A stretch of 64,000 bases of DNA, from NCBI GenBank assembly GCA_905221035.1, contig CAJNBP010000007.1, positions 41,323 through 105,322 of the forward strand, written 5' to 3'. Positions 1 to 64,000 of this stretch are shown here, in pieces. The DNA is from a bacterium (lineage in GTDB: Bacteria > Bacillota > Bacilli > Lactobacillales > Streptococcaceae). Position numbers and translations under genes: made by a program. Below the pieces are notes generated by a model. That model worked only from the letters and a program-made list of their open reading frames with translations, was not told the origin of the DNA and did no database searches. Numbering within the stretch: the stretch's first letter is position 1; each line of letters begins with the position of its first letter.

Positions 1-825
1 GTCGTTGATTTGTACAACAGCGTAGTCAGCAAGGTCATGCAAGTTGCTACCTTTTTCGATTGCTTCGTCGATGATCAATTGCGCACCGTTTGAAACCATG
101 AAGTATTGTTGGAAGATACGGAGCAATTCACCTTGACGGTCACTATCATCTGGGTAAAGGAAGAGAGTCAAGTTGCGAGCAATATCTGTCTTGTCAAAGC
201 TGATGCCGTCTTTAATAATAGAAGAATCAACTGAATCCAAGTCAAACAAACGCAAGCGGTTCTTCGTTTCTGTCTTGTAACCAGGAACATCAATATCATA
301 AAGAGTTGATGTCAAAGTAAAGTCTGCAAATGGTACTTGGTAGCTACGGCTTGAGCGAACCAACCAGTTTTGCTCTGTCAACCATGCATTTGGAATTGTT
401 TCTTGTTGGTTGTTTTTAAGAACTTGTTGGAAAAGACCAAAGTGGTAGTTAAGACCAACACCGTCACCATTCAAACCAAGAGTAGCAATTGAGTCGATAA
501 AGCAGGCAGCCAAACGTCCCAAACCACCATTACCAAGAGATGGTTCTAATTCAACTTCTTCAACTTCGATCAAGTCTTTACCTGCAGCAGCAAGTTCTTT
601 TTTGACATCGTCGTAAAGACCAAGGTTGATCAAGTTGTTTGACAAGAGTTTACCAATCAAGAACTCAGCTGAGATGTAGTAAACTTTTTTCTTACCAGTG
701 TTAACTGGTTTTTGGCTACTTGCAAGCTTGCTGTAGTTAAGAAGAGCAAGGTAAAGCTCTTCATTGCTACATTCTGCAATGGTTTTATTGTAACGATTTT
801 GTACAAATTCTTGTAGTGATAACAT
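1..825 (-). CDS. malP: Glycogen/maltodextrin phosphorylase, N-terminal part (runs off the left edge)
   Basis: This is the first 275 codons of an alpha-glucan phosphorylase, the cytoplasmic enzyme that releases glucose-1-phosphate from maltodextrins with pyridoxal phosphate as cofactor. The translation starts [15 protein letters not shown] and contains the conserved phosphorylase stretch [16 protein letters not shown]. The ATG at 823-825 follows an AGGAGA ribosome binding site 10 bases upstream. The gene lies 25 bp downstream of malQ on the same strand, so the two are probably one transcript under the MalR-controlled promoter near 2440. The C-terminal part with the cofactor lysine is outside the window. 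Confidence 0.95.
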
Positions 826-850
826 GTTTAAGATGTCTCCTGATATTGTA

Positions 851-2368
851 TTATTTCTTTAATTCTACCAAATTTTCATTAATTCGGCGATAGATTGTTG
901 TCAAGTCAAGCAAACCTTCCTCGACAGCTGGTGTCAATTGTTCTTCAGTCATACGCCAAGACCAGTTTCCACCAAGGGTAGATGGGAAGTTCATACGAGC
1001 TGTCTCATCCAATTCTAGCAAATCTTGCATAGTTGCAATTGCCATGAAGCTAACTGATGAAAAGACTGTACGAAGCATAGCATGTGGCACTGTTTCGTAT
1101 TCTTTACGATTAGTGTAGCGAGCCATGTACTCACGAGTCGCATCATCAATCTCGTTACGGTACCAACCAAGAACCGTGTTGTTATCGTGAGTTCCTGTGT
1201 ACATAACTGAGTTAGCAGGTGCCAAGTGTGGGCTATCGATGCTTTCGTCTTCTGGGTTGAAGGCAAATTGAAGAATCTTCATTCCTGGGAAGCCAGTACG
1301 TTCACGCAACTCAATAACTTCATCAGTCATGAAGCCAAGGTCTTCAGCGATGATATTTAGCTCACCAAGTTCTTCCTTAACGGCTGCAAAAAGCTTGTAG
1401 CCCGGACCTTTGACCCACTCACCAGGTGCTGCTGTATCGGAACCAGCAGGGATTTCCCAGTAAGATTCGAAACCACGGAAGTGGTCGATACGAACGATAT
1501 CGTAGATTTTGAAGCTTTCACGCAAGCGTTCAATCCACCATTTGTAGCCGTCTTTGTCCATTGCTTCCCAGTCATAGATTGGGTTACCCCAAAGCTGACC
1601 AGTTGCAGAAAACTCATCTGGCGGGCATCCTGCAATGCAAGTTGCTTTACCGTTGACATCTGTCTTGAAGAGATGTGGATTTGCCCACATATCGCTTGAA
1701 TCTTCCGCTACGTAGATTGGCATGTCCCCAACGATTTCGATGTGGTTGTCGTTAGCGTAAGCTTTCAATTTCAACCATTGTTGGAAGAAGAAGTACTGAG
1801 TCACACGGTGGTAAACCAACTTGTCTGCCAATTGTTCACGGTAGCTTTCAAGTGCTGAAGCTTTACGAGCACGAGCATCTGCATCTGGCCATTCAGTCCA
1901 AGCAAGATTGTCAAAATGCTCTTTGATAGCCATATACTCAGCAAAGAGCTCAAGCCATGATTGGTTGTCTTGAGCAAATTTCTCAAAATCTTTAGCATCT
2001 CCGACTTCAAAGAAACGTTTCACAGCTTTTTCTAAAAGAGGACGACGTGCATAGTAGATTTTAGCATAGTCAACTTCAGACGCATCGCTACCAAAGTCAA
2101 CTCCTTCAAGGTCACTTGCTTCCAACAAACCTTGCTCCACCAAGATATCCAAATCGATAAAATGAGTGTTCCCTGCGAAGGCTGAGAAAGATTGGTAAGG
2201 AGAATCTCCGTAACTAGTTGTTCCTAATGGAAGGATTTGCCAGTAACGTTGTTTGGTACGAACCAAGAAATCAACGAAGTCATAAGCACTTTGGCCAAAT
2301 GATCCGATTCCGTAGGCTCCCGGGAGAGAAGAGATGTGCATCAACACACCACTTTGACGTTTTTTCAT
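851..2368 (-). CDS. malQ: 4-alpha-glucanotransferase (amylomaltase)
   Basis: A GH77 disproportionating enzyme of 505 residues that transfers maltosyl units between maltodextrins and releases glucose. It works with MalP in the cytoplasm. The N-terminus [17 protein letters not shown] and the later FDWEAMD-like and DLGFMTDEV segments are typical of bacterial MalQ; the pneumococcal gene is also called malM. I chose the ATG at 2366-2368 because a GAGG ribosome binding site lies just upstream. The in-frame GTG at 2377 would put the ribosome binding site inside the reading frame. First gene of the malQ-malP operon, divergent from malX. Confidence 0.96.
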
Positions 2369-2411
2369 AAACAACACCTCGTGTATTTGTAGTTTAAATT
2401 TTCATTTTTGG

Positions 2412-2463
2412 ACGCAAACGTTTGCGTTAAGATAAGTATACTTCATTTTTGGAATAATTGCAA
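2412..2463 (-). promoter_or_regulatory. malQP promoter with MalR operator
   Basis: On the minus strand a TTGCAA -35 box (2458-2463) and a TATACT -10 box (2435-2440) are separated by exactly 17 bp. A perfect 16 bp palindrome, ACGCAAACGTTTGCGT (2412-2427), lies just downstream of the -10, over the expected start of transcription. It has the form of a LacI/GalR-family operator. The malR gene in the same regulon encodes such a repressor, so block of initiation by MalR is the likely control. Confidence 0.85.
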
Positions 2464-2755
2464 GCGTTTTTAAAAAAACTTTTGATTATTTTTTTAAAAA
2501 AGTTGTCCTTCTTTATGTATACATATACATTTTCCTTTTCTATTTACAAAATCTTCTTCAACTACAAATAAAAGGCCCAACTTAGCTTACTTTTGGTCTA
2601 GAGCAATTTATTTTTTGTTCGAAATCTAGGCAATCGTTTCCCTAAATAATTTCAGTAAAATCATGAAAATATATTTTCTGACTTTTCTTCTATTATAAAC
2701 AAATAAAACGCTTACCCTTTTCGTGGAATTTTTTTAAAATTTTTACAAAAAACAC

Positions 2756-2815
2756 TTGCAACCGTTTTCTGTTTGTGCTATACTAGTCCCATAAAGGAAA
2801 ACGTTTGCGTTTCCT
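2756..2815 (+). promoter_or_regulatory. malXCD promoter with second MalR-type operator
   Basis: TTGCAA (2756-2761) and TATACT (2779-2784) are 17 bp apart, and TG sits one base before the -10, giving an extended -10. About 15 bp downstream is AAACGTTTGCGTTT (2799-2812), which shares the AAACGTTTGCGT core of the malQP operator. The site overlaps the transcript start region, so a repressor bound there would block both polymerase entry and escape. The 484 bp between malQ and malX holds both promoters; the AT-rich stretch between them shows nothing else I can name. Confidence 0.8.
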
Positions 2816-2852
2816 CATTATAAAATTTGTTATTCTTTAGGAGGAATACACT

Positions 2853-4124
2853 ATGTCATCTAAATTCATGAAGAGCGCTGCTGTGCTTGGAACTGCTACA
2901 CTTGCTAGCTTGCTTTTGGTAGCTTGCGGAAGCAAAACTGCTGATAAGCCTGCTGATTCTGGTTCATCTGAAGCGAAAGAAATCACTCTTTACGTTGAAG
3001 ACCAATACAAAGCTTATGCTGAAACAGTTGCTAAAGCTTATGAAAAAGAATCAGGAACAAAAGTCAACATCAAATCTGGTGACCAACTTGGTGGTCTTGA
3101 CAAACTTTCTCTTGACAACCAATCAGGTCAAGCTGCTGACGTTATGATGGCTCCATACGACCGTGTAGGTAGCCTTGGTACTGACGGCCAACTTTCAGAA
3201 GTTAAATTGAGCGACGGCGCTAAAACAGATGATAAAACTAAATCTCTTGTAACAGCTGCTGACGGTAAAGTTTACGGTGCTCCTGCCGTTATCGAGTCAC
3301 TTGTTATGTACTACAACAAAGACTTGGTAAAAGAAGCTCCAAAAACATTTGCTGACTTGGAAAACCTTGCTAAAGATAGCAAATACGCATTCGCTGGAGA
3401 AGATGGAAAAACTTCTGCTTTCCTAGCTGACTGGACAAACTTCTACTATGCATACGGACTTCTTGCTGGTAACGGTGCTTACGTATTCGGTCAAAATGGT
3501 AAAGATGCTAAAGACATCGGTCTTGCAAACGACGGTTCTATCGCAGGTATCAACTACGCTAAATCTTGGTACGAAAAATGGCCTAAAGGTATGCAAGATG
3601 GTACTGCTGCTGGAAACTTAATCCAAACTCAATTCCAAGAAGGTAAAACAGCTGCTATCATCGACGGACCTTGGAAAGCTCAAGCCTTCAAAGATGCTAA
3701 AGTAAACTACGGTGTTGCAACTATCCCAACTCTTCCAAACGGAAAAGACTACTCAGCATTCGGTGGTGGTAAAGCTTGGATCATCCCATCAAGCACTAAG
3801 AACCTTGAAGGCGCACAAAAATTTGTAGACTTCCTTGTTTCAACTGAACAACAAAAAGCCTTCTACGATGCAACTAACGAAATCCCAGCTAACACTGAAG
3901 CTCGTTCATACGCTGAAGGTAAAAACGATGAGTTGACAACAGCTGTTATCAAACAGTTCAAGAACGCTCAACCAATGCCAAACATCTCTCAAATGTCTGC
4001 AGTTTGGGAACCAGCTGCTAACATGCTCTTTGACTCTGTAAGTGGTAAGAAAGATGCTAAAACAGCTGCTAACGATGCTGTAACATTGATCAAAGAAACA
4101 ATCAAACAAAAATTTGGTGAATAA
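2853..4124 (+). CDS. malX: Maltose/maltodextrin-binding lipoprotein of an ABC importer
   Basis: A 423-residue family 1 solute-binding protein. The signal peptide ends in the lipobox LLLVACG with lipidated Cys25, so the mature protein is anchored to the outer face of the membrane and delivers maltodextrins to MalC/MalD. A start at 2853 is supported by AGGAGGA eight bases upstream. Typical features are the ITLYVEDQYKAYAETVAK start of the binding domain and the WKAQAFKD and AFGGGKAW segments. No ATPase gene is in this operon; in streptococci an ATPase encoded elsewhere (MsmK) usually serves such importers. Confidence 0.96.
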   Translation: MSSKFMKSAAVLGTATLASLLLVACGSKTADKPADSGSSEAKEITLYVEDQYKAYAETVAKAYEKESGTKVNIKSGDQLGGLDKLSLDNQSGQAADVMMAPYDRVGSLGTDGQLSEVKLSDGAKTDDKTKSLVTAADGKVYGAPAVIESLVMYYNKDLVKEAPKTFADLENLAKDSKYAFAGEDGKTSAFLADWTNFYYAYGLLAGNGAYVFGQNGKDAKDIGLANDGSIAGINYAKSWYEKWPKGMQDGTAAGNLIQTQFQEGKTAAIIDGPWKAQAFKDAKVNYGVATIPTLPNGKDYSAFGGGKAWIIPSSTKNLEGAQKFVDFLVSTEQQKAFYDATNEIPANTEARSYAEGKNDELTTAVIKQFKNAQPMPNISQMSAVWEPAANMLFDSVSGKKDAKTAANDAVTLIKETIKQKFGE

Positions 4125-4132
4125 AAAATTTG

Positions 4133-4166
4133 TTCAAGGGGGGTGGAAATCAAATCCCCCTTTGAA
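4133..4166 (+). terminator. Intergenic hairpin between malX and malC
   Basis: TTCAAGGGGGG (4133-4143) pairs with CCCCCTTTGAA (4156-4166) in an 11 bp stem with one G-U pair and a 12-base loop. Only a weak T run follows, so this is more likely a partial terminator or a stabilising hairpin that keeps malX mRNA more abundant than malCD mRNA than a full stop. Confidence 0.6.
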
Positions 4167-4233
4167 TTTATCAATAGAAACATAAATAGTTTAGGTTTTA
4201 TCTAAAAACCAGTATCCTATGAAAGGAGTTATT

Positions 4234-5526
4234 ATGGAAAAGCAACAACCTAGTAAAGCAGCCCTGCTGTCTATCATTCCTGGGTTAGGACAGATTTACA
4301 ATAAACAAAAAGCAAAAGGTTTTATCTTCCTTGGTGTAACCCTTGTATTTGTCCTTTACTTCCTATCACTTGCAGCCCCTGAATTGAGCAATCTCATCAC
4401 TCTTGGTGACAAACCAGGTCGTGATAATTCCCTCTTTATGCTGATTCGTGGTGCCTTCCATTTAATCTTTGTAGTCGTTTATGTACTCTTTTATTTCTCA
4501 AATATCAAAGATGCACATACAATTGCAAAACGCATTAACAATGGAATTCCAGTTCCACGTAGCCTCAAAGATATGGTCAAAGGAATCTATGAAAATGGTT
4601 TCCCTTACCTCTTGATCATCCCATCTTATGTTGCTATGACATTCGCGATTATCTTCCCAGTTATCGTAACCTTGATGATCGCCTTTACTAACTACGACTT
4701 CCAACACTTGCCACCAAACAAATTATTGGACTGGGTTGGTTTGACAAACTTTACAAACATCTGGAGCTTGAGTACCTTCCGTTCAGCCTTTGGTGCCGTT
4801 CTTTCTTGGACTATCATCTGGGCTTTGGCAGCTTCTACTTTACAAATCGTCATCGGTATCTTCACAGCTATCATTGCTAACCAACCGTTTATCAAAGGAA
4901 AACGTATCTTCGGTGTTATTTTCCTTCTTCCTTGGGCTGTCCCAGCCTTCATCACTATCTTGACATTCTCAAACATGTTTAACGATAGTGTCGGTGCTAT
5001 CAACACTCAAGTATTGCCAATCTTGGCTAAATTCCTTCCTTTCCTTGATGGGGCTCTTATTCCTTGGAAAACAGACCCAACTTGGACTAAAATTGCCTTG
5101 ATTATGATGCAAGGTTGGCTCGGATTCCCATACATCTACGTTTTGACCTTGGGTATCTTGCAATCTATTCCTAACGACCTTTACGAAGCAGCTTATATTG
5201 ACGGTGCCAATGCTTGGCAAAAATTCCGCAACATCACTTTCCCAATGATTTTGGCCGTTGCGGCACCTACTTTGATCAGTCAATACACCTTCAACTTTAA
5301 CAACTTCTCTATCATGTACCTCTTCAACGCTGGAGGACCTGGTAGTGTCGGTGGTGGAGCTGGTTCAACCGATATCTTGATTTCATGGATTTACCGTTTG
5401 ACAACAGGTACATCTCCTCAATACTCTATGGCGGCAGCTGTTACCTTGATTATCTCTATCATTGTCATCTCAATCTCTATGATCGCATTCAAGAAACTAC
5501 ACGCATTTGATATGGAGGACGTCTAA
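4234..5526 (+). CDS. malC: Maltodextrin ABC transporter permease MalC
   Basis: A 430-residue MalF-type integral membrane permease. Several hydrophobic segments precede the inner-membrane component signature [20 protein letters not shown] (residues about 320-340), the loop that docks the ATPase. Compared with short permeases it has an extra N-terminal region ([20 protein letters not shown]) with additional membrane helices, as is usual for the MalF branch. The ATG at 4234 is preferred over 4219 because AAGGAGTT lies seven bases upstream of it. malD starts one base after its stop. Confidence 0.95.
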
Positions 5527-5527
5527 G

Positions 5528-6370
5528 ATGAATAACTCAATTAAACTCAAACGTAGACTGACTCAAACCCTTACATACCTTTACTTGATTGGTCTCTCAA
5601 TCGTGATTATCTATCCACTTTTGATTACCATTATGTCAGCCTTCAAGACTGGTAACGTAGTAGCCTTTAAACTAGACAGCAACGTCGACTTTAGTTTTGC
5701 TAACTTCCAAGGGCTCTTCTCTGAAACCTTGTACGGTACTTGGTACCTCAACACTTTGATCATCGCCTTGATTACTATGGCTGTTCAAACAAGTATCATC
5801 GTACTTGCTGGTTATGCTTACAGCCGTTACAACTTCTTGGCTCGTAAACAAAGTTTGGTCTTCTTCTTGATTATCCAAATGGTGCCAACAATGGCCGCTT
5901 TGACAGCCTTCTTCGTTATGGCGCTTATGTTGAACGCCCTTAACCACAGCTGGTTCCTCATCTTCCTCTACGTTGGTGGTGGTATCCCGATGAATGCTTG
6001 GCTCATGAAAGGCTACTTCGATACAGTGCCAATGTCTCTAGACGAATCTGCAAAACTAGACGGTGCAGGACACTTCCGCCGCTTCTGGCAAATTGTTCTT
6101 CCACTTGTTCGCCCGATGGTTGCCGTACAAGCTCTCTGGGCCTTCATGGGACCTTTCGGAGACTACATCCTCTCTAGTTTCTTGCTTCGTGAGAAAGAAT
6201 ACTTTACTGTTGCCGTTGGTCTCCAAACCTTCGTTAACAATGCGAAAAACATGAAGATTGCCTACTTCTCAGCAGGTGCTATCCTCATCGCCCTTCCAAT
6301 CTGTATTCTCTTCTTCTTCCTACAAAAGAACTTTGTTTCAGGACTTACAAGTGGTGGCGACAAGGGATAA
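5528..6370 (+). CDS. malD: Maltodextrin ABC transporter permease MalD
   Basis: A 280-residue MalG-type permease with about six membrane helices and the ATPase-docking motif [20 protein letters not shown]. It forms the importer pore with MalC. The start at 5528 uses a GGAGG ribosome binding site located inside the last codons of malC, so the two genes are probably translationally coupled. A terminator hairpin overlaps the 3' end of the gene. Confidence 0.95.
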
Positions 6371-6391
6371 TATATCCCCGCCACCCTTTTT
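6353..6391 (+). terminator. Terminator of malXCD
   Basis: GGTGGCG (6353-6359) pairs with CGCCACC (6379-6385), and an inner GGGATA/TATCCC helix (6364-6369 with 6373-6378) extends it. CTTTTTC follows. The 5' arm lies inside the last codons of malD. It separates malXCD from malAR, which have their own promoter. Confidence 0.8.
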
Positions 6392-6450
6392 CATTTTGGA
6401 GCTTGTGACTGTAAATAATATCCTTGTAGTAAGCAATTTCTCTCCTAGAC

Positions 6451-6479
6451 TTGAAATAAAGCACATTTCTCTATATAAT
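6451..6479 (+). promoter_or_regulatory. malAR promoter
   Basis: TTGAAA (6451-6456), a 17 bp spacer and TATAAT (6474-6479), 37 bp before the malA start. There is no clear MalR palindrome here, so malR may be expressed without strong autorepression. Confidence 0.7.
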
Positions 6480-6516
6480 AATACTCATATAGAAAACACC
6501 TTTTAGAAAGATACCT

Positions 6517-7317
6517 ATGCTTCCATATCCATTTTCCTATTTTTCAAGTATTTGGGGATTTCGTAAGCCCCTGTCCAAACGTTTCGGGCTCAACTGGTTT
6601 CAACTACTCTTTACCAGTATCTTCCTTATCAGCTTGTCTATGGTACCTATTGCCATCCAAAACAGCTCACAGGAGACTTATCCGCTAGAAACCTTTATCG
6701 ATAATGTCTATGAACCTCTGACAGATGGAGTTGTCCAAGACCTCTCTGAACATGCTAGAATTGTTGACGGTAATTTAACTTATACAGGAACTGCCAGTCA
6801 AGCACCTTCTATTGTGATTGGTCCAAGCCCAAGCAAGGAATTACCTAAAGACTTGCAACTGCATTTCGATACAAAAGAACTGGTCATCAGCAAGGAAAGT
6901 AAGGAATTGACCCGCATCTCTTACCGAGCCATTCAGACTGAGAGTTTCAAAAACAAGGATAGCCTGACCCAAGCAATTTCTAAAGACTGGTACCAACAAA
7001 ACCGTGTCTATATCAGTCTCTTCCTAGTTCTCGGTGCTAGCTTCCTCTTTGGTTTGAATTTCTTTATCGTCTCTCTAGGAGCTAGTCTTCTCCTTTATAT
7101 CACTAAGAAATCACGCCTCTTTTCATTTAAAACCTTTAAAGAGTGCTACCATTTTATCTTGAACTGTTTAGGATTACCAACTCTGATTACACTTATTTTG
7201 GGATTATTTGGCCAAAATATGACAACTCTGATTACTGTACAAAACATTCTTTTTGTTCTATATCTGGTCACTATCTTTTATAAAACGCATTTCCGTGATC
7301 CAGATTACCATAAATAG
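6517..7317 (+). CDS. malA: Maltodextrin utilisation membrane protein MalA (DUF1189 family)
   Basis: A 266-residue membrane protein of the DUF1189 type. It has one hydrophobic segment near residues 25-45, a soluble region of about 110 residues that probably faces outward, and a cluster of helices in the last 100 residues. The position between malD and malR is the conserved streptococcal mal arrangement. Its biochemical role is not established as far as I know, and it carries no recognisable catalytic motif. Confidence 0.85.
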
Positions 7318-7326
7318 GAGATTTTT

Positions 7327-8313
7327 ATGCCCGTTACGATTAAAGACGTGGCCAAGGCTGCTGGTGTTTCGCCTTCAACCGTAACCCGTGTTATTCAAAA
7401 TAAATCAACCATTAGCGACGAAACAAAAAAACGCGTTCGCAAGGCTATGAAGGAGCTTAATTACCACCCCAACCTCAACGCTCGTAGCTTGGTGAGCAGT
7501 TATACCCAAGTTATTGGCTTGGTGCTTCCTGACGACTCAGACGCCTTCTATCAAAACCCTTTCTTTCCATCAGTCCTACGTGGCATCTCTCAAGTCGCAT
7601 CTGAAAACCACTATGCCATTCAGATTGCAACAGGTAAAGATGCCAAGGAGCGTCTTACTGCCATCTCACAAATGGTCTATGGTAAACGTGTAGACGGTTT
7701 AATTTTCCTTTATGCCGAAGAGGAAGATCCTTTAGTCAAACTGGTGGCTGATGAGCAGTTCCCCTTCCTCATCCTCGGAAAATCTCTGTCCCCCTTCATT
7801 CCACTTGTCGATAATGACAATGTTCAAGCTGGTTTTGATGCAACCGAATATTTTATCAAAAAAGGCTGCAAACGAATTGCCTTTATTGGAGGGACTAAGA
7901 GACTCTTCGTAACACAAGACCGTTTAACAGGCTATGAGTCAGCACTCAAACAGTACCAACTGCCTCTTGATAGTAACTTGACCTATTTTGCGAACGAATT
8001 TCTAGAAGAAAAAGGTTATCAATTCAGTAAGCGTTTGTTTAAACACGATCCTATGATTGATGCTATCATCACAACTGATAGCCTCCTAGCTGAAGGGGTC
8101 TGTGACTACATCGCTAAGCACCAACTGGATGTCCCTGTTCTCAGCTTCGACTCGGTCAATCCCAAGCTCAACTTGGCAGCCTATGTCGATATTAATAGCC
8201 TAGAACTTGGTCGAACATCATTTGAAACGATTCTTCAGATTATCAATGATGCTAAAAGCAATAAACAAATTTGTTACCGCCAATTGATTGCCCACAAAAT
8301 TATCGAAAAATAA
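7327..8313 (+). CDS. malR: LacI-family maltose operon repressor
   Basis: A 328-residue transcription factor. The N-terminal helix-turn-helix VTIKDVAKAAGVSPSTVTRV and hinge are followed by a periplasmic-binding-protein-like sensor domain with GFDATEYFIKKGCKRIAFIGG. It should bind the ACGCAAACGTTTGCGT-type palindromes upstream of malQ and malX and release them when maltose or maltodextrin is present. It starts nine bases after malA, with GGAG as ribosome binding site. Confidence 0.95.
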   Translation: MPVTIKDVAKAAGVSPSTVTRVIQNKSTISDETKKRVRKAMKELNYHPNLNARSLVSSYTQVIGLVLPDDSDAFYQNPFFPSVLRGISQVASENHYAIQIATGKDAKERLTAISQMVYGKRVDGLIFLYAEEEDPLVKLVADEQFPFLILGKSLSPFIPLVDNDNVQAGFDATEYFIKKGCKRIAFIGGTKRLFVTQDRLTGYESALKQYQLPLDSNLTYFANEFLEEKGYQFSKRLFKHDPMIDAIITTDSLLAEGVCDYIAKHQLDVPVLSFDSVNPKLNLAAYVDINSLELGRTSFETILQIINDAKSNKQICYRQLIAHKIIEK

Positions 8314-8314
8314 A

Positions 8315-8337
8315 AACCAGCTCGCGCTGGTTTTTTT
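8315..8337 (+). terminator. Terminator after malR
   Basis: AAACCAGC and GCTGGTTT form a tight hairpin around CGC, followed by a run of T. Its A-rich left flank lets it also serve the convergent minus-strand gene. Confidence 0.85.
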
Positions 8338-8342
8338 GATCA

Positions 8343-9284
8343 CTAATTTTCTGTTTCAACGAATCGTCCCAGAATATGAACATTCTCCGATACAGAGACA
8401 AAGGCGCTTGGATCCACCTGTTTCATAATCTGTTTAAATTCATTAAACTCTGCACGTGTAATGACAGTGATTAAAACTGCCTTTCGCTCGTGATTATAAG
8501 TTCCTTCCGCATCGTGGATCATAGTTGCTCCGCGGTGCAATTTTTTATGGATTTTTTCAATTACCTTGTCTGGATGATTGGTCACAATCATGGCCTGCAT
8601 ACGTTTTTGCTTAGTAAAGACAGCGTCTGTCACACGACTAGATACAAAGATGGTAATCATAGAGTAGAGAGCGTATTTCCAACCAAAGGTCAAACCTGCT
8701 ATCAGCATGATAGTCCCATTTACCAAGAAAGAGATACTGCCAACATTCTTACCCGTTTTCTTGCGAATAGTCAGACTGACAATATCCGTCCCACCACTGG
8801 AGATATTGTTTCGAAGAGCAAAACCAATCCCCAAGCCCATGACAACACCCCCAAAAAGAGCATTGATAATAGGATCCTCCGTCAGGGTCGCCACAGGGAC
8901 AAACTGGATAAAGAAGGAACTCATGGACACCGTGATAAAGGTAAAAATAGTGAACTTATGCCCAATCTGATACCAGGCTAAGACCATCAAAGGAAAATTA
9001 ATAGCGTAGAAGGTCAGCGAAATAGGAATATGAAAACCAAACCAGTGATTACTCAAGGCAGAAATAATCTGTGCCAAACCTGTCGCACCACTCGAATACA
9101 CATGCCCTGGTTGGAAAAAGAAATTGACCGCTACTGCTGATAGAAAGCCATATACCAGAGAGGCCGAAATCTTTTCGTCATATTTTTCCCGAGAGATGCT
9201 TTGTAAGACACGTAAAATTTTTATCTGATAAGCAAAGCGGCGCAGATAATAGCGCCATCGCTTAATTCGTTTTGCTTGTTTCAT
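8343..9284 (-). CDS. YitT-family membrane protein (DUF161/DUF2179)
   Basis: A 313-residue protein with about six membrane helices. The segment [20 protein letters not shown] and the glycine-rich [13 protein letters not shown] are typical of the YitT family. A cytoplasmic C-terminal DUF2179 domain covers roughly the last 90 residues. The function of the family is unknown. The start at 9284 overlaps the end of aspS by 23 bp, so it is probably co-transcribed with and coupled to aspS. Confidence 0.85.
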
Positions 9285-11025
9285 CTTCTTCTACTTGTAA
9301 GCTGAGTTCCTCTAGTTGTTTGAGAGCGACTGTTGATGGAGCTTGTGTCATTGGGTCAGTTGCCTTGTTGTTCTTAGGAAAGGCAATAACTTCACGGATA
9401 TTTTCTTCTCCTGCAAGCAACATAACAAATCGGTCAAGCCCGATAGCCAAACCACCGTGTGGTGGGAATCCATAGTCCATGGCTTCAAGAAGGAAACCAA
9501 ACTGGTCATTGGCTTCTTCAGCTGAGAAACCAAGAGCCTTGAACATGCGTTCTTGAAGGTCTTTTTGGTTGATACGAAGACTACCACCACCAAGCTCGTA
9601 ACCGTTCAAGACGATATCGTAAGCAATGGCACGTACTTTAGCCAAATCACCTTCTAATTCGTGAGCAGTCTCTTCCTGTGGAAGGGTGAATGGATGGTGG
9701 GCACTCATGTAACGGCCTTCTTCTTCAGACCATTCAAACATTGGCCAGTCAACCACCCAAAGGAAGTTGAATTTATCATTGTCAATCAAACCAAGCTCTT
9801 TGGCAATACGTCCACGAAGGGCACCGAGTGTTGCATTGGCTACTTCAAGCGTATCTGCCACAAAGAGAACCAAGTCTTTATCTTCAAGAGCAAGCGCTGT
9901 TGTCAAGTCTGCTTGGATGCTAGTCAAGAACTTAGCAACTGGTCCATTTAATTCTCCATCCACAACCTTGACCCAAGCAAGACCTTTGGCACCGTACTGT
10001 TTGGCTACTTCGGTCATCTTGTCGATGTCTTTACGTGAATAGTTATCCGCAGCTCCTTTGACCACAATGGCTTTCACAGCAGGTGCTTCTGAGAAGACTT
10101 TAAAGTCCACACCTTTGACCACTTCGGTCAAGTCCTGAAGTAACATGACAAAACGGGTATCAGGTTTATCAGAACCGTAAAGAGCCATGGCATCGTCATA
10201 CTTCACACGAGGGAATGGAAGGGTTACTTCGATGCCTTTTGTTTCCTTCATCACTCGGGCAATCAATCCTTCTGTGATATCTTGGATTTCTTGCTCAGTA
10301 AGGAATGAAGTTTCCAAGTCGACCTGAGTGAACTCAGGCTGGCGGTCTCCACGCAAGTCCTCGTCACGGAAACATTTAACGATTTGATAATAACGGTCAA
10401 AACCAGCATTCATCAACAACTGCTTAGTGATTTGTGGACTTTGAGGAAGCGCGTAAAAATGCCCTCTATTAACACGAGACGGTACCAAATAGTCACGCGC
10501 CCCTTCTGGTGTTGACTTAGAAAGGAATGGTGTCTCCACGTCGATAAACTCCAACTCATCCAAGTAGTTACGGATAGAGTGGGTCACCTTAGCACGAAGT
10601 TTAAGATTTTCCAACATTTCTGGACGACGAAGGTCAAGGTAACGGTAACGCAAACGCGTATCGTCATTGGCCTCAATGCCATCCTTGATTTCAAATGGTG
10701 TTGTTTTGGCTGTATTGAGCACAGTAAGAGCTGTCACATTCAACTCAACTGCACCAGTTGGTAACTTATCATTGGCTTGCTCACGCGCAACGACCTGTCC
10801 AGTCACCTCAATAACAAATTCACTACGAAGGCTTTCAGCTGTTGCCATGACCTCTGCAGATACTTTTTCAGGGTTGATAACCAACTGCATGATTCCTTCA
10901 CGGTCACGAAGGTCGATAAAGATCAAACCACCAAGGTCACGACGACGTCCAACCCATCCTTTCAAGGTAATTTCTTGTCCGATGTGTTCCTCACGAACAC
11001 GACCAGCATACATACTACGTTTCAT
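9262..11025 (-). CDS. aspS: Aspartyl-tRNA synthetase
   Basis: A 587-residue class II synthetase that charges tRNA-Asp. An N-terminal OB-fold anticodon-binding domain (residues about 1-105, with [19 protein letters not shown]) precedes the catalytic domain. Motif 2 is [17 protein letters not shown] and motif 3 is [13 protein letters not shown]. An insertion domain typical of bacterial AspRS lies between them. The length is normal. The start is preceded by GAGGAGAG. Confidence 0.97.
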
Positions 11026-11149
11026 TGTTTCTCTCCTCTTTTATTCTGTTACTATTTTACCATAAAAGCGCAGGCTCTTCATGAAAATCAGCAGAAAAGT
11101 TTGACAGTCTTTAAAAATCAGGTGAAGGTCCTAAAAATTAGCGTCCATA

Positions 11150-11174
11150 CAAAAATCCGATGAACTTCATCGGA
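11150..11174 (-). terminator. Terminator after the small membrane protein gene
   Basis: Read on the minus strand, TCCGATGAA and TTCATCGGA form a nearly loopless hairpin followed by TTTTT. It lies six bases past the stop of the 11180-11410 gene and separates it from aspS. Confidence 0.75.
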
Positions 11175-11179
11175 CTCTT

Positions 11180-11410
11180 TTATTTTGAATTTTTGCCTGC
11201 TTTACGCTTTTCAGCAATTTCGGCTGCCTTTCGAGGCAAGACGATTTCCGTTGTGTAAGCTGTCCCAAAACGCCAGATACCGGCAATAGGGGCAAAGACC
11301 ACTGCTAAATGGCTATAGAAGAAATCTCCCTTAAAGGCATAAGCTAGCGCTCCAATGATGAAAAATAGAACAACTGCTTGAATCACTGCTAATAAAATTA
11401 CTCGTTTCAT
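11180..11410 (-). CDS. Small two-helix membrane protein, unknown function
   Basis: A 76-residue protein starting MKRVILLAVIQAVVLFFIIG. Two hydrophobic helices (about residues 4-25 and 32-50) are followed by a basic cytoplasmic-looking tail rich in Lys and Arg. The ATG follows an AGGAGGTCAC ribosome binding site. It lies 17 bp downstream of the CPBP protease gene on the same strand and ends at its own terminator, so it is probably the last gene of that transcript. I do not recognise a family. Confidence 0.75.
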   Translation of the reverse strand: MKRVILLAVIQAVVLFFIIGALAYAFKGDFFYSHLAVVFAPIAGIWRFGTAYTTEIVLPRKAAEIAEKRKAGKNSK

Positions 11411-11427
11411 GTGACCTCCTGACTCTA

Positions 11428-12066
11428 TTATAGCATGAGAATCATCAAAAAGCTGACTAAATTATTCAAAGCGTGGAGAGAAATGCTGTAAAGAAGACCT
11501 TTTCGGCTTACATAAGCCAGACCCAAACTCAGTCCTAGACTAGCATAAACTAAAAACTGTTGCAAAGTTCCTGGGAAATGAATCAAGGCAAATAGAACAC
11601 TAGATACCAGAAGAAACAGAACCTGTTTGCTCTTGTCCTGCTTAGGAAAGAGATAGCGTGCCAACATCCCTCTAAAGATAAGTTCTTCCGTCAAAGGAGC
11701 AAAGACCACCACCATAAAGAAAGCAAATGCAGGCTGTTCCACTGTCAGTTGAGATACGATTTGTTGACTGACCGACGGATCTTCTGGTAAAAAGAACTGG
11801 GCTGTAATAGCCACTAGCAAAACCAGAGTAGGCAACCAGATATGACGATTAAAAGCAGTCGTCTGGACGCTAACCTTTTCTGTCTGATACCATCTGTAAA
11901 TTCCATAAACATAGGCTCCTGACAGGGCGATATAAAGTGGTAAGACTCCAAAGATTGAAGCCCCTAGTCCAAGAGCTGACAGCGCCATGCTCTGAACCAG
12001 ACCATAGCCAAAGAAAAAGGATAGAACAGCTAGAAGAAACCAGCCAAGGTTTTTAAGTAATTTCAT
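11428..12066 (-). CDS. CPBP-family intramembrane metalloprotease (Abi-like)
   Basis: A 212-residue polytopic membrane protein. It has the CPBP (CAAX protease and bacteriocin-processing, Rce1-like) motifs EELIFRG (motif 1, near residue 125), the FALIHFPG histidine motif and HALNNLVSF near the C-terminus. The glutamates and histidines expected to bind metal are all present, so it may be active. In Gram-positive bacteria such proteins often give self-immunity to bacteriocins, but no bacteriocin gene is visible nearby. The next gene upstream ends nine bases before it. Confidence 0.85.
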   Translation of the reverse strand: MKLLKNLGWFLLAVLSFFFGYGLVQSMALSALGLGASIFGVLPLYIALSGAYVYGIYRWYQTEKVSVQTTAFNRHIWLPTLVLLVAITAQFFLPEDPSVSQQIVSQLTVEQPAFAFFMVVVFAPLTEELIFRGMLARYLFPKQDKSKQVLFLLVSSVLFALIHFPGTLQQFLVYASLGLSLGLAYVSRKGLLYSISLHALNNLVSFLMILML

Positions 12067-12075
12067 AAATATCTC

Positions 12076-12819
12076 CTATTTGAAATAACGTTTCACCATA
12101 GGTAACTGCATCACATTGATATAAACATGGATAGCTCCTACAAGCAAGAAGGCTAGTAACTGAATCTCTCCTGTCAGTAAGGAAAAGAGAGCAATCAGAA
12201 AGTACAAAGCTGGCAAGACATAGTTATTTAATTGGAATAAAATCCGAAAACTCTGTTCCAAATTAGCCTTGCGCTCCCCTTCATCGTAAGAATCGAAATG
12301 CTCCAAGATATCCTTTGGTGTAGAGAAAAACACCAAACCAATCTGACGAACAATCGCAATAGTCTTAAAAAGATAATTTTGAGCATTGAAAACCAACACT
12401 AATCCCAAAAAGGAAAGGGATAAGGTTATATGGCTTATATCGAGTACAATTACTTCACTTCCTGAAATGAAGAGAGCCAATAAAATCGCTACGCTTGCAC
12501 TATTAAAAGCAATGGTTCCAAACTCGAGATTCCGATACATCTGCACATAATAGGCTTCATTCAGATCATCATCCATTTCCTCTTGATACAAGGAGTGAAA
12601 TTTTCTGCTTTTCTTTAGGAAATTGAAAGTCAAAAGAAGACTAATGAAACCTATCAGTAAACAAATACCTGATATCCATGGTATCAAGACTTTCACATCT
12701 AACATAATTTCGTGGGATTCGGCACGTGCCTTAAACATCCCTACAAACATGCCCAAGAAACCTCCCAAGACAACAGACATTAAAAATAACAACAATCCAC
12801 GTTTATTTTTCTTTTTCAT
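12076..12819 (-). CDS. DUF3169-like membrane protein
   Basis: A 247-residue protein with about six membrane helices arranged in pairs, separated by a soluble acidic segment (LYQEEMDDDLNEAYYVQMYR). The second half contains FFSTPKDILEHFDSYDEGER. It resembles the DUF3169 proteins often found next to small XRE regulators in Firmicutes. I chose the ATG at 12819 over 12825 because the AAAGAG ribosome binding site is then seven bases away. It belongs to the minus-strand cluster 14099-11180. Confidence 0.7.
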   Translation of the reverse strand: MKKKNKRGLLLFLMSVVLGGFLGMFVGMFKARAESHEIMLDVKVLIPWISGICLLIGFISLLLTFNFLKKSRKFHSLYQEEMDDDLNEAYYVQMYRNLEFGTIAFNSASVAILLALFISGSEVIVLDISHITLSLSFLGLVLVFNAQNYLFKTIAIVRQIGLVFFSTPKDILEHFDSYDEGERKANLEQSFRILFQLNNYVLPALYFLIALFSLLTGEIQLLAFLLVGAIHVYINVMQLPMVKRYFK

Positions 12820-12837
12820 ATTCATTCTCTTTCTAAA

Positions 12838-13188
12838 CTAAACCAATCCAACTAACCACTGACCAAAGGCTTTACCTGATTCATAAATAGCTGTCAAGCC
12901 CTCTGTTCCCAGTGATACTAAAATCAAACAAACAGCAAACAAGAGAATAGCTTGGTTTCTTGTTTTTTTCGCCCCTTCTCCTAAAGGGTCTCTCCCAAGC
13001 CAACCTGCTAGATAAGCATATAGGATGACTGTTAAAATTCCAAACTCTGTTGACGAAAGAAACAACAAAATGGCTACTAAACGGATGATGTTAGTCTTGA
13101 TATTAAAATAATTTCCTAAACCTGCACAGACACCTGCAAGTTCTTTGTTCTCAGTATCTACTTGAAAACCTGCTAAAAACTCTTTCAT
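12838..13188 (-). CDS. PspC-domain membrane protein
   Basis: A 116-residue protein. The N-terminal part KELAGVCAGLGNYFNIKTNI is the PspC signature, followed by a hydrophobic hairpin and a second helix at the C-terminus. PspC-domain proteins are linked to envelope stress sensing in several bacteria; here the role is inferred only from the domain. The start at 13188 fits AAGGAG seven bases upstream better than the ATG at 13194. Confidence 0.8.
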   Translation of the reverse strand: MKEFLAGFQVDTENKELAGVCAGLGNYFNIKTNIIRLVAILLFLSSTEFGILTVILYAYLAGWLGRDPLGEGAKKTRNQAILLFAVCLILVSLGTEGLTAIYESGKAFGQWLVGLV

Positions 13189-13190
13189 AT

Positions 13191-13391
13191 TCATTCTCCT
13201 TTTTCACTTGCTAGATTTTTGGATTTCTTTTCAATCCATTCAACTACTGGGATGAGGGCAAAGTAAGCCCAAATAAATTGGTCACTTTGATAGGGACTAA
13301 ACCAGCCTAGGTCCATCCCAATCAGTAGAAACACGCTGACTAATAGAGCTATGGCAACTACATAATAGATTACTTTATACTTGTTCATCAT
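13191..13391 (-). CDS. Small two-helix membrane protein A
   Basis: A 66-residue protein starting MMNKYKVIYYVVAIALLV, with two hydrophobic helices and a charged tail. The N-terminus MNxYxVxYYxxxxAL is shared with its upstream neighbour (MNMYRVVYYMSVLALIV), so the two are tandem paralogues. The first two Met codons are both possible starts; the second gives better spacing from GGAG. Function unknown. Confidence 0.7.
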   Translation of the reverse strand: MMNKYKVIYYVVAIALLVSVFLLIGMDLGWFSPYQSDQFIWAYFALIPVVEWIEKKSKNLASEKGE

Positions 13392-13563
13392 TTTTCTCCT
13401 TCTTCTTCAACCGATTGAAAATGGACAAGAGGACTAAGTTAATCCAAAACAAATACTTACTTTCAACAAAATAGAACCACCCCAGTAATGTTCCAATCAT
13501 AGCCAAGGCATTCACAATAAGAGCAAGAACACTCATATAATAAACCACTCTATACATGTTCAT
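13375..13563 (-). CDS. Small two-helix membrane protein B
   Basis: A 62-residue paralogue of its downstream neighbour, with two hydrophobic helices and a Lys/Glu-rich tail. The ATG at 13561-13563 overlaps the TGA of the HTH regulator gene (TGATG), with GGAGG upstream, indicating translational coupling. It also overlaps the next gene by 17 bp. Function unknown. Confidence 0.7.
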   Translation of the reverse strand: MNMYRVVYYMSVLALIVNALAMIGTLLGWFYFVESKYLFWINLVLLSIFNRLKKKEKNDEQV

Positions 13564-13769
13564 CACTCATCCTCCTCCAAGCGAAATACCGATTCGACTG
13601 TTTCGTTGAAAATCTGAGATATTTTCAAGGCAATGATAATGGACGGGGTGTATTCGTCCCGTTCTAGTAGGCTAATGGTCTGTCTGGAAACTTCTGCTAG
13701 CTTGGCTAGTTCGGTTTGATTGAGACCATCACGAGCCCGCAGCTCTTTTAAACGATTTTTAAGTTGCAT
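13563..13769 (-). CDS. XRE-family HTH regulator, short YozG-like form
   Basis: A 68-residue protein that is almost only a helix-turn-helix: LKELRARDGLNQTELAKLAE then VSRQTISLLERDEYTPSI. Such mini-regulators commonly control the small membrane protein genes that follow them, and the TGATG overlap with the next gene supports this here. No sensor domain is present. Confidence 0.88.
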   Translation of the reverse strand: MQLKNRLKELRARDGLNQTELAKLAEVSRQTISLLERDEYTPSIIIALKISQIFNETVESVFRLEEDE

Positions 13770-13778
13770 GTCACAGAC

Positions 13779-14099
13779 CTACTTTCCGTCAAATTCAACG
13801 GTTTGGATATCCTCAATGCGTTGTAGTTTGAATTTTTCTTTTCCCTTTTTATCAACACGGCGTAGCTTGACCCATTCCTCATCAACATCCACAACTTCCC
13901 AGTTGTCTGTTCCAAACACTTGTCCAACGATTGTTGGTTTTTTCCCAATCAATTCTTTTAAAATTCTTGTCATTTCTTTATTTCCTTTCTGTTTTTGCTC
14001 AATTCTTTTGATTTTATTCTCCAGTTTCTTGACCTTTTGGGAATGGTAGATATAATACATAATCACAAGAGGTACAAATCCTAATGCCCACATAATCAT
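13779..14099 (-). CDS. Membrane-anchored coiled-coil protein, unknown function
   Basis: A protein of about 106 residues starting MIMWALGFVPLVIMYYIYHS. One N-terminal membrane helix is followed by a short coiled coil (KKLENKIKRIEQKQKGNKEM) and a beta-rich soluble end (IVGQVFGTDNWEVVDVDEEW). The ATG at 14099 or 14093 is favoured by AAGGAG/AAAGGA. Longer upstream starts lack a ribosome binding site. It is the first gene of the cluster that includes the HTH regulator. Family not recognised. Confidence 0.65.
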   Translation of the reverse strand: MIMWALGFVPLVIMYYIYHSQKVKKLENKIKRIEQKQKGNKEMTRILKELIGKKPTIVGQVFGTDNWEVVDVDEEWVKLRRVDKKGKEKFKLQRIEDIQTVEFDGK

Positions 14100-14200
14100 T
14101 CCTTTCTCCTTTTCTCTTAACTTGAATTTATTGTAACACATCTTTTTCTTTTTGACAAGCATATTTGTCAAAAAGTTTATGATTTTTGTCATTTTGCAAA

Positions 14201-14236
14201 AGAAAAAGGTCAGGAATAAGGTCCTGACCAGTTTTT
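14201..14236 (-). terminator. Terminator after hisS
   Basis: GGTCAGGA and TCCTGACC form an 8 bp stem with a six-base loop. On the minus strand TTTTTCTTTT follows directly. Confidence 0.85.
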
Positions 14237-14242
14237 CTACTA

Positions 14243-15523
14243 TTAAAAGCCTAATTTTTTAAAGATTTCTGAGAAGTTTTGGCTGATTGTCTCAAGTGAC
14301 ACTTGCACTTCTTCTCGGGTTTGATTGTTCTTGACCGTCACTTGTCCGCTTTCGACTTCACTCTCTCCTAGAGTGATAAGGGTCTTAGACGCAAAGACAT
14401 CGGCTGACTTGAACTGAGCTTTGAGCTTACGGTTGAGATAATCACGCTCTGCTTTGAATCCTTGTTGGCGAAGAGCTTGTACCAATTCCAAAGCTTTGAC
14501 ATTTGCTCCTTCTCCCAAGACTGCGATATAGACATCTAGGGCGTTTTCGATAGGGAGGGCCACACCTTGCTTTTCAAGAATGAGAAGCAGGCGCTCTACA
14601 CCAAGTCCAAAACCAAATCCAGCAGTTTCAGGGCCTCCAAAGTAAGCAACCAAACCATCGTAACGACCACCCGCACAGACGGTCAGGTCATTGCCCTCAA
14701 TCTCAGTAATAAACTCAAAAATCGTGTGGTTGTAGTAGTCCAGACCACGCACCATATTGGTATCGATGATATAGTCTACTCCAAGATTTTCCAACATCTG
14801 ACGCACAGCATCAAAGTGTGCTTGGCTTTCTTCATCAAGGAAGTCCAAGATAGAAGGCGCATTCTCCACTGCCACCTTGTCTTCTTTTTCCTTAGAGTCC
14901 AAGACACGGAGAGGGTTTTCCTCCAAGCGACGCTGGCTATCCTTAGACAAAGTCTCCTTAAGCGGTGTCAAATAGTCAATCAAGGCTTGGCGATAAGCCG
15001 CACGGCTCTCAGGATTTCCAAGCGTATTGAGGTGTAGTTTGACACCTTGGATACCGATTTCTTTCAAGAAATGAGCTGCCATAGCGATGGTCTCCACATC
15101 CGTAGCTGGATTGCTAGAGCCAAAGCACTCAACACCAATCTGGTGGAACTGGCGCAAACGACCTGCCTGTGGACGCTCATAGCGGAACATAGGGCCCATG
15201 TAGTAGAACTTGCTTGGCTTTTGCACTTCTGGGGCGAAGAGTTTATTTTCCACATAAGAACGGACAACAGGCGCAGTTCCTTCTGGACGGAGGGTAATAT
15301 GGCGGTCACCCTTGTCATAGAAGTCATACATTTCCTTGGTTACGATATCCGTTGTATCTCCGACAGAGCGACTGATAACCTCGTAATGCTCAAAAATAGG
15401 CGTGCGCACTTCTGCATAGTTGTAGCGCTTGAAAATCTCACGGGCAAAGCCCTCAACGTACTGCCATTTGGCAGACTCAGCAGGCAAGATATCCTGCGTT
15501 CCTTTTGGTTTTTGTAATTTCAT
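14243..15523 (-). CDS. hisS: Histidyl-tRNA synthetase
   Basis: A 426-residue class II synthetase. It begins [20 protein letters not shown], contains the HisRS motifs [19 protein letters not shown] (motif 2 region) and [13 protein letters not shown], and ends with a C-terminal anticodon-binding domain. The length fits the family. It is monocistronic, with its own terminator; the upstream region is shared with the divergent sufT-like gene. Confidence 0.97.
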
Positions 15524-15690
15524 AGGGAATCCTCTTTAAACTTAATAGTCTTATTTTACCATAAATAGAGGGATTAAAACAGTAAGAGAAGAAAATCTCG
15601 AAAGAGTCTTTTCAGAAAATTCATCAAAAACTTGCCAAATTGTCAGAATTATGAGAAAATAGAGGATATTTATCACGTGGAGGGACTGCA

Positions 15691-16032
15691 ATGAGAGACG
15701 ATATCAAAATCAATGACCGCGCTTTGGCCTTACAAGACCAAATTATCGAAAAACTAGAGAAGGTTTTTGATACAGATGTGGAATTGGATGTTTACAATCT
15801 AGGACTGATTTATGAAATCAATTTGGATGAAACAGGTCTCTGTAAGATTGTCATGACCTTCACTGACACCGCCTGCGATTGTGCAGAAAGTTTGCCTATC
15901 GAAATCGTTGCAGGTCTGAAACAAATCGAGGGTATCGAAGATGTAAAGGTTGAAGTTACCTGGTCGCCTGCCTGGAAAATCACACGAATCAGTCGTTACG
16001 GCCGTATTGCCCTTGGACTGCCACCTCGTTAA
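15691..16032 (+). CDS. MIP18/DUF59 (SufT/PaaD-like) metal-sulfur cluster assembly factor
   Basis: A 113-residue protein of the DUF59 family, which helps mature Fe-S proteins. Visible signatures are DPEL-region equivalent VYNLGLIYEINLDETG, the cysteine loop TFTDTACDCAESLPIEI, and the end VTWSPAWKITRISRYGR, close to the family's TTPAWTTDWIT-type end. The loop has CDC where many homologues have a single Cys. GGAGGG precedes the ATG. The [Fe-S] enzyme IlvD is encoded next door, on the opposite strand. Confidence 0.85.
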   Translation: MRDDIKINDRALALQDQIIEKLEKVFDTDVELDVYNLGLIYEINLDETGLCKIVMTFTDTACDCAESLPIEIVAGLKQIEGIEDVKVEVTWSPAWKITRISRYGRIALGLPPR

Positions 16033-16061
16033 GCAAGAAAATTACTTTTGAAGATGAAAAG

Positions 16062-16088
16062 AAGCAAGCCGAAATTGGCTTGCTTTTT
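16062..16088 (+). terminator. Terminator after the sufT-like gene
   Basis: AAGCAAGCC and GGCTTGCTT form a perfect 9 bp stem with loop GAAATT and a T run. Confidence 0.9.
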
Positions 16089-16089
16089 G

Positions 16090-16194
16090 ATACTCAATGA
16101 AAATCAAAGAGCAAACTAGGAAACTAGCCGCAGGCTGTACTTGAGTACGGCAAGGCGACGTTGACGTGGTTTGAATTTGATTTTCGAAGAGTAT
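16090..16194. repeat. BOX element (boxA-boxC form)
   Basis: The segment begins ATACTCAATGAAAATCAAAG and ends TTTTCGAAGAGTAT. It contains TACGGCAAGGCGACGTTGAC, which matches the boxA core used for BOX-PCR typing of pneumococci. At about 105 bp it fits one boxA and one boxC without boxB. It sits between the sufT-like terminator and the end of ilvD, four bases past the ilvD stop codon. Confidence 0.9.
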
Positions 16195-16198
16195 GAGT

Positions 16199-17902
16199 TT
16201 ATTTTTTACCTGACTTGTCCATATTCCAGAAGTCTGTCACGGCTCCGCGTGAAGCAGATGATACGATGTGGGCATATTTACCAAGAACACCACGGCTGTA
16301 GAGTGGTGGCAAGGTTGTTTCTGCCTTGCGTTTTTCAAGTTCTTCTTCCGATACGGCCATGGAAATTTCTTTGGTATCTTGGTCAACCGTAACGATATCG
16401 CCTGTACGGAGGTAAGCAATCGGTCCACCATCCTGAGCTTCAGGGGCGATATGTCCAACAACCAGACCATAAGTACCACCAGAGAAACGACCATCCGTCA
16501 AGAGGGCAACCTTGTCTCCTTGACCTTTACCAACGATCATAGATGAAAGTGAGAGCATCTCAGGCATACCAGGACCACCCTTAGGTCCAACGAAACGAAC
16601 AACGACAACATCGCCATCAACGATTTCATCTGTCAGAACGGCCTGAATAGCATCTTCTTCTGAGTCAAAGACCTTAGCTGGTCCAACGTGACGACGCACT
16701 TTAACACCTGATACCTTGGCAACCGCACCATCAGGAGCAAGGTTCCCGTTCAAGATGATAAGCGGACCATCCGCACGTTTTGGATTTTCAAGTGGCATGA
16801 TAACTTTTTGACCTGGTGTAAGGTCTGCAAAGTCAGCCAAGTTTTCAGCAACAGTCTTACCAGTACATGTGATGCGATCTCCATGAAGGAAACCATTTGC
16901 CAGCAAGTACTTCATAACCGCAGGCACACCACCAACTTCGTAGAGGTCTTGGAAGACATACTGACCAGATGGTTTCAAGTCGGCCAAGTGAGGCACACGC
17001 TCTTGGATTGTATTGAAGTCCTCAAGTGACAAGTCAACATTAGCCGCATGAGCAATGGCAAGCAAGTGAAGAGTGGCATTTGTAGAACCACCGAGAGCCA
17101 TGGTTACAGTGATGGCATCTTCAAAGGCTTCACGAGTCAAGATATCAGATGGTTTGAGACCAAGCTCCAGCATCTTAACAACAGCACGTCCTGCTGCTTC
17201 GATATCTTCTTTCTTGTCAGCTGATTCAGCTGGGTGAGATGAAGATCCTGGTAAACTCATACCGAGAACTTCGATAGCAGTCGCCATGGTATTAGCTGTG
17301 TACATACCACCACAGCCACCAGGGCCAGGGCAGGCATTACATTCAAGACGTTTCACGTCCTCAGCTGTCATGTCACCGTGGTTCCATTTTCCGATTCCCT
17401 CAAAGACAGAAACCAAGTCAATGTCTTTGCCATCAAGATTTCCAGGTGCAATAGTCCCACCATAGGCGAAAATAGCTGGGATATCCATATTTGCAATGGC
17501 AATCATAGAACCAGGCATATTCTTATCACAGCCACCGATAGCAACAAAGGCATCCACATTGTGACCACCCATAGCCGCCTCGATGGAGTCCGCGATGATA
17601 TCACGAGATGTCAAAGAGAAACGCATACCAGGCGTTCCCATGGCAATCCCGTCCGCTACGGTAATGGTTCCAAACTGTACAGGCCAAGCACCTGCAGATT
17701 TGACACCTTCTTTCGCTAATTTCCCAAAATCATGCAAGTGGATGTTACATGGCGTATTTTCCGCCCAAGTTGAAATCACTCCCACAATCGGTGTTTCAAA
17801 GTCCTTATCTGTCATACCAGTCGCACGAAGCATGGCACGGTTTGGTGATTTAACCATGCTGTCATAAATGCTACTGCGGTGACGTTTATCTAATTCAGTC
17901 AT
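16199..17902 (-). CDS. ilvD: Dihydroxy-acid dehydratase
   Basis: A 567-residue Fe-S enzyme of branched-chain amino acid synthesis that converts 2,3-dihydroxy-isovalerate or -methylvalerate to the 2-keto acid. Cluster ligands are visible in [32 protein letters not shown] and the upstream NTPCN motif, and the C-terminal [19 protein letters not shown] is typical. Full family length. The gene stands alone; other ilv genes are not in the window. A BOX element follows its stop directly. Confidence 0.97.
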
Positions 17903-18028
17903 TTGTTCCCTCCCATTTCAGTTTTTACTATTATAGCACATTTTAAAAGCAATGAACAGAAGAAAATTCTTGAATTTTCAGAAAATTCTATACAGAAATA
18001 TTTTCTTTAAAAATGTTACATTTATTTC

Positions 18029-18056
18029 TTGACTTTATAAATTAAAGTGATATCAT
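18029..18056 (+). promoter_or_regulatory. Promoter of the SPFH gene
   Basis: TTGACT (18029-18034) and TATCAT (18051-18056) with a 16 bp spacer, 30 bp before the SPFH start codon. Confidence 0.55.
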
Positions 18057-18086
18057 TTAGATATCAAATAACAGGAGGTCATTCTT

Positions 18087-19094
18087 ATGACTGAAAAACT
18101 CATCAATTCAAAACCAAATGGTGTATTCGCATTGATTCTCATTGAGTTGACACTCGTACTTGGTATCTTTATAGTTATAATGGGTGCTGGTTCGGAAAAC
18201 ATTTTTGGAATTATTATCGGACTTTTATTAAGCTTAATTGCAGGCCTAGCTCATGCTGGTTTAAAAGTTGTCAAACCTCAGGAGGCTCTGGTTCTTACAC
18301 TCTTTGGTAACTATACAGGTACCATCAAAGAACCTGGTTTTTACTTTGTTAATCCCTTCAGCGTAGCAGTTAACCCTGCAAACCACACTCGACTTGGACA
18401 AAGTGGTGACGTTAGCACGAAATCTCCTTTTTCAGGCATGAAAACATCAAATGGCAATGATGTAAATCTTGAAATTGGTAAGAAACAGATTTCCCTCAAG
18501 GTTATGACCTTGAGCAATTCTCGCCAAAAAATCAATGATTGTCTGGGAAATCCTGTAGAAATCGGTATCGCGGTAACTTGGAGAGTTGTCGATACCGCTA
18601 AGGCAGTCTTCAACGTTGACAACTACAAAGAATATCTTTCATTGCAATGTGATAGTGCCCTCCGAAATATTGTCCGCATCTATCCTTACGATGTGTCTCC
18701 TAATGTAGATACTACAGGGGATGGACAAGCAGATGAAGGAAGTCTTCGTGGCTCTAGCGAAATTGTAGCTAACCGTATTCGTGAGGAAATTCAAAGTCGT
18801 GTTGAGGATGCTGGCTTGGAAATCCTTGAAGCACGTATTACTTACCTAGCTTATGCACCAGAAATTGCTGCCGTCATGCTTCAACGTCAACAAGCATCTG
18901 CCATTATTGATGCCCGGAAGATGATTGTCGATGGCGCTGTAGGAATGGTTGAAATGGCACTAGAACGTCTCAATGAAGGGGAATTGGTAGAGCTTGATGA
19001 AGAACGAAAAGCTGCCATGGTTTCAAATCTCCTAGTCGTTCTCTGTGGCAATCATGATGCACAACCAATTATCAACACAGGAAGTCTTTACTAA
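18087..19094 (+). CDS. SPFH/band-7 domain membrane protein (stomatin/prohibitin-like)
   Basis: A 335-residue protein. An N-terminal pair of hydrophobic helices (residues about 14-60) is followed by an SPFH domain starting [20 protein letters not shown] and a helical tail with [37 protein letters not shown] sequence. Such proteins form oligomers on the membrane and organise flotillin-like microdomains. The downstream 66-residue protein starts two bases after its stop, so the pair is one operon. Confidence 0.85.
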
Positions 19095-19096
19095 AG

Positions 19097-19297
19097 ATGG
19101 CTGAAGCTAAAAAAAAGCAGATCCCCCTTCGACTCTCAACAAAGTTATACGCTGCACTTGCATCATGGGCAGAAGACGACTTTCGTTCAGTCAATGGGCA
19201 AATCGAATATCTCCTCACAGAATGTGTCAAACAACGGAAGAAAGACGGAAAATACGTATCAGAAACCATTGACGAACCATTTGAGATTGATATTTAA
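19097..19297 (+). CDS. Small Arc/ribbon-helix-helix-like protein
   Basis: A 66-residue protein starting [20 protein letters not shown] and continuing [20 protein letters not shown]. The pattern of a short beta strand (IPLRLS) followed by two helices resembles the Arc family of ribbon-helix-helix DNA-binding proteins. It follows the SPFH gene by two bases. It could regulate that operon, or act as a partner of the SPFH protein; sequence alone does not decide. Confidence 0.7.
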
Positions 19298-19301
19298 GAC
19301 C

Positions 19302-19337
19302 TTCTCCTGTCTGCTAGGTCGGACAGGAGAATTTTTT
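19302..19337 (+). terminator. Terminator of the SPFH operon
   Basis: TTCTCCTGTC and GACAGGAGAA form a perfect 10 bp stem with a 10-base loop, then TTTTTT. Confidence 0.9.
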
Positions 19338-19358
19338 CATCTTTTTTTGTCAAGTAAC

Positions 19359-19387
19359 TTTACTTTACAAAAAAAATGTGTTATCCT
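19359..19387 (+). promoter_or_regulatory. Possible rpmF-rpmG promoter
   Basis: An extended -10, TGTTATCCT (TATCCT at 19382-19387), lies 17 bp from a weak TTTACT -35 (19359-19364). The rpmF start is 62 bp further on. Confidence 0.45.
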
Positions 19388-19448
19388 AGTATGGTTGATG
19401 AAAATCAGTAGATTGAATCGAATATAAATACCTAAAGGAGAAATCAAA

Positions 19449-19631
19449 ATGGCAGTACCTGCACGTCGCACTTCAAAAGCGAAGAAAAACAAACGTCGTA
19501 CACACTACAAAGTAACAGCTCCATCTGTAAACTTTGACGAAACTACTGGAGATTACTCACGTTCTCACCGTGTATCACTTAAAGGATACTACAAAGGACG
19601 TAAAATCGCTAAAGCTGCATCAGCTGAATAA
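19449..19631 (+). CDS. rpmF: 50S ribosomal protein L32
   Basis: A 60-residue L32 beginning [20 protein letters not shown], with AAAGGAG upstream. It has no cysteines, so it is the zinc-independent form. It is followed 15 bp later by rpmG in a two-gene ribosomal operon. Confidence 0.97.
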
Positions 19632-19646
19632 TAGAAGGGAGATACC

Positions 19647-19796
19647 ATGCGCGTAAATATTACACTTGAACACAAAGAATCTGGTGAACGCTTGTACCTT
19701 ACTTCTAAAAACAAACGTAACACTCCAGACCGTCTTCAATTGAAGAAATACTCACCAAAACTTCGCAAACACGTTGTTTTTACAGAAGTTAAGTAA
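19647..19796 (+). CDS. rpmG: 50S ribosomal protein L33 (zinc-independent form)
   Basis: A 49-residue L33: [20 protein letters not shown], then [20 protein letters not shown], ending HVVFTEVK. It lacks the four zinc-binding cysteines, so it is a C-minus paralogue. GAAGGGAG lies upstream of the ATG. A short terminator follows. Confidence 0.96.
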
Positions 19797-19819
19797 GCAT
19801 TCAATACGAATCAATACAG

Positions 19820-19850
19820 AAGAAAAACGCATTCAAGCGTTTTTTCTTTT
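19820..19850 (+). terminator. Terminator after rpmG
   Basis: AAAACGC and GCGTTTT form a stem with loop ATTCAA, followed by a run of T. The region from here to about 20100 is AT-rich and shows no gene or repeat I can support. Confidence 0.8.
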
Positions 19851-20101
19851 TATCAACTACCTTATATTTCAATTCAAACTCTTCTTATCCTACAATCTTT
19901 TTTGTAAGACTGATTTGATTCAGGTAATTTTAGGACTCTTCTGCACTCTAGTTAATCGATGTCATCATTATTTACCTGTATTATACATGATGTGGAAAAT
20001 AGTTTTTTCATCATTTAACCTGTCTTGGTGACACAGATTCTAATTTCAGTAAAATGGCCTCAAGCCCACAAATACACTCTGAGGAATATCAAAACAAAAG
20101 C

Positions 20102-20202
20102 TTGAAATATCCAAACTTGTATGTTAGAATGGGTTTATAGTGATGATAATTGTCTAACAAGGCAACAAAAAGCCCCAACGTTCCAGCGTTGAGGTTTTTT
20201 TG
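20102..20202 (+). ncRNA. Probable antisense antitoxin RNA of an Fst-type type I toxin-antitoxin locus, with promoter
   Basis: TTGAAA (20102-20107), a 17 bp spacer and an extended -10 TGTTAGAAT (TAGAAT 20125-20130) would start an RNA near 20137. It would end at a terminator hairpin (CCCCAACG 20173-20180 with CGTTGAGG 20187-20194, then seven T). The product would be about 65 nt, the size of the RNA II antitoxin of the pAD1 par system. It is convergent with the toxin gene and carries a 26 bp sequence (20142-20167) nearly repeated at the toxin start (20300-20325), as the paired direct repeats do in par. The terminator works in both directions. Confidence 0.7.
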
Positions 20203-20221
20203 GCTTATCGCCCCTTAAAGG

Positions 20222-20317
20222 TTATTTCTTGCGTGAGTTAAGCCATTTCTCAAACAAGGTTGTCAAAATATTGACTACTAAGGGTGCTAGAAAAATTGTG
20301 ATGATAATTTCTAACAT
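20222..20317 (-). CDS. Fst/TxpA-like type I toxin peptide
   Basis: A 31-residue peptide, MLEIIITIFLAPLVVNILTT then LFEKWLNSRKK. It has the Fst plan: a short N-terminus, one membrane helix containing the LAP(L/I)VV-like core, and a charged C-terminal tail. GGGAGGTG lies eight bases before the ATG. The gene is between rpmG and the attL of the integrative element, thus outside the element as I define it. The direct repeat covers the ribosome binding site and first codons, so pairing with the antisense RNA would block translation. Fst-like toxins damage the membrane and condense nucleoids when unrepressed. Confidence 0.75.
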   Translation of the reverse strand: MLEIIITIFLAPLVVNILTTLFEKWLNSRKK

Positions 20318-20355
20318 CGGCAACACCTCCCTTCATTAAATTGAGGGGCCAAAAT

Positions 20356-20384
20356 ATTATATCACACCAGATTTATATCATCAA
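20356..20384 (-). promoter_or_regulatory. Fst-like toxin promoter
   Basis: On the minus strand TTGATG (20379-20384), a 17 bp spacer and a consensus TATAAT (20356-20361) with TG one base upstream (extended -10). This is a strong promoter about 40 bp before the toxin start codon. Confidence 0.75.
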
Positions 20385-20450
20385 CATCGTGTAATTTTTG
20401 GAATAAATAGACTTAGATACACAAATAAGCTCACTGGCAAATCTCTAAGT

Positions 20451-20547
20451 AAACCCAGAAATCAACATTTTAAGAAAAAGCAAAAAGCCCACTGTTGTAG
20501 GCTTTCTGTAAGATATTTCTTAAAATTAAAGCATTTTGTTGTAGAAT
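20451..20547. repeat. Left attachment repeat (attL)
   Basis: It is a copy of the rpsD 3' end and terminator. The part from 20491 to 20547 is identical to 32125-32181; the part from 20451 differs at three positions. It contains AAAAAGCC, then a hairpin arm and GTAGGCTTTC, so it also carries a terminator hairpin. The rpsD reading frame is not continued past it. Confidence 0.9.
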
Positions 20548-20646
20548 AGATTTAGTATAAATTACACTTTGTTATGCTTTATAAATGTTGATTCTGTAGT
20601 ATTTTTAGAATTTACATATTAAATAAAATAGATTAAACTTTACTCC

Positions 20647-20669
20647 AAGGTGGACAAAAAGGAGTACAA
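20647..20669. other. Candidate left arm-type integrase site
   Basis: AAGGTGGACAAAAAGGAGTA followed by CAAA resembles GGGGGACAAAAAGGGGGACA at 32067-32086 beside attR. Each has two GGxxACAAA units spaced 12-13 bp. Paired repeats just inside both ends of an element are expected for integrase arm sites. Confidence 0.5.
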
Positions 20670-20710
20670 ATTTCATGGTGATGAGTTCAGTAGGCAAGTA
20701 AGAAGTACCG

Positions 20711-20828
20711 TTTAGGTGCTTTTTATTTTACCCTATTCATCTTATAGGTTAAGGGTATATATTTACATTTACTTTAGTTAAAAATTATAACAAAGAATTA
20801 ACTAATGTATATGTATCTGTGGTATAAT
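20711..20828 (+). promoter_or_regulatory. Cassette A regulatory region and promoter
   Basis: TTTAGGTGCTTTTTATTTTA (20711-20730) and CTATTCATCTTATAGGTTAA (20733-20752) are followed by an extended -10, TGGTATAAT (TATAAT 20823-20828). Near-copies of both motifs occur around the XRE gene and upstream of cassette B; the second motif lies exactly 90 bp before the -10 in both places. It is a plausible binding region for the XRE regulator at 23208-23534. Confidence 0.6.
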
Positions 20829-20881
20829 TAGGGTAGTGTTTAACAATATTTTAAACATAAATATAAAACAGGAGGCTTTTT

Positions 20882-20926
20882 ATGAATAAAAAGAAAATAT
20901 TGGGAGTTAGAGTACAAAATAAATAA
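20882..20926 (+). CDS. 14-residue leader peptide
   Basis: A short frame, MNKKKILGVRVQNK, with a strong AGGAGG ribosome binding site nine bases before the ATG. Its TAA overlaps the ATG of the lipoprotein gene (TAATG). The lipoprotein has no ribosome binding site of its own, so its translation probably depends on the leader. It could also be a degraded start of a longer gene. Confidence 0.5.
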   Translation: MNKKKILGVRVQNK

Positions 20927-21204
20927 TGTTAGTAAAACTACAAAGTACTAAGAAGGTATTTCAAGTTCTTTTAGTAATTCTATTTATCTCTTTGCTGTCA
21001 GGATGTAGAAGTTCTCTAAACCGTATTGAAATTGGAGATGAAATATATTTCTGGACTGTAGAACAGAATTTAGATACTGAAGAATTTGAATCTGTTAAGG
21101 TTACAGGGATAGTCTCACAGGTAGTTGAATATGAAGATTATTATATAGTGAGACTACAAGGAGATATAATATCTTACAAGATAGATAAAGATAAATTTCA
21201 CTGA
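20926..21204 (+). CDS. Small lipoprotein of cargo cassette A
   Basis: A 92-residue protein with a signal peptide and lipobox LLSGC (Cys near residue 27). The mature part is only about 65 residues. It looks all-beta, with IEIGDEIYFWTVEQN, VKVTGIVSQVVEYEDYYIVR and IISYKIDKDKF, as in a small SH3- or OB-like barrel. It would be tethered to the outer face of the membrane. It is the first full gene of a three-gene cassette. Family not recognised. Confidence 0.65.
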   Translation: MLVKLQSTKKVFQVLLVILFISLLSGCRSSLNRIEIGDEIYFWTVEQNLDTEEFESVKVTGIVSQVVEYEDYYIVRLQGDIISYKIDKDKFH

Positions 21205-21217
21205 TAAAAGGTAAAGT

Positions 21218-22444
21218 ATGAATAAAGGAAAAATTTTAAAGATAACTGAGAACACAGTGTACATAGGTTATGAAGATGGAAGTTTAAAGGAAATTCCTAT
21301 TGAATCTTGTGACTTTGAACCTGCAATAGGTGATTATGTCGAAGTTTATGGTGATATTGCTATAAAGGTTGAAGGCAGTAAGGAAAGTACTCCAGTTAAA
21401 AAATCAGAGGCTAAAAAAATTTCATTAGTAAGCAAAATAAACATATTTGCCTCTATAGTTTCATTTCCTATCTCATTTAGTTTATTATATGATAGAGGAG
21501 TAATATTAGAAGCTACAATACTATCCCTTTGTGTAGTTTCACTGTTACTGATTGTATTAAATCTGATACTTCTTATTATTTCATCTATTAAGAAGAATGA
21601 GGTTAATAAAAAAAGCTCTATAACGTATTTGATTATAGCTATTATAACTTTTATTTTATCTACTACTCTATATGTAAGTAATAATTTCAGTCCAAATTCA
21701 AAGAAGACTGTATCACAGAACACTTCTAAGTCCTCTAAATCATCATCTAAGAATAGTTCTATAACTCAATCAAATGAAGATGATACTGAGAAAGCAACAG
21801 CTGATTTTAATAATTATTTAGAGAATAATTTAGGTGAAAAGATAGACTATAAAGGGAATATCACATTGATTAATGATGATGAAATTTATCTAGATACAGA
21901 TAAAATCATTATTAATAATAAAAAATATGATTCCAAAGGATTTAAACATAGTCCTAAAATAAAGGCAGTTTATAAAGGGAAAGATATTTTTAGAGGTGGT
22001 CAATCTCTAGGTTTAAATGCAAAAGTTAAAAAGGAGTCAGGAAAACCACAACTTGAAATTTTTGATGTGTTCACAGTAGGGCAAACTTATGAACAATATA
22101 TGCAAAAAGGGATAGAATTAAAAAGTAAATTTGAATTACGAGCAACTGTAAAAGAAGTTAATAAAATAAATAAGAGCGATAGCGATGTATTAACTTTATT
22201 GATTGTTGTAGAACCTCATTCAATTGATTTATTTGATGATGATAATGCACCATTCCAATTTGAAGATGGCAAAAAAATACACTTGGCTTTAACTGAGCAG
22301 ACAGAAGAGGAATTTATTAAACAAAAAAGAGGGTTGAAATCAGGTGATGATATTAGAATTTATGGGATGTTAATGACAGATTCACTAGATTTGTTGTTAG
22401 CAAATCAAGGTGGTAGTTATTTAGACGTGAAAAGAACTAATTAG
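21218..22444 (+). CDS. Cargo membrane protein with N-terminal beta module (MNKGK type, long)
   Basis: A 408-residue protein of unknown function. Residues 1-52 form the module shared by five cargo proteins (MNKGKILKITENTVYIGYED, then the GDYVEVYG turn). Hydrophobic segments follow at about residues 70-130 and 133-152. A Ser/Lys-rich linker (SKSSKSSSKNSS) leads to a domain of about 230 residues, probably outside the cell, whose end (ELRATVKEVN to DDIRIYGMLM) has an OB-fold-like strand pattern. The first 160 bp are very close in DNA sequence to the start of 25373-26158, whereas the rest is unrelated. Confidence 0.65.
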   Translation: MNKGKILKITENTVYIGYEDGSLKEIPIESCDFEPAIGDYVEVYGDIAIKVEGSKESTPVKKSEAKKISLVSKINIFASIVSFPISFSLLYDRGVILEATILSLCVVSLLLIVLNLILLIISSIKKNEVNKKSSITYLIIAIITFILSTTLYVSNNFSPNSKKTVSQNTSKSSKSSSKNSSITQSNEDDTEKATADFNNYLENNLGEKIDYKGNITLINDDEIYLDTDKIIINNKKYDSKGFKHSPKIKAVYKGKDIFRGGQSLGLNAKVKKESGKPQLEIFDVFTVGQTYEQYMQKGIELKSKFELRATVKEVNKINKSDSDVLTLLIVVEPHSIDLFDDDNAPFQFEDGKKIHLALTEQTEEEFIKQKRGLKSGDDIRIYGMLMTDSLDLLLANQGGSYLDVKRTN

Positions 22445-22461
22445 AAATAAGGTATGAGGTA

Positions 22462-22881
22462 ATGAATACATATAAAGTTATTAAAATTGAAGGAACTCTA
22501 ATCTATTTAGGTAAAGATGACGGAACTTTGCTAAAAGTTGAACAGACTTCTTTTAATTTTGTACCACAATTAGGGGATATAGTAGAGGTATATCAATCTG
22601 AAGGAACCTATATCATAACTAAAAAGTCTAGTGAAGTTCCCACAGAACAGAAAGAAGAAAAAGAATTTCTGACAGTTAGAAATATTAAGGTTATGGCTTG
22701 GCTTGGAATAGCGTTAACGTTATTCGGTAATCCTATTTTTGTTTCAATTCCAGCTGTAATGGGACATCTTTTAAAAGAAAAAGGAGAGAAAGATAGTGGT
22801 AATTTTATGCTTGGAGCCTCTCTTTTTGCTGGTATAACTGCATTAGTAATTAGATTCAGTCTAACAGGTCGCTTCAGCTAA
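22462..22881 (+). CDS. Cargo membrane protein with N-terminal beta module (MNTYK type, short)
   Basis: A 139-residue protein starting MNTYKVIKIEGTLIYLGKDD and including LGDIVEVYQSEG in its beta module. A charged linker (EVPTEQKEEKEF) and two hydrophobic helices follow (residues about 75-100 and 112-130); there is no extracytoplasmic domain. The start is 17 bp after its neighbour's stop, and a terminator follows. The closest relative in the window is 24974-25369. Because the two helices are C-terminal, the module is probably cytoplasmic. Confidence 0.65.
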   Translation: MNTYKVIKIEGTLIYLGKDDGTLLKVEQTSFNFVPQLGDIVEVYQSEGTYIITKKSSEVPTEQKEEKEFLTVRNIKVMAWLGIALTLFGNPIFVSIPAVMGHLLKEKGEKDSGNFMLGASLFAGITALVIRFSLTGRFS

Positions 22882-22910
22882 TAGGTAACACGTTTTTTAA
22901 GGTAATAGAT

Positions 22911-22950
22911 AAGCGCTGGATAGTCAGATTCAGTGCTTTCTTTTTTCTTT
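22911..22950 (+). terminator. Terminator of cargo cassette A
   Basis: AAGCGCTG (22911-22918) and CAGTGCTT (22931-22938) pair, with one G-U, followed by a T-rich tract. The 325 bp from here to the XRE gene has no supported gene. It ends with TTTAGATGCTTTTTATTTTA (23186-23205), a near-copy of the motif at 20711. Confidence 0.75.
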
Positions 22951-23207
22951 TTGTTTTTTAATCGACCTCTTCAATAAAGAAAAATAATTCTCATTCCTTG
23001 TCTAAATAACGTAACTTTTAATCCTCACAATATGCAAAAAGTACGGATAATACCTAATTACCTGACCTACAGATTACTATTAAAAATTACTTCACAAGAG
23101 ACTATAACAATCTGAATCATGATTGAAATAGCAATAGATACTAAAGTAACTGTCTACGGTTGGATATATTTCGGATTAATTACGCTTTAGATGCTTTTTA
23201 TTTTACA

Positions 23208-23534
23208 CTAACTATCTTGGCTTAATTCAAGTATTTCCATCACCTTACGAACAATCATCTTATGCTGTGGGTGTTTCTGAATCTTCAATAACAGTTCCAT
23301 CATCTCTGTATCTTGTGGTACAGAATAAGGTAAGAAAAAATCACTCAACGGAACTTCCAAAGCATCAACAATCTTCACAAAAGTTTCCAAAGAGATATTT
23401 CTGTGACTATTCTCTATTTGACTGATATAAGGAACACTTAGATTTGTTCTTTCTGCTAATTCTTGCTGTGTAATCTTCTTTGAAACTCGTAAATCTCGTA
23501 TCTGATTACTTATAGTTTCTAATATATCATCCAT
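23208..23534 (-). CDS. XRE-family regulator between the two cargo cassettes
   Basis: A 108-residue regulator. The HTH covers residues about 10-65 (ITQQELAERTNLSVPYISQI). A helical C-terminal part includes PQHKMIVRKVMEILELSQDS. The gene is divergent from cassette B and lies between the cassettes. It is distinct from the element's second XRE gene near the integrase, so it probably serves the cargo, with the motif CTATCTATCTTATAGATTAA just upstream as candidate operator. Confidence 0.85.
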   Translation of the reverse strand: MDDILETISNQIRDLRVSKKITQQELAERTNLSVPYISQIENSHRNISLETFVKIVDALEVPLSDFFLPYSVPQDTEMMELLLKIQKHPQHKMIVRKVMEILELSQDS

Positions 23535-23559
23535 TCCTTCACCCTCTATGTTAAATCTA

Positions 23560-23655
23560 CTATCTATCTTATAGATTAAACAATCAGGTTTACATTCTCT
23601 ATAGTTTAATATTAGTTAAAAATATATTCTATTGTTAAAGTTTGTGTGATATAAT
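23560..23655 (+). promoter_or_regulatory. Cassette B regulatory region and promoter
   Basis: CTATCTATCTTATAGATTAA (23560-23579) contains the palindrome ATCTAT-CTT-ATAGAT. A TTTACATT block (23589-23596) follows, then an extended -10 TGATATAAT (TATAAT 23650-23655). The first motif matches 17 of 20 bases at 20733-20752. Both it and TTTACATT keep the same spacing from the start of the module in cassette A. Confidence 0.6.
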
Positions 23656-23718
23656 TATAACTATTAGGAAATATTTATTTTATTTCATTAAATAAAGTTA
23701 AATATTTGGAGGTTATAT

Positions 23719-24540
23719 ATGCTTAAAAAGCTTAAGGAATTAAGCAAAGAACAAAAGATTATAGGTGGTATTGTACTATTGCTTATCCTCATTTTGTTCT
23801 TCACACTACTAAATAGCGGTAGCACTAAACACTCACAAGCTCAAACCAAGGCTAATGATTCTGTCAAACAGTCTAGTTCTTCTTCCTCTACTTCATCATC
23901 CAGTAGTGAAACTAGCTCTAAAATAGAGAAATGGTCTCCAACTGGACATATAGCTGTAGACGCTTATCTAAATACACCACAAATTAAAATCATACTACGA
24001 GCCAAAGCAGTGAGAGAGATAGCACACAAACTCTCTAACACAGATAAACTTTACGAAGTTGAAGCCGAGGTAATTGGGATTGAAGAAAAAGATGAATACC
24101 GTGAGTACAACATAACAGGCAAGAAGCTTCTTATCCGTACACCTGAATCACTAGTTGTGAAAATAAATGAACTTATGGTTTATACAGGAAACACAGTATC
24201 TATAGAGAAATATGATTCAATAGGTAAAGGCTCGTTAGTAATCAGTGAAGTAAGAAAAACAGAGAAAGCACAAGAAGAAGAAAAAGCAAGTATCGAAGCC
24301 TCTAAATCAAAAGAGGAAGAAAATAAAGCATCTTCACGAGTAAAAGAGCAAGAACAAGCTTCATCTCACACCACAACCACTCCTACACAATCGTCTACAT
24401 CTGCTCCACAATCAAATTTAAGACCGTTCAAAAACTGTAAGGAAGCACGAAAAGCAGGACGTGTAAACATACCTGCTAGTGACCCACAATATGGTCCATG
24501 GCTAGATAGAGATAAAGACGGATACGGATGTGATGAATAG
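23719..24540 (+). CDS. Membrane-anchored Excalibur-domain protein of cassette B
   Basis: A 273-residue protein. The N-terminal membrane anchor (IIGGIVLLLILILFFTLL, residues 16-33) is followed by a Ser-rich linker, a domain of about 120 residues with beta character (LYEVEAEVIGIEEKDEYREY), a charged helical stretch (EKAQEEEKASIEASKSKEEE) and a C-terminal Excalibur domain. The Excalibur part has FKNCKEARKAGRVNI and the calcium-loop-like DRDKDGYGCDE. The soluble part should be outside the cell. GGAGG precedes the ATG. The thioredoxin-like gene overlaps its stop codon. Confidence 0.75.
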   Translation: MLKKLKELSKEQKIIGGIVLLLILILFFTLLNSGSTKHSQAQTKANDSVKQSSSSSSTSSSSSETSSKIEKWSPTGHIAVDAYLNTPQIKIILRAKAVREIAHKLSNTDKLYEVEAEVIGIEEKDEYREYNITGKKLLIRTPESLVVKINELMVYTGNTVSIEKYDSIGKGSLVISEVRKTEKAQEEEKASIEASKSKEEENKASSRVKEQEQASSHTTTTPTQSSTSAPQSNLRPFKNCKEARKAGRVNIPASDPQYGPWLDRDKDGYGCDE

Positions 24541-24970
24541 TAAAAAAGTTCTTATTCTACTGTCACTACTACTTATTATAGTTGTCACATTCACAGCATG
24601 CTTAACCACTCAGCCACAAACAGACTACCAGATAGCTATAAGCAAACTCCAAAAGATAAGTTTAGAGGCTGTAGAACAGAAAATACAACATCAAGAAAGC
24701 TTTTATCTATATACAGGTAGAGAAGGTTGCCCATATTGTCAAAAATTTGCTCCAAAACTAGCAAAAGCAGTCGATAAAACTAAGATAACTGTGTATTACT
24801 TGGATAGTGAGCATATAGACAAGACTAGTTGGAATAACTTCAAGACAACCGTAGGATTCAAAACAATACCCAATCTCACTTACTTCACAAATGGTACAGC
24901 ATATGAAAGATTACAAAATGCAAGTCAAGCTAGTGTTGAAGTGATTAAATCATTTATAAGAAAGGAATAA
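24533..24970 (+). CDS. Thioredoxin-fold lipoprotein
   Basis: A 145-residue protein with a signal peptide ending in TFTAC (predicted lipidated Cys) and a thioredoxin-like domain. The active site is GREGCPYCQKF (CPYC) and the cis-proline region is GFKTIPNLTYF. It resembles the bacteriocin-accessory/TlpA-like thioredoxins of streptococci and is probably an extracytoplasmic thiol oxidoreductase. The neighbouring Excalibur domain has two cysteines and would be a possible substrate. The ATG at 24533 overlaps the end of the Excalibur gene by eight bases. Confidence 0.75.
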   Translation: MNSKKVLILLSLLLIIVVTFTACLTTQPQTDYQIAISKLQKISLEAVEQKIQHQESFYLYTGREGCPYCQKFAPKLAKAVDKTKITVYYLDSEHIDKTSWNNFKTTVGFKTIPNLTYFTNGTAYERLQNASQASVEVIKSFIRKE

Positions 24971-24973
24971 ATA

Positions 24974-25369
24974 ATGAATACATACAAAATACTTAAGGAC
25001 AATATTGAAACAATTTATCTAGGTAAGGCTGATGGTAGCCTTCTAGAGATAGAAAGAAAATACTTTGACTTCCTTCCAGAGGTCGGAGAAGAGGTTGAAG
25101 TTTTTGGCAATGATGGAAACTACATCATTACTAGAAAACTCATAATAAATTCAGATACTCCCGATAACACTAAAACGTTGAAAATATGGGGATGGATTTG
25201 CACAGCAACCTCTCTGCTCTTCTTTCCTTTTATTTTTGGAGTAATAGGTATTGTCTTAGGATATCTCATCAGAAGCAGAGGGGATAAAGAACAAGGAACT
25301 GTTATAATGATTTGTGCAACTGGTGCTATGATTTTTGGAATGTGGTTAGGAGCCATTGTATGGGGGTAA
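24974..25369 (+). CDS. Cargo membrane protein with N-terminal beta module (MNTYK type, short, second copy)
   Basis: A 131-residue paralogue of 22462-22881. The module reads MNTYKILKDNIETIYLGKAD with VGEEVEVFGNDGNYIITRK. Two hydrophobic helices follow (about residues 65-90 and 105-130), with GYLIRSRGDKEQGT between them, matching GHLLKEKGEKDSG in the first copy. It starts four bases after the thioredoxin gene stops. Function unknown. Confidence 0.65.
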   Translation: MNTYKILKDNIETIYLGKADGSLLEIERKYFDFLPEVGEEVEVFGNDGNYIITRKLIINSDTPDNTKTLKIWGWICTATSLLFFPFIFGVIGIVLGYLIRSRGDKEQGTVIMICATGAMIFGMWLGAIVWG

Positions 25370-25372
25370 ATA

Positions 25373-26158
25373 ATGAATAAAGGAAAAATTATTAAAATAA
25401 TTGAAGATACTGCTTACATAGGTTATGAAGATGGCAGTTTGAAGGAAATTGGCATTAAAGATTGTGACTTTGAACCTGCAATAGGTGATTACGTCGAGGT
25501 TTATGGTGATATTGTTATAAAGGTTGAAAGTAGCACAGTTAAAAAGCATAACTCTATAAAAACATCATTCTCAAGTAAGATAAAACCTATTTTAATAGCT
25601 CTTATAGTTATTGTTTTGTCGGTTAGTGCATATTTTATAATGAGTAAAATAACTACATCACAGAATATCTCTAGTTCTTCTAAGTCCTCTGCGTTGTCAT
25701 CTAAGAATAAATCTAACTCCTCTTCATCTCAAGAAAGTAGCTCTAGTTCCACAAAATCTTCGATATCAGGAAATATTCCTAAGAATTTATTGACAATAGA
25801 CTATGAAGAAAGGACAGATAAGCAGAAATATTCCTCGTCATTTGACTATGATAAATGGATTCATGATGAATTTCCTCGCTATCTAAAACTACATGTTAGA
25901 GGAGAAGTTGTACAAATTCTCAAAGACCAAGATGATAAAGGTATTTTGATACAAATAGTTCTAAATGAAATAGGTCGTCCAGGACTTGGTGAGCCTGTTT
26001 CTGTGTTTATTCCGGGTGATTACTTGTCAGATATCATAGTAGAAGGTGATAAATTAGATTTGTATGGGAAAACTTATGGAGTTAAGCAGTATTCGTCAGG
26101 TGATTCTGTAGTAATGCGACCATTTATGATTGCTTATTTCTATGAAAGAGATAAATAG
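25373..26158 (+). CDS. Cargo membrane protein with N-terminal beta module (MNKGK type, second copy)
   Basis: A 261-residue protein. Module residues 1-52 (MNKGKIIKIIEDTAYIGYED) are nearly the same as in 21218-22444. One membrane helix (KPILIALIVIVLSVSAYFIM, about 63-82), a Ser-rich linker, then an external domain of about 120 residues follow. The domain has an OB-like pattern (LKLHVRGEVVQILKDQDDKG, then GDKLDLYGKTYG). The single helix would put the module in the cytoplasm and the domain outside. It starts four bases after its neighbour's stop. Confidence 0.65.
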   Translation: MNKGKIIKIIEDTAYIGYEDGSLKEIGIKDCDFEPAIGDYVEVYGDIVIKVESSTVKKHNSIKTSFSSKIKPILIALIVIVLSVSAYFIMSKITTSQNISSSSKSSALSSKNKSNSSSSQESSSSSTKSSISGNIPKNLLTIDYEERTDKQKYSSSFDYDKWIHDEFPRYLKLHVRGEVVQILKDQDDKGILIQIVLNEIGRPGLGEPVSVFIPGDYLSDIIVEGDKLDLYGKTYGVKQYSSGDSVVMRPFMIAYFYERDK

Positions 26159-26306
26159 GAGAGATTATGAATACAATAAGAAAGTCATAGCTGAAGATGA
26201 CCATATAACATTGCACAGACTAGTAAAAGGGAGACAAAGTTATGAAACAATCTTCAAAGAAACAAAAACACTGCCTCTCATGGTTGCCTATATGTACGAA
26301 AACTAA
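26142..26306 (+). CDS. Possible 54-residue protein or gene remnant
   Basis: A frame beginning MKEINRRDYEYNKKVIAEDD and ending in KTLPLMVAYMYEN. It overlaps the 3' end of the preceding gene by 17 bp and stops six bases before the next gene. It has no ribosome binding site. A second start in the same stretch (26167, with GGAGAG) gives only seven codons. It could be a coupled small gene or the tail of a decayed one. Confidence 0.3.
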   Translation: MKEINRRDYEYNKKVIAEDDHITLHRLVKGRQSYETIFKETKTLPLMVAYMYEN

Positions 26307-26312
26307 TACTAC

Positions 26313-27416
26313 ATGAAAAATAAAAGACATAACCAAATTATTCACGTTTCAGATACACATGTTATCATTCGACTCCACACAAACGAGACTCTAAATGTTC
26401 CTATCAATGAGTTAACTTTTAATCCTAAAGTAAACGATATTGTTGAAGTTTACCAAAATCGGAATCACGTAGTAGTTTGTCCTCTACCACAGAGCAACAA
26501 GCTTTGGATTCTTATAACCTCAATTACACTTCTACTTCTTACCATTATAGGAGCTACTTTTTTATTCTTTAGACATCCAGATAGAAATATAGAAACATTA
26601 GATAGTCAATCTTCACAACAAAGCTCCTCTACTACTTCTAGTTCCTCTACATCATTCAGCTCTTCATCCAGCACATCTACCACAAGCTCTAGCTCAACTG
26701 AAGATAGTATAATAGATACGACAGCCGAAGAGCTTCGAGACATGGAGAATGATGGTAGGTTAAAAACTGGTCAACTATATCGCTTCACAGCAGAACTAAC
26801 ACGACAAAAGTTTTGGGAAGCATATGTAGGACATTTTAAAGCTCTAGAAGCATACCATACTATTTGGGTAAAAGCTAGTAATGCTCCTATAACTGGTGTA
26901 CAAGTACAAATTAAGAAATCTATGATTGAAGGATGGCAAGAAGGAGCAACCGTTACTTTCACAGTCAGAATCATGGAAGACTCTGAAAAATTTCAATTCT
27001 GGGTTGCTACTGATGCCACACTTATCACGACTCCCACAGAAGAACAGCACACAAAAAATACAACACAAGAAATTGATACACAGGCTATTCTACACGGAGA
27101 CTACTCAAGTATAGCTGGCACTTGGAGGAATGAAACAGGATACGAATTAGTATTTAATAAGAATGGTTTAGTAAAAGGAGGACAGATAAGTAAAGCAGGG
27201 ATTTCAAACGAAGGAGTTATAGGATTTGATGTCAGAACAGGACCTACAGGATACGGAATAGGCATTTATCCTCCTGGTATAAGTATCCCCTTTAAACGTT
27301 TTGAAAATAATCGTTTGATATCAGTTGAAGATAAATCTGATAAAACAAAAATTAGAATTATAGCTGGACAAAATGCTCCAGATAAATCCGAACAGGTTTT
27401 TTATAAAACAGACTAA
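26313..27416 (+). CDS. Cargo membrane protein with divergent beta module and DUF6287-like C-terminus
   Basis: A 367-residue protein and the most diverged member of the module family. Residues 1-60 include HVIIRLHTNETLNVPINELT and VNDIVEVYQNRNHVVV. A membrane helix (about 66-90), a long Ser/Thr linker (residues about 97-130) and two external domains follow: one around LKTGQLYRFTAELTRQKFWE that may be OB-like, and a final one starting SIAGTWRNETGYELVFNKNG. The final one resembles the DUF6287 domain of streptococcal lipoproteins. A strong terminator lies 41 bp after the stop. Function unknown. Confidence 0.65.
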   Translation: MKNKRHNQIIHVSDTHVIIRLHTNETLNVPINELTFNPKVNDIVEVYQNRNHVVVCPLPQSNKLWILITSITLLLLTIIGATFLFFRHPDRNIETLDSQSSQQSSSTTSSSSTSFSSSSSTSTTSSSSTEDSIIDTTAEELRDMENDGRLKTGQLYRFTAELTRQKFWEAYVGHFKALEAYHTIWVKASNAPITGVQVQIKKSMIEGWQEGATVTFTVRIMEDSEKFQFWVATDATLITTPTEEQHTKNTTQEIDTQAILHGDYSSIAGTWRNETGYELVFNKNGLVKGGQISKAGISNEGVIGFDVRTGPTGYGIGIYPPGISIPFKRFENNRLISVEDKSDKTKIRIIAGQNAPDKSEQVFYKTD

Positions 27417-27457
27417 ATCACAATTGACTCTACTTATAAGATATACCTTAACATCTG

Positions 27458-27490
27458 AAAATCCCTGCAATTACTCATTGCAGGGATTTT
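27458..27490. terminator. Bidirectional terminator after cassette B
   Basis: AAAATCCCTGCAA and TTGCAGGGATTTT form a perfect 13 bp stem with a seven-base loop. The A and T ends let it act on either strand. The stretch from here to 27800 is AT-rich with no supported gene. Confidence 0.9.
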
Positions 27491-27818
27491 GTATATCCTT
27501 TATATCACATGAACCTCCTTTGGACAATTCCACACTACTAACACATTTTTGATATAGAGAGTTAATCGCTGAACAGCAAAATTCACATACATCCATTACT
27601 ATTCTATTTTTTAATCGCCCCTTAGAAATCCCATTATCACGCGCATTACTAACCACAAACACAAAAAGATAAATTGATACAATTGTACAGAAAAAACTGA
27701 TAGCTGAATCAAGACAACACTATAAAAATGTTAAATTCTATAATCTAAATCCTTATTAAATAGCTAGTTTTATTCTCTATTTTATCTCACAAGCATACGC
27801 CTTTATGCCGTGAAAGCA

Positions 27819-28022
27819 AATTGACAGTAAGTAGGCACAAAGTACGCTAAGAACGTCTCAGACGAAAGGCTTTAGTTTTTCGGATGAACAGTTCATTTGT
27901 ACGAGAGTGCCTTGTTTCTTGCTGTCAATTAGACCATGGAATAAATTAGGCGTGTTTGGTACTTAACAAAGTGTTTCACTCCTTTGCCTTCGCTCGTGGC
28001 GGGCTAGTCGTTCACACTTTGT
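27819..28022. other. Highly structured region: possible ncRNA or origin-associated structure
   Basis: A 13 bp helix (27819-27831 with 27918-27930, one G-T pair) encloses a 6 bp helix AGGCAC/GTGCCT (27833-27838 with 27907-27912) and GTAC/GTAC. Inside are two hairpins: CTAA-CGTC/GACG-TTAG (27847-27875) and ATGAAC/GTTCAT (27884-27896). A separate stem ACAAAGTGT/ACACTTTGT pairs 27966-27974 with 28014-28022. By eye it is less AT-rich than the flanks. It adjoins the candidate origin and is downstream of the helicase gene. It is not a tRNA. It could be an untranslated RNA, a single-strand origin or a transfer origin. Confidence 0.5.
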
Positions 28023-28033
28023 ATATCTCCAGA

Positions 28034-28132
28034 ATGATACACTTGATACACTAATTTCTAACTTCTTAGAATAAATAAAACAAATAAAATTGAAAATAGA
28101 AATGAAATTTACTGTTTCAAGTGTATCAAGAG
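28034..28132. other. Candidate replication origin: iterons flanking an AT-rich segment
   Basis: GATACACTTGATACACT (28036-28052) contains two direct GATACACT units. Its core, CTTGATACACT, recurs inverted at 28118-28129 (CAAGTGTATCAAGAG on the plus strand). About 65 bp of almost pure A/T lies between. Iteron groups on both sides of an AT-rich segment next to the replication initiator/helicase gene is the layout described for SaPI origins. The right iteron overlaps the 3' end of the helicase gene. Confidence 0.55.
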
Positions 28133-29667
28133 CATGACTTCATTACATACCCTTTATATCTCTTTGTAGAATCCAAATTAAAAGACTCAGAATGAATAAA
28201 ATAAACAGAATCACCCTCATCAAAATCTTTACAAGTAGATAATGTTGGCTTAAATACCCAGTCTGATGGAAGTGCATCTTTTAATTCTTTGTGAAAGGCT
28301 TCCTTAGTTTCTCGTTCTAAACCATTTCCTTCACAGAATTGTTCATATGCCCATAGCATAAATGAATTCGGCAAGAAAGTAGATTTCACACGACTAAACA
28401 GATAAGATGAAAACTGTTCAACACTTGTCATAGACTTCCCATGAATTTCCTTGATAGCAGGGTGGTGACTGATATCCTTGAATCCATCACTGATATCATA
28501 TTCTAATGCATTCTTCAATACATATTCTAATACATCCTGACGTTTTAGATAAACCTGCTTTATTTCTCTCTTGTAACCATCTTTGTTAAATTCAGAAACG
28601 AAGGGAAGTATGAAAGTTCTTCTTGCTATAGCTTCTTTGTCTCCTTGAATCTTAATCAATCGATTAGATGATTGAACAATCACAGGAGTAAGTCGAGCAG
28701 AATAGGCCTGTTTGCCTTTCTTTTCGATTGTGACAATATCATGAGTAACTAGAGAAAACATAGTAGAAGGGTCTGTTACCACCTTATCAATAGCATTATC
28801 ATCTCCAATAACTAGATGTTTACCTATTAACTGTGAAGTTGCAAAACGGTTTCTACCATCTAATTCAATTAGTTTCATGGAGGCTGTATTAATCCTACCT
28901 ACTAAGTTAATTAACAACTCTTGGAAACTGCCCTTACCTGTTCCTCCTTTTCCAATCAGCCAAATAATTCTCTCATCAGCATAACCACGTATCACTGCCA
29001 AAATTGTTTGCCATGCTAAGTGAATTAGTTCATCATCATTATTAAACAGTTCAGCTAACCATGAATCAATAGACCAACCACCTAATACTGGAGAATTTGC
29101 TTCTGAATTATAATTTACTTGTACCTTATGTGTAAACACAATTGAAGGACTGTATTTCATTCCATACCGATAATAAGTATCATAAATACAATTCCCTAAA
29201 GCTATGTAACGTAAACCTTGATATATACTTACATTTTTACAGCTACAACTTAGTGCACAAATAATCTCGTATATATCAGCACTCCTAAAAGAAGGTTCTA
29301 ATCTTCTTACTAATTTAGGAACTATATCCCAAGCAGGTTGATAAATCCCCTCTTTTGGATTGTACACAAATAAGCTACCTTCACCAGTATCCTCTATGTC
29401 AGCTATACTAACCACAATGAGATGAGCCATTAAAAATTCTGCCATAATATAAAAAGGAGGTTTTCTCTTTTTCATCTTGTCTTTTTCTGGAACGTCTTTA
29501 TAAGGGTCAGAATCAATTACCTCATTTTTATAGATTCGCCATGCTTCTTTATATTTATCTATTGGAGCAGCGTTAGCAAAATCTTGAATAGCACTCTCAG
29601 GGTAAGTTTCAAATTCATAGTCTGATTCTAATACAGAATCTTTCGCTTTAATCTTAATTATTGACAT
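28126..29667 (-). CDS. D5/P4-type phage or plasmid primase-helicase (SF3 helicase)
   Basis: A 513-residue SF3 helicase of the virulence-associated E/P4 primase C-terminal class. Walker A is IGKGGTGKGS (residues about 237-246) and Walker B-like KHLVIGDDNA follows. A domain of about 230 residues precedes the ATPase, but I see no clear archaeo-eukaryotic primase motifs, so it may only unwind DNA. The ATG at 29667 (MSIIKIKAK) has AGAAGGAA seven bases upstream; longer starts are unsupported. It probably initiates element replication at the adjacent iterons. Confidence 0.85.
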   Translation of the reverse strand: MSIIKIKAKDSVLESDYEFETYPESAIQDFANAAPIDKYKEAWRIYKNEVIDSDPYKDVPEKDKMKKRKPPFYIMAEFLMAHLIVVSIADIEDTGEGSLFVYNPKEGIYQPAWDIVPKLVRRLEPSFRSADIYEIICALSCSCKNVSIYQGLRYIALGNCIYDTYYRYGMKYSPSIVFTHKVQVNYNSEANSPVLGGWSIDSWLAELFNNDDELIHLAWQTILAVIRGYADERIIWLIGKGGTGKGSFQELLINLVGRINTASMKLIELDGRNRFATSQLIGKHLVIGDDNAIDKVVTDPSTMFSLVTHDIVTIEKKGKQAYSARLTPVIVQSSNRLIKIQGDKEAIARRTFILPFVSEFNKDGYKREIKQVYLKRQDVLEYVLKNALEYDISDGFKDISHHPAIKEIHGKSMTSVEQFSSYLFSRVKSTFLPNSFMLWAYEQFCEGNGLERETKEAFHKELKDALPSDWVFKPTLSTCKDFDEGDSVYFIHSESFNLDSTKRYKGYVMKSCS

Positions 29668-29814
29668 ATTCATGTTCCTTCTGTTTATAAATATCACACT
29701 GTATAGTGTATTTGAGCAATTGAATCTGTGATTCAATATGGCGACAACTTCCTATGTATCTCAAGTAAGCACAGGAATTTTCATCTATATTTTTTATTTT
29801 TTCATACAATATAG

Positions 29815-30111
29815 TTACTCCTTTTTAGTAATTGAGAGGAACTTCATAACATCTGATTTCTTATAGAAAACTTTGCGAGTTCCTTCTATCGGTGGACAGT
29901 ATCTGGTTAACCCCAAACGCTCCCATTCATGCAGAGTTACTAAACTAATACCTAGTTCTTTGATTAACTCTTTCTGTTGAATCAAGCCGAACGAGTCACT
30001 GTGAGCTGGAAGCACTGCGTTTGATAGATAATCATCTATTAAAAACTCAATCCTTCCCAACAATGCTAGTTCTGCTTCTTGAGATAATATCCCTTGTGGT
30101 ATACTATACAT
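29815..30111 (-). CDS. Excisionase-like/MerR-type HTH protein
   Basis: A 98-residue protein. The second half is a winged HTH of the excisionase/AlpA/MerR class (LIQQKELIKELGISLVTLHE, then TRYCPPIEGTRKVFYKKSDV and MKFL). It is divergent from the XRE regulator across an operator-like region and upstream of the helicase gene, so it may be the excisionase or an activator of the replication gene. AGGAGGA precedes the ATG. The 147 bp between it and the helicase gene holds no other gene. Confidence 0.75.
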   Translation of the reverse strand: MYSIPQGILSQEAELALLGRIEFLIDDYLSNAVLPAHSDSFGLIQQKELIKELGISLVTLHEWERLGLTRYCPPIEGTRKVFYKKSDVMKFLSITKKE

Positions 30112-30158
30112 ATATCCTCCTTCTTTTCTATTTGTTCACAACTATCATCTCATAACTA

Positions 30159-30206
30159 TTACAGCTTGCCTGTTAACCAAGTTAACTAGGTTAATTAACT
30201 TGGGTT
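30159..30206. promoter_or_regulatory. Operator region between divergent excisionase-like and XRE genes
   Basis: AACCAAGTTAA (30175-30185) and TTAACTTGGGTT (30195-30206) form an inverted repeat with one extra base. A further GTTAACTAGGTTAA lies between. The motif TTACAGCTTGCCT just to the left (30159-30171) recurs at 30865-30877 before the integrase gene. This is the likely binding site of the element's master repressor. Confidence 0.6.
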
Positions 30207-30290
30207 GTGTTTTGAATTTTATCAGTTTTCTGTTTACATGTCAAGAGTTTTATGTTAAAATTTTACTAAAGTTATTAAACGGAGGTTAAA

Positions 30291-30833
30291 ATGATAGGAG
30301 CATATCTTAAAAAATACCGTACAGAAGGTAACGTAACTACTAAAAGACTTGCTGAATATCTGAAAGTATCACAGTCTTATGTCTCACAAATTGAAAATGA
30401 GAAAAAGATTCCCAGCGTAAAGAGGCTCTTTGAAATCACTGAATGTATTGCTGCATGCTCTATAAAAGAAAAATGCGAACAAGATGGATTAAATTCTGAG
30501 GAGTACTATATAGAATATCAAACATTAGCTAGCTCTTATATTGATGAGATAATTAAAAATATTAATCTGGATTCAATCCATAATGATAAAGAAAAACAGA
30601 TGTTAAAAGACTTAATAGAATTCAATGATAAAACATCATCTTTACCATGGGTATCCACAACATACAAAGATATTAGCCAAGATATTATCAATGGGGAAAA
30701 GATTAAAATCAACCTTGATTATATCTTTAGGAAGAATGTAAAAATAACTATTGATGGTCAAGCACTCACAACTGAGGACTTAACCGCTCTACAAATACTA
30801 ATTGAAGGTATTCGTTCTAGACACAAATCATAA
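30291..30833 (+). CDS. XRE-family element regulator (CI/Stl-like)
   Basis: A 180-residue protein. The N-terminal HTH (YRTEGNVTTKRLAEYLKVSQ, then SYVSQIENEKKIPSV) precedes a helical domain of about 110 residues without a recognisable protease or metal site. It is divergent from the excisionase-like gene and just upstream of the integrase, the position of the master repressor in phage satellites. GGAGG lies upstream of the ATG. The inducing signal is unknown. Confidence 0.85.
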   Translation: MIGAYLKKYRTEGNVTTKRLAEYLKVSQSYVSQIENEKKIPSVKRLFEITECIAACSIKEKCEQDGLNSEEYYIEYQTLASSYIDEIIKNINLDSIHNDKEKQMLKDLIEFNDKTSSLPWVSTTYKDISQDIINGEKIKINLDYIFRKNVKITIDGQALTTEDLTALQILIEGIRSRHKS

Positions 30834-30900
30834 TAACTTTTTTCATAACTTTTTTCATAACCTTTTACAGCTTGCCTACTGATGTTAGAAAGGTTAAGAA

Positions 30901-32064
30901 ATGAAAATAGCAGAAATCAAGAAACAAAACGGTGACACTGTATATCGTGCAAAAGTATACTTAGGAGTAGATAAACTCACAGGAAAAAAAATAAAGGCTA
31001 ATCTGACAGCTAGAACTAAAACTGAATTGAAGAAAAAAGCTCAATTAGCTAAAGCCGAATTCCAAAATAATGGCTCTACTAAGAAGGAAACCATTCCACT
31101 AACAAGCTATGAAGAAGTAGCTCAATTATGGTGGGAAAGCTATCAACACACAGTAAAACCAAATACACAAGATTCAGTAAAACGACTACTAGCTAACCAT
31201 GTGATTCCTCTATTTGGTTCTTATAGGTTAGATAAGTTAACCACTCCAACTATCCAACGCATTGTTAATCAACTAGCTCTACGTGCTAACAAAAGAGAAG
31301 AGGGAGCATTTCTACACTATGATAAAATTCACGCGCTAAATAAACGTATCCTACAATATGCTGTGACAATGCAGATTATTGATATAAATCCAGCTCGTGA
31401 AGTTATTCTTCCTCGTAAAATAAAAAAGGGTAGAAACAAAGTCAAGCACTTTAATAACTTAGAGTTAAAGCAATTTCTCAGTTATTTGGAAGAGGCTAAC
31501 TTAGCAATATATAGAAATATCTATGAAATTACTTTGTATAAGTTTCTTCTTGCTACTGGTTGCCGTATTAATGAAGCCTTAGCTCTACACTGGTCAGATA
31601 TTGACCTAAATAATGCAACTGTGAATATTACAAAAACACTAAACCATTTAGGTGAGATTAACAGCCCAAAGTCGGAGGCAAGTTATCGTACAATTGATAT
31701 TGACCCACAAACTATAGAGGTCTTAAAAATGTATCAAAAAAGACAAAGGCAAGAAGCTTGGAAACTTGGTCGGACTGAAACTGTTGTCTTCTCAGATTTT
31801 ATTCATAAATACCCAAACAATAAAACACTAGCAACTCGTTTAAACACACGTTTCAAACATGCTGGTGTACCTAATATTGGATTCCATGGTTTTAGACACA
31901 CACACGCTAGTCTCTTGCTAAACTCTGGAATACCATATAAAGAATTACAACACCGTCTAGGTCATTCTACACTAGCTATGACTATGGACACTTACAGTCA
32001 TCTCTCCAAAGAAAAAGCAAAAACAGCCGTCTCATTTTATGAGAAAGCTGTAAGTTCTTTGTGA
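30901..32064 (+). CDS. int: Tyrosine-family site-specific integrase
   Basis: A 387-residue tyrosine recombinase. An N-terminal arm-binding domain (GDTVYRAKVYLGVDKLTGKK) and a SAM-like core-binding domain precede the catalytic domain. The catalytic set is Arg222 (TGCRINEAL), His329 and Arg332 (HGFRHTHAS), a downstream His in LGHST, and Tyr365 (DTYSHL). It integrates the element into the rpsD 3' end; the stop codon is 20 bp from the attR repeat. It is co-oriented with the XRE gene, with tandem CATAACTTTTTT repeats between them. Confidence 0.95.
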   Translation: MKIAEIKKQNGDTVYRAKVYLGVDKLTGKKIKANLTARTKTELKKKAQLAKAEFQNNGSTKKETIPLTSYEEVAQLWWESYQHTVKPNTQDSVKRLLANHVIPLFGSYRLDKLTTPTIQRIVNQLALRANKREEGAFLHYDKIHALNKRILQYAVTMQIIDINPAREVILPRKIKKGRNKVKHFNNLELKQFLSYLEEANLAIYRNIYEITLYKFLLATGCRINEALALHWSDIDLNNATVNITKTLNHLGEINSPKSEASYRTIDIDPQTIEVLKMYQKRQRQEAWKLGRTETVVFSDFIHKYPNNKTLATRLNTRFKHAGVPNIGFHGFRHTHASLLLNSGIPYKELQHRLGHSTLAMTMDTYSHLSKEKAKTAVSFYEKAVSSL

Positions 32065-32084
32065 AGGGGGACAAAAAGGGGGAC

Positions 32085-32181
32085 AAACCCAGAAATCAAC
32101 TTTTTAAGACAAAGCAAAAAGCCTACTGTTGTAGGCTTTCTGTAAGATATTTCTTAAAATTAAAGCATTTTGTTGTAGAAT
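32085..32181. repeat. Right attachment repeat (attR) with rpsD terminator
   Basis: This is the second copy of the 97 bp repeat. It covers the last 22 bp of rpsD including its stop, plus the downstream terminator hairpin: GCCTAC/GTAGGC (32121-32136), reading into AAAAA on the left, which is TTTTT on the minus strand. Integration therefore leaves both the S4 protein and its terminator intact. Confidence 0.9.
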
Positions 32182-32771
32182 TCAACGACAAGTGCTTCGT
32201 TGATTTCTGGGTTGATTTCGTCGCGTTCTGGCAAGCGAGTCAATGAACCTTCCAATTTTTCAGCGTCGAATGATACGAATGCTGGACGTCCAAGAGTAGC
32301 TTCTACTGCTTCAAGGATTGCTGGAACTTTCAATGATTTTTCACGAACTGAGATCACTTGACCTGGAGTTACGCGGTATGATGGGATATCAACGCGTTTT
32401 CCGTCAACAAGGATATGACCGTGGTTTACGAATTGACGAGCTTGACGACGAGTAGTCGCAAGACCAAGACGGTAAACAACGTTATCCAAACGACGTTCCA
32501 AAAGAAGCATGAAGTTGAAACCTAGGATTCCGCCTTTGATTTTTGTAGCTTGTACGAACAAGTTACGGAATTGTTTTTCACCTACACCGTAAGTGAAACG
32601 AAGTTTTTGTTTTTCAGCCAATTGCAAACCGTATTCTGACAATTTAGAACGGTTGTTTGGTCCGTGTTGTCCTGGTACGTAGTTACGACGTGCCAATTCT
32701 TTACCTGTACCTGTAAGTGAAAGGCCAAGGCGACGAGCTTGTTTCCAAGATGGTCCTGTATAACGTGACAT
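32160..32771 (-). CDS. rpsD: 30S ribosomal protein S4
   Basis: A 203-residue S4, the primary 16S rRNA-binding assembly protein and translational regulator. It begins [20 protein letters not shown] and has an S4 RNA-binding domain around [20 protein letters not shown]. The C-terminus EFYNKML is encoded within the attachment repeat. An AGGAGGA ribosome binding site precedes the ATG. Confidence 0.98.
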
Positions 32772-32959
32772 GTGAATGTCCTCCTGATATAAATAATATT
32801 TCGGTGGAAATAGTCACTTAGAAAGCCCTGATTCGTGCAGATGCCCTTCGCCTAAACAGCCAAGGTTACTTATCATAAGACACCTGTTGACGAGCTTCAT
32901 GCTTTCCTGCTGATATTTCACACAAAATCCATTTTACCATGAATAGCTGGATTTGTAAA
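32772..32959 (-). promoter_or_regulatory. rpsD promoter and long 5' leader (possible S4 autoregulatory RNA)
   Basis: On the minus strand TTTACA (32954-32959), a 17 bp spacer and an extended -10 TGGTAAAAT (TAAAAT 32931-32936) start a leader of about 150 nt before rpsD. The leader is relatively GC-rich, with complementary segments. In other Firmicutes rpsD leaders bind S4 to repress translation; I infer the same here from length and position only. Confidence 0.55.
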
Positions 32960-32965
32960 GGGGTT

Positions 32966-34018
32966 TTAAGCTTTATTTTCATTGCCAGAGAGGTTAAGAA
33001 GGAGAGTAAAGGTGCTTCCTAGGCTGTACTGGCTGCTGACTGTGATTTCTCCACCCAATTGATGGGCCAATTCACGCGCAATCGCAAGTCCTAAGCCATG
33101 GCCACCTGTCTTCATATTACGCGAAGTTTCGACACGATAAAGGCGTTTGAAAATATTCTCCAAGTCCTCTGGTGCAATGCCCTGTCCCTCATCCGTCACA
33201 CTGATTGAAAGCTGGTTCTTTTCCAGCTTAGCCACCACTTCCAGCTTGGTTTCTGGAGCTGAATATTTAAAAGCGTTATTGACCAGATTCACCAAGATGC
33301 GAGAAAGTTTGGCATAATCTCCTTCAATCCGGGCAGACTCTGGGATCACCTGCAAGTGGACATCTCGCTCCTCCTGCTCAATCAAGAACTGAAATTCATT
33401 CATGCACTCAATCAAGAGCTGATCCAGAAAAATGCTGTCTTTGCTGGTAGTTTCCACCTGATTTCTAGCTGTATTTAGAGTCAAAAAATTCAACTCTTCA
33501 ACCAGTTTATTGAGTCTTTCCGTCTGACGCCCAATGGTTGCTAGATAATGGTCCTGTTCTCCTTCCTTGATAACCCCATCCAAAATCCCTTCTACCGTCG
33601 CTTGGATCGAAGTGATGGGGGTCTTGATATCATGCGACAGCTGGGCAATCATCAAGCCCTTTTCTCGTTCGCTTTCTTCCAAAGAATCAAAGGTTGCCTG
33701 CAAATCATGGGACATTTCATTGAAGGCTTGCCCTAACTGCTGAAATTCTGCAGGCCCTTGAACCTCCAGATTTAAAGGAAAATCCTTGTCCGCTACCCGC
33801 TTGGCATGTTCCTTAAGTTTGGCCAATGATGTAAAGACTGGCGACAGGAGAAAGAGACTAATCCCAGCACCGACAAAACTTGCGATTAAAGTCATGCCAA
33901 TCAGGAAATAAATTTCTCTTTGCTCAATTAACATGCGCTGGATAGCCCAAAAAACCACGATAATCGTTAGAAGTGTTGAAATGATATACCCCACTAAAAT
34001 ATAACTTTTTAATTTCAT
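32966..34018 (-). CDS. Sensor histidine kinase (TCS08 type)
   Basis: A 350-residue kinase. Two membrane helices (about residues 5-25 and 38-60) are separated by a very short external loop; a HAMP domain, the H box AQLSHDIKTPITSIQ, N box LVNNAFKYS and G boxes DEGQGIAPED and GGHGLGLAIA follow. The short loop suggests sensing within the membrane, as in SaeS-like kinases. Its ATG overlaps the end of the response regulator gene (ATGA). The order adhesin-regulator-kinase-rpsD matches pneumococcal TCS08. Confidence 0.92.
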   Translation of the reverse strand: MKLKSYILVGYIISTLLTIIVVFWAIQRMLIEQREIYFLIGMTLIASFVGAGISLFLLSPVFTSLAKLKEHAKRVADKDFPLNLEVQGPAEFQQLGQAFNEMSHDLQATFDSLEESEREKGLMIAQLSHDIKTPITSIQATVEGILDGVIKEGEQDHYLATIGRQTERLNKLVEELNFLTLNTARNQVETTSKDSIFLDQLLIECMNEFQFLIEQEERDVHLQVIPESARIEGDYAKLSRILVNLVNNAFKYSAPETKLEVVAKLEKNQLSISVTDEGQGIAPEDLENIFKRLYRVETSRNMKTGGHGLGLAIARELAHQLGGEITVSSQYSLGSTFTLLLNLSGNENKA

Positions 34019-34713
34019 TGACTACCTCGTGCTTTCTCAATTTTGTAGCCCAAGCCCCAGACGGTCTTGATGGTAGGCGTTTCTGCACTGGCATGTTTAG
34101 CCAACTCCTGTCGAAGAGCATGAATATGAACATTCAAGGTATTGGTATCATCCACATAATCTTCTTGCCAGACCTTTTCATAGAGGTCTGTCTTAGAGAA
34201 AACCCGCTCTGGATTGCTGGCTAAAAGCCATAGAAGTTCGAAGGATTTGACTGTCAAATCAAGCGCTACATCTCCAACTTGGACCTCATGGCTACCGTGA
34301 TTCATCCGTAAATCCCCGAGACTGACAACCTCTGTCTCACCTCCACGATGAAGGCGACGCAAGATATTGTGGACACGCAAAACTAACTCACGTGGGCTAA
34401 AGGGCTTGGCAATAAAGTCATCTGCCCCTAAGCTCAGGCCATAAATCTTGTCCTGCTCACTGGTCTTAGCCGTGATAAAGAGAAAAGGCTGATCCGGAGA
34501 CTGATACTGAACTTCGCTAATCAAATCATAACCATCCATCCGAGGCATCATGATATCTGTAATAATCAAATCAATCGCTTTTCGCTTGAAGATTTCCAAG
34601 GCCTCTACTCCATCATGAGCCACCAAAACCTGATACCCTGCCTGAACCAGATAGCGTTGATGAATATCTGTGATTTCTACCTCGTCGTCAACGAGTAAAA
34701 TTGTCTTTCCCAT
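34015..34713 (-). CDS. OmpR-family response regulator (TCS08 type)
   Basis: A 232-residue regulator. The receiver domain starts MGKTILLVDDEVEITDIHQR, has the phospho-acceptor Asp in DLIITDIMMPRMDG and a Lys in ITAKTS. A winged-helix DNA-binding domain ends VKTVWGLGYKIE-like. The ATG at 34713 has GGAGA five bases upstream; the longer upstream start lacks support. The kinase gene overlaps its stop. TCS08 in pneumococcus influences pilus, arginine and adhesin genes. Confidence 0.93.
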   Translation of the reverse strand: MGKTILLVDDEVEITDIHQRYLVQAGYQVLVAHDGVEALEIFKRKAIDLIITDIMMPRMDGYDLISEVQYQSPDQPFLFITAKTSEQDKIYGLSLGADDFIAKPFSPRELVLRVHNILRRLHRGGETEVVSLGDLRMNHGSHEVQVGDVALDLTVKSFELLWLLASNPERVFSKTDLYEKVWQEDYVDDTNTLNVHIHALRQELAKHASAETPTIKTVWGLGYKIEKARGSQ

Positions 34714-34751
34714 CTGTCTCTCCTTTGAAAAAAACAGTGCTATACCACAAT

Positions 34752-34794
34752 AGTATAACACTATTTTAATCGCTTTACGAACATTCTAATCGCT
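34752..34794 (-). promoter_or_regulatory. TCS08 promoter with tandem direct repeat
   Basis: A TATACT -10 (34752-34757 on the minus strand) lacks a good -35. Instead, two copies of ATTxTAATCGCT (34763-34774 and 34783-34794) lie in the -35 region with a period of 20 bp. Tandem half-sites of this kind are typical for OmpR-family regulators, so autoregulation is plausible. Confidence 0.5.
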
Positions 34795-34836
34795 ATCTGG
34801 ATTTCTCATATCCTAGATAGAAAGTCTGTAGTTAGA

Positions 34837-37101
34837 CTAGTCATTTTCCTCTTTTTTAGTTTTCAAACCAAGGCCACCTAGTAGTCCAGCCAAGGCGAGG
34901 CCAAAGAATCCAAGAGTAGCCATTGATGTTTGGGCTTCACCAGTATATGGAAGCATGTCTTTTTGCTCTTTCATTTGATCAGCCATCATTGGATTTGACG
35001 CCTTGTTATTAGCTGCCATCTTGCCTTCATCAGACATTTTTCTTGAGGCTGCTGGAGCTTGATCTTGTTTCATGCTTGGTGTTGCCATTGGCTGGCTAGC
35101 ATTCATGGTTTTGTCCTGCTCTTTGTTAGGCATCATCTTATCCTGGCTAGCAGCTGGCATTTGAGATTTCATCTCATCTTGATTGGCACTTGGCATTTGA
35201 GCGTTCATCTTAGACGCATCTTGATGACTATTCATCATTGGAGACGGCATAGTTGAACCATTAGAAGATGGGACGAAGCCTGATTGCATCGGAGTAAGAG
35301 ACTGATGTCCATGCAAGTTTACTGTCAAATCCTTAGTCGCTACAAGATTACTCAAATCGGCCTTGCCGTCTTTGGCACCGTACACTTTAATAGTTGCCTT
35401 GTAACTTTGCGTACCGTTTTGTTTTAACAAGTCTAACAAATCTTTGTCAGATTTTCCTTGAGTACCGGCCAAGTCTACTTCATAGAAGTAGAGGCCTTTG
35501 CCCAATTTCTCTACTGGTGGAAGAGCAGGATTTTTAGCTGAACCGTTATCTGACCATGGAGCTTTGTCAGAAGATTTCAAGATAAGACGAGTCAACATAC
35601 CGTCACCAGCGAAAAATTCGTATGGAATAACTTGATTGACACCAGCTGTGAATGGGCCTGGGAAGTTAGCTTTGTCCAAGTAAGTAGCTGGAACATCTAC
35701 TGTGTCTTTAGTGTTGTCGGCCACACCTTTTTGGACTTCAGCTGGAGTGGTTAAGCCATTCAAATTGACATCCAAATCTTTTGTCGCTACGAGATTTGTC
35801 AAATCAGCCTTGCCGTCTTTCGCACCGTACACTTTGATAGTAGCTTTATAACTTTGAGTACCGTTTTGTTTTAACAAGTCAAGCAAATCTTTATCTGATT
35901 TTCCGTGAGTACCGGCTAAGTCCACTTCATAGAAGTAGAGGCCTTTGCCCAATTTCTCTACTGGTGGGAGAGCTGGATTTTTAGCTGAACCGTTGTCTGA
36001 CCATGGAGCCTTGTCTGAGGCTTTCAAGATAAGGCGTGTTAACATGCCGTCACCGGCGAAGAATTCGTATGGAATGACTTGGTTGACACCGGCTGTGAAT
36101 GGACCTGGGAAGTTGGCCTTGTCCAAGTAAGTAGCTGGAACGTCTACCGTGTCTTTGGTGTTATCAGCCACACCTTTTTGCACTTCAGCTGGAGTGGTTA
36201 AGCCATTCAAGTTTACTGTCAAATCCTTAGTCGCTACGAGGTTGCTCAAGTCTGCCTTGCCGTCTTTAGCGCCATACACTTTGATGGTAGCTTTGTAGCT
36301 TTGAGTGCCGTTTTGTTTCAAGAGATCAAGAAGGTCTTTGTCAGATTTACCTTGAGTTCCTGCCAAATCTACTTCATAGAAATAGAGTCCTTTGCCCAAG
36401 TTTTCTACTGGTGGGAGAGCTGGATTTTTAGCTGAACCGTTGTCTGACCACGGAGCCTTGTCGGATGCTTTCAAGATAAGGCGAGTCAACATGCCGTCAC
36501 CTGCGAAGAATTCGTATGGAATGACTTGGTTGACACCGGCTGTGAATGGACCTGGGAAGTTAGCCTTATCCAAGTAAGTGGCTGGAACGTCTACTGTGTC
36601 TTTGGTATTGTCGGCTACGCCTTTTTGTACTTCGGCTGGAGTGGTTGCTGGTTGAGCTTCATTTGCTTCACGGTCTTGTCCAGTAACTGCAGGAGCAGGT
36701 TTTGTCGCAGGTTTAACCGCATCTTCTGTTTCTTTCTTAGACTCTGGTTTTGCTTGCACTTCTTCTTTAGGTGCTACTACTTGATCTTTAGCAGCTACAT
36801 CCGTTTTTTCTGGAGAGCTTGTAGTATCCAAGCTTGCTTTGGGTGCTGACTCTGCCTGTTCTGAAGGAAGAGCTGTATCGACTGCTTCTTTGAGAAGTTC
36901 TGCTGGTAAGTCGCTCTTTTCACTCACCGAAGCAGCGTCTGGCACGACTTGAGCAGGGGTCGGATTGACTACATCGGCACGCACCGAACTTGGTTGCCCA
37001 ACTAGGACAAAGAAGCCACTGGCCACAACAACTGAGGCGACACCGACACTAAGACGGCGAATAGACCAACGAGTATATCTTTGATTTGGATTGAATTTCA
37101 T
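34837..37101 (-). CDS. pfbB: LPxTG surface adhesin with three SSURE repeats (PfbB-like)
   Basis: A 754-residue cell-wall protein. A YSIRK-like signal (RWSIRRLSVGVASVVVASGF) is followed by an acidic N-terminal region and three SSURE repeats of 149 residues (about 153-301, 302-450, 451-599), which bind fibronectin in the pneumococcal homologue. The next 117 residues are very rich in Met (19) with Gln, Ser and Asn. LPYTGE near residue 717, a hydrophobic helix and KTKKEEND end the protein. The homologue I remember has four repeats, so copy number varies. It precedes the TCS08 genes on the same strand. Confidence 0.88.
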   Translation of the reverse strand: MKFNPNQRYTRWSIRRLSVGVASVVVASGFFVLVGQPSSVRADVVNPTPAQVVPDAASVSEKSDLPAELLKEAVDTALPSEQAESAPKASLDTTSSPEKTDVAAKDQVVAPKEEVQAKPESKKETEDAVKPATKPAPAVTGQDREANEAQPATTPAEVQKGVADNTKDTVDVPATYLDKANFPGPFTAGVNQVIPYEFFAGDGMLTRLILKASDKAPWSDNGSAKNPALPPVENLGKGLYFYEVDLAGTQGKSDKDLLDLLKQNGTQSYKATIKVYGAKDGKADLSNLVATKDLTVNLNGLTTPAEVQKGVADNTKDTVDVPATYLDKANFPGPFTAGVNQVIPYEFFAGDGMLTRLILKASDKAPWSDNGSAKNPALPPVEKLGKGLYFYEVDLAGTHGKSDKDLLDLLKQNGTQSYKATIKVYGAKDGKADLTNLVATKDLDVNLNGLTTPAEVQKGVADNTKDTVDVPATYLDKANFPGPFTAGVNQVIPYEFFAGDGMLTRLILKSSDKAPWSDNGSAKNPALPPVEKLGKGLYFYEVDLAGTQGKSDKDLLDLLKQNGTQSYKATIKVYGAKDGKADLSNLVATKDLTVNLHGHQSLTPMQSGFVPSSNGSTMPSPMMNSHQDASKMNAQMPSANQDEMKSQMPAASQDKMMPNKEQDKTMNASQPMATPSMKQDQAPAASRKMSDEGKMAANNKASNPMMADQMKEQKDMLPYTGEAQTSMATLGFFGLALAGLLGGLGLKTKKEEND
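35305..36645 (-). repeat. Three tandem 447 bp SSURE repeats
   Basis: The units lie at about 36199-36645, 35752-36198 and 35305-35751. Each encodes TTPAEVQKGVADNTKDTVDV at its start. They are nearly identical in protein and differ mainly at silent positions, so copy number could change by recombination. Confidence 0.9.
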
Positions 37102-37216
37102 AGGATTCTCCTTAGAGTTTTTCTTTATTTGATGACTCTAGTATAATCTCCTAAAATTAAAAAGGATTAAGAAAAAGTTAAAATTTTTCTTAAATCCCTC
37201 TTATAAAATACTTATA

Positions 37217-38233
37217 TTAATTAAATCCATAAACAGATTTGGTGATTTGATAGACGACATTGGAAAGTTTGCGAGCTGGCAAGACGGAGTGTTTGGTCAA
37301 ACGACTCAACATGGTCTTACGAATAGCCTGAAAGACCTCTGGATTTTCCTGTTGAATATAGGTCCACAGCTCCCGTTTTTTGGCCAGATGCTCCGCTGTT
37401 CCTGCTCGGTTAAGCAAGGCACTAGAAATAACCGTCGTAATCTCAATATGATTCAGCAGGTATTCTCTCATTTTGGGATGACTCACTTGGGACAAATCAA
37501 GCTGGTCTACCAAGAGTCTATTGACCTTGAGTTGCTGGTCAATACGCTTAATCATCACCTGCTCATTGACAGACTGGTCCTCACGCCCAATCAGATAACG
37601 ATAGAAATCGACAGGCAAATAGTACATGGTCTTGACCTGCTGAAGCGGGGTAAAGACAAAGAGATTATCGACATAAAAGGTATGCTCAGGCAGTTGGAAC
37701 TGGCTCGCTCGCAACAAATCTGTCCGGTAAATCAGCGAGTGCATCATGATATACTGACCTTTTGAGAAATTTCCGACCTGGTCCCAGCCAAAAATCTGCT
37801 GGACAGGCAAAACTGACTCATAACTCATACTCTTCTTACGAGACTGACCTTCCTTTTCATAGACAAAATTGGTCACAAAGGCATCAACTTCCTGCTCCTC
37901 GCTCTCTAGTTCCTGCAAGGTTTCCAAAATTTTCAGATAGGCACGAGGATCAACCCAGTCATCACTATCAACTACTTTAAAATAGCGCCCAGAAGCCTCT
38001 GCCAAGCCACGATTGACAGCACCCCCATGGCCCTTATTCTCCTGATAAATGGCTCTAACAATGCCAGGATACTTGCTGGCTAAACGCTCAGCGATTTCCT
38101 GAGTTTGGTCCCGAGACCCATCATTGATAATCAAAATCTCAACTTGCTCACCACCAATCACTAGCGACTCCACGCAGTAATGAAGATAGGCTGCTGCATT
38201 ATAGCTAGGAATGGCGATAGACAATAACTTCAT
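37217..38233 (-). CDS. Family 2 glycosyltransferase
   Basis: A 338-residue GT-A enzyme. It begins MKLLSIAIPSYNAAAYLHYC, has the nucleotide-binding INDGSRDQT and the metal-binding VVDSDDWVDP (DxD). There is no membrane helix. Substrate unknown; candidates are teichoic acid or capsule-like glycans or a surface protein. It lies upstream of the adhesin gene on the same strand, 115 bp away, so adhesin modification is possible but unproven. Confidence 0.85.
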   Translation of the reverse strand: MKLLSIAIPSYNAAAYLHYCVESLVIGGEQVEILIINDGSRDQTQEIAERLASKYPGIVRAIYQENKGHGGAVNRGLAEASGRYFKVVDSDDWVDPRAYLKILETLQELESEEQEVDAFVTNFVYEKEGQSRKKSMSYESVLPVQQIFGWDQVGNFSKGQYIMMHSLIYRTDLLRASQFQLPEHTFYVDNLFVFTPLQQVKTMYYLPVDFYRYLIGREDQSVNEQVMIKRIDQQLKVNRLLVDQLDLSQVSHPKMREYLLNHIEITTVISSALLNRAGTAEHLAKKRELWTYIQQENPEVFQAIRKTMLSRLTKHSVLPARKLSNVVYQITKSVYGFN

Positions 38234-38370
38234 AATCTACTCCTTTAGGGGACTGATTTTTTCTTATACTCTCTCTTGTCACTTCTTTCTATTTTACCAT
38301 AAAGTCCAGTTTCTGAAGGACTTTTACTAGAATACAAGGGTTTCTGACTCTATTTCCTATCTTGGAGATC

Positions 38371-38393
38371 AAAAAAAGAGGGGATTCCCCTCC
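38371..38393 (-). terminator. Terminator of the trkH-cabP operon
   Basis: GAGGGG and CCCCTC form a compact hairpin, followed on the minus strand by TTTTTTT. It begins right after the cabP stop codon. Confidence 0.85.
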
Positions 38394-39059
38394 TTACGAA
38401 TTTAATTCTGCTAAGTCATCTAGATACTGGTTGTTAATGACTGCCAAGATATAGGCATCTGCTTTCAATGGATCATTGGGACCAAACTGGACATCCAGTG
38501 GTGAATTTTCTTGTTCACGAAATCCTAGGACATTGAGGTTGTATTTACCACGTAGATCCAGCTGACTCAGGCTTTGGCCTGCCCAAACACTAGGGATTTT
38601 CATCTCTACGATAGACACATTTTTATCCAGCTGAAAGACATCAACATTGTTATGAAAGAGAATGGTCTGTGCTAGAGACTGCCCCATTTCATACTCAGGC
38701 GAGATTACCGAGTCAGCACCGATTTTTTCCAGTACCTTCTTGGCTGTCTGGCTTTTGACCTTGACAATAACCCTTGGTACGCCTAGACTCTTACAATGCA
38801 TAACTGCAAGCACACTCGACTCTAGATTTTCCCCTGTTGCGACCACAACCGTATCACAGGTATCAATTCCTGCGGTTCTGAGGAGTTCCTCATCTGTAAT
38901 ATCGCCCACAACTCCACGCGCCAAAACAGGCTCAAATTGATTGATACGCTCGGCGTGGTCGTCAATGGCAATAATATTCATATCTTGCTTGGCAAGGGCC
39001 GTCAGGACACTACTCCCAAAAATCCCCAAGCCTAAAATTCCAATCGTACGATCTGACAT
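38394..39059 (-). CDS. cabP: TrkA/KtrA-type potassium uptake regulator, c-di-AMP-binding CabP homologue
   Basis: A 221-residue cytoplasmic gating subunit. The RCK_N Rossmann domain begins GILGLGIFGSSVLTALAKQD, and the RCK_C domain (about residues 140-221) is the part that binds c-di-AMP in the pneumococcal protein CabP, which blocks K+ uptake. The ATG at 39059 has AAAGGAAG upstream and lies 13 bp after trkH, so the two are one operon. Confidence 0.9.
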   Translation of the reverse strand: MSDRTIGILGLGIFGSSVLTALAKQDMNIIAIDDHAERINQFEPVLARGVVGDITDEELLRTAGIDTCDTVVVATGENLESSVLAVMHCKSLGVPRVIVKVKSQTAKKVLEKIGADSVISPEYEMGQSLAQTILFHNNVDVFQLDKNVSIVEMKIPSVWAGQSLSQLDLRGKYNLNVLGFREQENSPLDVQFGPNDPLKADAYILAVINNQYLDDLAELNS

Positions 39060-39072
39060 CGTTCTTCCTTTC

Positions 39073-40452
39073 TTATCCAATACTAATATCTGCTTTCATA
39101 TACTGAATCAAATCTTTCTTATCAGGCTGGTAATCAGCTAGACTAACCAGCAAGGTCAAGGGACCGATACGGCCAATAAACATGAGCAACATGACAATAC
39201 TGAGGGCTAGCTTGCCCAATTCTGGTGTCAGATTTGCCGTTACCCCAACTGTCGCAAGGGCTGAAATAGTCTCAAACATAAGGTAGATAAATCGCGGTGT
39301 TCCTTCTGCCGTAATTCCAAGCAACATCAAACCCAACAAGAAGGTCATCAAAAAGATAATGAAGACACTAAAGGATTTTTGGACTGTTCGAGCCTCAATA
39401 GTTCTCTGCGCAACATTGGCATGAGGCAAGCCCAGCAACTCACTACGAGCAAAGACCAACAAGACAAAGAAGGTCGTAATCTTAAGACCTCCAGCCGTCC
39501 CTCCAGGTGCTCCACCCAGAAACATCTGTAGGATATAGATAAACAGGGTCACAGGCCGAGCTTGAGTATAGTCAATAGAGGCAAAACCAGCTGTTCTCAT
39601 GCTGACGGTTTGGAAAAAGCTAACCAGCACTTTCTCTGGGACACTGAGATTGCCAATGGTTCCTGGATTGTGCCACTCCGTAAAGAGTGTGGATACTGTC
39701 CCAAACAGCAAAATCCCTGCAGTCAAGAAGAGAACCAGCTTGGTGTGAAAACGCAGACGACGTTTTTTCTTCTTTCCTAGCTGGGTTGCCAAGTCAAACC
39801 AGACCATAAAGCCCAGACCACCTGTGATAATCAAACCAGCAATGACCAGATTGATCAAGGGGTCCGTCTGAAAATTCACTAAACTGCTACTGCCGAAATT
39901 ATCAAAACCAGCATTACAAAAGGCTGAAATGGCTAAAAAGATAGAGGTAAAAATGCCTCGTCTCCAGCCAAACTCAGGAATAAAACGGAAACTTAGCAGG
40001 AAGGCACCCAAGCCCTCCACCAGAAAAGTCGTCAAGAAGATGGACCGCATAAAGGCCTTCAGCGACCGAGTCTCCCCGTAACTAAAACTCTCCTGAATGG
40101 TTTCACGACTGCGAAGACTGAGCTTTTGCTTCCCCTGAATATAAAAGACCCCGATAAAGGTCATGAGCCCCAGACCACCAATCTGGATCAAGAGCATACA
40201 AATCAACTGCCCCCAGACATTATAGGTAGTAGCCACCGGTTGAGTAAAGAGGCCAGTCACACAGACCATGGACACCGTCGTAAAAAGATGGTCAAAATAA
40301 GTAGCCTGTGAGGTCTCTGCCTGTACAAACGGCAAACTCAAAAGAAGGGAGCCAAGAAAGATAACCCCAGCAAAACTTAAAAAGATGCGACGAGCTGATG
40401 AAAGTCCGCCCAAGGCCTTTTCAATTTTTTTCACAAATAATTTGAATAACAT
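39073..40452 (-). CDS. trkH: TrkH/KtrB-family potassium transporter
   Basis: A 459-residue K+-translocating membrane subunit with four M1-P-M2 units. Pore signatures include TTVSMVCVTGLFTQP, FCNAGFDNFGSS, SMRTAGFASID and TISALATVGVTANL. It works with CabP. The ATG at 40452 has no clear ribosome binding site. An extended -10-like TGGTACAAT lies only six bases before the ATG, so a leaderless or nearly leaderless mRNA is possible. Confidence 0.93.
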   Translation of the reverse strand: MLFKLFVKKIEKALGGLSSARRIFLSFAGVIFLGSLLLSLPFVQAETSQATYFDHLFTTVSMVCVTGLFTQPVATTYNVWGQLICMLLIQIGGLGLMTFIGVFYIQGKQKLSLRSRETIQESFSYGETRSLKAFMRSIFLTTFLVEGLGAFLLSFRFIPEFGWRRGIFTSIFLAISAFCNAGFDNFGSSSLVNFQTDPLINLVIAGLIITGGLGFMVWFDLATQLGKKKKRRLRFHTKLVLFLTAGILLFGTVSTLFTEWHNPGTIGNLSVPEKVLVSFFQTVSMRTAGFASIDYTQARPVTLFIYILQMFLGGAPGGTAGGLKITTFFVLLVFARSELLGLPHANVAQRTIEARTVQKSFSVFIIFLMTFLLGLMLLGITAEGTPRFIYLMFETISALATVGVTANLTPELGKLALSIVMLLMFIGRIGPLTLLVSLADYQPDKKDLIQYMKADISIG

Positions 40453-40485
40453 ACATCCATTGTACCATAAAAAGAAGGAGAGTAG

Positions 40486-41250
40486 CTAGATCTGAAAGGC
40501 AATCTCAAGGCAGAGTTCCAAGACCTTCTCGAAAGCTTCTGAACCCCAGTCACGACTATCGTACTGGTCCAAGTCTGCTAAGGAATCAGCTGTAAACAAC
40601 AACTCTCCCCAAAGAATCCCACGCAGTTGGGCTACTGCCGCAAGTGCAGAACACTCCATCTCCACAACAGCACAGCCTTCTTCCTTACGATAAGCCACCT
40701 TTTCAGCCGTTTCTCGGTAAAAACCATCTGTAGACCAAGTCATGACTTCTTCATAGGGAATCTCTCTGGCTTCCAAAACTCGCTCAATAGCAGCAATAGC
40801 CTCTGGCTGAATTTCCATATAACGAGAAGGCGCCACATAGTGGTAACTGGCTCCTTCATCTCGCAGAGCCCGAACAGGGACTAGAAAGGCATTTTCTTCT
40901 ATATCAGCCAGCACACCACAGGTACCGGTTGAAATAATCTGCTCCACACCGTAGCCAATCAACCAATCCATAAACTGGGCTGCTGGAGCCGAACCCACAG
41001 GCGCCTGAGCCAGACAAATTTCCTCGCCCTTGTAATCGATAACATAGACCGGATAGGTCTTGGTGGCAGAAACGAATTCTCCGACACAGTCCGCCCCTAC
41101 TTCCCTCGCATAACGGTCAATCTCTTCACCTAAAAATGCATAGACACACTTCTTGGGCAAGTGCAAATCCAGCTTCTCGTGATCGGGCATGATGACCGCC
41201 TGAGGATTGTCATCAAACTCTAAAATGGGAATCGCATGTTTCTGAATCAT
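40486..41250 (-). CDS. Nucleoside phosphorylase (PNP/UDP family)
   Basis: A 254-residue enzyme of the PNP/UDP phosphorylase fold, close to uridine phosphorylases. Phosphate and base sites are suggested by ISTGTCGVLADIEENAFLVP, and the ribose-binding AVVEMECSALAAVAQ is clear. It would cleave nucleosides for salvage. The ATG at 41250 (MIQKHAIPILEF) follows a strong GAGGAGGTG; the longer frame lacks a ribosome binding site. It lies 33 bp upstream of trkH. Confidence 0.85.
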   Translation of the reverse strand: MIQKHAIPILEFDDNPQAVIMPDHEKLDLHLPKKCVYAFLGEEIDRYAREVGADCVGEFVSATKTYPVYVIDYKGEEICLAQAPVGSAPAAQFMDWLIGYGVEQIISTGTCGVLADIEENAFLVPVRALRDEGASYHYVAPSRYMEIQPEAIAAIERVLEAREIPYEEVMTWSTDGFYRETAEKVAYRKEEGCAVVEMECSALAAVAQLRGILWGELLFTADSLADLDQYDSRDWGSEAFEKVLELCLEIAFQI

Positions 41251-41429
41251 AACCCACCTCCTCTGATTTTGTACTATTGTATCAAAAGCTGGCGGAGTGT
41301 CAAGGAGGGGACTGATGAACTGAGGAGAAAAACATCCCACTTACGAGATGCTTTGAACTTGCTTAATGAAACAGACTTGCTAAGAGATAGAGTAGGTAAA
41401 TGTGAGCTGGGTAAAAAATGATGAAACCT

Positions 41430-41460
41430 ACAAAAAAGAAACAACCCCAGCTGTTCCTTT
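41430..41460 (-). terminator. Probable terminator after the acetyltransferase gene
   Basis: GGAACAGC and GTTGTTTC pair imperfectly around TGGG, followed on the minus strand by TTTTTT. The rest of 41251-41466 shows nothing else. Confidence 0.5.
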
Positions 41461-41466
41461 TTACTT

Positions 41467-42024
41467 CTATTTAATAGGTATCTCCTTAATCACGCGCGCA
41501 GGATTACCAGCTAGGACAACATTGTCACCAAAGGACTTGGTAATCACGGACCCTGCTCCTGCAACGACATTATTTCCAAGTGTCACTCCAGGAAGGACAA
41601 TAACTCCACCACCAGCCCAGAAATTATCTCCAATTGTGATAGGTTTTCCGTACTCGATGCCTGAATTACGCTCCTGCGGATCTAGTGGATGGAGAGGTGT
41701 CAAGAACTGACAGTTGGGACCGATCATAGCATTGTCCCCGATACGAATAGGGCAGATGTCCAGCATGGTCAAGTTCCAATTAGAGTAAAAATTTTCCCCT
41801 AGATGGATGTTGACACCGTAGTCCACCATCAAGCGAGTGTTGATATAAAGATTTTGCCCGGTTGAGCCAAACCAAGTCTTGATGATTTCGGCTCCCTTCA
41901 AGGGATCCTCTTCCTTGTTAAAGGCAGCCTGTTTCTGACGAGAAGCCTGAGCCAAGGCTCTCAGTTCTGGGGCTGAGGAACGGTAAAACTCGCCTGCTAT
42001 CATTTTCTGGTATTCACTAGTCAT
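41467..42024 (-). CDS. Maltose/galactoside O-acetyltransferase-like enzyme
   Basis: A 185-residue hexapeptide-repeat (left-handed beta helix) acetyltransferase of the LacA/Maa/NodL family. It begins MTSEYQKMIAGEFYRSSAPE and has FLTPLHPLDPQERNSGIEYG, with the catalytic His in the PLHPLD loop, then IGDNFWAGGGVIVLPGVTLG. It transfers acetyl from acetyl-CoA to a sugar 6-hydroxyl. The ATG at 42024 is chosen because of AAGGAGAA nine bases upstream. Confidence 0.9.
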   Translation of the reverse strand: MTSEYQKMIAGEFYRSSAPELRALAQASRQKQAAFNKEEDPLKGAEIIKTWFGSTGQNLYINTRLMVDYGVNIHLGENFYSNWNLTMLDICPIRIGDNAMIGPNCQFLTPLHPLDPQERNSGIEYGKPITIGDNFWAGGGVIVLPGVTLGNNVVAGAGSVITKSFGDNVVLAGNPARVIKEIPIK

Positions 42025-42119
42025 TGTATTCTTCTCCTTATTCCCTACTATCATATCAAAATTTCGACATATCTGACTAGGATAAGGAGCACTTTCCACA
42101 ATTTATACTCTGATTGTCA

Positions 42120-42977
42120 TCATATCCTGTCTAAACGGATACGAGTCACAATTCCGTCTGAGTCTGTGATTTCCAGCTGGCTAGATGGCAACCACCTGAT
42201 TGGTGCAGCAACTGCTTGTGCTCGTTGGGCAATCGTTAACAGTTCTTCTTTGTGTGCGACTTCAATGACATAGTAGGCCAAACCTGGCAAACCTTGCTTA
42301 CGCGGATCCAAACCCTTTCCTCCCCATTCGTTGACTGCCAAATGATGATGGTAGTCTCCAGCTGCAATCCAACTAGCACTAGGTACACTGAATTTATCCT
42401 CTAGTCCTAACACCTTTTGATAAAACTGACTGGACTTTCGACTATCCTTAACAGAAAGATGAATATGCCCCATTCTCGTACCCTCGGCTAGGATAAAAGG
42501 CTCTACTCTTTCCCCCAACTCATAGATATCCTGCGCCGCAAGGACCTCAGTCACCCCGATAATACGCCCGTCTTCTCGAATATCCCATGTGGACACTGGC
42601 TTATCTCGATAGAGTTCAATGCCATTTCCCTCCAAATCCTCCAAGTAAATGGCCTCGCTGTAACCATGGTCTGCACCGCCGACAAGAGGAATCTGTAAAT
42701 CTGTCAGATGCTTCAAGACATCCGCAAAAGCCTTTCGTGTCGGCAAAAGAATGGCCAGATGGTAAAGACCATAATGCTCCCTTACTTCTCCGCTCTCTTG
42801 TGCATGAATCAAGTGTACCAAGACTTTTCCGCCAATGCCTAGAATAGCCTCTGTCTCCGTTTGAGATAAGATTTCTAAACCAATAATCTGCTGATAAAAA
42901 GCTGTTTGACTGACCAAATCCTTCACATTTAAAACTGACTCTGCTAAATAAATATGGCTCTGGTATTCATAGGTCAT
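42120..42977 (-). CDS. VOC-family (glyoxalase/extradiol dioxygenase fold) protein, CatE-like
   Basis: A 285-residue protein with two VOC modules. Likely metal ligands are the first-module His in HYGLYHLAILLPT, Glu in GNGIELYRD, and His in MGHIHLSVKDSRKS. The sequence YQKVLGLEDKF is typical of the fold. The substrate is not predictable. It has its own ribosome binding site (AAGGAGAAA). Confidence 0.85.
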   Translation of the reverse strand: MTYEYQSHIYLAESVLNVKDLVSQTAFYQQIIGLEILSQTETEAILGIGGKVLVHLIHAQESGEVREHYGLYHLAILLPTRKAFADVLKHLTDLQIPLVGGADHGYSEAIYLEDLEGNGIELYRDKPVSTWDIREDGRIIGVTEVLAAQDIYELGERVEPFILAEGTRMGHIHLSVKDSRKSSQFYQKVLGLEDKFSVPSASWIAAGDYHHHLAVNEWGGKGLDPRKQGLPGLAYYVIEVAHKEELLTIAQRAQAVAAPIRWLPSSQLEITDSDGIVTRIRLDRI

Positions 42978-43042
42978 AAATATTTCTCCTTTTGGTTGTA
43001 ACTTTAATAATTACAATAATTATATAACTTCCATCAAGAAAG

Positions 43043-43318
43043 TCAAGCCAGACAACTTGAAGCATCCCACTCAAGCAAAAAACAACCCCAGAAAATCACT
43101 TCTAGGATTGTGTTGTATTTATTTACTAGGCTAGCAAATTCATGTCTCAAATCAACATTTTCTGTGGGATTGAAATCCACCTTGTCACCATTGGTCGTTG
43201 ATGAGTTGAAGATGATTCCTGCAATCTGCATCCAATCAAATCTCAATATCACTCCATAAGAAAAAGGAGTAGATTGGTCATCTGACTCCTCATTCTTACA
43301 AGAAACACTATTCAACAA
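43043..43318 (-). pseudogene. Small hypothetical protein or gene remnant
   Basis: A 91-residue frame with FDWMQIAGIIFNSSTTNGDK and LRHEFASLVNKYNTILEV in its middle, which look like coding sequence. The ends (SCKNEESDD and WDASSCLA) look less so. It lies between the ZmpC-like gene and the VOC gene and has no clear ribosome binding site. It may be a small gene or the remains of one. Not recognised. Confidence 0.3.
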
Positions 43319-43333
43319 TAAAACTTTACAATC

Positions 43334-46300
43334 TTATTTATAAATAGATTCTCTGAAATCATCTGTGCTACGTAGGTAGGCATTATAGATTTTCTGTTTC
43401 AGTAAGTGAACCCAACTTGACGGAACATTTTCTGTTGCACGTTTAAGGTTTTTCACATCGTGCGCTACTGCCGCATCAATTAAAGCTTGCATTTCTTGTG
43501 CTGATGAAATGGTTACTTCTTTTGTGCTGTTCGGCTTATCGAGTTCATATTGAATAGTGATTGGCTTCAAGTTTGCCTGTTTATTGATACGTTGGTTAAA
43601 CATATCTTTTTTGAATTCTACCCAGTTTGGATAGTGATTATCAAATACTTTTTTCAATACTAAATCATCTGTGACTAGAGCAACATCTCGTTTGTACCAG
43701 CTTGAGTATGTTTTACTTCCTTCTGCCAACGCATCGGCTGCATACTGATTCGAAACATATGGTAGGAATCCTTTGTGGTAGCCTTTTTCAGCATATAATT
43801 CATACGCTGTTTTTCTGAACATGACATCCCCTGGCGCACCGTTTGGATTGCTTAGCCCTGCATAGATAGGTGAAAACATAGTGATAGTATAATAGCCATT
43901 TCTTCCATACTGACCTTCATCACGATAACCACGTCTATTGATGATGTCATTTTCGATTAATGAATCTAACGTTGTTAATCTTGCTACTTCTTCATCTGTT
44001 AATGGTCGAACCTTGTTTCCTGCGTGTGTGTCTTTGTTATATTTCGTGTCACGCACGTAGTAGTTTTCTATTTTTCTAAACCACTGTTTCTTAACAGCAT
44101 CAGTTTGACCTAATACCGCATTGGCTTCCATCGCATCAAGCGTGTATAGCACATCATACATTCCGTGTAAGTAGTGTTGAATTTCTTCTTCAGAAGTGAA
44201 TCTCGCTGTTGGATCGTATGTGTGTAGACGAGTTCTTGAGTCTTTATCTCCTTTGAAGATTGTGTTTAATACTATCGCATCTTTGTCTACACTGTCGGCT
44301 GATTGAAGTAATCCTAGTGCATATAGTTCTGCTCCCAGTCCTTCACGTCGTTCATTTCCTTCGAAGTAGACTCTTCCGTCTGAGTTATGCACCATCTCAT
44401 GACTGTAAACAGATGTTCCGTATTGGTCTAACAGTCTATCACTTACAAAGTAGGCCTCTACTCCTGTTGCATAAGCACCCGCACCTGGTCTTGTTGTATG
44501 GTATTTACCTGCTGGCCCGAAGAAGCTATAGACAGAGTCTATGTTTTTGTCATTCAATGTTGCCCAGTATTCTCTACCATTTGTATCTTTTACATAGAAT
44601 GCATCTGTTACCGGTACAGCACGATACAATCTTTCTTTAAATTCTGGTGCTAGGACTTTATACCAGATGTCATAATGATCTCTTTGCCATTTTGCAGATT
44701 GATCTACTTTTCCACGAACATATTGTTTCAAAGCATCTCCTGAGAGAATCGCTCCATCAGCTCCTCTGTCTCGATAACGTTCATAGCTACCAAAGGCTAA
44801 TGTTGATAGAGTAGATATTGCATACAGACTTTCTTCTTTCATCGTTAATAGTGGCAGCAACATACTCTTATATCCCCAACTTGGTGCTGATATTCTATCA
44901 TATACTCCTATTGAGTATTTCTTATCAGCCGTTGGTGATACTTGTTTTTCACGAACTTCTGCTATATCTGATGTCGCCTCTACTATGTAGGCTTTTGTAT
45001 TGTCTTTCAACCACTGATTATTGGTTTTGTTCGGTAAGAATAGTTTTCTATAGGCTTCTACGAAGTCAAAGACTGAATCTTCTCCCTTAAGTGGTGCAAG
45101 TGTGCTCGCATATAGCCCTGTCGTATTTGGTCCTCGTAGGTTTTCTAGTCCACTATTTCCTAATGCGATGATAGTGTCTAGCGTTGAAGCTTCATTATTT
45201 CCGTTAAAGTCAAATTTGTACACTGATAAATCTTTTGTATTCAGACTATCATAATTAATATTGTACCAACGATTCATGTAAGTAAGTCCCAGCATGAAGG
45301 CTTCTTTGTTATGTTTGATTTTCTCACTTACATATTCAACTACACCATCTCCCGTAGTGTTAATCGATTTATCCATCGCTAATACTTTTCTTAAGTGCTC
45401 TCCAATATTAGCTTTAACTTCCTCAAATTCTCTATCTAAGTATAAGTTATCTAATGCTGCATCGTCTGCCGCTCCTAGTACTTTCTTAGTCGCTTCTGAG
45501 CTGAATGTTACATTCTGCAATTCGCTTAGTACATTATTCGTTATCGCTGTATAATCTGAGACAAATGCTTCTGGTGTAAATATGTATCCTTTGTCTGCGA
45601 CATTGTATTCGACCACTTTACTGTTTGCGAAGTTTTCTTTGAATGTTACGTTTAAGTACTCTACCGTGTTATCTTTGTAGTGTAACATAACTCTATTGAT
45701 CGAATTTTTCTTATTATTAATGTCCGTTACTACTTCGTTCCCGTTCATCGGTACTACGTCTAGCAGTTCTGTCGTATAAAGTTTGTCCGTTGTCGCTACT
45801 TTATTACCATAGTGAACAATTAATTCCTTGTTATAAAATGGCATTAGTTTTTCGATATTGTTATAGGCTACTTTTCTTTCTGCTTGTGCTTGACTTAATG
45901 TTGTATAGTCAATTTCTTTTGAGTTTGCTTTTAAGTCTCGTCCAGTATCATCAAGAGTTACTGTGATTCCATAAGAAGCAATCTTAGCATCCGCTTCTTC
46001 TTTACTTACTTTTCGAACGAAGTTATCTTGTTTTTTGTTTTCAACAGAGGTAATAGCATTCTTCACATCTGCTCCACCAAATTGGTCTCCTGTAGTGGCA
46101 TATCCATCACCAACAATCATATTGCTGACTACATTGTCCACACGACCTCTTGGATAGGTAGATCCAACTATACCTCCAACTCTTGGATATCCTTGACCGT
46201 TTAGGATTTTACCTGTTGTTACAGAACGTGTCACTAAGGCTCCACTTTCCAGTTTACCAACGATTCCTCCGGCTGTCTGGTTATTGTTGCGTGCTGCTGT

Positions 46301-49300
46301 AGAGATGATAGCATCTACTTTCGCTCGGTCAACTTTAGAATTTCCTCCGGTTAATTTACCAACGATTCCTCCAGCGTAATTTGCATTATTATCTGCGTGG
46401 TTGGCGACTAGTTTTCCGCTGAATGAACTGTTTTCAATTCTTGTATTTGTTGCATCTACTACTAATCCTGCTACAGATTTGCTTCCTGAGATTTTCCCTT
46501 CTACAGCTACATTGCTGATAGTTGCATTGTTTGCTGTTTTTGCTACTGCTGCAGCATTTTCTTTGCTATCCACTTGTGTATTTTTTAGATCTAAATCTTT
46601 TACAGTTGCATTTTTTAACGTGTCGAATAGTGGTTTTTTCAGGTCGTATATAGCATATGCTTTACTTCCTTCTGCTCCTACTAACGTTCCTGTAAATTCT
46701 CCTGTTATGTGACTTGTTTGATTTTCTGGTAGTCCTACTTCATCAGCTGACATATCTGCAGCTAATTTATATACACCTGCTAAGTTGCTTTTTATTGCTG
46801 TTACAAGTTGTTTAAAGGATGTGTAAACTCCTGGTTGCTCTGCTTTAGATTTTGCTACATTAAATGTATAGTCATCTTTGTAACCTTCTGTACCTTCTTC
46901 TACAAGTTGATCAACAGCTGCCGTCACTTTATAAGTTCCATCCGCATTTTCTGTAATAGATTTTACAGGTAGGTACATTTCTTTGAAGCGATCTGATTTC
47001 ACTTTTACAAAGTATTTAGCCGTATCAGTCGGCGCTTCACTTAGACTTAAATATCTACGATAACGATCATTTTCTTTACCGTATAATTCTACTGAATCAA
47101 TATCTTTAATCTCTATTTTCTTATACTCTAATTGGAAATCTCGAGTTGATGTTTCAGTATTTTCTTCATTATTTTCACCCAAATTATAAGTTAGGTGTGT
47201 TTTAACTGTATACGGTGTGTAGTAATCTAAACCTGATATTACTTGCTCTTTGGCAGGATTTTCTATATCAACCTCTTTAACTAGCTTGTCTCCTTGGAAA
47301 ACTTGCGCTTTTGCAGAGACATATGCTGATGTAGTGTCTGTTAAGTTATAACTTAAAGTTATCGATTTTTTGTTTTCAGCTTTTGTTAAGTTGGCAATCT
47401 CTACTGTAGGTTTAACTTTTACAAGTGTTCCTACTTTGACAATTTTGCTCACCGGAGCTACTTCAGTTCGTGACAACTCTTTCGTTTCTACGACATTACC
47501 ATTTACGATGTAGTCTTCATATTGAATAGTAAGTGTTCCAGCTTGACCTTGTCGTTCAGTTTCACGACGATTTTTCAGAAGTGTTGGATCTTGAATTTCT
47601 TCTGTCTCAAATGGGATACTTTGTGTTTCTGTTCTATTTCTAGTGATCACTTCTAAAGCAGGGAGTTCTTCTCGGACTGCTGCTTCGCCCTCGTGACCTG
47701 GTTCTTGTGTTCCTTTCGTTTCTAGTGGTTGAGTATATTCTGGTAGCTCTTCTCGGACTGCTGCTTCGCCCTCATGACCTGGCTCTTGCGTGCCTTTTGT
47801 TTCTAGTGGTTTAGTGTACTCTGGTAAATCTTCTCGGACTGTCGCTTCTCCCTCGTGCCCTGGCTCTTGCGTGCCTTTCGTTTCGAGTGGTTTAGTATAT
47901 TCTGGGGATTCTTCGCGGACTGCGGCTTCACCTTCATGGCCCGGTTCTTGCGTACCTTTCGTTGCCACTGAATCAGTGTACTCTGGCAACTCCGGTTGCA
48001 CTGCCGCTTCACCCTCATGACCCGGTTCTTGCGTACCTTTCGTTGTCACTGAATCAGTGTACTCTGGCAACTCCGGTTGCACTGCCGCTTCACCTTCATG
48101 TCCTGGCTCTTGTGTGCCTTTCGTTGCTAACGGTTCTGTGTACTCTGGTAAATCTTCACGGACCGCAGATTCACCCTCGTGACCCGGTTCTCGCGTACCT
48201 TTCGTTGCTAACGGTTCTGTGTACTCTGGTAAGGCTTCACGGACCGCAGCTTCGCCCTCGTGACCCGGTTCCTGCGTGCCTTTCGCTTCTGACGAATTAG
48301 TATAAACTGGATTTTCCTCGCGAACTGCCGCTTCACCCTCATGACCCGGTTCTTGCGTGCCTTTGGTTTCGAGTGGTTGAGTATATTCTGGGGAGTCTTC
48401 GCGGACTGCAGCTTCACCCTCGTGACCCGGTTCTTGCGTACCTTTCGTTGCTAACGGTTCTGTGTACTCTGGTAAGGCTTCACGGACCGCAGCTTCGCCC
48501 TCGTGACCCGGTTCCTGCGTGCCTTTCGCTTCTGACGAATTAGTATAAACTGGATTTTCCTCGCGAACTGCCGCTTCACCTTCATGACCTGACTCTTGCG
48601 TGCCCTTTGTTTCTAATGGTTTAGTGTAGGCTGGGGATTCTTCGCGGACTGCGGCTTCGCCCTCATGACCCGGTTCTTGCGTGCCTTTGGTTTCCAATGG
48701 AAGTTTATAGTCTGGTCGATCATTTGTCGTCGCCAATACTTCCTCTTCCGCACTCTGCACCGTTGTAGCAGACACAGGATTTCCTTGTTCTGGCAATGTT
48801 GGTCGAACTACAGATTCTCCTTTGTGAGCCGGATTCTGCTCACCTTGACTTGCGAGTGAATCATTAGAAGATAGATTTTCTGCTGTTATCGAAGATTTTT
48901 CTGAAAGTCCATCATCCCCAGATGCTTCACCTTGTAAACTAACCTTCCCCTGTCCTTGGTTCCATTCTAAATCAGCTGAATGAACTACATCTGATGTTTT
49001 TGTAGAGTCTGGTTGACTATCTCTTCGAGCAGAGTATTGCCCATCAACTGTCCTTGAAATCCCTGCGTTATCCTGTTTCTTAGTCTTGATATAACCAATG
49101 TATTGATAACCTTCGATTTTCAGTGGCTCTGGCAAATGTTCCCCGACTCCGATAGAAAGCTGACTATTATAGGCAGATAAAATTTGGCTGGTCAACCCAA
49201 AAGCACTGGCCGGCAACAATTGAACTCCCATGCTAGTTAACAGCAGAAAATGAACAAGTCGTTTCTTCCCATTTTCCCTTTTAGAAACCAATAAAACTAA

Positions 49301-49636
49301 CAAGCTCAAGCCTGCAGTAAAAAGGAAAGTACCAACAGTTGGGTTAAAACCTGTATTCGGTAAAAACTGTTGAGGTCTATAAACCAAGTAATAAGTATCA
49401 TCTGATTCTTCAGCCAGTTGTGGAAGGGCCTCTACCAGCAAGGATTTTTCCTCATCTGTCAATTCACCCTCGGTCATATACTTGTAATGAATAGGACTTT
49501 CCATATGATCGGCTGATACCGATTGAATCCCTTGACTCATCAAAAAGAAACTAGCTACAGTAACTGATACCAATCCCACTGACAACTTTCTCATCGAGAA
49601 ACTCTGGCGTTTCTCACCAATACTTTTTCGACCCAT
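43334..49636 (-). CDS. zmpC: ZmpC-like zinc metalloprotease (peptidase family M26)
   Basis: A 2100-residue surface protease of the IgA1 protease/Zmp family. In order: a signal with SFSMRKLSVGLVSVTVASFF, an N-terminal sorting motif LPNTG (residue 92) followed by two hydrophobic segments, about 13 repeats of 27 residues, a G5-like domain (TQSIPFETEEIQDPTLLKNR), GLUG-like beta-helix repeats (GGIVGKL) and a C-terminal M26 domain. Zinc ligands are HEMVH at residues 1746-1750 and a Glu 20 residues later (REGLGAEL). The ATG at 49636 has GAGG upstream. I name it zmpC by location near trkH and strH; IgA1 protease or ZmpB are alternatives. Confidence 0.85.
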   Translation of the reverse strand: MGRKSIGEKRQSFSMRKLSVGLVSVTVASFFLMSQGIQSVSADHMESPIHYKYMTEGELTDEEKSLLVEALPQLAEESDDTYYLVYRPQQFLPNTGFNPTVGTFLFTAGLSLLVLLVSKRENGKKRLVHFLLLTSMGVQLLPASAFGLTSQILSAYNSQLSIGVGEHLPEPLKIEGYQYIGYIKTKKQDNAGISRTVDGQYSARRDSQPDSTKTSDVVHSADLEWNQGQGKVSLQGEASGDDGLSEKSSITAENLSSNDSLASQGEQNPAHKGESVVRPTLPEQGNPVSATTVQSAEEEVLATTNDRPDYKLPLETKGTQEPGHEGEAAVREESPAYTKPLETKGTQESGHEGEAAVREENPVYTNSSEAKGTQEPGHEGEAAVREALPEYTEPLATKGTQEPGHEGEAAVREDSPEYTQPLETKGTQEPGHEGEAAVREENPVYTNSSEAKGTQEPGHEGEAAVREALPEYTEPLATKGTREPGHEGESAVREDLPEYTEPLATKGTQEPGHEGEAAVQPELPEYTDSVTTKGTQEPGHEGEAAVQPELPEYTDSVATKGTQEPGHEGEAAVREESPEYTKPLETKGTQEPGHEGEATVREDLPEYTKPLETKGTQEPGHEGEAAVREELPEYTQPLETKGTQEPGHEGEAAVREELPALEVITRNRTETQSIPFETEEIQDPTLLKNRRETERQGQAGTLTIQYEDYIVNGNVVETKELSRTEVAPVSKIVKVGTLVKVKPTVEIANLTKAENKKSITLSYNLTDTTSAYVSAKAQVFQGDKLVKEVDIENPAKEQVISGLDYYTPYTVKTHLTYNLGENNEENTETSTRDFQLEYKKIEIKDIDSVELYGKENDRYRRYLSLSEAPTDTAKYFVKVKSDRFKEMYLPVKSITENADGTYKVTAAVDQLVEEGTEGYKDDYTFNVAKSKAEQPGVYTSFKQLVTAIKSNLAGVYKLAADMSADEVGLPENQTSHITGEFTGTLVGAEGSKAYAIYDLKKPLFDTLKNATVKDLDLKNTQVDSKENAAAVAKTANNATISNVAVEGKISGSKSVAGLVVDATNTRIENSSFSGKLVANHADNNANYAGGIVGKLTGGNSKVDRAKVDAIISTAARNNNQTAGGIVGKLESGALVTRSVTTGKILNGQGYPRVGGIVGSTYPRGRVDNVVSNMIVGDGYATTGDQFGGADVKNAITSVENKKQDNFVRKVSKEEADAKIASYGITVTLDDTGRDLKANSKEIDYTTLSQAQAERKVAYNNIEKLMPFYNKELIVHYGNKVATTDKLYTTELLDVVPMNGNEVVTDINNKKNSINRVMLHYKDNTVEYLNVTFKENFANSKVVEYNVADKGYIFTPEAFVSDYTAITNNVLSELQNVTFSSEATKKVLGAADDAALDNLYLDREFEEVKANIGEHLRKVLAMDKSINTTGDGVVEYVSEKIKHNKEAFMLGLTYMNRWYNINYDSLNTKDLSVYKFDFNGNNEASTLDTIIALGNSGLENLRGPNTTGLYASTLAPLKGEDSVFDFVEAYRKLFLPNKTNNQWLKDNTKAYIVEATSDIAEVREKQVSPTADKKYSIGVYDRISAPSWGYKSMLLPLLTMKEESLYAISTLSTLAFGSYERYRDRGADGAILSGDALKQYVRGKVDQSAKWQRDHYDIWYKVLAPEFKERLYRAVPVTDAFYVKDTNGREYWATLNDKNIDSVYSFFGPAGKYHTTRPGAGAYATGVEAYFVSDRLLDQYGTSVYSHEMVHNSDGRVYFEGNERREGLGAELYALGLLQSADSVDKDAIVLNTIFKGDKDSRTRLHTYDPTARFTSEEEIQHYLHGMYDVLYTLDAMEANAVLGQTDAVKKQWFRKIENYYVRDTKYNKDTHAGNKVRPLTDEEVARLTTLDSLIENDIINRRGYRDEGQYGRNGYYTITMFSPIYAGLSNPNGAPGDVMFRKTAYELYAEKGYHKGFLPYVSNQYAADALAEGSKTYSSWYKRDVALVTDDLVLKKVFDNHYPNWVEFKKDMFNQRINKQANLKPITIQYELDKPNSTKEVTISSAQEMQALIDAAVAHDVKNLKRATENVPSSWVHLLKQKIYNAYLRSTDDFRESIYK
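47660..48685 (-). repeat. Tandem 81 bp repeats inside the ZmpC-like gene
   Basis: About 13 units of 27 residues, consensus KGTQEPGHEGEAAVREE followed by xPEYTxPLET. A 243 bp block of three units (with REENPVYTNSSEAKGT) occurs twice, 243 bp apart, showing recent duplication of a multi-unit block. Confidence 0.9.
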
Positions 49637-49702
49637 ATTAACCTCATCTTTATTTTCTATACTCTTTATGTCAATCAACTATTTTACGCATAAAAGTATA
49701 AA

Positions 49703-49744
49703 TTCTCAGAGAATAACTTGACTATATCAATATTTCTCTGAGAA
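49703..49744. promoter_or_regulatory. Paired palindromes upstream of the ZmpC-like gene
   Basis: TTCTCAGAGAA (49703-49713) and TTCTCTGAGAA (49734-49744) are each palindromic around one base, and each is the exact inverse of the other. Their centres are 31 bp apart, about three helical turns. A TATACT-like -10 for the minus strand lies just gene-proximal to the first (about 49694-49699). Probable operator pair for an unknown regulator. The rest of 49745-50012 is AT-rich with nothing supported. Confidence 0.6.
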
Positions 49745-50012
49745 CTTTCTAATAATTACTTATCATTATACAATAAATTGATAAAAATTTCTATGAAAAT
49801 ATACTTAAAAATATTCTGCATACTATAAAAATACAGTAAATTATAACGATAAAAAAACAGAGATAAGATCTCATCAAGTAAGTGTGGACTTCAGATTAAT
49901 TACAGCATTTTTTAAATTAGATTACCGATTATGCTTTTAATATGCTATAAAATATTAGTTCGTAATAGAAAAGTCTGAAATTGAGGCGACAAAGAATCCA
50001 ATCTTTATAAAT

Positions 50013-50042
50013 CAAAAGAGGCCAATGTTCACCATCAACCTC
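50013..50042 (-). terminator. Terminator after the CAP/choline-binding protein gene
   Basis: On the minus strand GAGGTTGATG and CATTGGCCTC form a 10 bp stem with three G-T pairs and loop GTGAA, followed by TTTT. Confidence 0.75.
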
Positions 50043-50108
50043 TTTCTTATCGTTCATTCTTTTTGCTAAGTAAGATGAATGCTTTACCTATGTCCTGACA
50101 TTTTCAGC

Positions 50109-51296
50109 CTAGTTTACCCATTCACCATTACCATTTACACGGTAACCATCTGGTGTTGTTGTGCTCACAGCCAAAGCTCCTGAACCGTAGGCATAGTACC
50201 AGTGTGGTCCGACTTTAAACCAACCTGTCTTCATGATACCTGCTTCGTCAAGGTAATACCAAGTGCCATTTTCCTTGTACCAGCCTGTCTTCATAGCTCC
50301 TGAGCCATCGAAGTAGAACCATCTGCTACCATCTGTTCCCCAGCCTGTAAACATAGCACCTGAATTGCTCAAGTAATACCAGCTACCAGAAACTTTTACA
50401 AATCCAGTCTGCATGATACCTAAGTCATTCAAATAGTACCATTTACCATCTGTTTTCACCCAGCCTGTCTTCACATCACCAGACTCATAAAAATACCATT
50501 TACCATTAGATTGCACCCAACCAGACTGATCAGACGTAGACGCTCTAAAATCTTTCAGTGGTTTTTCTTCAACCATAGCTTTAGTTTTAACTGTTGAAAG
50601 GTTTGAGGCAGTCACTTCTGTATACTGAACAGCAGAACCATATCCACCAGCCAATTCCTCTGAAGAAGCATCATCACCTAGAGCTTGAGCAATTGTAATA
50701 GCTTTGTATTGATTGTTGGGATTTTTAAAAGCTGCCATCCCCATGTGTGTAAATTTAGGGTTAATTAGAGACTCATAGTGACCAGATTTCCCGTTGTCTG
50801 AACCACTATTTTTTTTCTTCACATAATCTGCTTTTTCAGAACGCCATTGTTCAATAGCTTTTAGAAAACCGTCATGATTCCATGCCAAATTTTCTCCCAT
50901 TATACTATTAGAAGTTGGAAAGGCACTCCAAAGATCTTTGCTAGAAAGACGATCATGCTTCATAGTCACAGATGCTTCTGTAGCTCTGACAAAAGCTACC
51001 TTTTCTAGGTCAGTTGACCATTTGATAGGGACATACTTATCTACCAAACCTTCGTCCGCTGCTTCTTTACGAATAGCATTAATGGCATCCAAAATAGATT
51101 GTTGATGAGGAGCCACAAATTCTCCTTTGATCCCAACCAAAACATTGCCACTAGAAGGTTTTAGCACCTCTGAGGTCAATACATTACCATCGGTAGATTG
51201 CGTTGCTACCAATCTATCATTGGCAAAAACATCATTTGTCAAAACTGCTCCAGCCAAGGTCAAAGCCAAGGCACTAGCAAATACAATTTTCTTCAT
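50109..51296 (-). CDS. CAP/SCP-domain choline-binding protein
   Basis: A 395-residue secreted protein. Signal peptide MKKIVFASALALTLAGAVLT ends near FAN. A CAP (SCP/PR-1) domain covers residues about 58-215, with IMGENLAWNHDGFLKAIEQW and HYESLINPKFTHMGMAAFKN, where the His and Glu of the CAP cavity lie. About six choline-binding repeats (GWVKTDGKWYYL-type) from residue 255 to the end attach it to phosphocholine on teichoic acid. Pneumococci have a choline-binding protein at this locus (CbpI), but I cannot equate them. Confidence 0.88.
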   Translation of the reverse strand: MKKIVFASALALTLAGAVLTNDVFANDRLVATQSTDGNVLTSEVLKPSSGNVLVGIKGEFVAPHQQSILDAINAIRKEAADEGLVDKYVPIKWSTDLEKVAFVRATEASVTMKHDRLSSKDLWSAFPTSNSIMGENLAWNHDGFLKAIEQWRSEKADYVKKKNSGSDNGKSGHYESLINPKFTHMGMAAFKNPNNQYKAITIAQALGDDASSEELAGGYGSAVQYTEVTASNLSTVKTKAMVEEKPLKDFRASTSDQSGWVQSNGKWYFYESGDVKTGWVKTDGKWYYLNDLGIMQTGFVKVSGSWYYLSNSGAMFTGWGTDGSRWFYFDGSGAMKTGWYKENGTWYYLDEAGIMKTGWFKVGPHWYYAYGSGALAVSTTTPDGYRVNGNGEWVN

Positions 51297-51439
51297 TGTT
51301 TACTCCTTATATCTTTTGAATCGTATCTTGATAAATACTTCTCAACACCTAATTATATCATATTTTCCTATTCTTTGCCTGTTTCTACTAATGTTATCAG
51401 GCAAATGTTATTAACCGTAAAAAGTAGAAACGCCATTCT

Positions 51440-52477
51440 TTATTTTACAACAAGCTCGTAGCGAGTTTTGCTAGTGAAAGTTTGACCTTCTTTAAGAATG
51501 ACTTGGTCTTTGAGGTCACTGTGGATGGCATCTGGTAAAGCTTGCGCTTCAAGGGCAATTCCATTGTGCTGTACCATTGGTTGACCTCCTACGATGACAC
51601 TCTCATCCACAAAGTTTGCTGTGTAGACTACAAAACATGGAGCCTCTGTCTTGAAAAGCAGGAAGCGACCTGAGTTTTGGTCATAAAGGAAACCAGCATT
51701 ATCATGACCTGCAGGAAGAGCAAATGGGTGATCCAAACCGGATACCAGCTGGATTTGCTCATCTTCCTCTGCAAAGATATCCTTCAACAAAGCTCCATTA
51801 TAGATGTGTTTGACCACATCACGATTGACATCTGGAGTTTTGGCAGGAACACCATCGGGAGCGATTGGGTAAATGCCCTCTGTGTTTAGTTGGAAGACAT
51901 GGCGGTCAATTGTCTGCGTGAAATCACCAGACAAGTTGAAATAGCTGTGGTTGGTTGGATTGACCAGCGTATCCTGATCTGTCGTCACCTTGTAGCTGAT
52001 TTCGTAGGCACCAGTTTCTTCCAAGTGGTAGCTAATCCAAATCTTGAGATTGCCAGGGAACCCTCCTGTTCCATCTGTACGCTCTGTGTAAAGGGTTAAG
52101 CCATGATCACTCACTTCTACAACTTCAAACAAACTAGAGTCCCAACCTGTTGAACCACTGTGATTACAGTTGCTAGCATTGTTGACTTCAAGATCATAGG
52201 TCTGGCCATTGAGCTCAAAGGTCGCACCTGCAATACGGCCGGCCACAGGACCTACGCTCGCTCCATGCTTGGGACTATTGCCTACATAGCTATCAAAGTC
52301 ATCAAATCCCAAAATAACGTTGGCAAAATTTCCAGCCTTGTCAGGCGTGACATAACGCAAGATAGTCGCACCATAAGTCATGACTTCAAGCTGGTAGCCA
52401 CCGTCCGTCTCAAAACGATAGGCCAAGACATCCTTGCCCTCAACATTTCCAAATACACGCTCTGTGTATGCTTTCAT
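51440..52477 (-). CDS. galM: Aldose 1-epimerase (galactose mutarotase)
   Basis: A 345-residue GalM that interconverts alpha and beta anomers of galactose. It has NHSYFNLSG with a catalytic His, and a C-terminal Glu in GIALEAQALPDA. As the distal gene of the bgaC-PTS-agaS run it would process galactose released by BgaC. A BOX element separates it from agaS. Confidence 0.93.
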   Translation of the reverse strand: MKAYTERVFGNVEGKDVLAYRFETDGGYQLEVMTYGATILRYVTPDKAGNFANVILGFDDFDSYVGNSPKHGASVGPVAGRIAGATFELNGQTYDLEVNNASNCNHSGSTGWDSSLFEVVEVSDHGLTLYTERTDGTGGFPGNLKIWISYHLEETGAYEISYKVTTDQDTLVNPTNHSYFNLSGDFTQTIDRHVFQLNTEGIYPIAPDGVPAKTPDVNRDVVKHIYNGALLKDIFAEEDEQIQLVSGLDHPFALPAGHDNAGFLYDQNSGRFLLFKTEAPCFVVYTANFVDESVIVGGQPMVQHNGIALEAQALPDAIHSDLKDQVILKEGQTFTSKTRYELVVK

Positions 52478-52590
52478 TCTCTTCTCCTTTTACTATTTCT
52501 CTCAAACAAACCATAGAAAGCCTACTGACAATCTATGGTTTATCTGATAATTTACAAATCCTCTTGTCAAGAATTTATAAACACTGTCTT

Positions 52591-52740
52591 ATACTCAATG
52601 AAAATCAAAGAGCAAACTAGGAAGCTAGCCGCAGGCTGCTCAAAGCACTGCTTTGAGGTTGCAGATAGAACTGACGAAGTTAGTAACATCTATACGGCAA
52701 GGCGATACTAGCATGGTTTAAAGAGATTTTCGAAGAGTAT
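52591..52740. repeat. BOX element (boxA-boxB-boxC form)
   Basis: It begins ATACTCAATGAAAATCAAAG and ends TTTTCGAAGAGTAT. A boxC dyad (CAAAGCACTGCTTTG), a boxB-like ACTGACGAAGTTAGTA and the boxA TACGGCAAGGCGA are seen in order, 150 bp in all. Its last base is the first base of the agaS stop codon on the minus strand. Like the 16090 copy it sits exactly at the end of a minus-strand gene. Confidence 0.9.
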
Positions 52741-53906
52741 TACTTTTGATATTCATGGATGATAACACCTTGTACCACACGGTTTACTGTTCCTGTAGGA
52801 GACGGTGTATCTGGTTTATTTTCTACCTTGAGTGAAGTCAATAGGGCAAAGAGTTGGGCATAAACGATGTAAGGGAAGACACGGTAAATATCATTCAAGA
52901 CACCGCCACAACCAAGGGCCACTTCTTTGACATTTTCAAGTCCAAAGGCTTGATCACTCAAAAGCACAACACGACGAGCAATACGGTCACCAGCAACTTC
53001 ACGAACCAAGTCCAAGTCATACTTGCGAGTGTAGTCTGTCGTAGTACCAAAGACCAAAACAACTGTATCTTCGTTGATAAGAGATTTTGGACCGTGACGG
53101 AAGCCGACTGGGCTTTCATACATAGTCGCCACTTGACCAGCTGTTAATTCCAGAATCTTGAGCTGAGCTTCATGAGCAAGTCCAAAGAAAGGACCAGCAC
53201 CTAGATAGATGACACGGTTAAAGTCTAGGTCAACAAGTTCTTTGACATCTTCTGCCTTGTCTAAAACTTTACGCGCAAGGCTAGTCACCACTTCAAAACG
53301 TTCAGCTTTCACAGCAAATTCTGTAGGATCAAAGACCAAGAGAGCTGTCAACATCATAGAGGTAAAGCTAGAAGTCATGGCAAAGCCAGCATCATTAGAA
53401 GCAGCTGGTTGCAAGAGCAAGAGATTGCGGTCATCTCCATGAGCTTGAAGAGCTAATTTACCATCTGCTGCACAAGTAATCGTCACTTGGTAAAGCTCAT
53501 CCACCAAGGCCTTGGCCAAATCAACAGTTGCCACACTTTCAGGAGAATTCCCACTACGAGCAAAGGATACAAGGACAGTCGCCACATCTTTTTTCAAATA
53601 AGTTTCTGGATTGGCAACGATATCTGTTGTTGCAATAGCATTGAAATTCCATTTGCGTTCGTCATAGACTTCCTTAAAGTAAGGTACCAAGGTATCTCCC
53701 ACATAAGCAGAAGTCCCAGCACCTGTCAAAATAACCTTGATATAATCATGTTTATCAGCAATCCCTTGTAGGAAAGATGCAATTTCTTCACGTTGTGCTT
53801 GATAAGATTCAAAAGCTTCTTTCCATACATCTGGTTGTTGGTAGATTTCACGCGTCGTGATTTCTGCACCCAATTCAAGCAAATCTTCTTTTGTATAATG
53901 TAGCAT
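52740..53906 (-). CDS. agaS: AgaS-type sugar isomerase/deaminase
   Basis: A 388-residue protein with two SIS domains. The first starts VILTGAGTSAYVGDTLVPYF with the phosphosugar loop VSFARSGNSPESVA, and the second includes YLGAGPFFGLAHEAQLKILE. AgaS deaminates galactosamine-6-phosphate to tagatose-6-phosphate. It fits with the adjacent mannose-family PTS, which would import and phosphorylate amino sugars or host-glycan disaccharides released by BgaC and StrH. Confidence 0.92.
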   Translation of the reverse strand: MLHYTKEDLLELGAEITTREIYQQPDVWKEAFESYQAQREEIASFLQGIADKHDYIKVILTGAGTSAYVGDTLVPYFKEVYDERKWNFNAIATTDIVANPETYLKKDVATVLVSFARSGNSPESVATVDLAKALVDELYQVTITCAADGKLALQAHGDDRNLLLLQPAASNDAGFAMTSSFTSMMLTALLVFDPTEFAVKAERFEVVTSLARKVLDKAEDVKELVDLDFNRVIYLGAGPFFGLAHEAQLKILELTAGQVATMYESPVGFRHGPKSLINEDTVVLVFGTTTDYTRKYDLDLVREVAGDRIARRVVLLSDQAFGLENVKEVALGCGGVLNDIYRVFPYIVYAQLFALLTSLKVENKPDTPSPTGTVNRVVQGVIIHEYQK

Positions 53907-53992
53907 TGAGTTCCTCTTTTTCTATTAAATATGGGAATGGGAGTAAGCCCCATTCCCATGTATATTCTATATAAGATGCTCTAAGTCACATC

Positions 53993-54397
53993 TTATTCGT
54001 CTTCGTCATCATCGAAGCCCGCTAATAAATCATTGACTTTCACAATGCTTTCTGCAGCACGGTTCTTATAGTTCGCATCTGCACCTGTAAGGCTCGCATT
54101 GATAAATTCAATCACCATTGGAAGATTCATCCCTGCATAAAGTTCGATGTCACGACCTTCCATAATCAAGCGACTGACCACGTTACATGGTGTCCCACCG
54201 AGAAGATCCGCAAAGACTAGGAAATCATCCAACCCTTCGATAGCAGCTTCAAATTTTGCAGTAAATTCTTCTGGGCCATCTTCTGGAAGAAGAGCCACTG
54301 CATGAATGTTATCTTGTGGGCCCATAATCATTTCTGTACTGCCTTTAAGCTCCTCACAGAAGCGACCATGGCTGACCAAAATTAATGATTTTACCAT
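53993..54397 (-). CDS. PTS EIIA component, mannose family
   Basis: A 134-residue EIIA-Man domain. It begins MVKSLILVSHGRFCEELKGS; the phosphorylated His is in the VSHGRF motif (residue 10). It receives phosphate from HPr and passes it to EIIB. The DLLGGTPCNVV segment is typical. It is last of the four PTS genes, six bases after EIID. Confidence 0.93.
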   Translation of the reverse strand: MVKSLILVSHGRFCEELKGSTEMIMGPQDNIHAVALLPEDGPEEFTAKFEAAIEGLDDFLVFADLLGGTPCNVVSRLIMEGRDIELYAGMNLPMVIEFINASLTGADANYKNRAAESIVKVNDLLAGFDDDEDE

Positions 54398-54402
54398 AAA
54401 AC

Positions 54403-55227
54403 TTATTTAGGTCCCATTCCAAATGCAAAGTGACCAAGGGCAGAAAGACCTACTGCAAGAGCGATAATGATACCGATAGCTTTAGTAGAAGTCATACCTT
54501 TCTTACCAAGCAACCAGAAGATAAAGGCAGTAAAGATTGCTGGAAGCAAACGTGGGAAGATTTGGTTCAAGATGTCTTGGAAATCAATCATCTTTTCACC
54601 GATTGGCAACTTGTAAGAAATTTCAAAGTTGATCATTGTTGCTACAAGAGCACCCATCATGAAGACACCCAGTACAGATGCAGCGTCAATCAAAGCTGTC
54701 AATGTACTTTGCATGTTGTTGATAAGGTTAACCCCTTCTTTGTAGGCAAATTCCAACTGTTTCCAACGGAAGATGTCATACGCTACTGCAACTGCAATCC
54801 AAAGGAAGATACCCCAAGGTTGGCCAGCGATAGCCATAGTTGCTGCGATAGATCCCATGATAGCAGGTACAAGCGAACCAAAGATTGTATCTCCAAGAGG
54901 AGCAAATGGTCCCATCAAACCTGTCTTGATACCGTTAACGGCATCTTTTGAACCTACACCATCTTTTTCTTCCATTGCAAGGTCAAAACCAGCGATAATA
55001 GTGTGGAAGAATGGTGAAGTATTGAAGAATTGAGTATGAACTTTCATCATTTCTTTCAACTCAGGAGTGCCATCCCCATACATTTTACGCAATTGAGGCA
55101 AGATCATGTAAAGGTAACCAGAAGCTTGCATACGTTCGTAGTTCCAACCTAATTGGAAAGTAAACAAGCTACGTTTGTTGATTTGATTAAAATCTTCTTT
55201 TGTAAGTTTGTAATTAGAATTCGTCAT
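54403..55227 (-). CDS. PTS EIID component, mannose family
   Basis: A 274-residue membrane subunit of the mannose-type sugar channel. It begins MTNSNYKLTKEDFNQINKRS and has QLGWNYERMQASGYLYMILP and the glycine/proline-rich GLMGPFAPLGDTIFGSLVPA. The ATG at 55227 overlaps the end of EIIC by 14 bp; I prefer it over the GTG at 55242. Confidence 0.92.
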   Translation of the reverse strand: MTNSNYKLTKEDFNQINKRSLFTFQLGWNYERMQASGYLYMILPQLRKMYGDGTPELKEMMKVHTQFFNTSPFFHTIIAGFDLAMEEKDGVGSKDAVNGIKTGLMGPFAPLGDTIFGSLVPAIMGSIAATMAIAGQPWGIFLWIAVAVAYDIFRWKQLEFAYKEGVNLINNMQSTLTALIDAASVLGVFMMGALVATMINFEISYKLPIGEKMIDFQDILNQIFPRLLPAIFTAFIFWLLGKKGMTSTKAIGIIIALAVGLSALGHFAFGMGPK

Positions 55228-56119
55228 CTTCGATTTCCCCACTTTCTGATGGTGTAGAAGGTGCTGCTACAGCTACTTTTTGGCTATTTTTGAAGTGAAG
55301 CACTGCTAGGAAGATACCTACGATAGAGATACCAATCATAGACAATCCTTTGAAGTTGTTCACGAAACCAATTTTTTCAGCAACATCTTTAGGTAGAGTA
55401 CCGATAATACCTGCAACAGCACCACCAAGACCTGTTACATATGAGTAAAGAACAGTCAACATAGCTGTCAAACCAAATCCCATAGCAAGGTAGTGAAGGT
55501 TACGTTTAACTGGAAGGTAACGAAGCAAGATTGCAAATCCAAGACCTGGAAGCATACGTCCTGCAAGTGTCAAGCCATCTGCAACCCATTTGTAGGCTTC
55601 AACGAAGTCTACCACTGATTGTACGAAGGCACCACCAAAAGCAAGGGCAAAGAAGACTGGAAGGGCACGAGATAGAGCCCAAGGAATCGCACCAAGCAAG
55701 TAGTTGCGTTCAATACCTTTATAGTCAAAGCGTTCGATTGCAGCATCCACACGGTGAGCGAAGAAAGTAGTTGTCATACGTCCAAGAACGTCGAAGTAAG
55801 TCAAGAGAGCTGCTACTGGCACAGCGATTGTTGTAATCGCCAGTGATGCATCAATTCCTTGTGAAACAGAGAAGGCTGTCGCAAGAACCGCACCAGAAGT
55901 TGCGTCGATACGAGAAGCACCACCGAAGGTACCAACCCCAAGAACGAACAGTTGCAAGTTACCACCGATAAGCAGACCAGTAGTCACATCTCCCATAATT
56001 AAACCAGTAATGAAACCAGCAAATACAGGGGAACCTGCAGATGAAACGATCGTCAACTCATCACAGATTTGATAAGCTGAGTACAAAGTGAGAAGTAAAA
56101 TTTGCCACCATTGTATCAT
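55214..56119 (-). CDS. PTS EIIC component, mannose family
   Basis: A 301-residue membrane channel subunit. It begins MIQWWQILLLTLYSAYQICD and has the family stretch GLLIGGNLQLFVLGVGTFGG. Many helices and an acidic C-terminus (SGEIEDDEF) that overlaps the EIID start. Together with EIID it forms the transport path; specificity by context is N-acetylgalactosamine or lacto-N-biose-like sugar. Confidence 0.93.
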   Translation of the reverse strand: MIQWWQILLLTLYSAYQICDELTIVSSAGSPVFAGFITGLIMGDVTTGLLIGGNLQLFVLGVGTFGGASRIDATSGAVLATAFSVSQGIDASLAITTIAVPVAALLTYFDVLGRMTTTFFAHRVDAAIERFDYKGIERNYLLGAIPWALSRALPVFFALAFGGAFVQSVVDFVEAYKWVADGLTLAGRMLPGLGFAILLRYLPVKRNLHYLAMGFGLTAMLTVLYSYVTGLGGAVAGIIGTLPKDVAEKIGFVNNFKGLSMIGISIVGIFLAVLHFKNSQKVAVAAPSTPSESGEIEDDEF

Positions 56120-56145
56120 AACAATGACCTCCTAAAAATTTTTTC

Positions 56146-56622
56146 CTATTTTAATAAGCTCAAAAAGTCTGAAACTGGATCATTTGGAACCATTTGAGCA
56201 GTAAGTTTAACACCTTTTTCTGCTAGTTTGTGGAAGTCTTCCACATCCTTGTCTACTACGTTGATAGAACGTGTGATAGAACGTGTTTCTGGTGTTTGAG
56301 ACATATTCCCAACATTAAGGGTTTCAAGTGGTACACCTGCTTCTACCAAACCAAGGAAGCGGTCTGGCTTACGAGCCACGATAAAGAGACGTTGGCTATC
56401 GTATTTTCCAGCAAGAATATTGGCTGCCGCTTTTTCAATTGGCAAAATACTCAATTTCACACCTGGTGGTGTCGCAAGTTTCAAACCACTCTTTTCAACA
56501 TCGTTGTTGACAACTTCGTCATCTACAACCATAATACGTGAAACATTTAGTTTTCCAGCCCATAGATTGGCTACTTGTCCGTGGATCAAACGTCCATCAA
56601 TACGGCATCCTACAATTGTCAT
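56146..56622 (-). CDS. PTS EIIB component, mannose family
   Basis: A 158-residue EIIB-Man. It begins MTIVGCRIDGRLIHGQVANL; the phosphorylated His15 lies in RLIHGQV. Its ATG overlaps the bgaC stop (ATGA), so BgaC and the PTS are translationally linked. This places extracellular galactose release and sugar import in one operon. Confidence 0.93.
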   Translation of the reverse strand: MTIVGCRIDGRLIHGQVANLWAGKLNVSRIMVVDDEVVNNDVEKSGLKLATPPGVKLSILPIEKAAANILAGKYDSQRLFIVARKPDRFLGLVEAGVPLETLNVGNMSQTPETRSITRSINVVDKDVEDFHKLAEKGVKLTAQMVPNDPVSDFLSLLK

Positions 56623-58406
56623 AAATTTTCCCCCTTTATATGTTTTAGTGTAGGTTTACGAGTTAAATAAATCTCTTCTTTATATTCACCTTCTGTTTCA
56701 AAGATAATGATGCGGTTAGCACCTTCCTTGAGATAGCTATGAGGGATATAAAGCGAGAGGGTTGGGCCGACGTTCCAAAAACGTCCTAGATTCTGCCCAT
56801 TGACAAAGGCAACTCCCTTACCAAACTCAGACAAGTCTAGGTAAGTATCTTTTGGCGCTTCGATTGTAAAATCATAAGCGTAAAAGGCTGGTTGTCCTTC
56901 TGTCCATCCTTTTGAAAAATCAATTTCCTCAGGATTATCTAGTGGAAGTGGATAGTGTTTCCAGTTTAGTAAGAAGTGCAAATCCTTACAAACCCCTGTC
57001 CGAATTCCCTTACGTTGCGTATCCGCTAAGAACTTGTGTCCATAGTTGACACGCCCCATATTTTCTACCAAGATATCTAATCGAGACAGCGCTTTCTTTT
57101 CGCCTTGATAAAAAATATCTTCCCCAATCTCTGTCTGATATTGGGTTTCGACCCACTGACCATCAACATAAAGCTGAGCTCTATCTCGACCATCAATGAT
57201 ACGAAGTCTTTCTTCTTCTGCATCCCAGTTTGTTTCTGTTCGATAGAGTAGGTAGCCATAACTTTGTCCCAACTCCTCCATCTTTTTAGGATAAAGGCTT
57301 GCTACAGGACTAGATAAACTATCCAAGGTTTCAAACAAGGAAACTTTTTCTACTATTGGAATAGCATCCAACTCCATACTCTCTTTGTAGAGTGGTTCCA
57401 ACTGCGGATACTCAGGGAAATGTGTTGCCATCATCTTCTTGACTGCCAGGTATTTGGCAGTTGGATTTCCTTCTTCATCCAGAAGGGCATCGTAATCATA
57501 AGATGTAACTTGTGGCAGGTCCAAAGTTCCTCGAGCCGAGCAACCATTCATGAAACCAAAGTTTGTACCACCATGGAACATGTAAAGATTGATGGAGCCT
57601 TGTTCCAAAACCTCTCGAACTGCATCTGCCAACTCTTTCGGATCCCGTGTGATAATCGGTTCTTTCCAACGATTGAACCAACCATCCCAGAACTCCATAC
57701 ACATGAGTGGCCATTTCTTACCATGCTCATCAAAGAATTCCTGCATCTGTGAAAAGTTATATGAAGCCTTAGAACCAAAGTTCCCTGTTACAAAGAGGTC
57801 ATCTTCTATTAAGGTTCCAGCTTTCAAAGTAGCTCTCCATGGACCATCTGATGTAAAAAGAGGACAGGTTACGCCACGCTCTTCCATCAACTGTCGAATG
57901 GCTCTCAGATAAGCCTTATCTTCTCCATAAGAACCATACTCATTTTCAACCTGCATCATGAGGATATTGCCACCATTGTCCAACAAATGTGGAACCAATC
58001 GTGACAAGAGCTGGTCATAGTAGCGACCGACAGCTTCAATATAGGCTGGATCTGAGGAACGAAGCCTCATATTCTTTGTTAAGAGCCAAGCTGGTAAACC
58101 ACCGAATTCCCACTCCGCACAGATGAAGGGAGACGGACGAACGATCGCATAGAGACCCAAATCTTGTGCTGTCTGAAGAAATCGCTCCAAATCTAGAGCT
58201 CCTTCAAAGTGAAACTCACCCTCACGAGGCTCGTGTAAATTCCAGGCCACATAAGTCTCTACCGTATTAAAACCCAGAGCCTTCAAATTATAGAGCGAAT
58301 GATACCAATCCTCTGGAGGAACCCTAAAATAATGAATGGCGCCAGATAAAATCTTAAATGATTTTCCATCGAGATAGAAATCATCCCGTATCTCAAATCG
58401 TGTCAT
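56619..58406 (-). CDS. bgaC: Beta-galactosidase, GH35 (BgaC)
   Basis: A 595-residue GH35 enzyme specific in pneumococcus for Gal-beta-1,3-GlcNAc. The catalytic-domain motifs are QVENEYGSYGEDKAYL (acid/base Glu) and LMCMEFWDGWF (nucleophile Glu). There is no signal peptide or LPxTG, although surface exposure has been reported for the homologue. The ATG at 58406 (MTRFEIRDDFYLDG) gives the usual length. First gene of the operon to EIIA. Confidence 0.95.
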   Translation of the reverse strand: MTRFEIRDDFYLDGKSFKILSGAIHYFRVPPEDWYHSLYNLKALGFNTVETYVAWNLHEPREGEFHFEGALDLERFLQTAQDLGLYAIVRPSPFICAEWEFGGLPAWLLTKNMRLRSSDPAYIEAVGRYYDQLLSRLVPHLLDNGGNILMMQVENEYGSYGEDKAYLRAIRQLMEERGVTCPLFTSDGPWRATLKAGTLIEDDLFVTGNFGSKASYNFSQMQEFFDEHGKKWPLMCMEFWDGWFNRWKEPIITRDPKELADAVREVLEQGSINLYMFHGGTNFGFMNGCSARGTLDLPQVTSYDYDALLDEEGNPTAKYLAVKKMMATHFPEYPQLEPLYKESMELDAIPIVEKVSLFETLDSLSSPVASLYPKKMEELGQSYGYLLYRTETNWDAEEERLRIIDGRDRAQLYVDGQWVETQYQTEIGEDIFYQGEKKALSRLDILVENMGRVNYGHKFLADTQRKGIRTGVCKDLHFLLNWKHYPLPLDNPEEIDFSKGWTEGQPAFYAYDFTIEAPKDTYLDLSEFGKGVAFVNGQNLGRFWNVGPTLSLYIPHSYLKEGANRIIIFETEGEYKEEIYLTRKPTLKHIKGENL

Positions 58407-58428
58407 AAAACTACCTTTTGATTGCAAA

Positions 58429-58486
58429 AGTTTGCGCTTTCATTTATTGTTATATTAAATATAGCGCAATCATTCATGTTTGTCAA
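58429..58486 (-). promoter_or_regulatory. bgaC operon promoter with cre-like site
   Basis: On the minus strand TTGACA (58481-58486), a 17 bp spacer and TATATT (58458-58463). Just downstream, 58429-58443 reads ATGAAAGCGCAAACT, one base short of the CcpA consensus. A bound CcpA would sit in the early transcribed region and act as a roadblock when glucose is present. Confidence 0.7.
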
Positions 58487-58739
58487 TAGTCTTAACTAGA
58501 TTATTTAAAATTTTTCTATTTTTTTACTAACTTTTAGGCAAAATACTTATAAAATCGTATAAGCCCGAGCATTTCGCTCTTTTTCGCCAAAAACCTTGTA
58601 TAAAAATGTATAAAATCCTGATTATTTAGATGTAAATTAACCTTTTAGCCTATTATTTTAATTTTTTATTCAAAAGACTACTATTCTTTTCTTTTTTATG
58701 GTAAAATCTTTTATGGAGAAGGAAAATCGAGGTGAAAAT

Positions 58740-59456
58740 ATGGCAATTCCTAAATATCAATATATAAAAGACGAATTAAAGAACAAAATCATCTCTGGTC
58801 AATTCGCCAGTGGAGATAAATTTTACACTGAAGCTGAATTGATTTCAATGTATGATGTGAGTTCTATCACAGTTGTCCGCGCCTTAAACGACCTTGCCAA
58901 AGATGGCTATATTGTCCGCCAACAAGGAAAGGGTACATTCGTTTCACGCGCACGCAAACACAAACTCGTGGAGTTTTCAGATGTAGAAGTTTTTGAAACT
59001 AAAGATGATAAAGTGACCGTCCTTTCTATTGAACGCGGAAATAAACTAAGCTACTTAGAAAAACTTGGATTGCGTGGTGACCAGTTCTACTATAAGATTG
59101 AGCGCGTACGTAAATCAAACGGTGTTGTGTACATCTACCATACATCTTACATCCCAGAACAATACATTAACGCAAATTATCCAAACCTTGAATACTATAG
59201 CTCTATCTATAGCCGTTTCAAATTGGATTACCACATTCACATGAATGATGAACACTTTGAAGAAATCAATGAAATAGCATTTCCAACTCCAGAACACGTG
59301 GTTTCCATTCTAGGAATCAATGATCAATTTCCTACTGTCCTTCAGACCAAGATTACGAAGCTCGAATCTACTGGTCAAGTTTTGGAATATAGTGAAACCT
59401 ACAAACGATCTGATTACTACAAAATTAAATTCATCTCATGTGACCGTGATCACTAA
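58740..59456 (+). CDS. bgaR: GntR-family regulator of the bgaC-PTS locus
   Basis: A 238-residue HutC-subfamily GntR protein. The winged HTH (MAIPKYQYIKDELKNKIISG, then YDVSSITVVRALNDLAKDGY) precedes a UTRA ligand-binding domain (IERVRKSNGVVYIYHTSYIP). It probably represses the divergent bgaC operon until a phosphorylated sugar binds. The ATG at 58740 has GAGGTG upstream. Symbol by position only. Confidence 0.85.
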   Translation: MAIPKYQYIKDELKNKIISGQFASGDKFYTEAELISMYDVSSITVVRALNDLAKDGYIVRQQGKGTFVSRARKHKLVEFSDVEVFETKDDKVTVLSIERGNKLSYLEKLGLRGDQFYYKIERVRKSNGVVYIYHTSYIPEQYINANYPNLEYYSSIYSRFKLDYHIHMNDEHFEEINEIAFPTPEHVVSILGINDQFPTVLQTKITKLESTGQVLEYSETYKRSDYYKIKFISCDRDH

Positions 59457-59461
59457 GAAGA

Positions 59462-59492
59462 AAGCCTGAGCCTCATCGCTTGGGCTTTTTCT
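59462..59492 (+). terminator. Terminator after the GntR gene
   Basis: AAAGCCTGAGC and GCTTGGGCTTT pair imperfectly around CTCATC, then T residues. The 280 bp up to strH holds the two regulatory sites listed next. Confidence 0.75.
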
Positions 59493-59515
59493 ATGCTTAT
59501 TATACCATACCAAAA

Positions 59516-59530
59516 AGGTAGCGCTTACCT
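59516..59530. promoter_or_regulatory. Palindromic operator-like site upstream of strH
   Basis: AGGTAGCGCTTACCT pairs AGGTA with TACCT around a GCGC-like centre. It differs from a cre at the outer T and could bind CcpA weakly or the adjacent GntR protein. Confidence 0.45.
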
Positions 59531-59712
59531 AATTTTGGAAGATTCTATAATTTGTGGAATATTTTATAGAAATAGAACCAAAAAAATTCTACTAAGTATA
59601 TATATGTTTCTTTTCCAACCAATTTGAAATCTTAAGCTTAAATTTTATATTTTTTTATACTTATTATAGTTTTTCATCATCTCCTCTTGACTCTCGTTAG
59701 TATAAGAAATAG

Positions 59713-63807
<4,095 letters not shown>

Positions 63808-63923
63808 GATAAAATGAAAGATTTATATCCAGAGACCTAATGAGAGCTGAGTATAAAACTCAATTTCAGAAGAAAAAGAAATAAATCTTTCCAAAATAAA
63901 ACGCATATTATTCAAGGTATGTC

Positions 63924-64000
63924 TGTACTGACCCCAAAAAGTTGGACAAATAATTATTGAAAGGATTTAGTTCTGTATTGCACAGGACTAAGTCCTTTTA
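63924..64000. mobile_element. End of an IS3-family-like insertion sequence (cut by the window edge)
   Basis: From TGTACTGACCCCAAAAAGTT (63924) onward the sequence matches the terminal inverted repeat style of streptococcal IS3-family (IS150-group) elements. An imperfect hairpin with AGGATTTAGT and ACTAAGTCCT follows, a typical terminator near such ends. No transposase codons are inside the window. The stretch 63808-63923 between strH and the IS shows no gene. Confidence 0.6.

Follow-up and report, generated by a model that had tools for sequence, protein, structure and literature searches.

An XRE-associated envelope gene unit conserved in a family of small integrative elements of streptococci

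The window analysed here, a stretch of 64,000 nucleotides, contains an 11.6-kb element at rpsD (20451-32181) with 97-nt direct repeats on both flanks. It belongs to a single family of small, 'satellite'-type integrative elements of oral streptococci, whose conserved cargo would be an XRE-controlled unit acting in the cell envelope. We have high confidence in the anatomy of the cargo and in its conservation as a unit, while the function that we favour from the sequences, surface exclusion, is put forward tentatively. The cargo is uncharacterised and strongly conserved, and no account of this combination of parts was found in the literature. Its outline is now testable, with the biochemical prediction that the thioredoxin (TRX) oxidises the Excalibur protein (EXC). 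A preliminary description had delimited an envelope-associated, possibly mobile system at 20882-27416; the envelope location is supported and the cargo is real, the element itself being the longer unit given above. That the cargo is mobile is likewise supported, and it is also present in the satellite phages Javan323 and Javan305.

Table 1. Features of the element and its cargo (positions in the window)
Feature	Position	Strand	Evidence
attL-like 97-nt direct repeat, copy of rpsD 3' end	20451..20547	.	97% identical to 32085-32181
Relic of XRE gene end and DNA after it, upstream of cassette 1	20703..20743	.	80% identical to 23178-23218
14-codon internal-deletion remnant of lipoprotein gene	20882..20926	+	cf. 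L001:4555-5040, L095:7414-7860
92-aa lipoprotein	20926..21204	+	ORF, lipobox by eye
M1: module, multi-TM, Ser linker, outer domain	21218..22444	+	ORF, module alignment, hydropathy
M2: module, 2 TM	22462..22881	+	ORF, module alignment, hydropathy
XRE regulator, divergent from Excalibur gene	23208..23534	-	HTH_3 62.8 bits, cut-off 23
EXC: membrane-anchored Excalibur protein	23719..24540	+	PF05901 42.6 bits, cut-off 22
TRX: membrane-anchored CPYC thioredoxin	24530..24970	+	PF00085 27.8 bits, cut-off 23.5
M3: module, 2 TM	24974..25369	+	ORF, module alignment, hydropathy
M4: module (1-55), TM (73-97), Ser linker, outer OB-fold (about 159-261)	25373..26158	+	
Relic, C-terminal end of alternative slot protein	26130..26306	+	Matches end of 317-aa protein in L023
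M5: module, TM, Ser linker, middle domain, DUF6287	26313..27416	+	PF19804 51.7 bits, cut-off 26.3
TGATACA-type repeats beside primase	28035..28128	.	Inverted repeat and motif positions
P4/D5-type primase-helicase	28126..29736	-	DUF5906 and Pox_D5 over cut-off; phrog_864 E 1.6e-69
Excisionase-like (MerR-type HTH) protein	29815..30111	-	PF13411 19.1 bits, below cut-off 21.6
Element XRE repressor-like protein	30291..30833	+	HTH_3 41.9 bits
Tyrosine integrase	30901..32064	+	PF00589 94 bits
attR-like repeat overlapping rpsD 3' end	32085..32181	.	Repeat pair 97% identical

Open reading frames (ORFs) are stop-to-stop calls of a simple script rather than gene-finder predictions. Each of the five genes proposed to share a module (M1-M5) was an ORF at its proposed start, and the Excalibur, thioredoxin and XRE neighbours all matched Pfam families over cut-off. 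At 20882, only a remnant of a lipoprotein gene is present, whose full-length counterparts in L001 and L095 have 161 and 148 codons, respectively. Copies of the adjoining 92-aa lipoprotein are 84-89% identical in L001, L004/L106, L095, L096 and L097. The two cassettes are related, as had been claimed: the DNA upstream of 20882 aligned with that upstream of 23719 with a score of 76 (maximum of 64 in 1000 shuffles), and the relic ahead of cassette 1 points the same way. An ORF absent from the preliminary description, between M4 and M5, is a slot-protein relic.

The shared N-terminal module of about 55 residues was confirmed in all five proteins. Identity to the M1 module was 36% (M2), 41% (M3), 78% (M4), and 25% (M5), and leave-one-out profiles recovered every omitted member (E 7.4e-25, 1.7e-20, 6.6e-18, and 5.3e-24, with 1.4e-5 for M5) and no other ORF at E <= 0.1 among the 350 of the window. 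Hydropathy identified one transmembrane (TM) segment in M4 and M5 and two in M1, M2, and M3 (a third in M1 is possible by eye), in line with the membrane helices described earlier, and Ser-rich linkers were verified in M1, M4, and M5. Low-score EbpS and SAG1386/EF1546 matches fall in Ser-rich parts. The N-terminus of the module probably lies inside the cell, on the cytosolic side. The structure model of M5 had a mean pLDDT of 52.7, and a PDB sequence match of the module to designed 'Cake' repeat proteins was discarded as an identification, being due only to a short repeated motif. The idea that the module is specific to this system or unique to this cargo is refuted by its spread: a search of 247 Streptococcus genomes detected it in 48 (E <= 0.01), and a search of 295 Lactobacillales genomes in 30 (E <= 1e-3); the genome samples include the centre genome G001, picked because it bears the cassette. 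Its carriers, read by eye, were TM2-type proteins at 20 of 24 loci; Pfam TM2 was over cut-off in two of the four module proteins tested. In most of L080-L091, these genes lie upstream of a gene that we take to be clpP-like.

By profile comparison, the module appears to be related to the cytoplasmic domain of the anti-sigma factor RsgI. Alignment to RsgI_N (PF12791) with hhalign gave 95.5%, a value reached by none of 200 shuffles; single sequences scored 14.6-18.1 bits, below the cut-off of 25, and 7 of 20 modules matched at E <= 1. The preliminary description was to be abandoned if the module belonged to a characterised family, and this relation is in part such a link. It points to an RsgI_N-like inner domain widely used in membrane proteins of Lactobacillales, streptococci included. 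One reading is RsgI-like transmembrane signalling, in which ligand sensing outside would trigger proteolysis or a conformational change of the inner module and so control a cytosolic partner, e.g., the cassette XRE. RsgI_N binds SigI, and even at the distant L103 a divergent XRE gene adjoins module genes. Passages of PMC12203970 describe cells with several RsgI proteins that have an inner domain in common and differ in their outer sensors, and a periplasmic autocleavage domain in the family. However, SigI (TIGR02895) was found in none of 59 Streptococcus genomes, a set without the window's own genome, while the B. subtilis positive control matched. Moreover, M2 and M3 lack an outer domain for sensing, most distant module loci read have no adjacent XRE (L079 is an exception), and the cassette of the L211 element has an XRE without a detectable module. 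Because SigI was not found in these 59 genomes, we rejected the five proteins as true RsgI anti-sigma factors. Signalling of the RsgI kind seems unlikely to us. We consider very improbable a new, SigI-independent kind, in which membrane sensors with a common RsgI-like inner module would hold a cytosolic regulator (e.g., the cassette XRE) and exchange their outer domains by recombination, and in which a small integrative element would carry and spread them together with a dedicated thioredoxin-Excalibur pair.

Judged from the related elements, the constant core of the cargo is not the module; it is the XRE regulator, the Excalibur protein, the CxxC thioredoxin, and the OB-fold protein. Conservation of the gene set was borne out by the order XRE-EXC-TRX-slot-M5-type, shared by eight element copies (window, Javan323, Javan305, and L098-L102; integrases 94-99% identical), all with full-length EXC, TRX, and M5-type genes. 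Among 244 genomes, a closely related excisionase-like gene (67% identity or more) occurred at six places, always next to EXC, TRX, and OB-fold genes; some excisionase-like match was present in 109 of these genomes. EXC, TRX, OB, and module were all missing from ten comparison elements drawn from the next 15 excisionase-like matches; three of the ten, L222, L225, and L226, are presumably parts of conjugative elements. L221 and L225 are short contig pieces. A related element at another site, L211 in G056, has backbone identities of 47% (integrase), 39% (primase), 66% (excisionase-like), and 31% (element XRE), and cassette identities of 40% (XRE), 43% (EXC), 43% (TRX), and 28% (OB part). Since this element, ahead of a serC-like gene, has all four core genes and no detectable module, it is not the module that defines the unit. 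A 267-aa protein found in seven of nine elements was rejected as a core component, being missing from the window and Javan323. Down to about 40% identity, the envelope unit appears to go with one family of elements.

In the backbone, integrase, repressor, and primase lie between the att repeats, as in the satellite Javan records, and the repeats beside the primase are possibly a replication origin. No helper-induction, packaging, or capsid-remodelling genes were recognised among ORFs of at least 50 aa in 27417-32084, where the PHROGs search covered the primase and repressor. The tRNA and Rfam scans returned nothing informative on the element, a viral contig scan gave eight pattern matches of which none was confirmed, and a plasmid search had no informative result.

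EXC has only two Cys (240 and 271), both inside the Excalibur domain, and ends in DRDKDGYGCDE, which contains the DxDxDGxxC motif; the TRX gene overlaps its gene by 11 nt. Same-strand overlap of the two was seen at 26 of 52 TRX places (from 53 rows, with two pieces of a split G001 gene counted as one), comprising 10/10 mitis-type cassettes and 16/42 distant places, and each EXC of an overlapping pair has exactly two Cys in its last 43 residues. At 26 of the 42 distant places, TRX has no neighbouring EXC. The thioredoxin had been called a lipoprotein: the thioredoxin part stands, and the lipoprotein part is uncertain because the lipobox is weak and its Cys is replaced by Tyr in L003 and L005, so that a membrane anchor is the safer description. 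In L170, L175, and L186, the pair lies directly downstream of a presumably pepF-like gene, and the carriers are mitis-group species, many of which are naturally transformable. Both points would fit a unit that assists transfer or uptake of the element's own DNA, by natural transformation or transfer. Yet other EXC-TRX pairs are located elsewhere, no nuclease, relaxase, pilin, or pore domain was over cut-off in the cassette, and EXC matches a PHROG 'nuclease' (E 5e-13) only over its coil and Excalibur end; we regard this reading as very unlikely.

The claim that a common inner module is joined to differing outer domains was upheld. The structure model of M4 showed OB topology in the outer domain, which made up most of the PDB fold comparison; an identification as SSB was rejected as many OB-folds tied, and the PriB/SSB likeness reflects the shared fold only. 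N/C mosaics were seen in 13 of 18 combinations (greedy clusters; 117 classified among 120 homologue matches listed, the lists holding 120 of 558 and 120 of 430). Values of pN/pS (11 M5, 12 EXC, 5 M4, and 5 M4-like sequences) were 0.00 for Excalibur, 0.14 for the EXC middle, 0.14 for the M5 middle, and, for OB, 0.69 (M4) and 0.06 (245-aa type). Three TM/linker values exceeded 1 (1.12-1.64, on pS of only 0.03-0.08). Clear positive selection was rejected, as well-populated domains gave no sign of it, so that an arms race is not clearly indicated. Away from mobile elements, members of the OB-fold and TRX families are common as well.

We favour surface exclusion, if tentatively, because of the analogy with CbpL, the element-bound core, and the contrast between intact copies in elements and damaged copies outside. 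In the envelope unit as we picture it, XRE would govern both operons, and TRX would probably form the disulfide of the Excalibur domain, which could then fold around calcium. The outer domains would span the wall on Ser-rich linkers, the RsgI_N-like module would anchor or couple them at the cytosolic side, and recombination between copies sharing the conserved 5' module would swap them. For surface exclusion, the resident element would change the envelope such that rival phages or elements enter less well. No known exclusion domain was over cut-off in the cargo. PADLOC, run on nine cargo proteins, returned generic HTH models for XRE, two weak matches for EXC (E 0.01 and 0.04), and none for the other seven; on eight flanking genes, it gave a single partial match (cll, E 1.2e-9). 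Residues 12-122 of EXC weakly match phrog_8545, a 'superinfection exclusion Sie-like' family (E 0.0019); this stretch is mostly TM and Ser linker, and the match was not counted as support.

Cassettes also occur at sites that we take to be clpL-luxS, and next to a gene that we take to be purD without an integrase, which would suit a cargo that helps its carrier to colonise, withstand envelope stress, or compete (adhesion, bacteriocin tolerance), unrelated to phages. TRX is similar, though under the cut-off, to the PedC/BrcD family associated with bacteriocins, other streptococcal surface proteins bear Excalibur and DUF6287, and weak PASTA-like stretches occur in two L211 outer proteins (E 7e-4 and 0.0067, both under the cut-off). 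On the other hand, four of the five copies at clpL and pur sites are damaged or shortened (G224, G246, G002, and SK642), which element copies tend not to be, and nothing in the cassette matches a bacteriocin, a transporter, a wall anchor, or an adhesin over cut-off. We hold such a benefit to the host to be nearly as likely as surface exclusion.

Of the closest known systems, the satellite phages Javan323 (MK448429) and Javan305 (MK448418) have the same backbone and cargo, the cargo being annotated "hypothetical" in GenBank. They cover 89% (at 92.7% identity) and 53% (at 92.0%) of the query 20400-27450, respectively; Javan323 differs in its primase, and Javan305 lacks cassette 1 and has different slot content. 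The attL-like part is the sole match of six further Javan records to this query. TM2-type proteins of Lactobacillales share the N-terminal module but, unlike M1, M4, and M5, have no Ser linker or outer domain. RsgI factors (PF12791; PDB 6ivs/6ivu) have the same plan of a small N-terminal beta-rich cytosolic domain, a TM helix, and divergent outer domains, whereas no SigI was found in the 59 Streptococcus genomes, the module of the cargo proteins stays under the Pfam cut-off in every case with a bit score, their outer domains are OB and DUF6287, and two of five members (M2 and M3) have only two TM segments and no outer domain. PedC/BrcD bacteriocin disulfide isomerases (TIGR01295; PDB 1zma) are related CxxC thioredoxins; TRX differs in its score (50.4 bits, cut-off 120; E 1e-11 to 1zma), in having no bacteriocin gene over cut-off nearby, and in its gene partner, an Excalibur protein. 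Finally, CbpL of S. pneumoniae (PDB 5j8t) has an Excalibur domain with two Cys and a Ca motif, as in EXC; it is choline-binding with an Ltp domain, whereas EXC is TM-anchored with a different middle domain. In passages of the CbpL report, a disulfide beside the Ca site joins these two Cys, and the Ltp domain takes its name from a phage lipoprotein that blocks the injection of DNA (PMC5137146).

The cassette of envelope-protein genes at 20882-27416 lies within an 11.6-kb integrative element at rpsD, and gene content and matching records suggest a mitis-group Streptococcus as the host. The element is bounded by a 97-nt repeat whose second copy overlaps the 3' end of rpsD, and its integrase, XRE repressor-like, excisionase-like and D5-type primase genes are carried together with the cassette genes. 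In GenBank, the satellite phages Javan323 and Javan305 matched 89% (at 92.7%) and 53% (at 92.0%) of the query 20400-27450; both contain the cassette cargo, annotated as hypothetical, and six further Javan records matched in the att part only. The words "rpsD" and "cargo" are absent from the main text of the paper describing the Javan satellites (PMC6813308).

Eight element copies with 94-99% identical integrases (the window, Javan323, Javan305 and loci L098-L102) retain the order XRE regulator (23208, minus strand), Excalibur protein (23719), CPYC thioredoxin (24530), variable slot and 26313-type protein, genes being named by their starts. The Excalibur, thioredoxin and last genes are full-length in every copy; the primase differs in Javan323, L100 and L102. 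Between thioredoxin and the last gene, the slot holds the 24974 and 25373 types, a 267-aa protein together with one of 245 aa that resembles 25373, or a protein of 317 aa resembling 21218, and the slot ahead of the XRE gene holds the lipoprotein/21218/22462 group, the 267-aa protein, or neither. The 267-aa-type gene occurs in seven of nine elements (L002, L098-L102 and L211) and is missing from the window and Javan323.

Positions of features, in window coordinates unless a compared locus (L) is named
Feature	Position	Remark
97-nt repeat bounding the element	20451-20547 and 32085-32181	copies 97% identical
31-aa hydrophobic peptide ORF	~20226-20318, minus	just outside the element; presumably resembles Fst-type type I toxins
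Tail of 317-aa 21218-like slot type	26130-26306	apparently left over from slot replacement
TGATACA repeats, direct and inverted	28035-28128	adjoin the primase end; possible origin
Protein with two tandem modules (L034/L104, G103)	L104:7808-8725	modules ahead of TM segment; 26313-like end
Deletion fusion	L096:6898-7488	Excalibur protein start joined to later part of 26313-type protein, perhaps via Ser-rich repeats
Genes beside S. mitis SK642 cassette	L003:12610-15180	HEPN/RES-domain gene, unknown gene, third with partial PADLOC 'cll' match

The excisionase-like protein matched in 109 of 244 genomes (E <= 1e-12), with only six places at 67% identity or above. In all six, the Excalibur, thioredoxin and OB-fold genes adjoin the excisionase-like gene; these and the module genes were absent from all ten more distant excisionase-bearing elements compared (drawn from the 15 matches ranking next), among them one also located at rpsD (L220). 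One of the closest six, the G056 element (L211), lies ahead of a serC-like gene, with parts at 28-66% identity. It retains the XRE, 267-aa-type, Excalibur, thioredoxin and OB proteins; no module was detectable in it, and weak PASTA-like stretches stand in its place on two outer proteins. The N-terminal module had been proposed as the common part of the system. Judged from gene content, the constant core is rather XRE, Excalibur, thioredoxin and an OB-bearing protein; the G056 element has these genes without the module, which is thus an elaboration.

The module itself (about 55 residues of the 21218, 22462, 24974, 25373 and 26313 proteins) is real: leave-one-out profiles recovered each of the five (E 7.4e-25 to 1.4e-5), that of 26313 being the most divergent, and no other ORF among 350 in the window. 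As a mark of the cargo it fails: at E <= 0.01 it was found in 48 of 247 Streptococcus genomes, and at E <= 1e-3 in 30 of 295 from Lactobacillales. At 20 of the 24 Lactobacillales loci inspected, the proteins are TM2-type by eye (Pfam TM2 was above cut-off in 2/4 tested); the remaining carriers comprise a membrane protein of 200-250 aa and isolated examples. In most of the Enterococcus-type loci L080-L091, the TM2-type gene lies directly upstream of what we take to be a clpP-like gene. In G376 (L078/L144), a lipoprotein with the outer OB-fold of the 25373 protein adjoins a TM2-module gene, the two parts being on separate neighbouring genes.

Weak RsgI_N matches were obtained for 7 of 20 modules (best E 1.8e-4), and profile-against-profile comparison (hhalign) gave 95.5%, with none of 200 column-shuffled controls above 5.1% and the reversed control at 2.6%. 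RsgI_N is present in 54/101 Bacilli genomes and above cut-off in only 4/148 Lactobacillales genomes. The known partner, SigI, was found in none of 59 Streptococcus genomes. Together these results suggest an RsgI_N-like domain employed without its known partner. RsgI-like signalling by the unit seems unlikely.

An Excalibur gene overlaps the thioredoxin gene upstream, on the same strand, at 26 of 52 thioredoxin places in 244 genomes (mitis-type cassettes 10/10, distant places 16/42), and all 26 of these Excalibur proteins have exactly two Cys within the last 43 residues. In CbpL, the two Excalibur Cys are reported to be linked as a disulfide adjacent to the calcium site, and the domain to be unfolded when calcium is absent (PMC5137146). 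We infer that the thioredoxin forms or repairs this Cys-Cys bond. It may have further clients, since 26 of the 42 distant places have no Excalibur neighbour (12 of these have rpsD within ~2 kb). A DUF6287 protein lies a few kb from the pair at L183, L186, L189, L193 and L212, at L186 with a presumed pepF-like gene in between.

Cassettes without this element lie between clpL- and luxS-like genes (G224, G246, G002), between purD and purH (SK642) and beside purD at a contig end (M334); another adjoins rpsD alongside a different integrase (G095). Four of the five copies at clpL/pur sites are damaged or shortened: in G224 the slot and the last gene are missing, in G246 Excalibur and 26313 are fused, and in G002 the 21218-type and 26313-type genes are split, as is the thioredoxin gene in SK642.

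Over their first 169 nt (5'), 21218 and 25373 share 85% identity. Among the homologues listed (117 classified of 120), at least 13 of 18 combinations of three N-terminal and six C-terminal types (greedy clusters) were seen, and mean pair identity among them was 0.81 in the module versus 0.68 in the outer part. pN/pS was low in the module (0.20-0.39) and Excalibur (0.00). The OB domain gave 0.69 in 25373 and 0.06 in the 245-aa type; the C-terminus of 26313 gave 0.70, with a pS that was itself high (0.47). These mosaics and values point less to positive selection than to alleles being replaced through recombination.

As to function, we tentatively favour surface exclusion, at clearly less than an even chance: the unit is tied to a single family of mobile elements, its predicted site of action is outside the membrane, and CbpL combines Excalibur with an Ltp domain. 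A contribution to host fitness is only slightly less likely. A role in aiding DNA transfer is very unlikely, and so is a function other than all of those named. No description of this gene set was found in the open-licence PubMed Central papers searched. The sequences are public and the domains described; to our knowledge, the way these are combined, and the link of that set to the element, are new.
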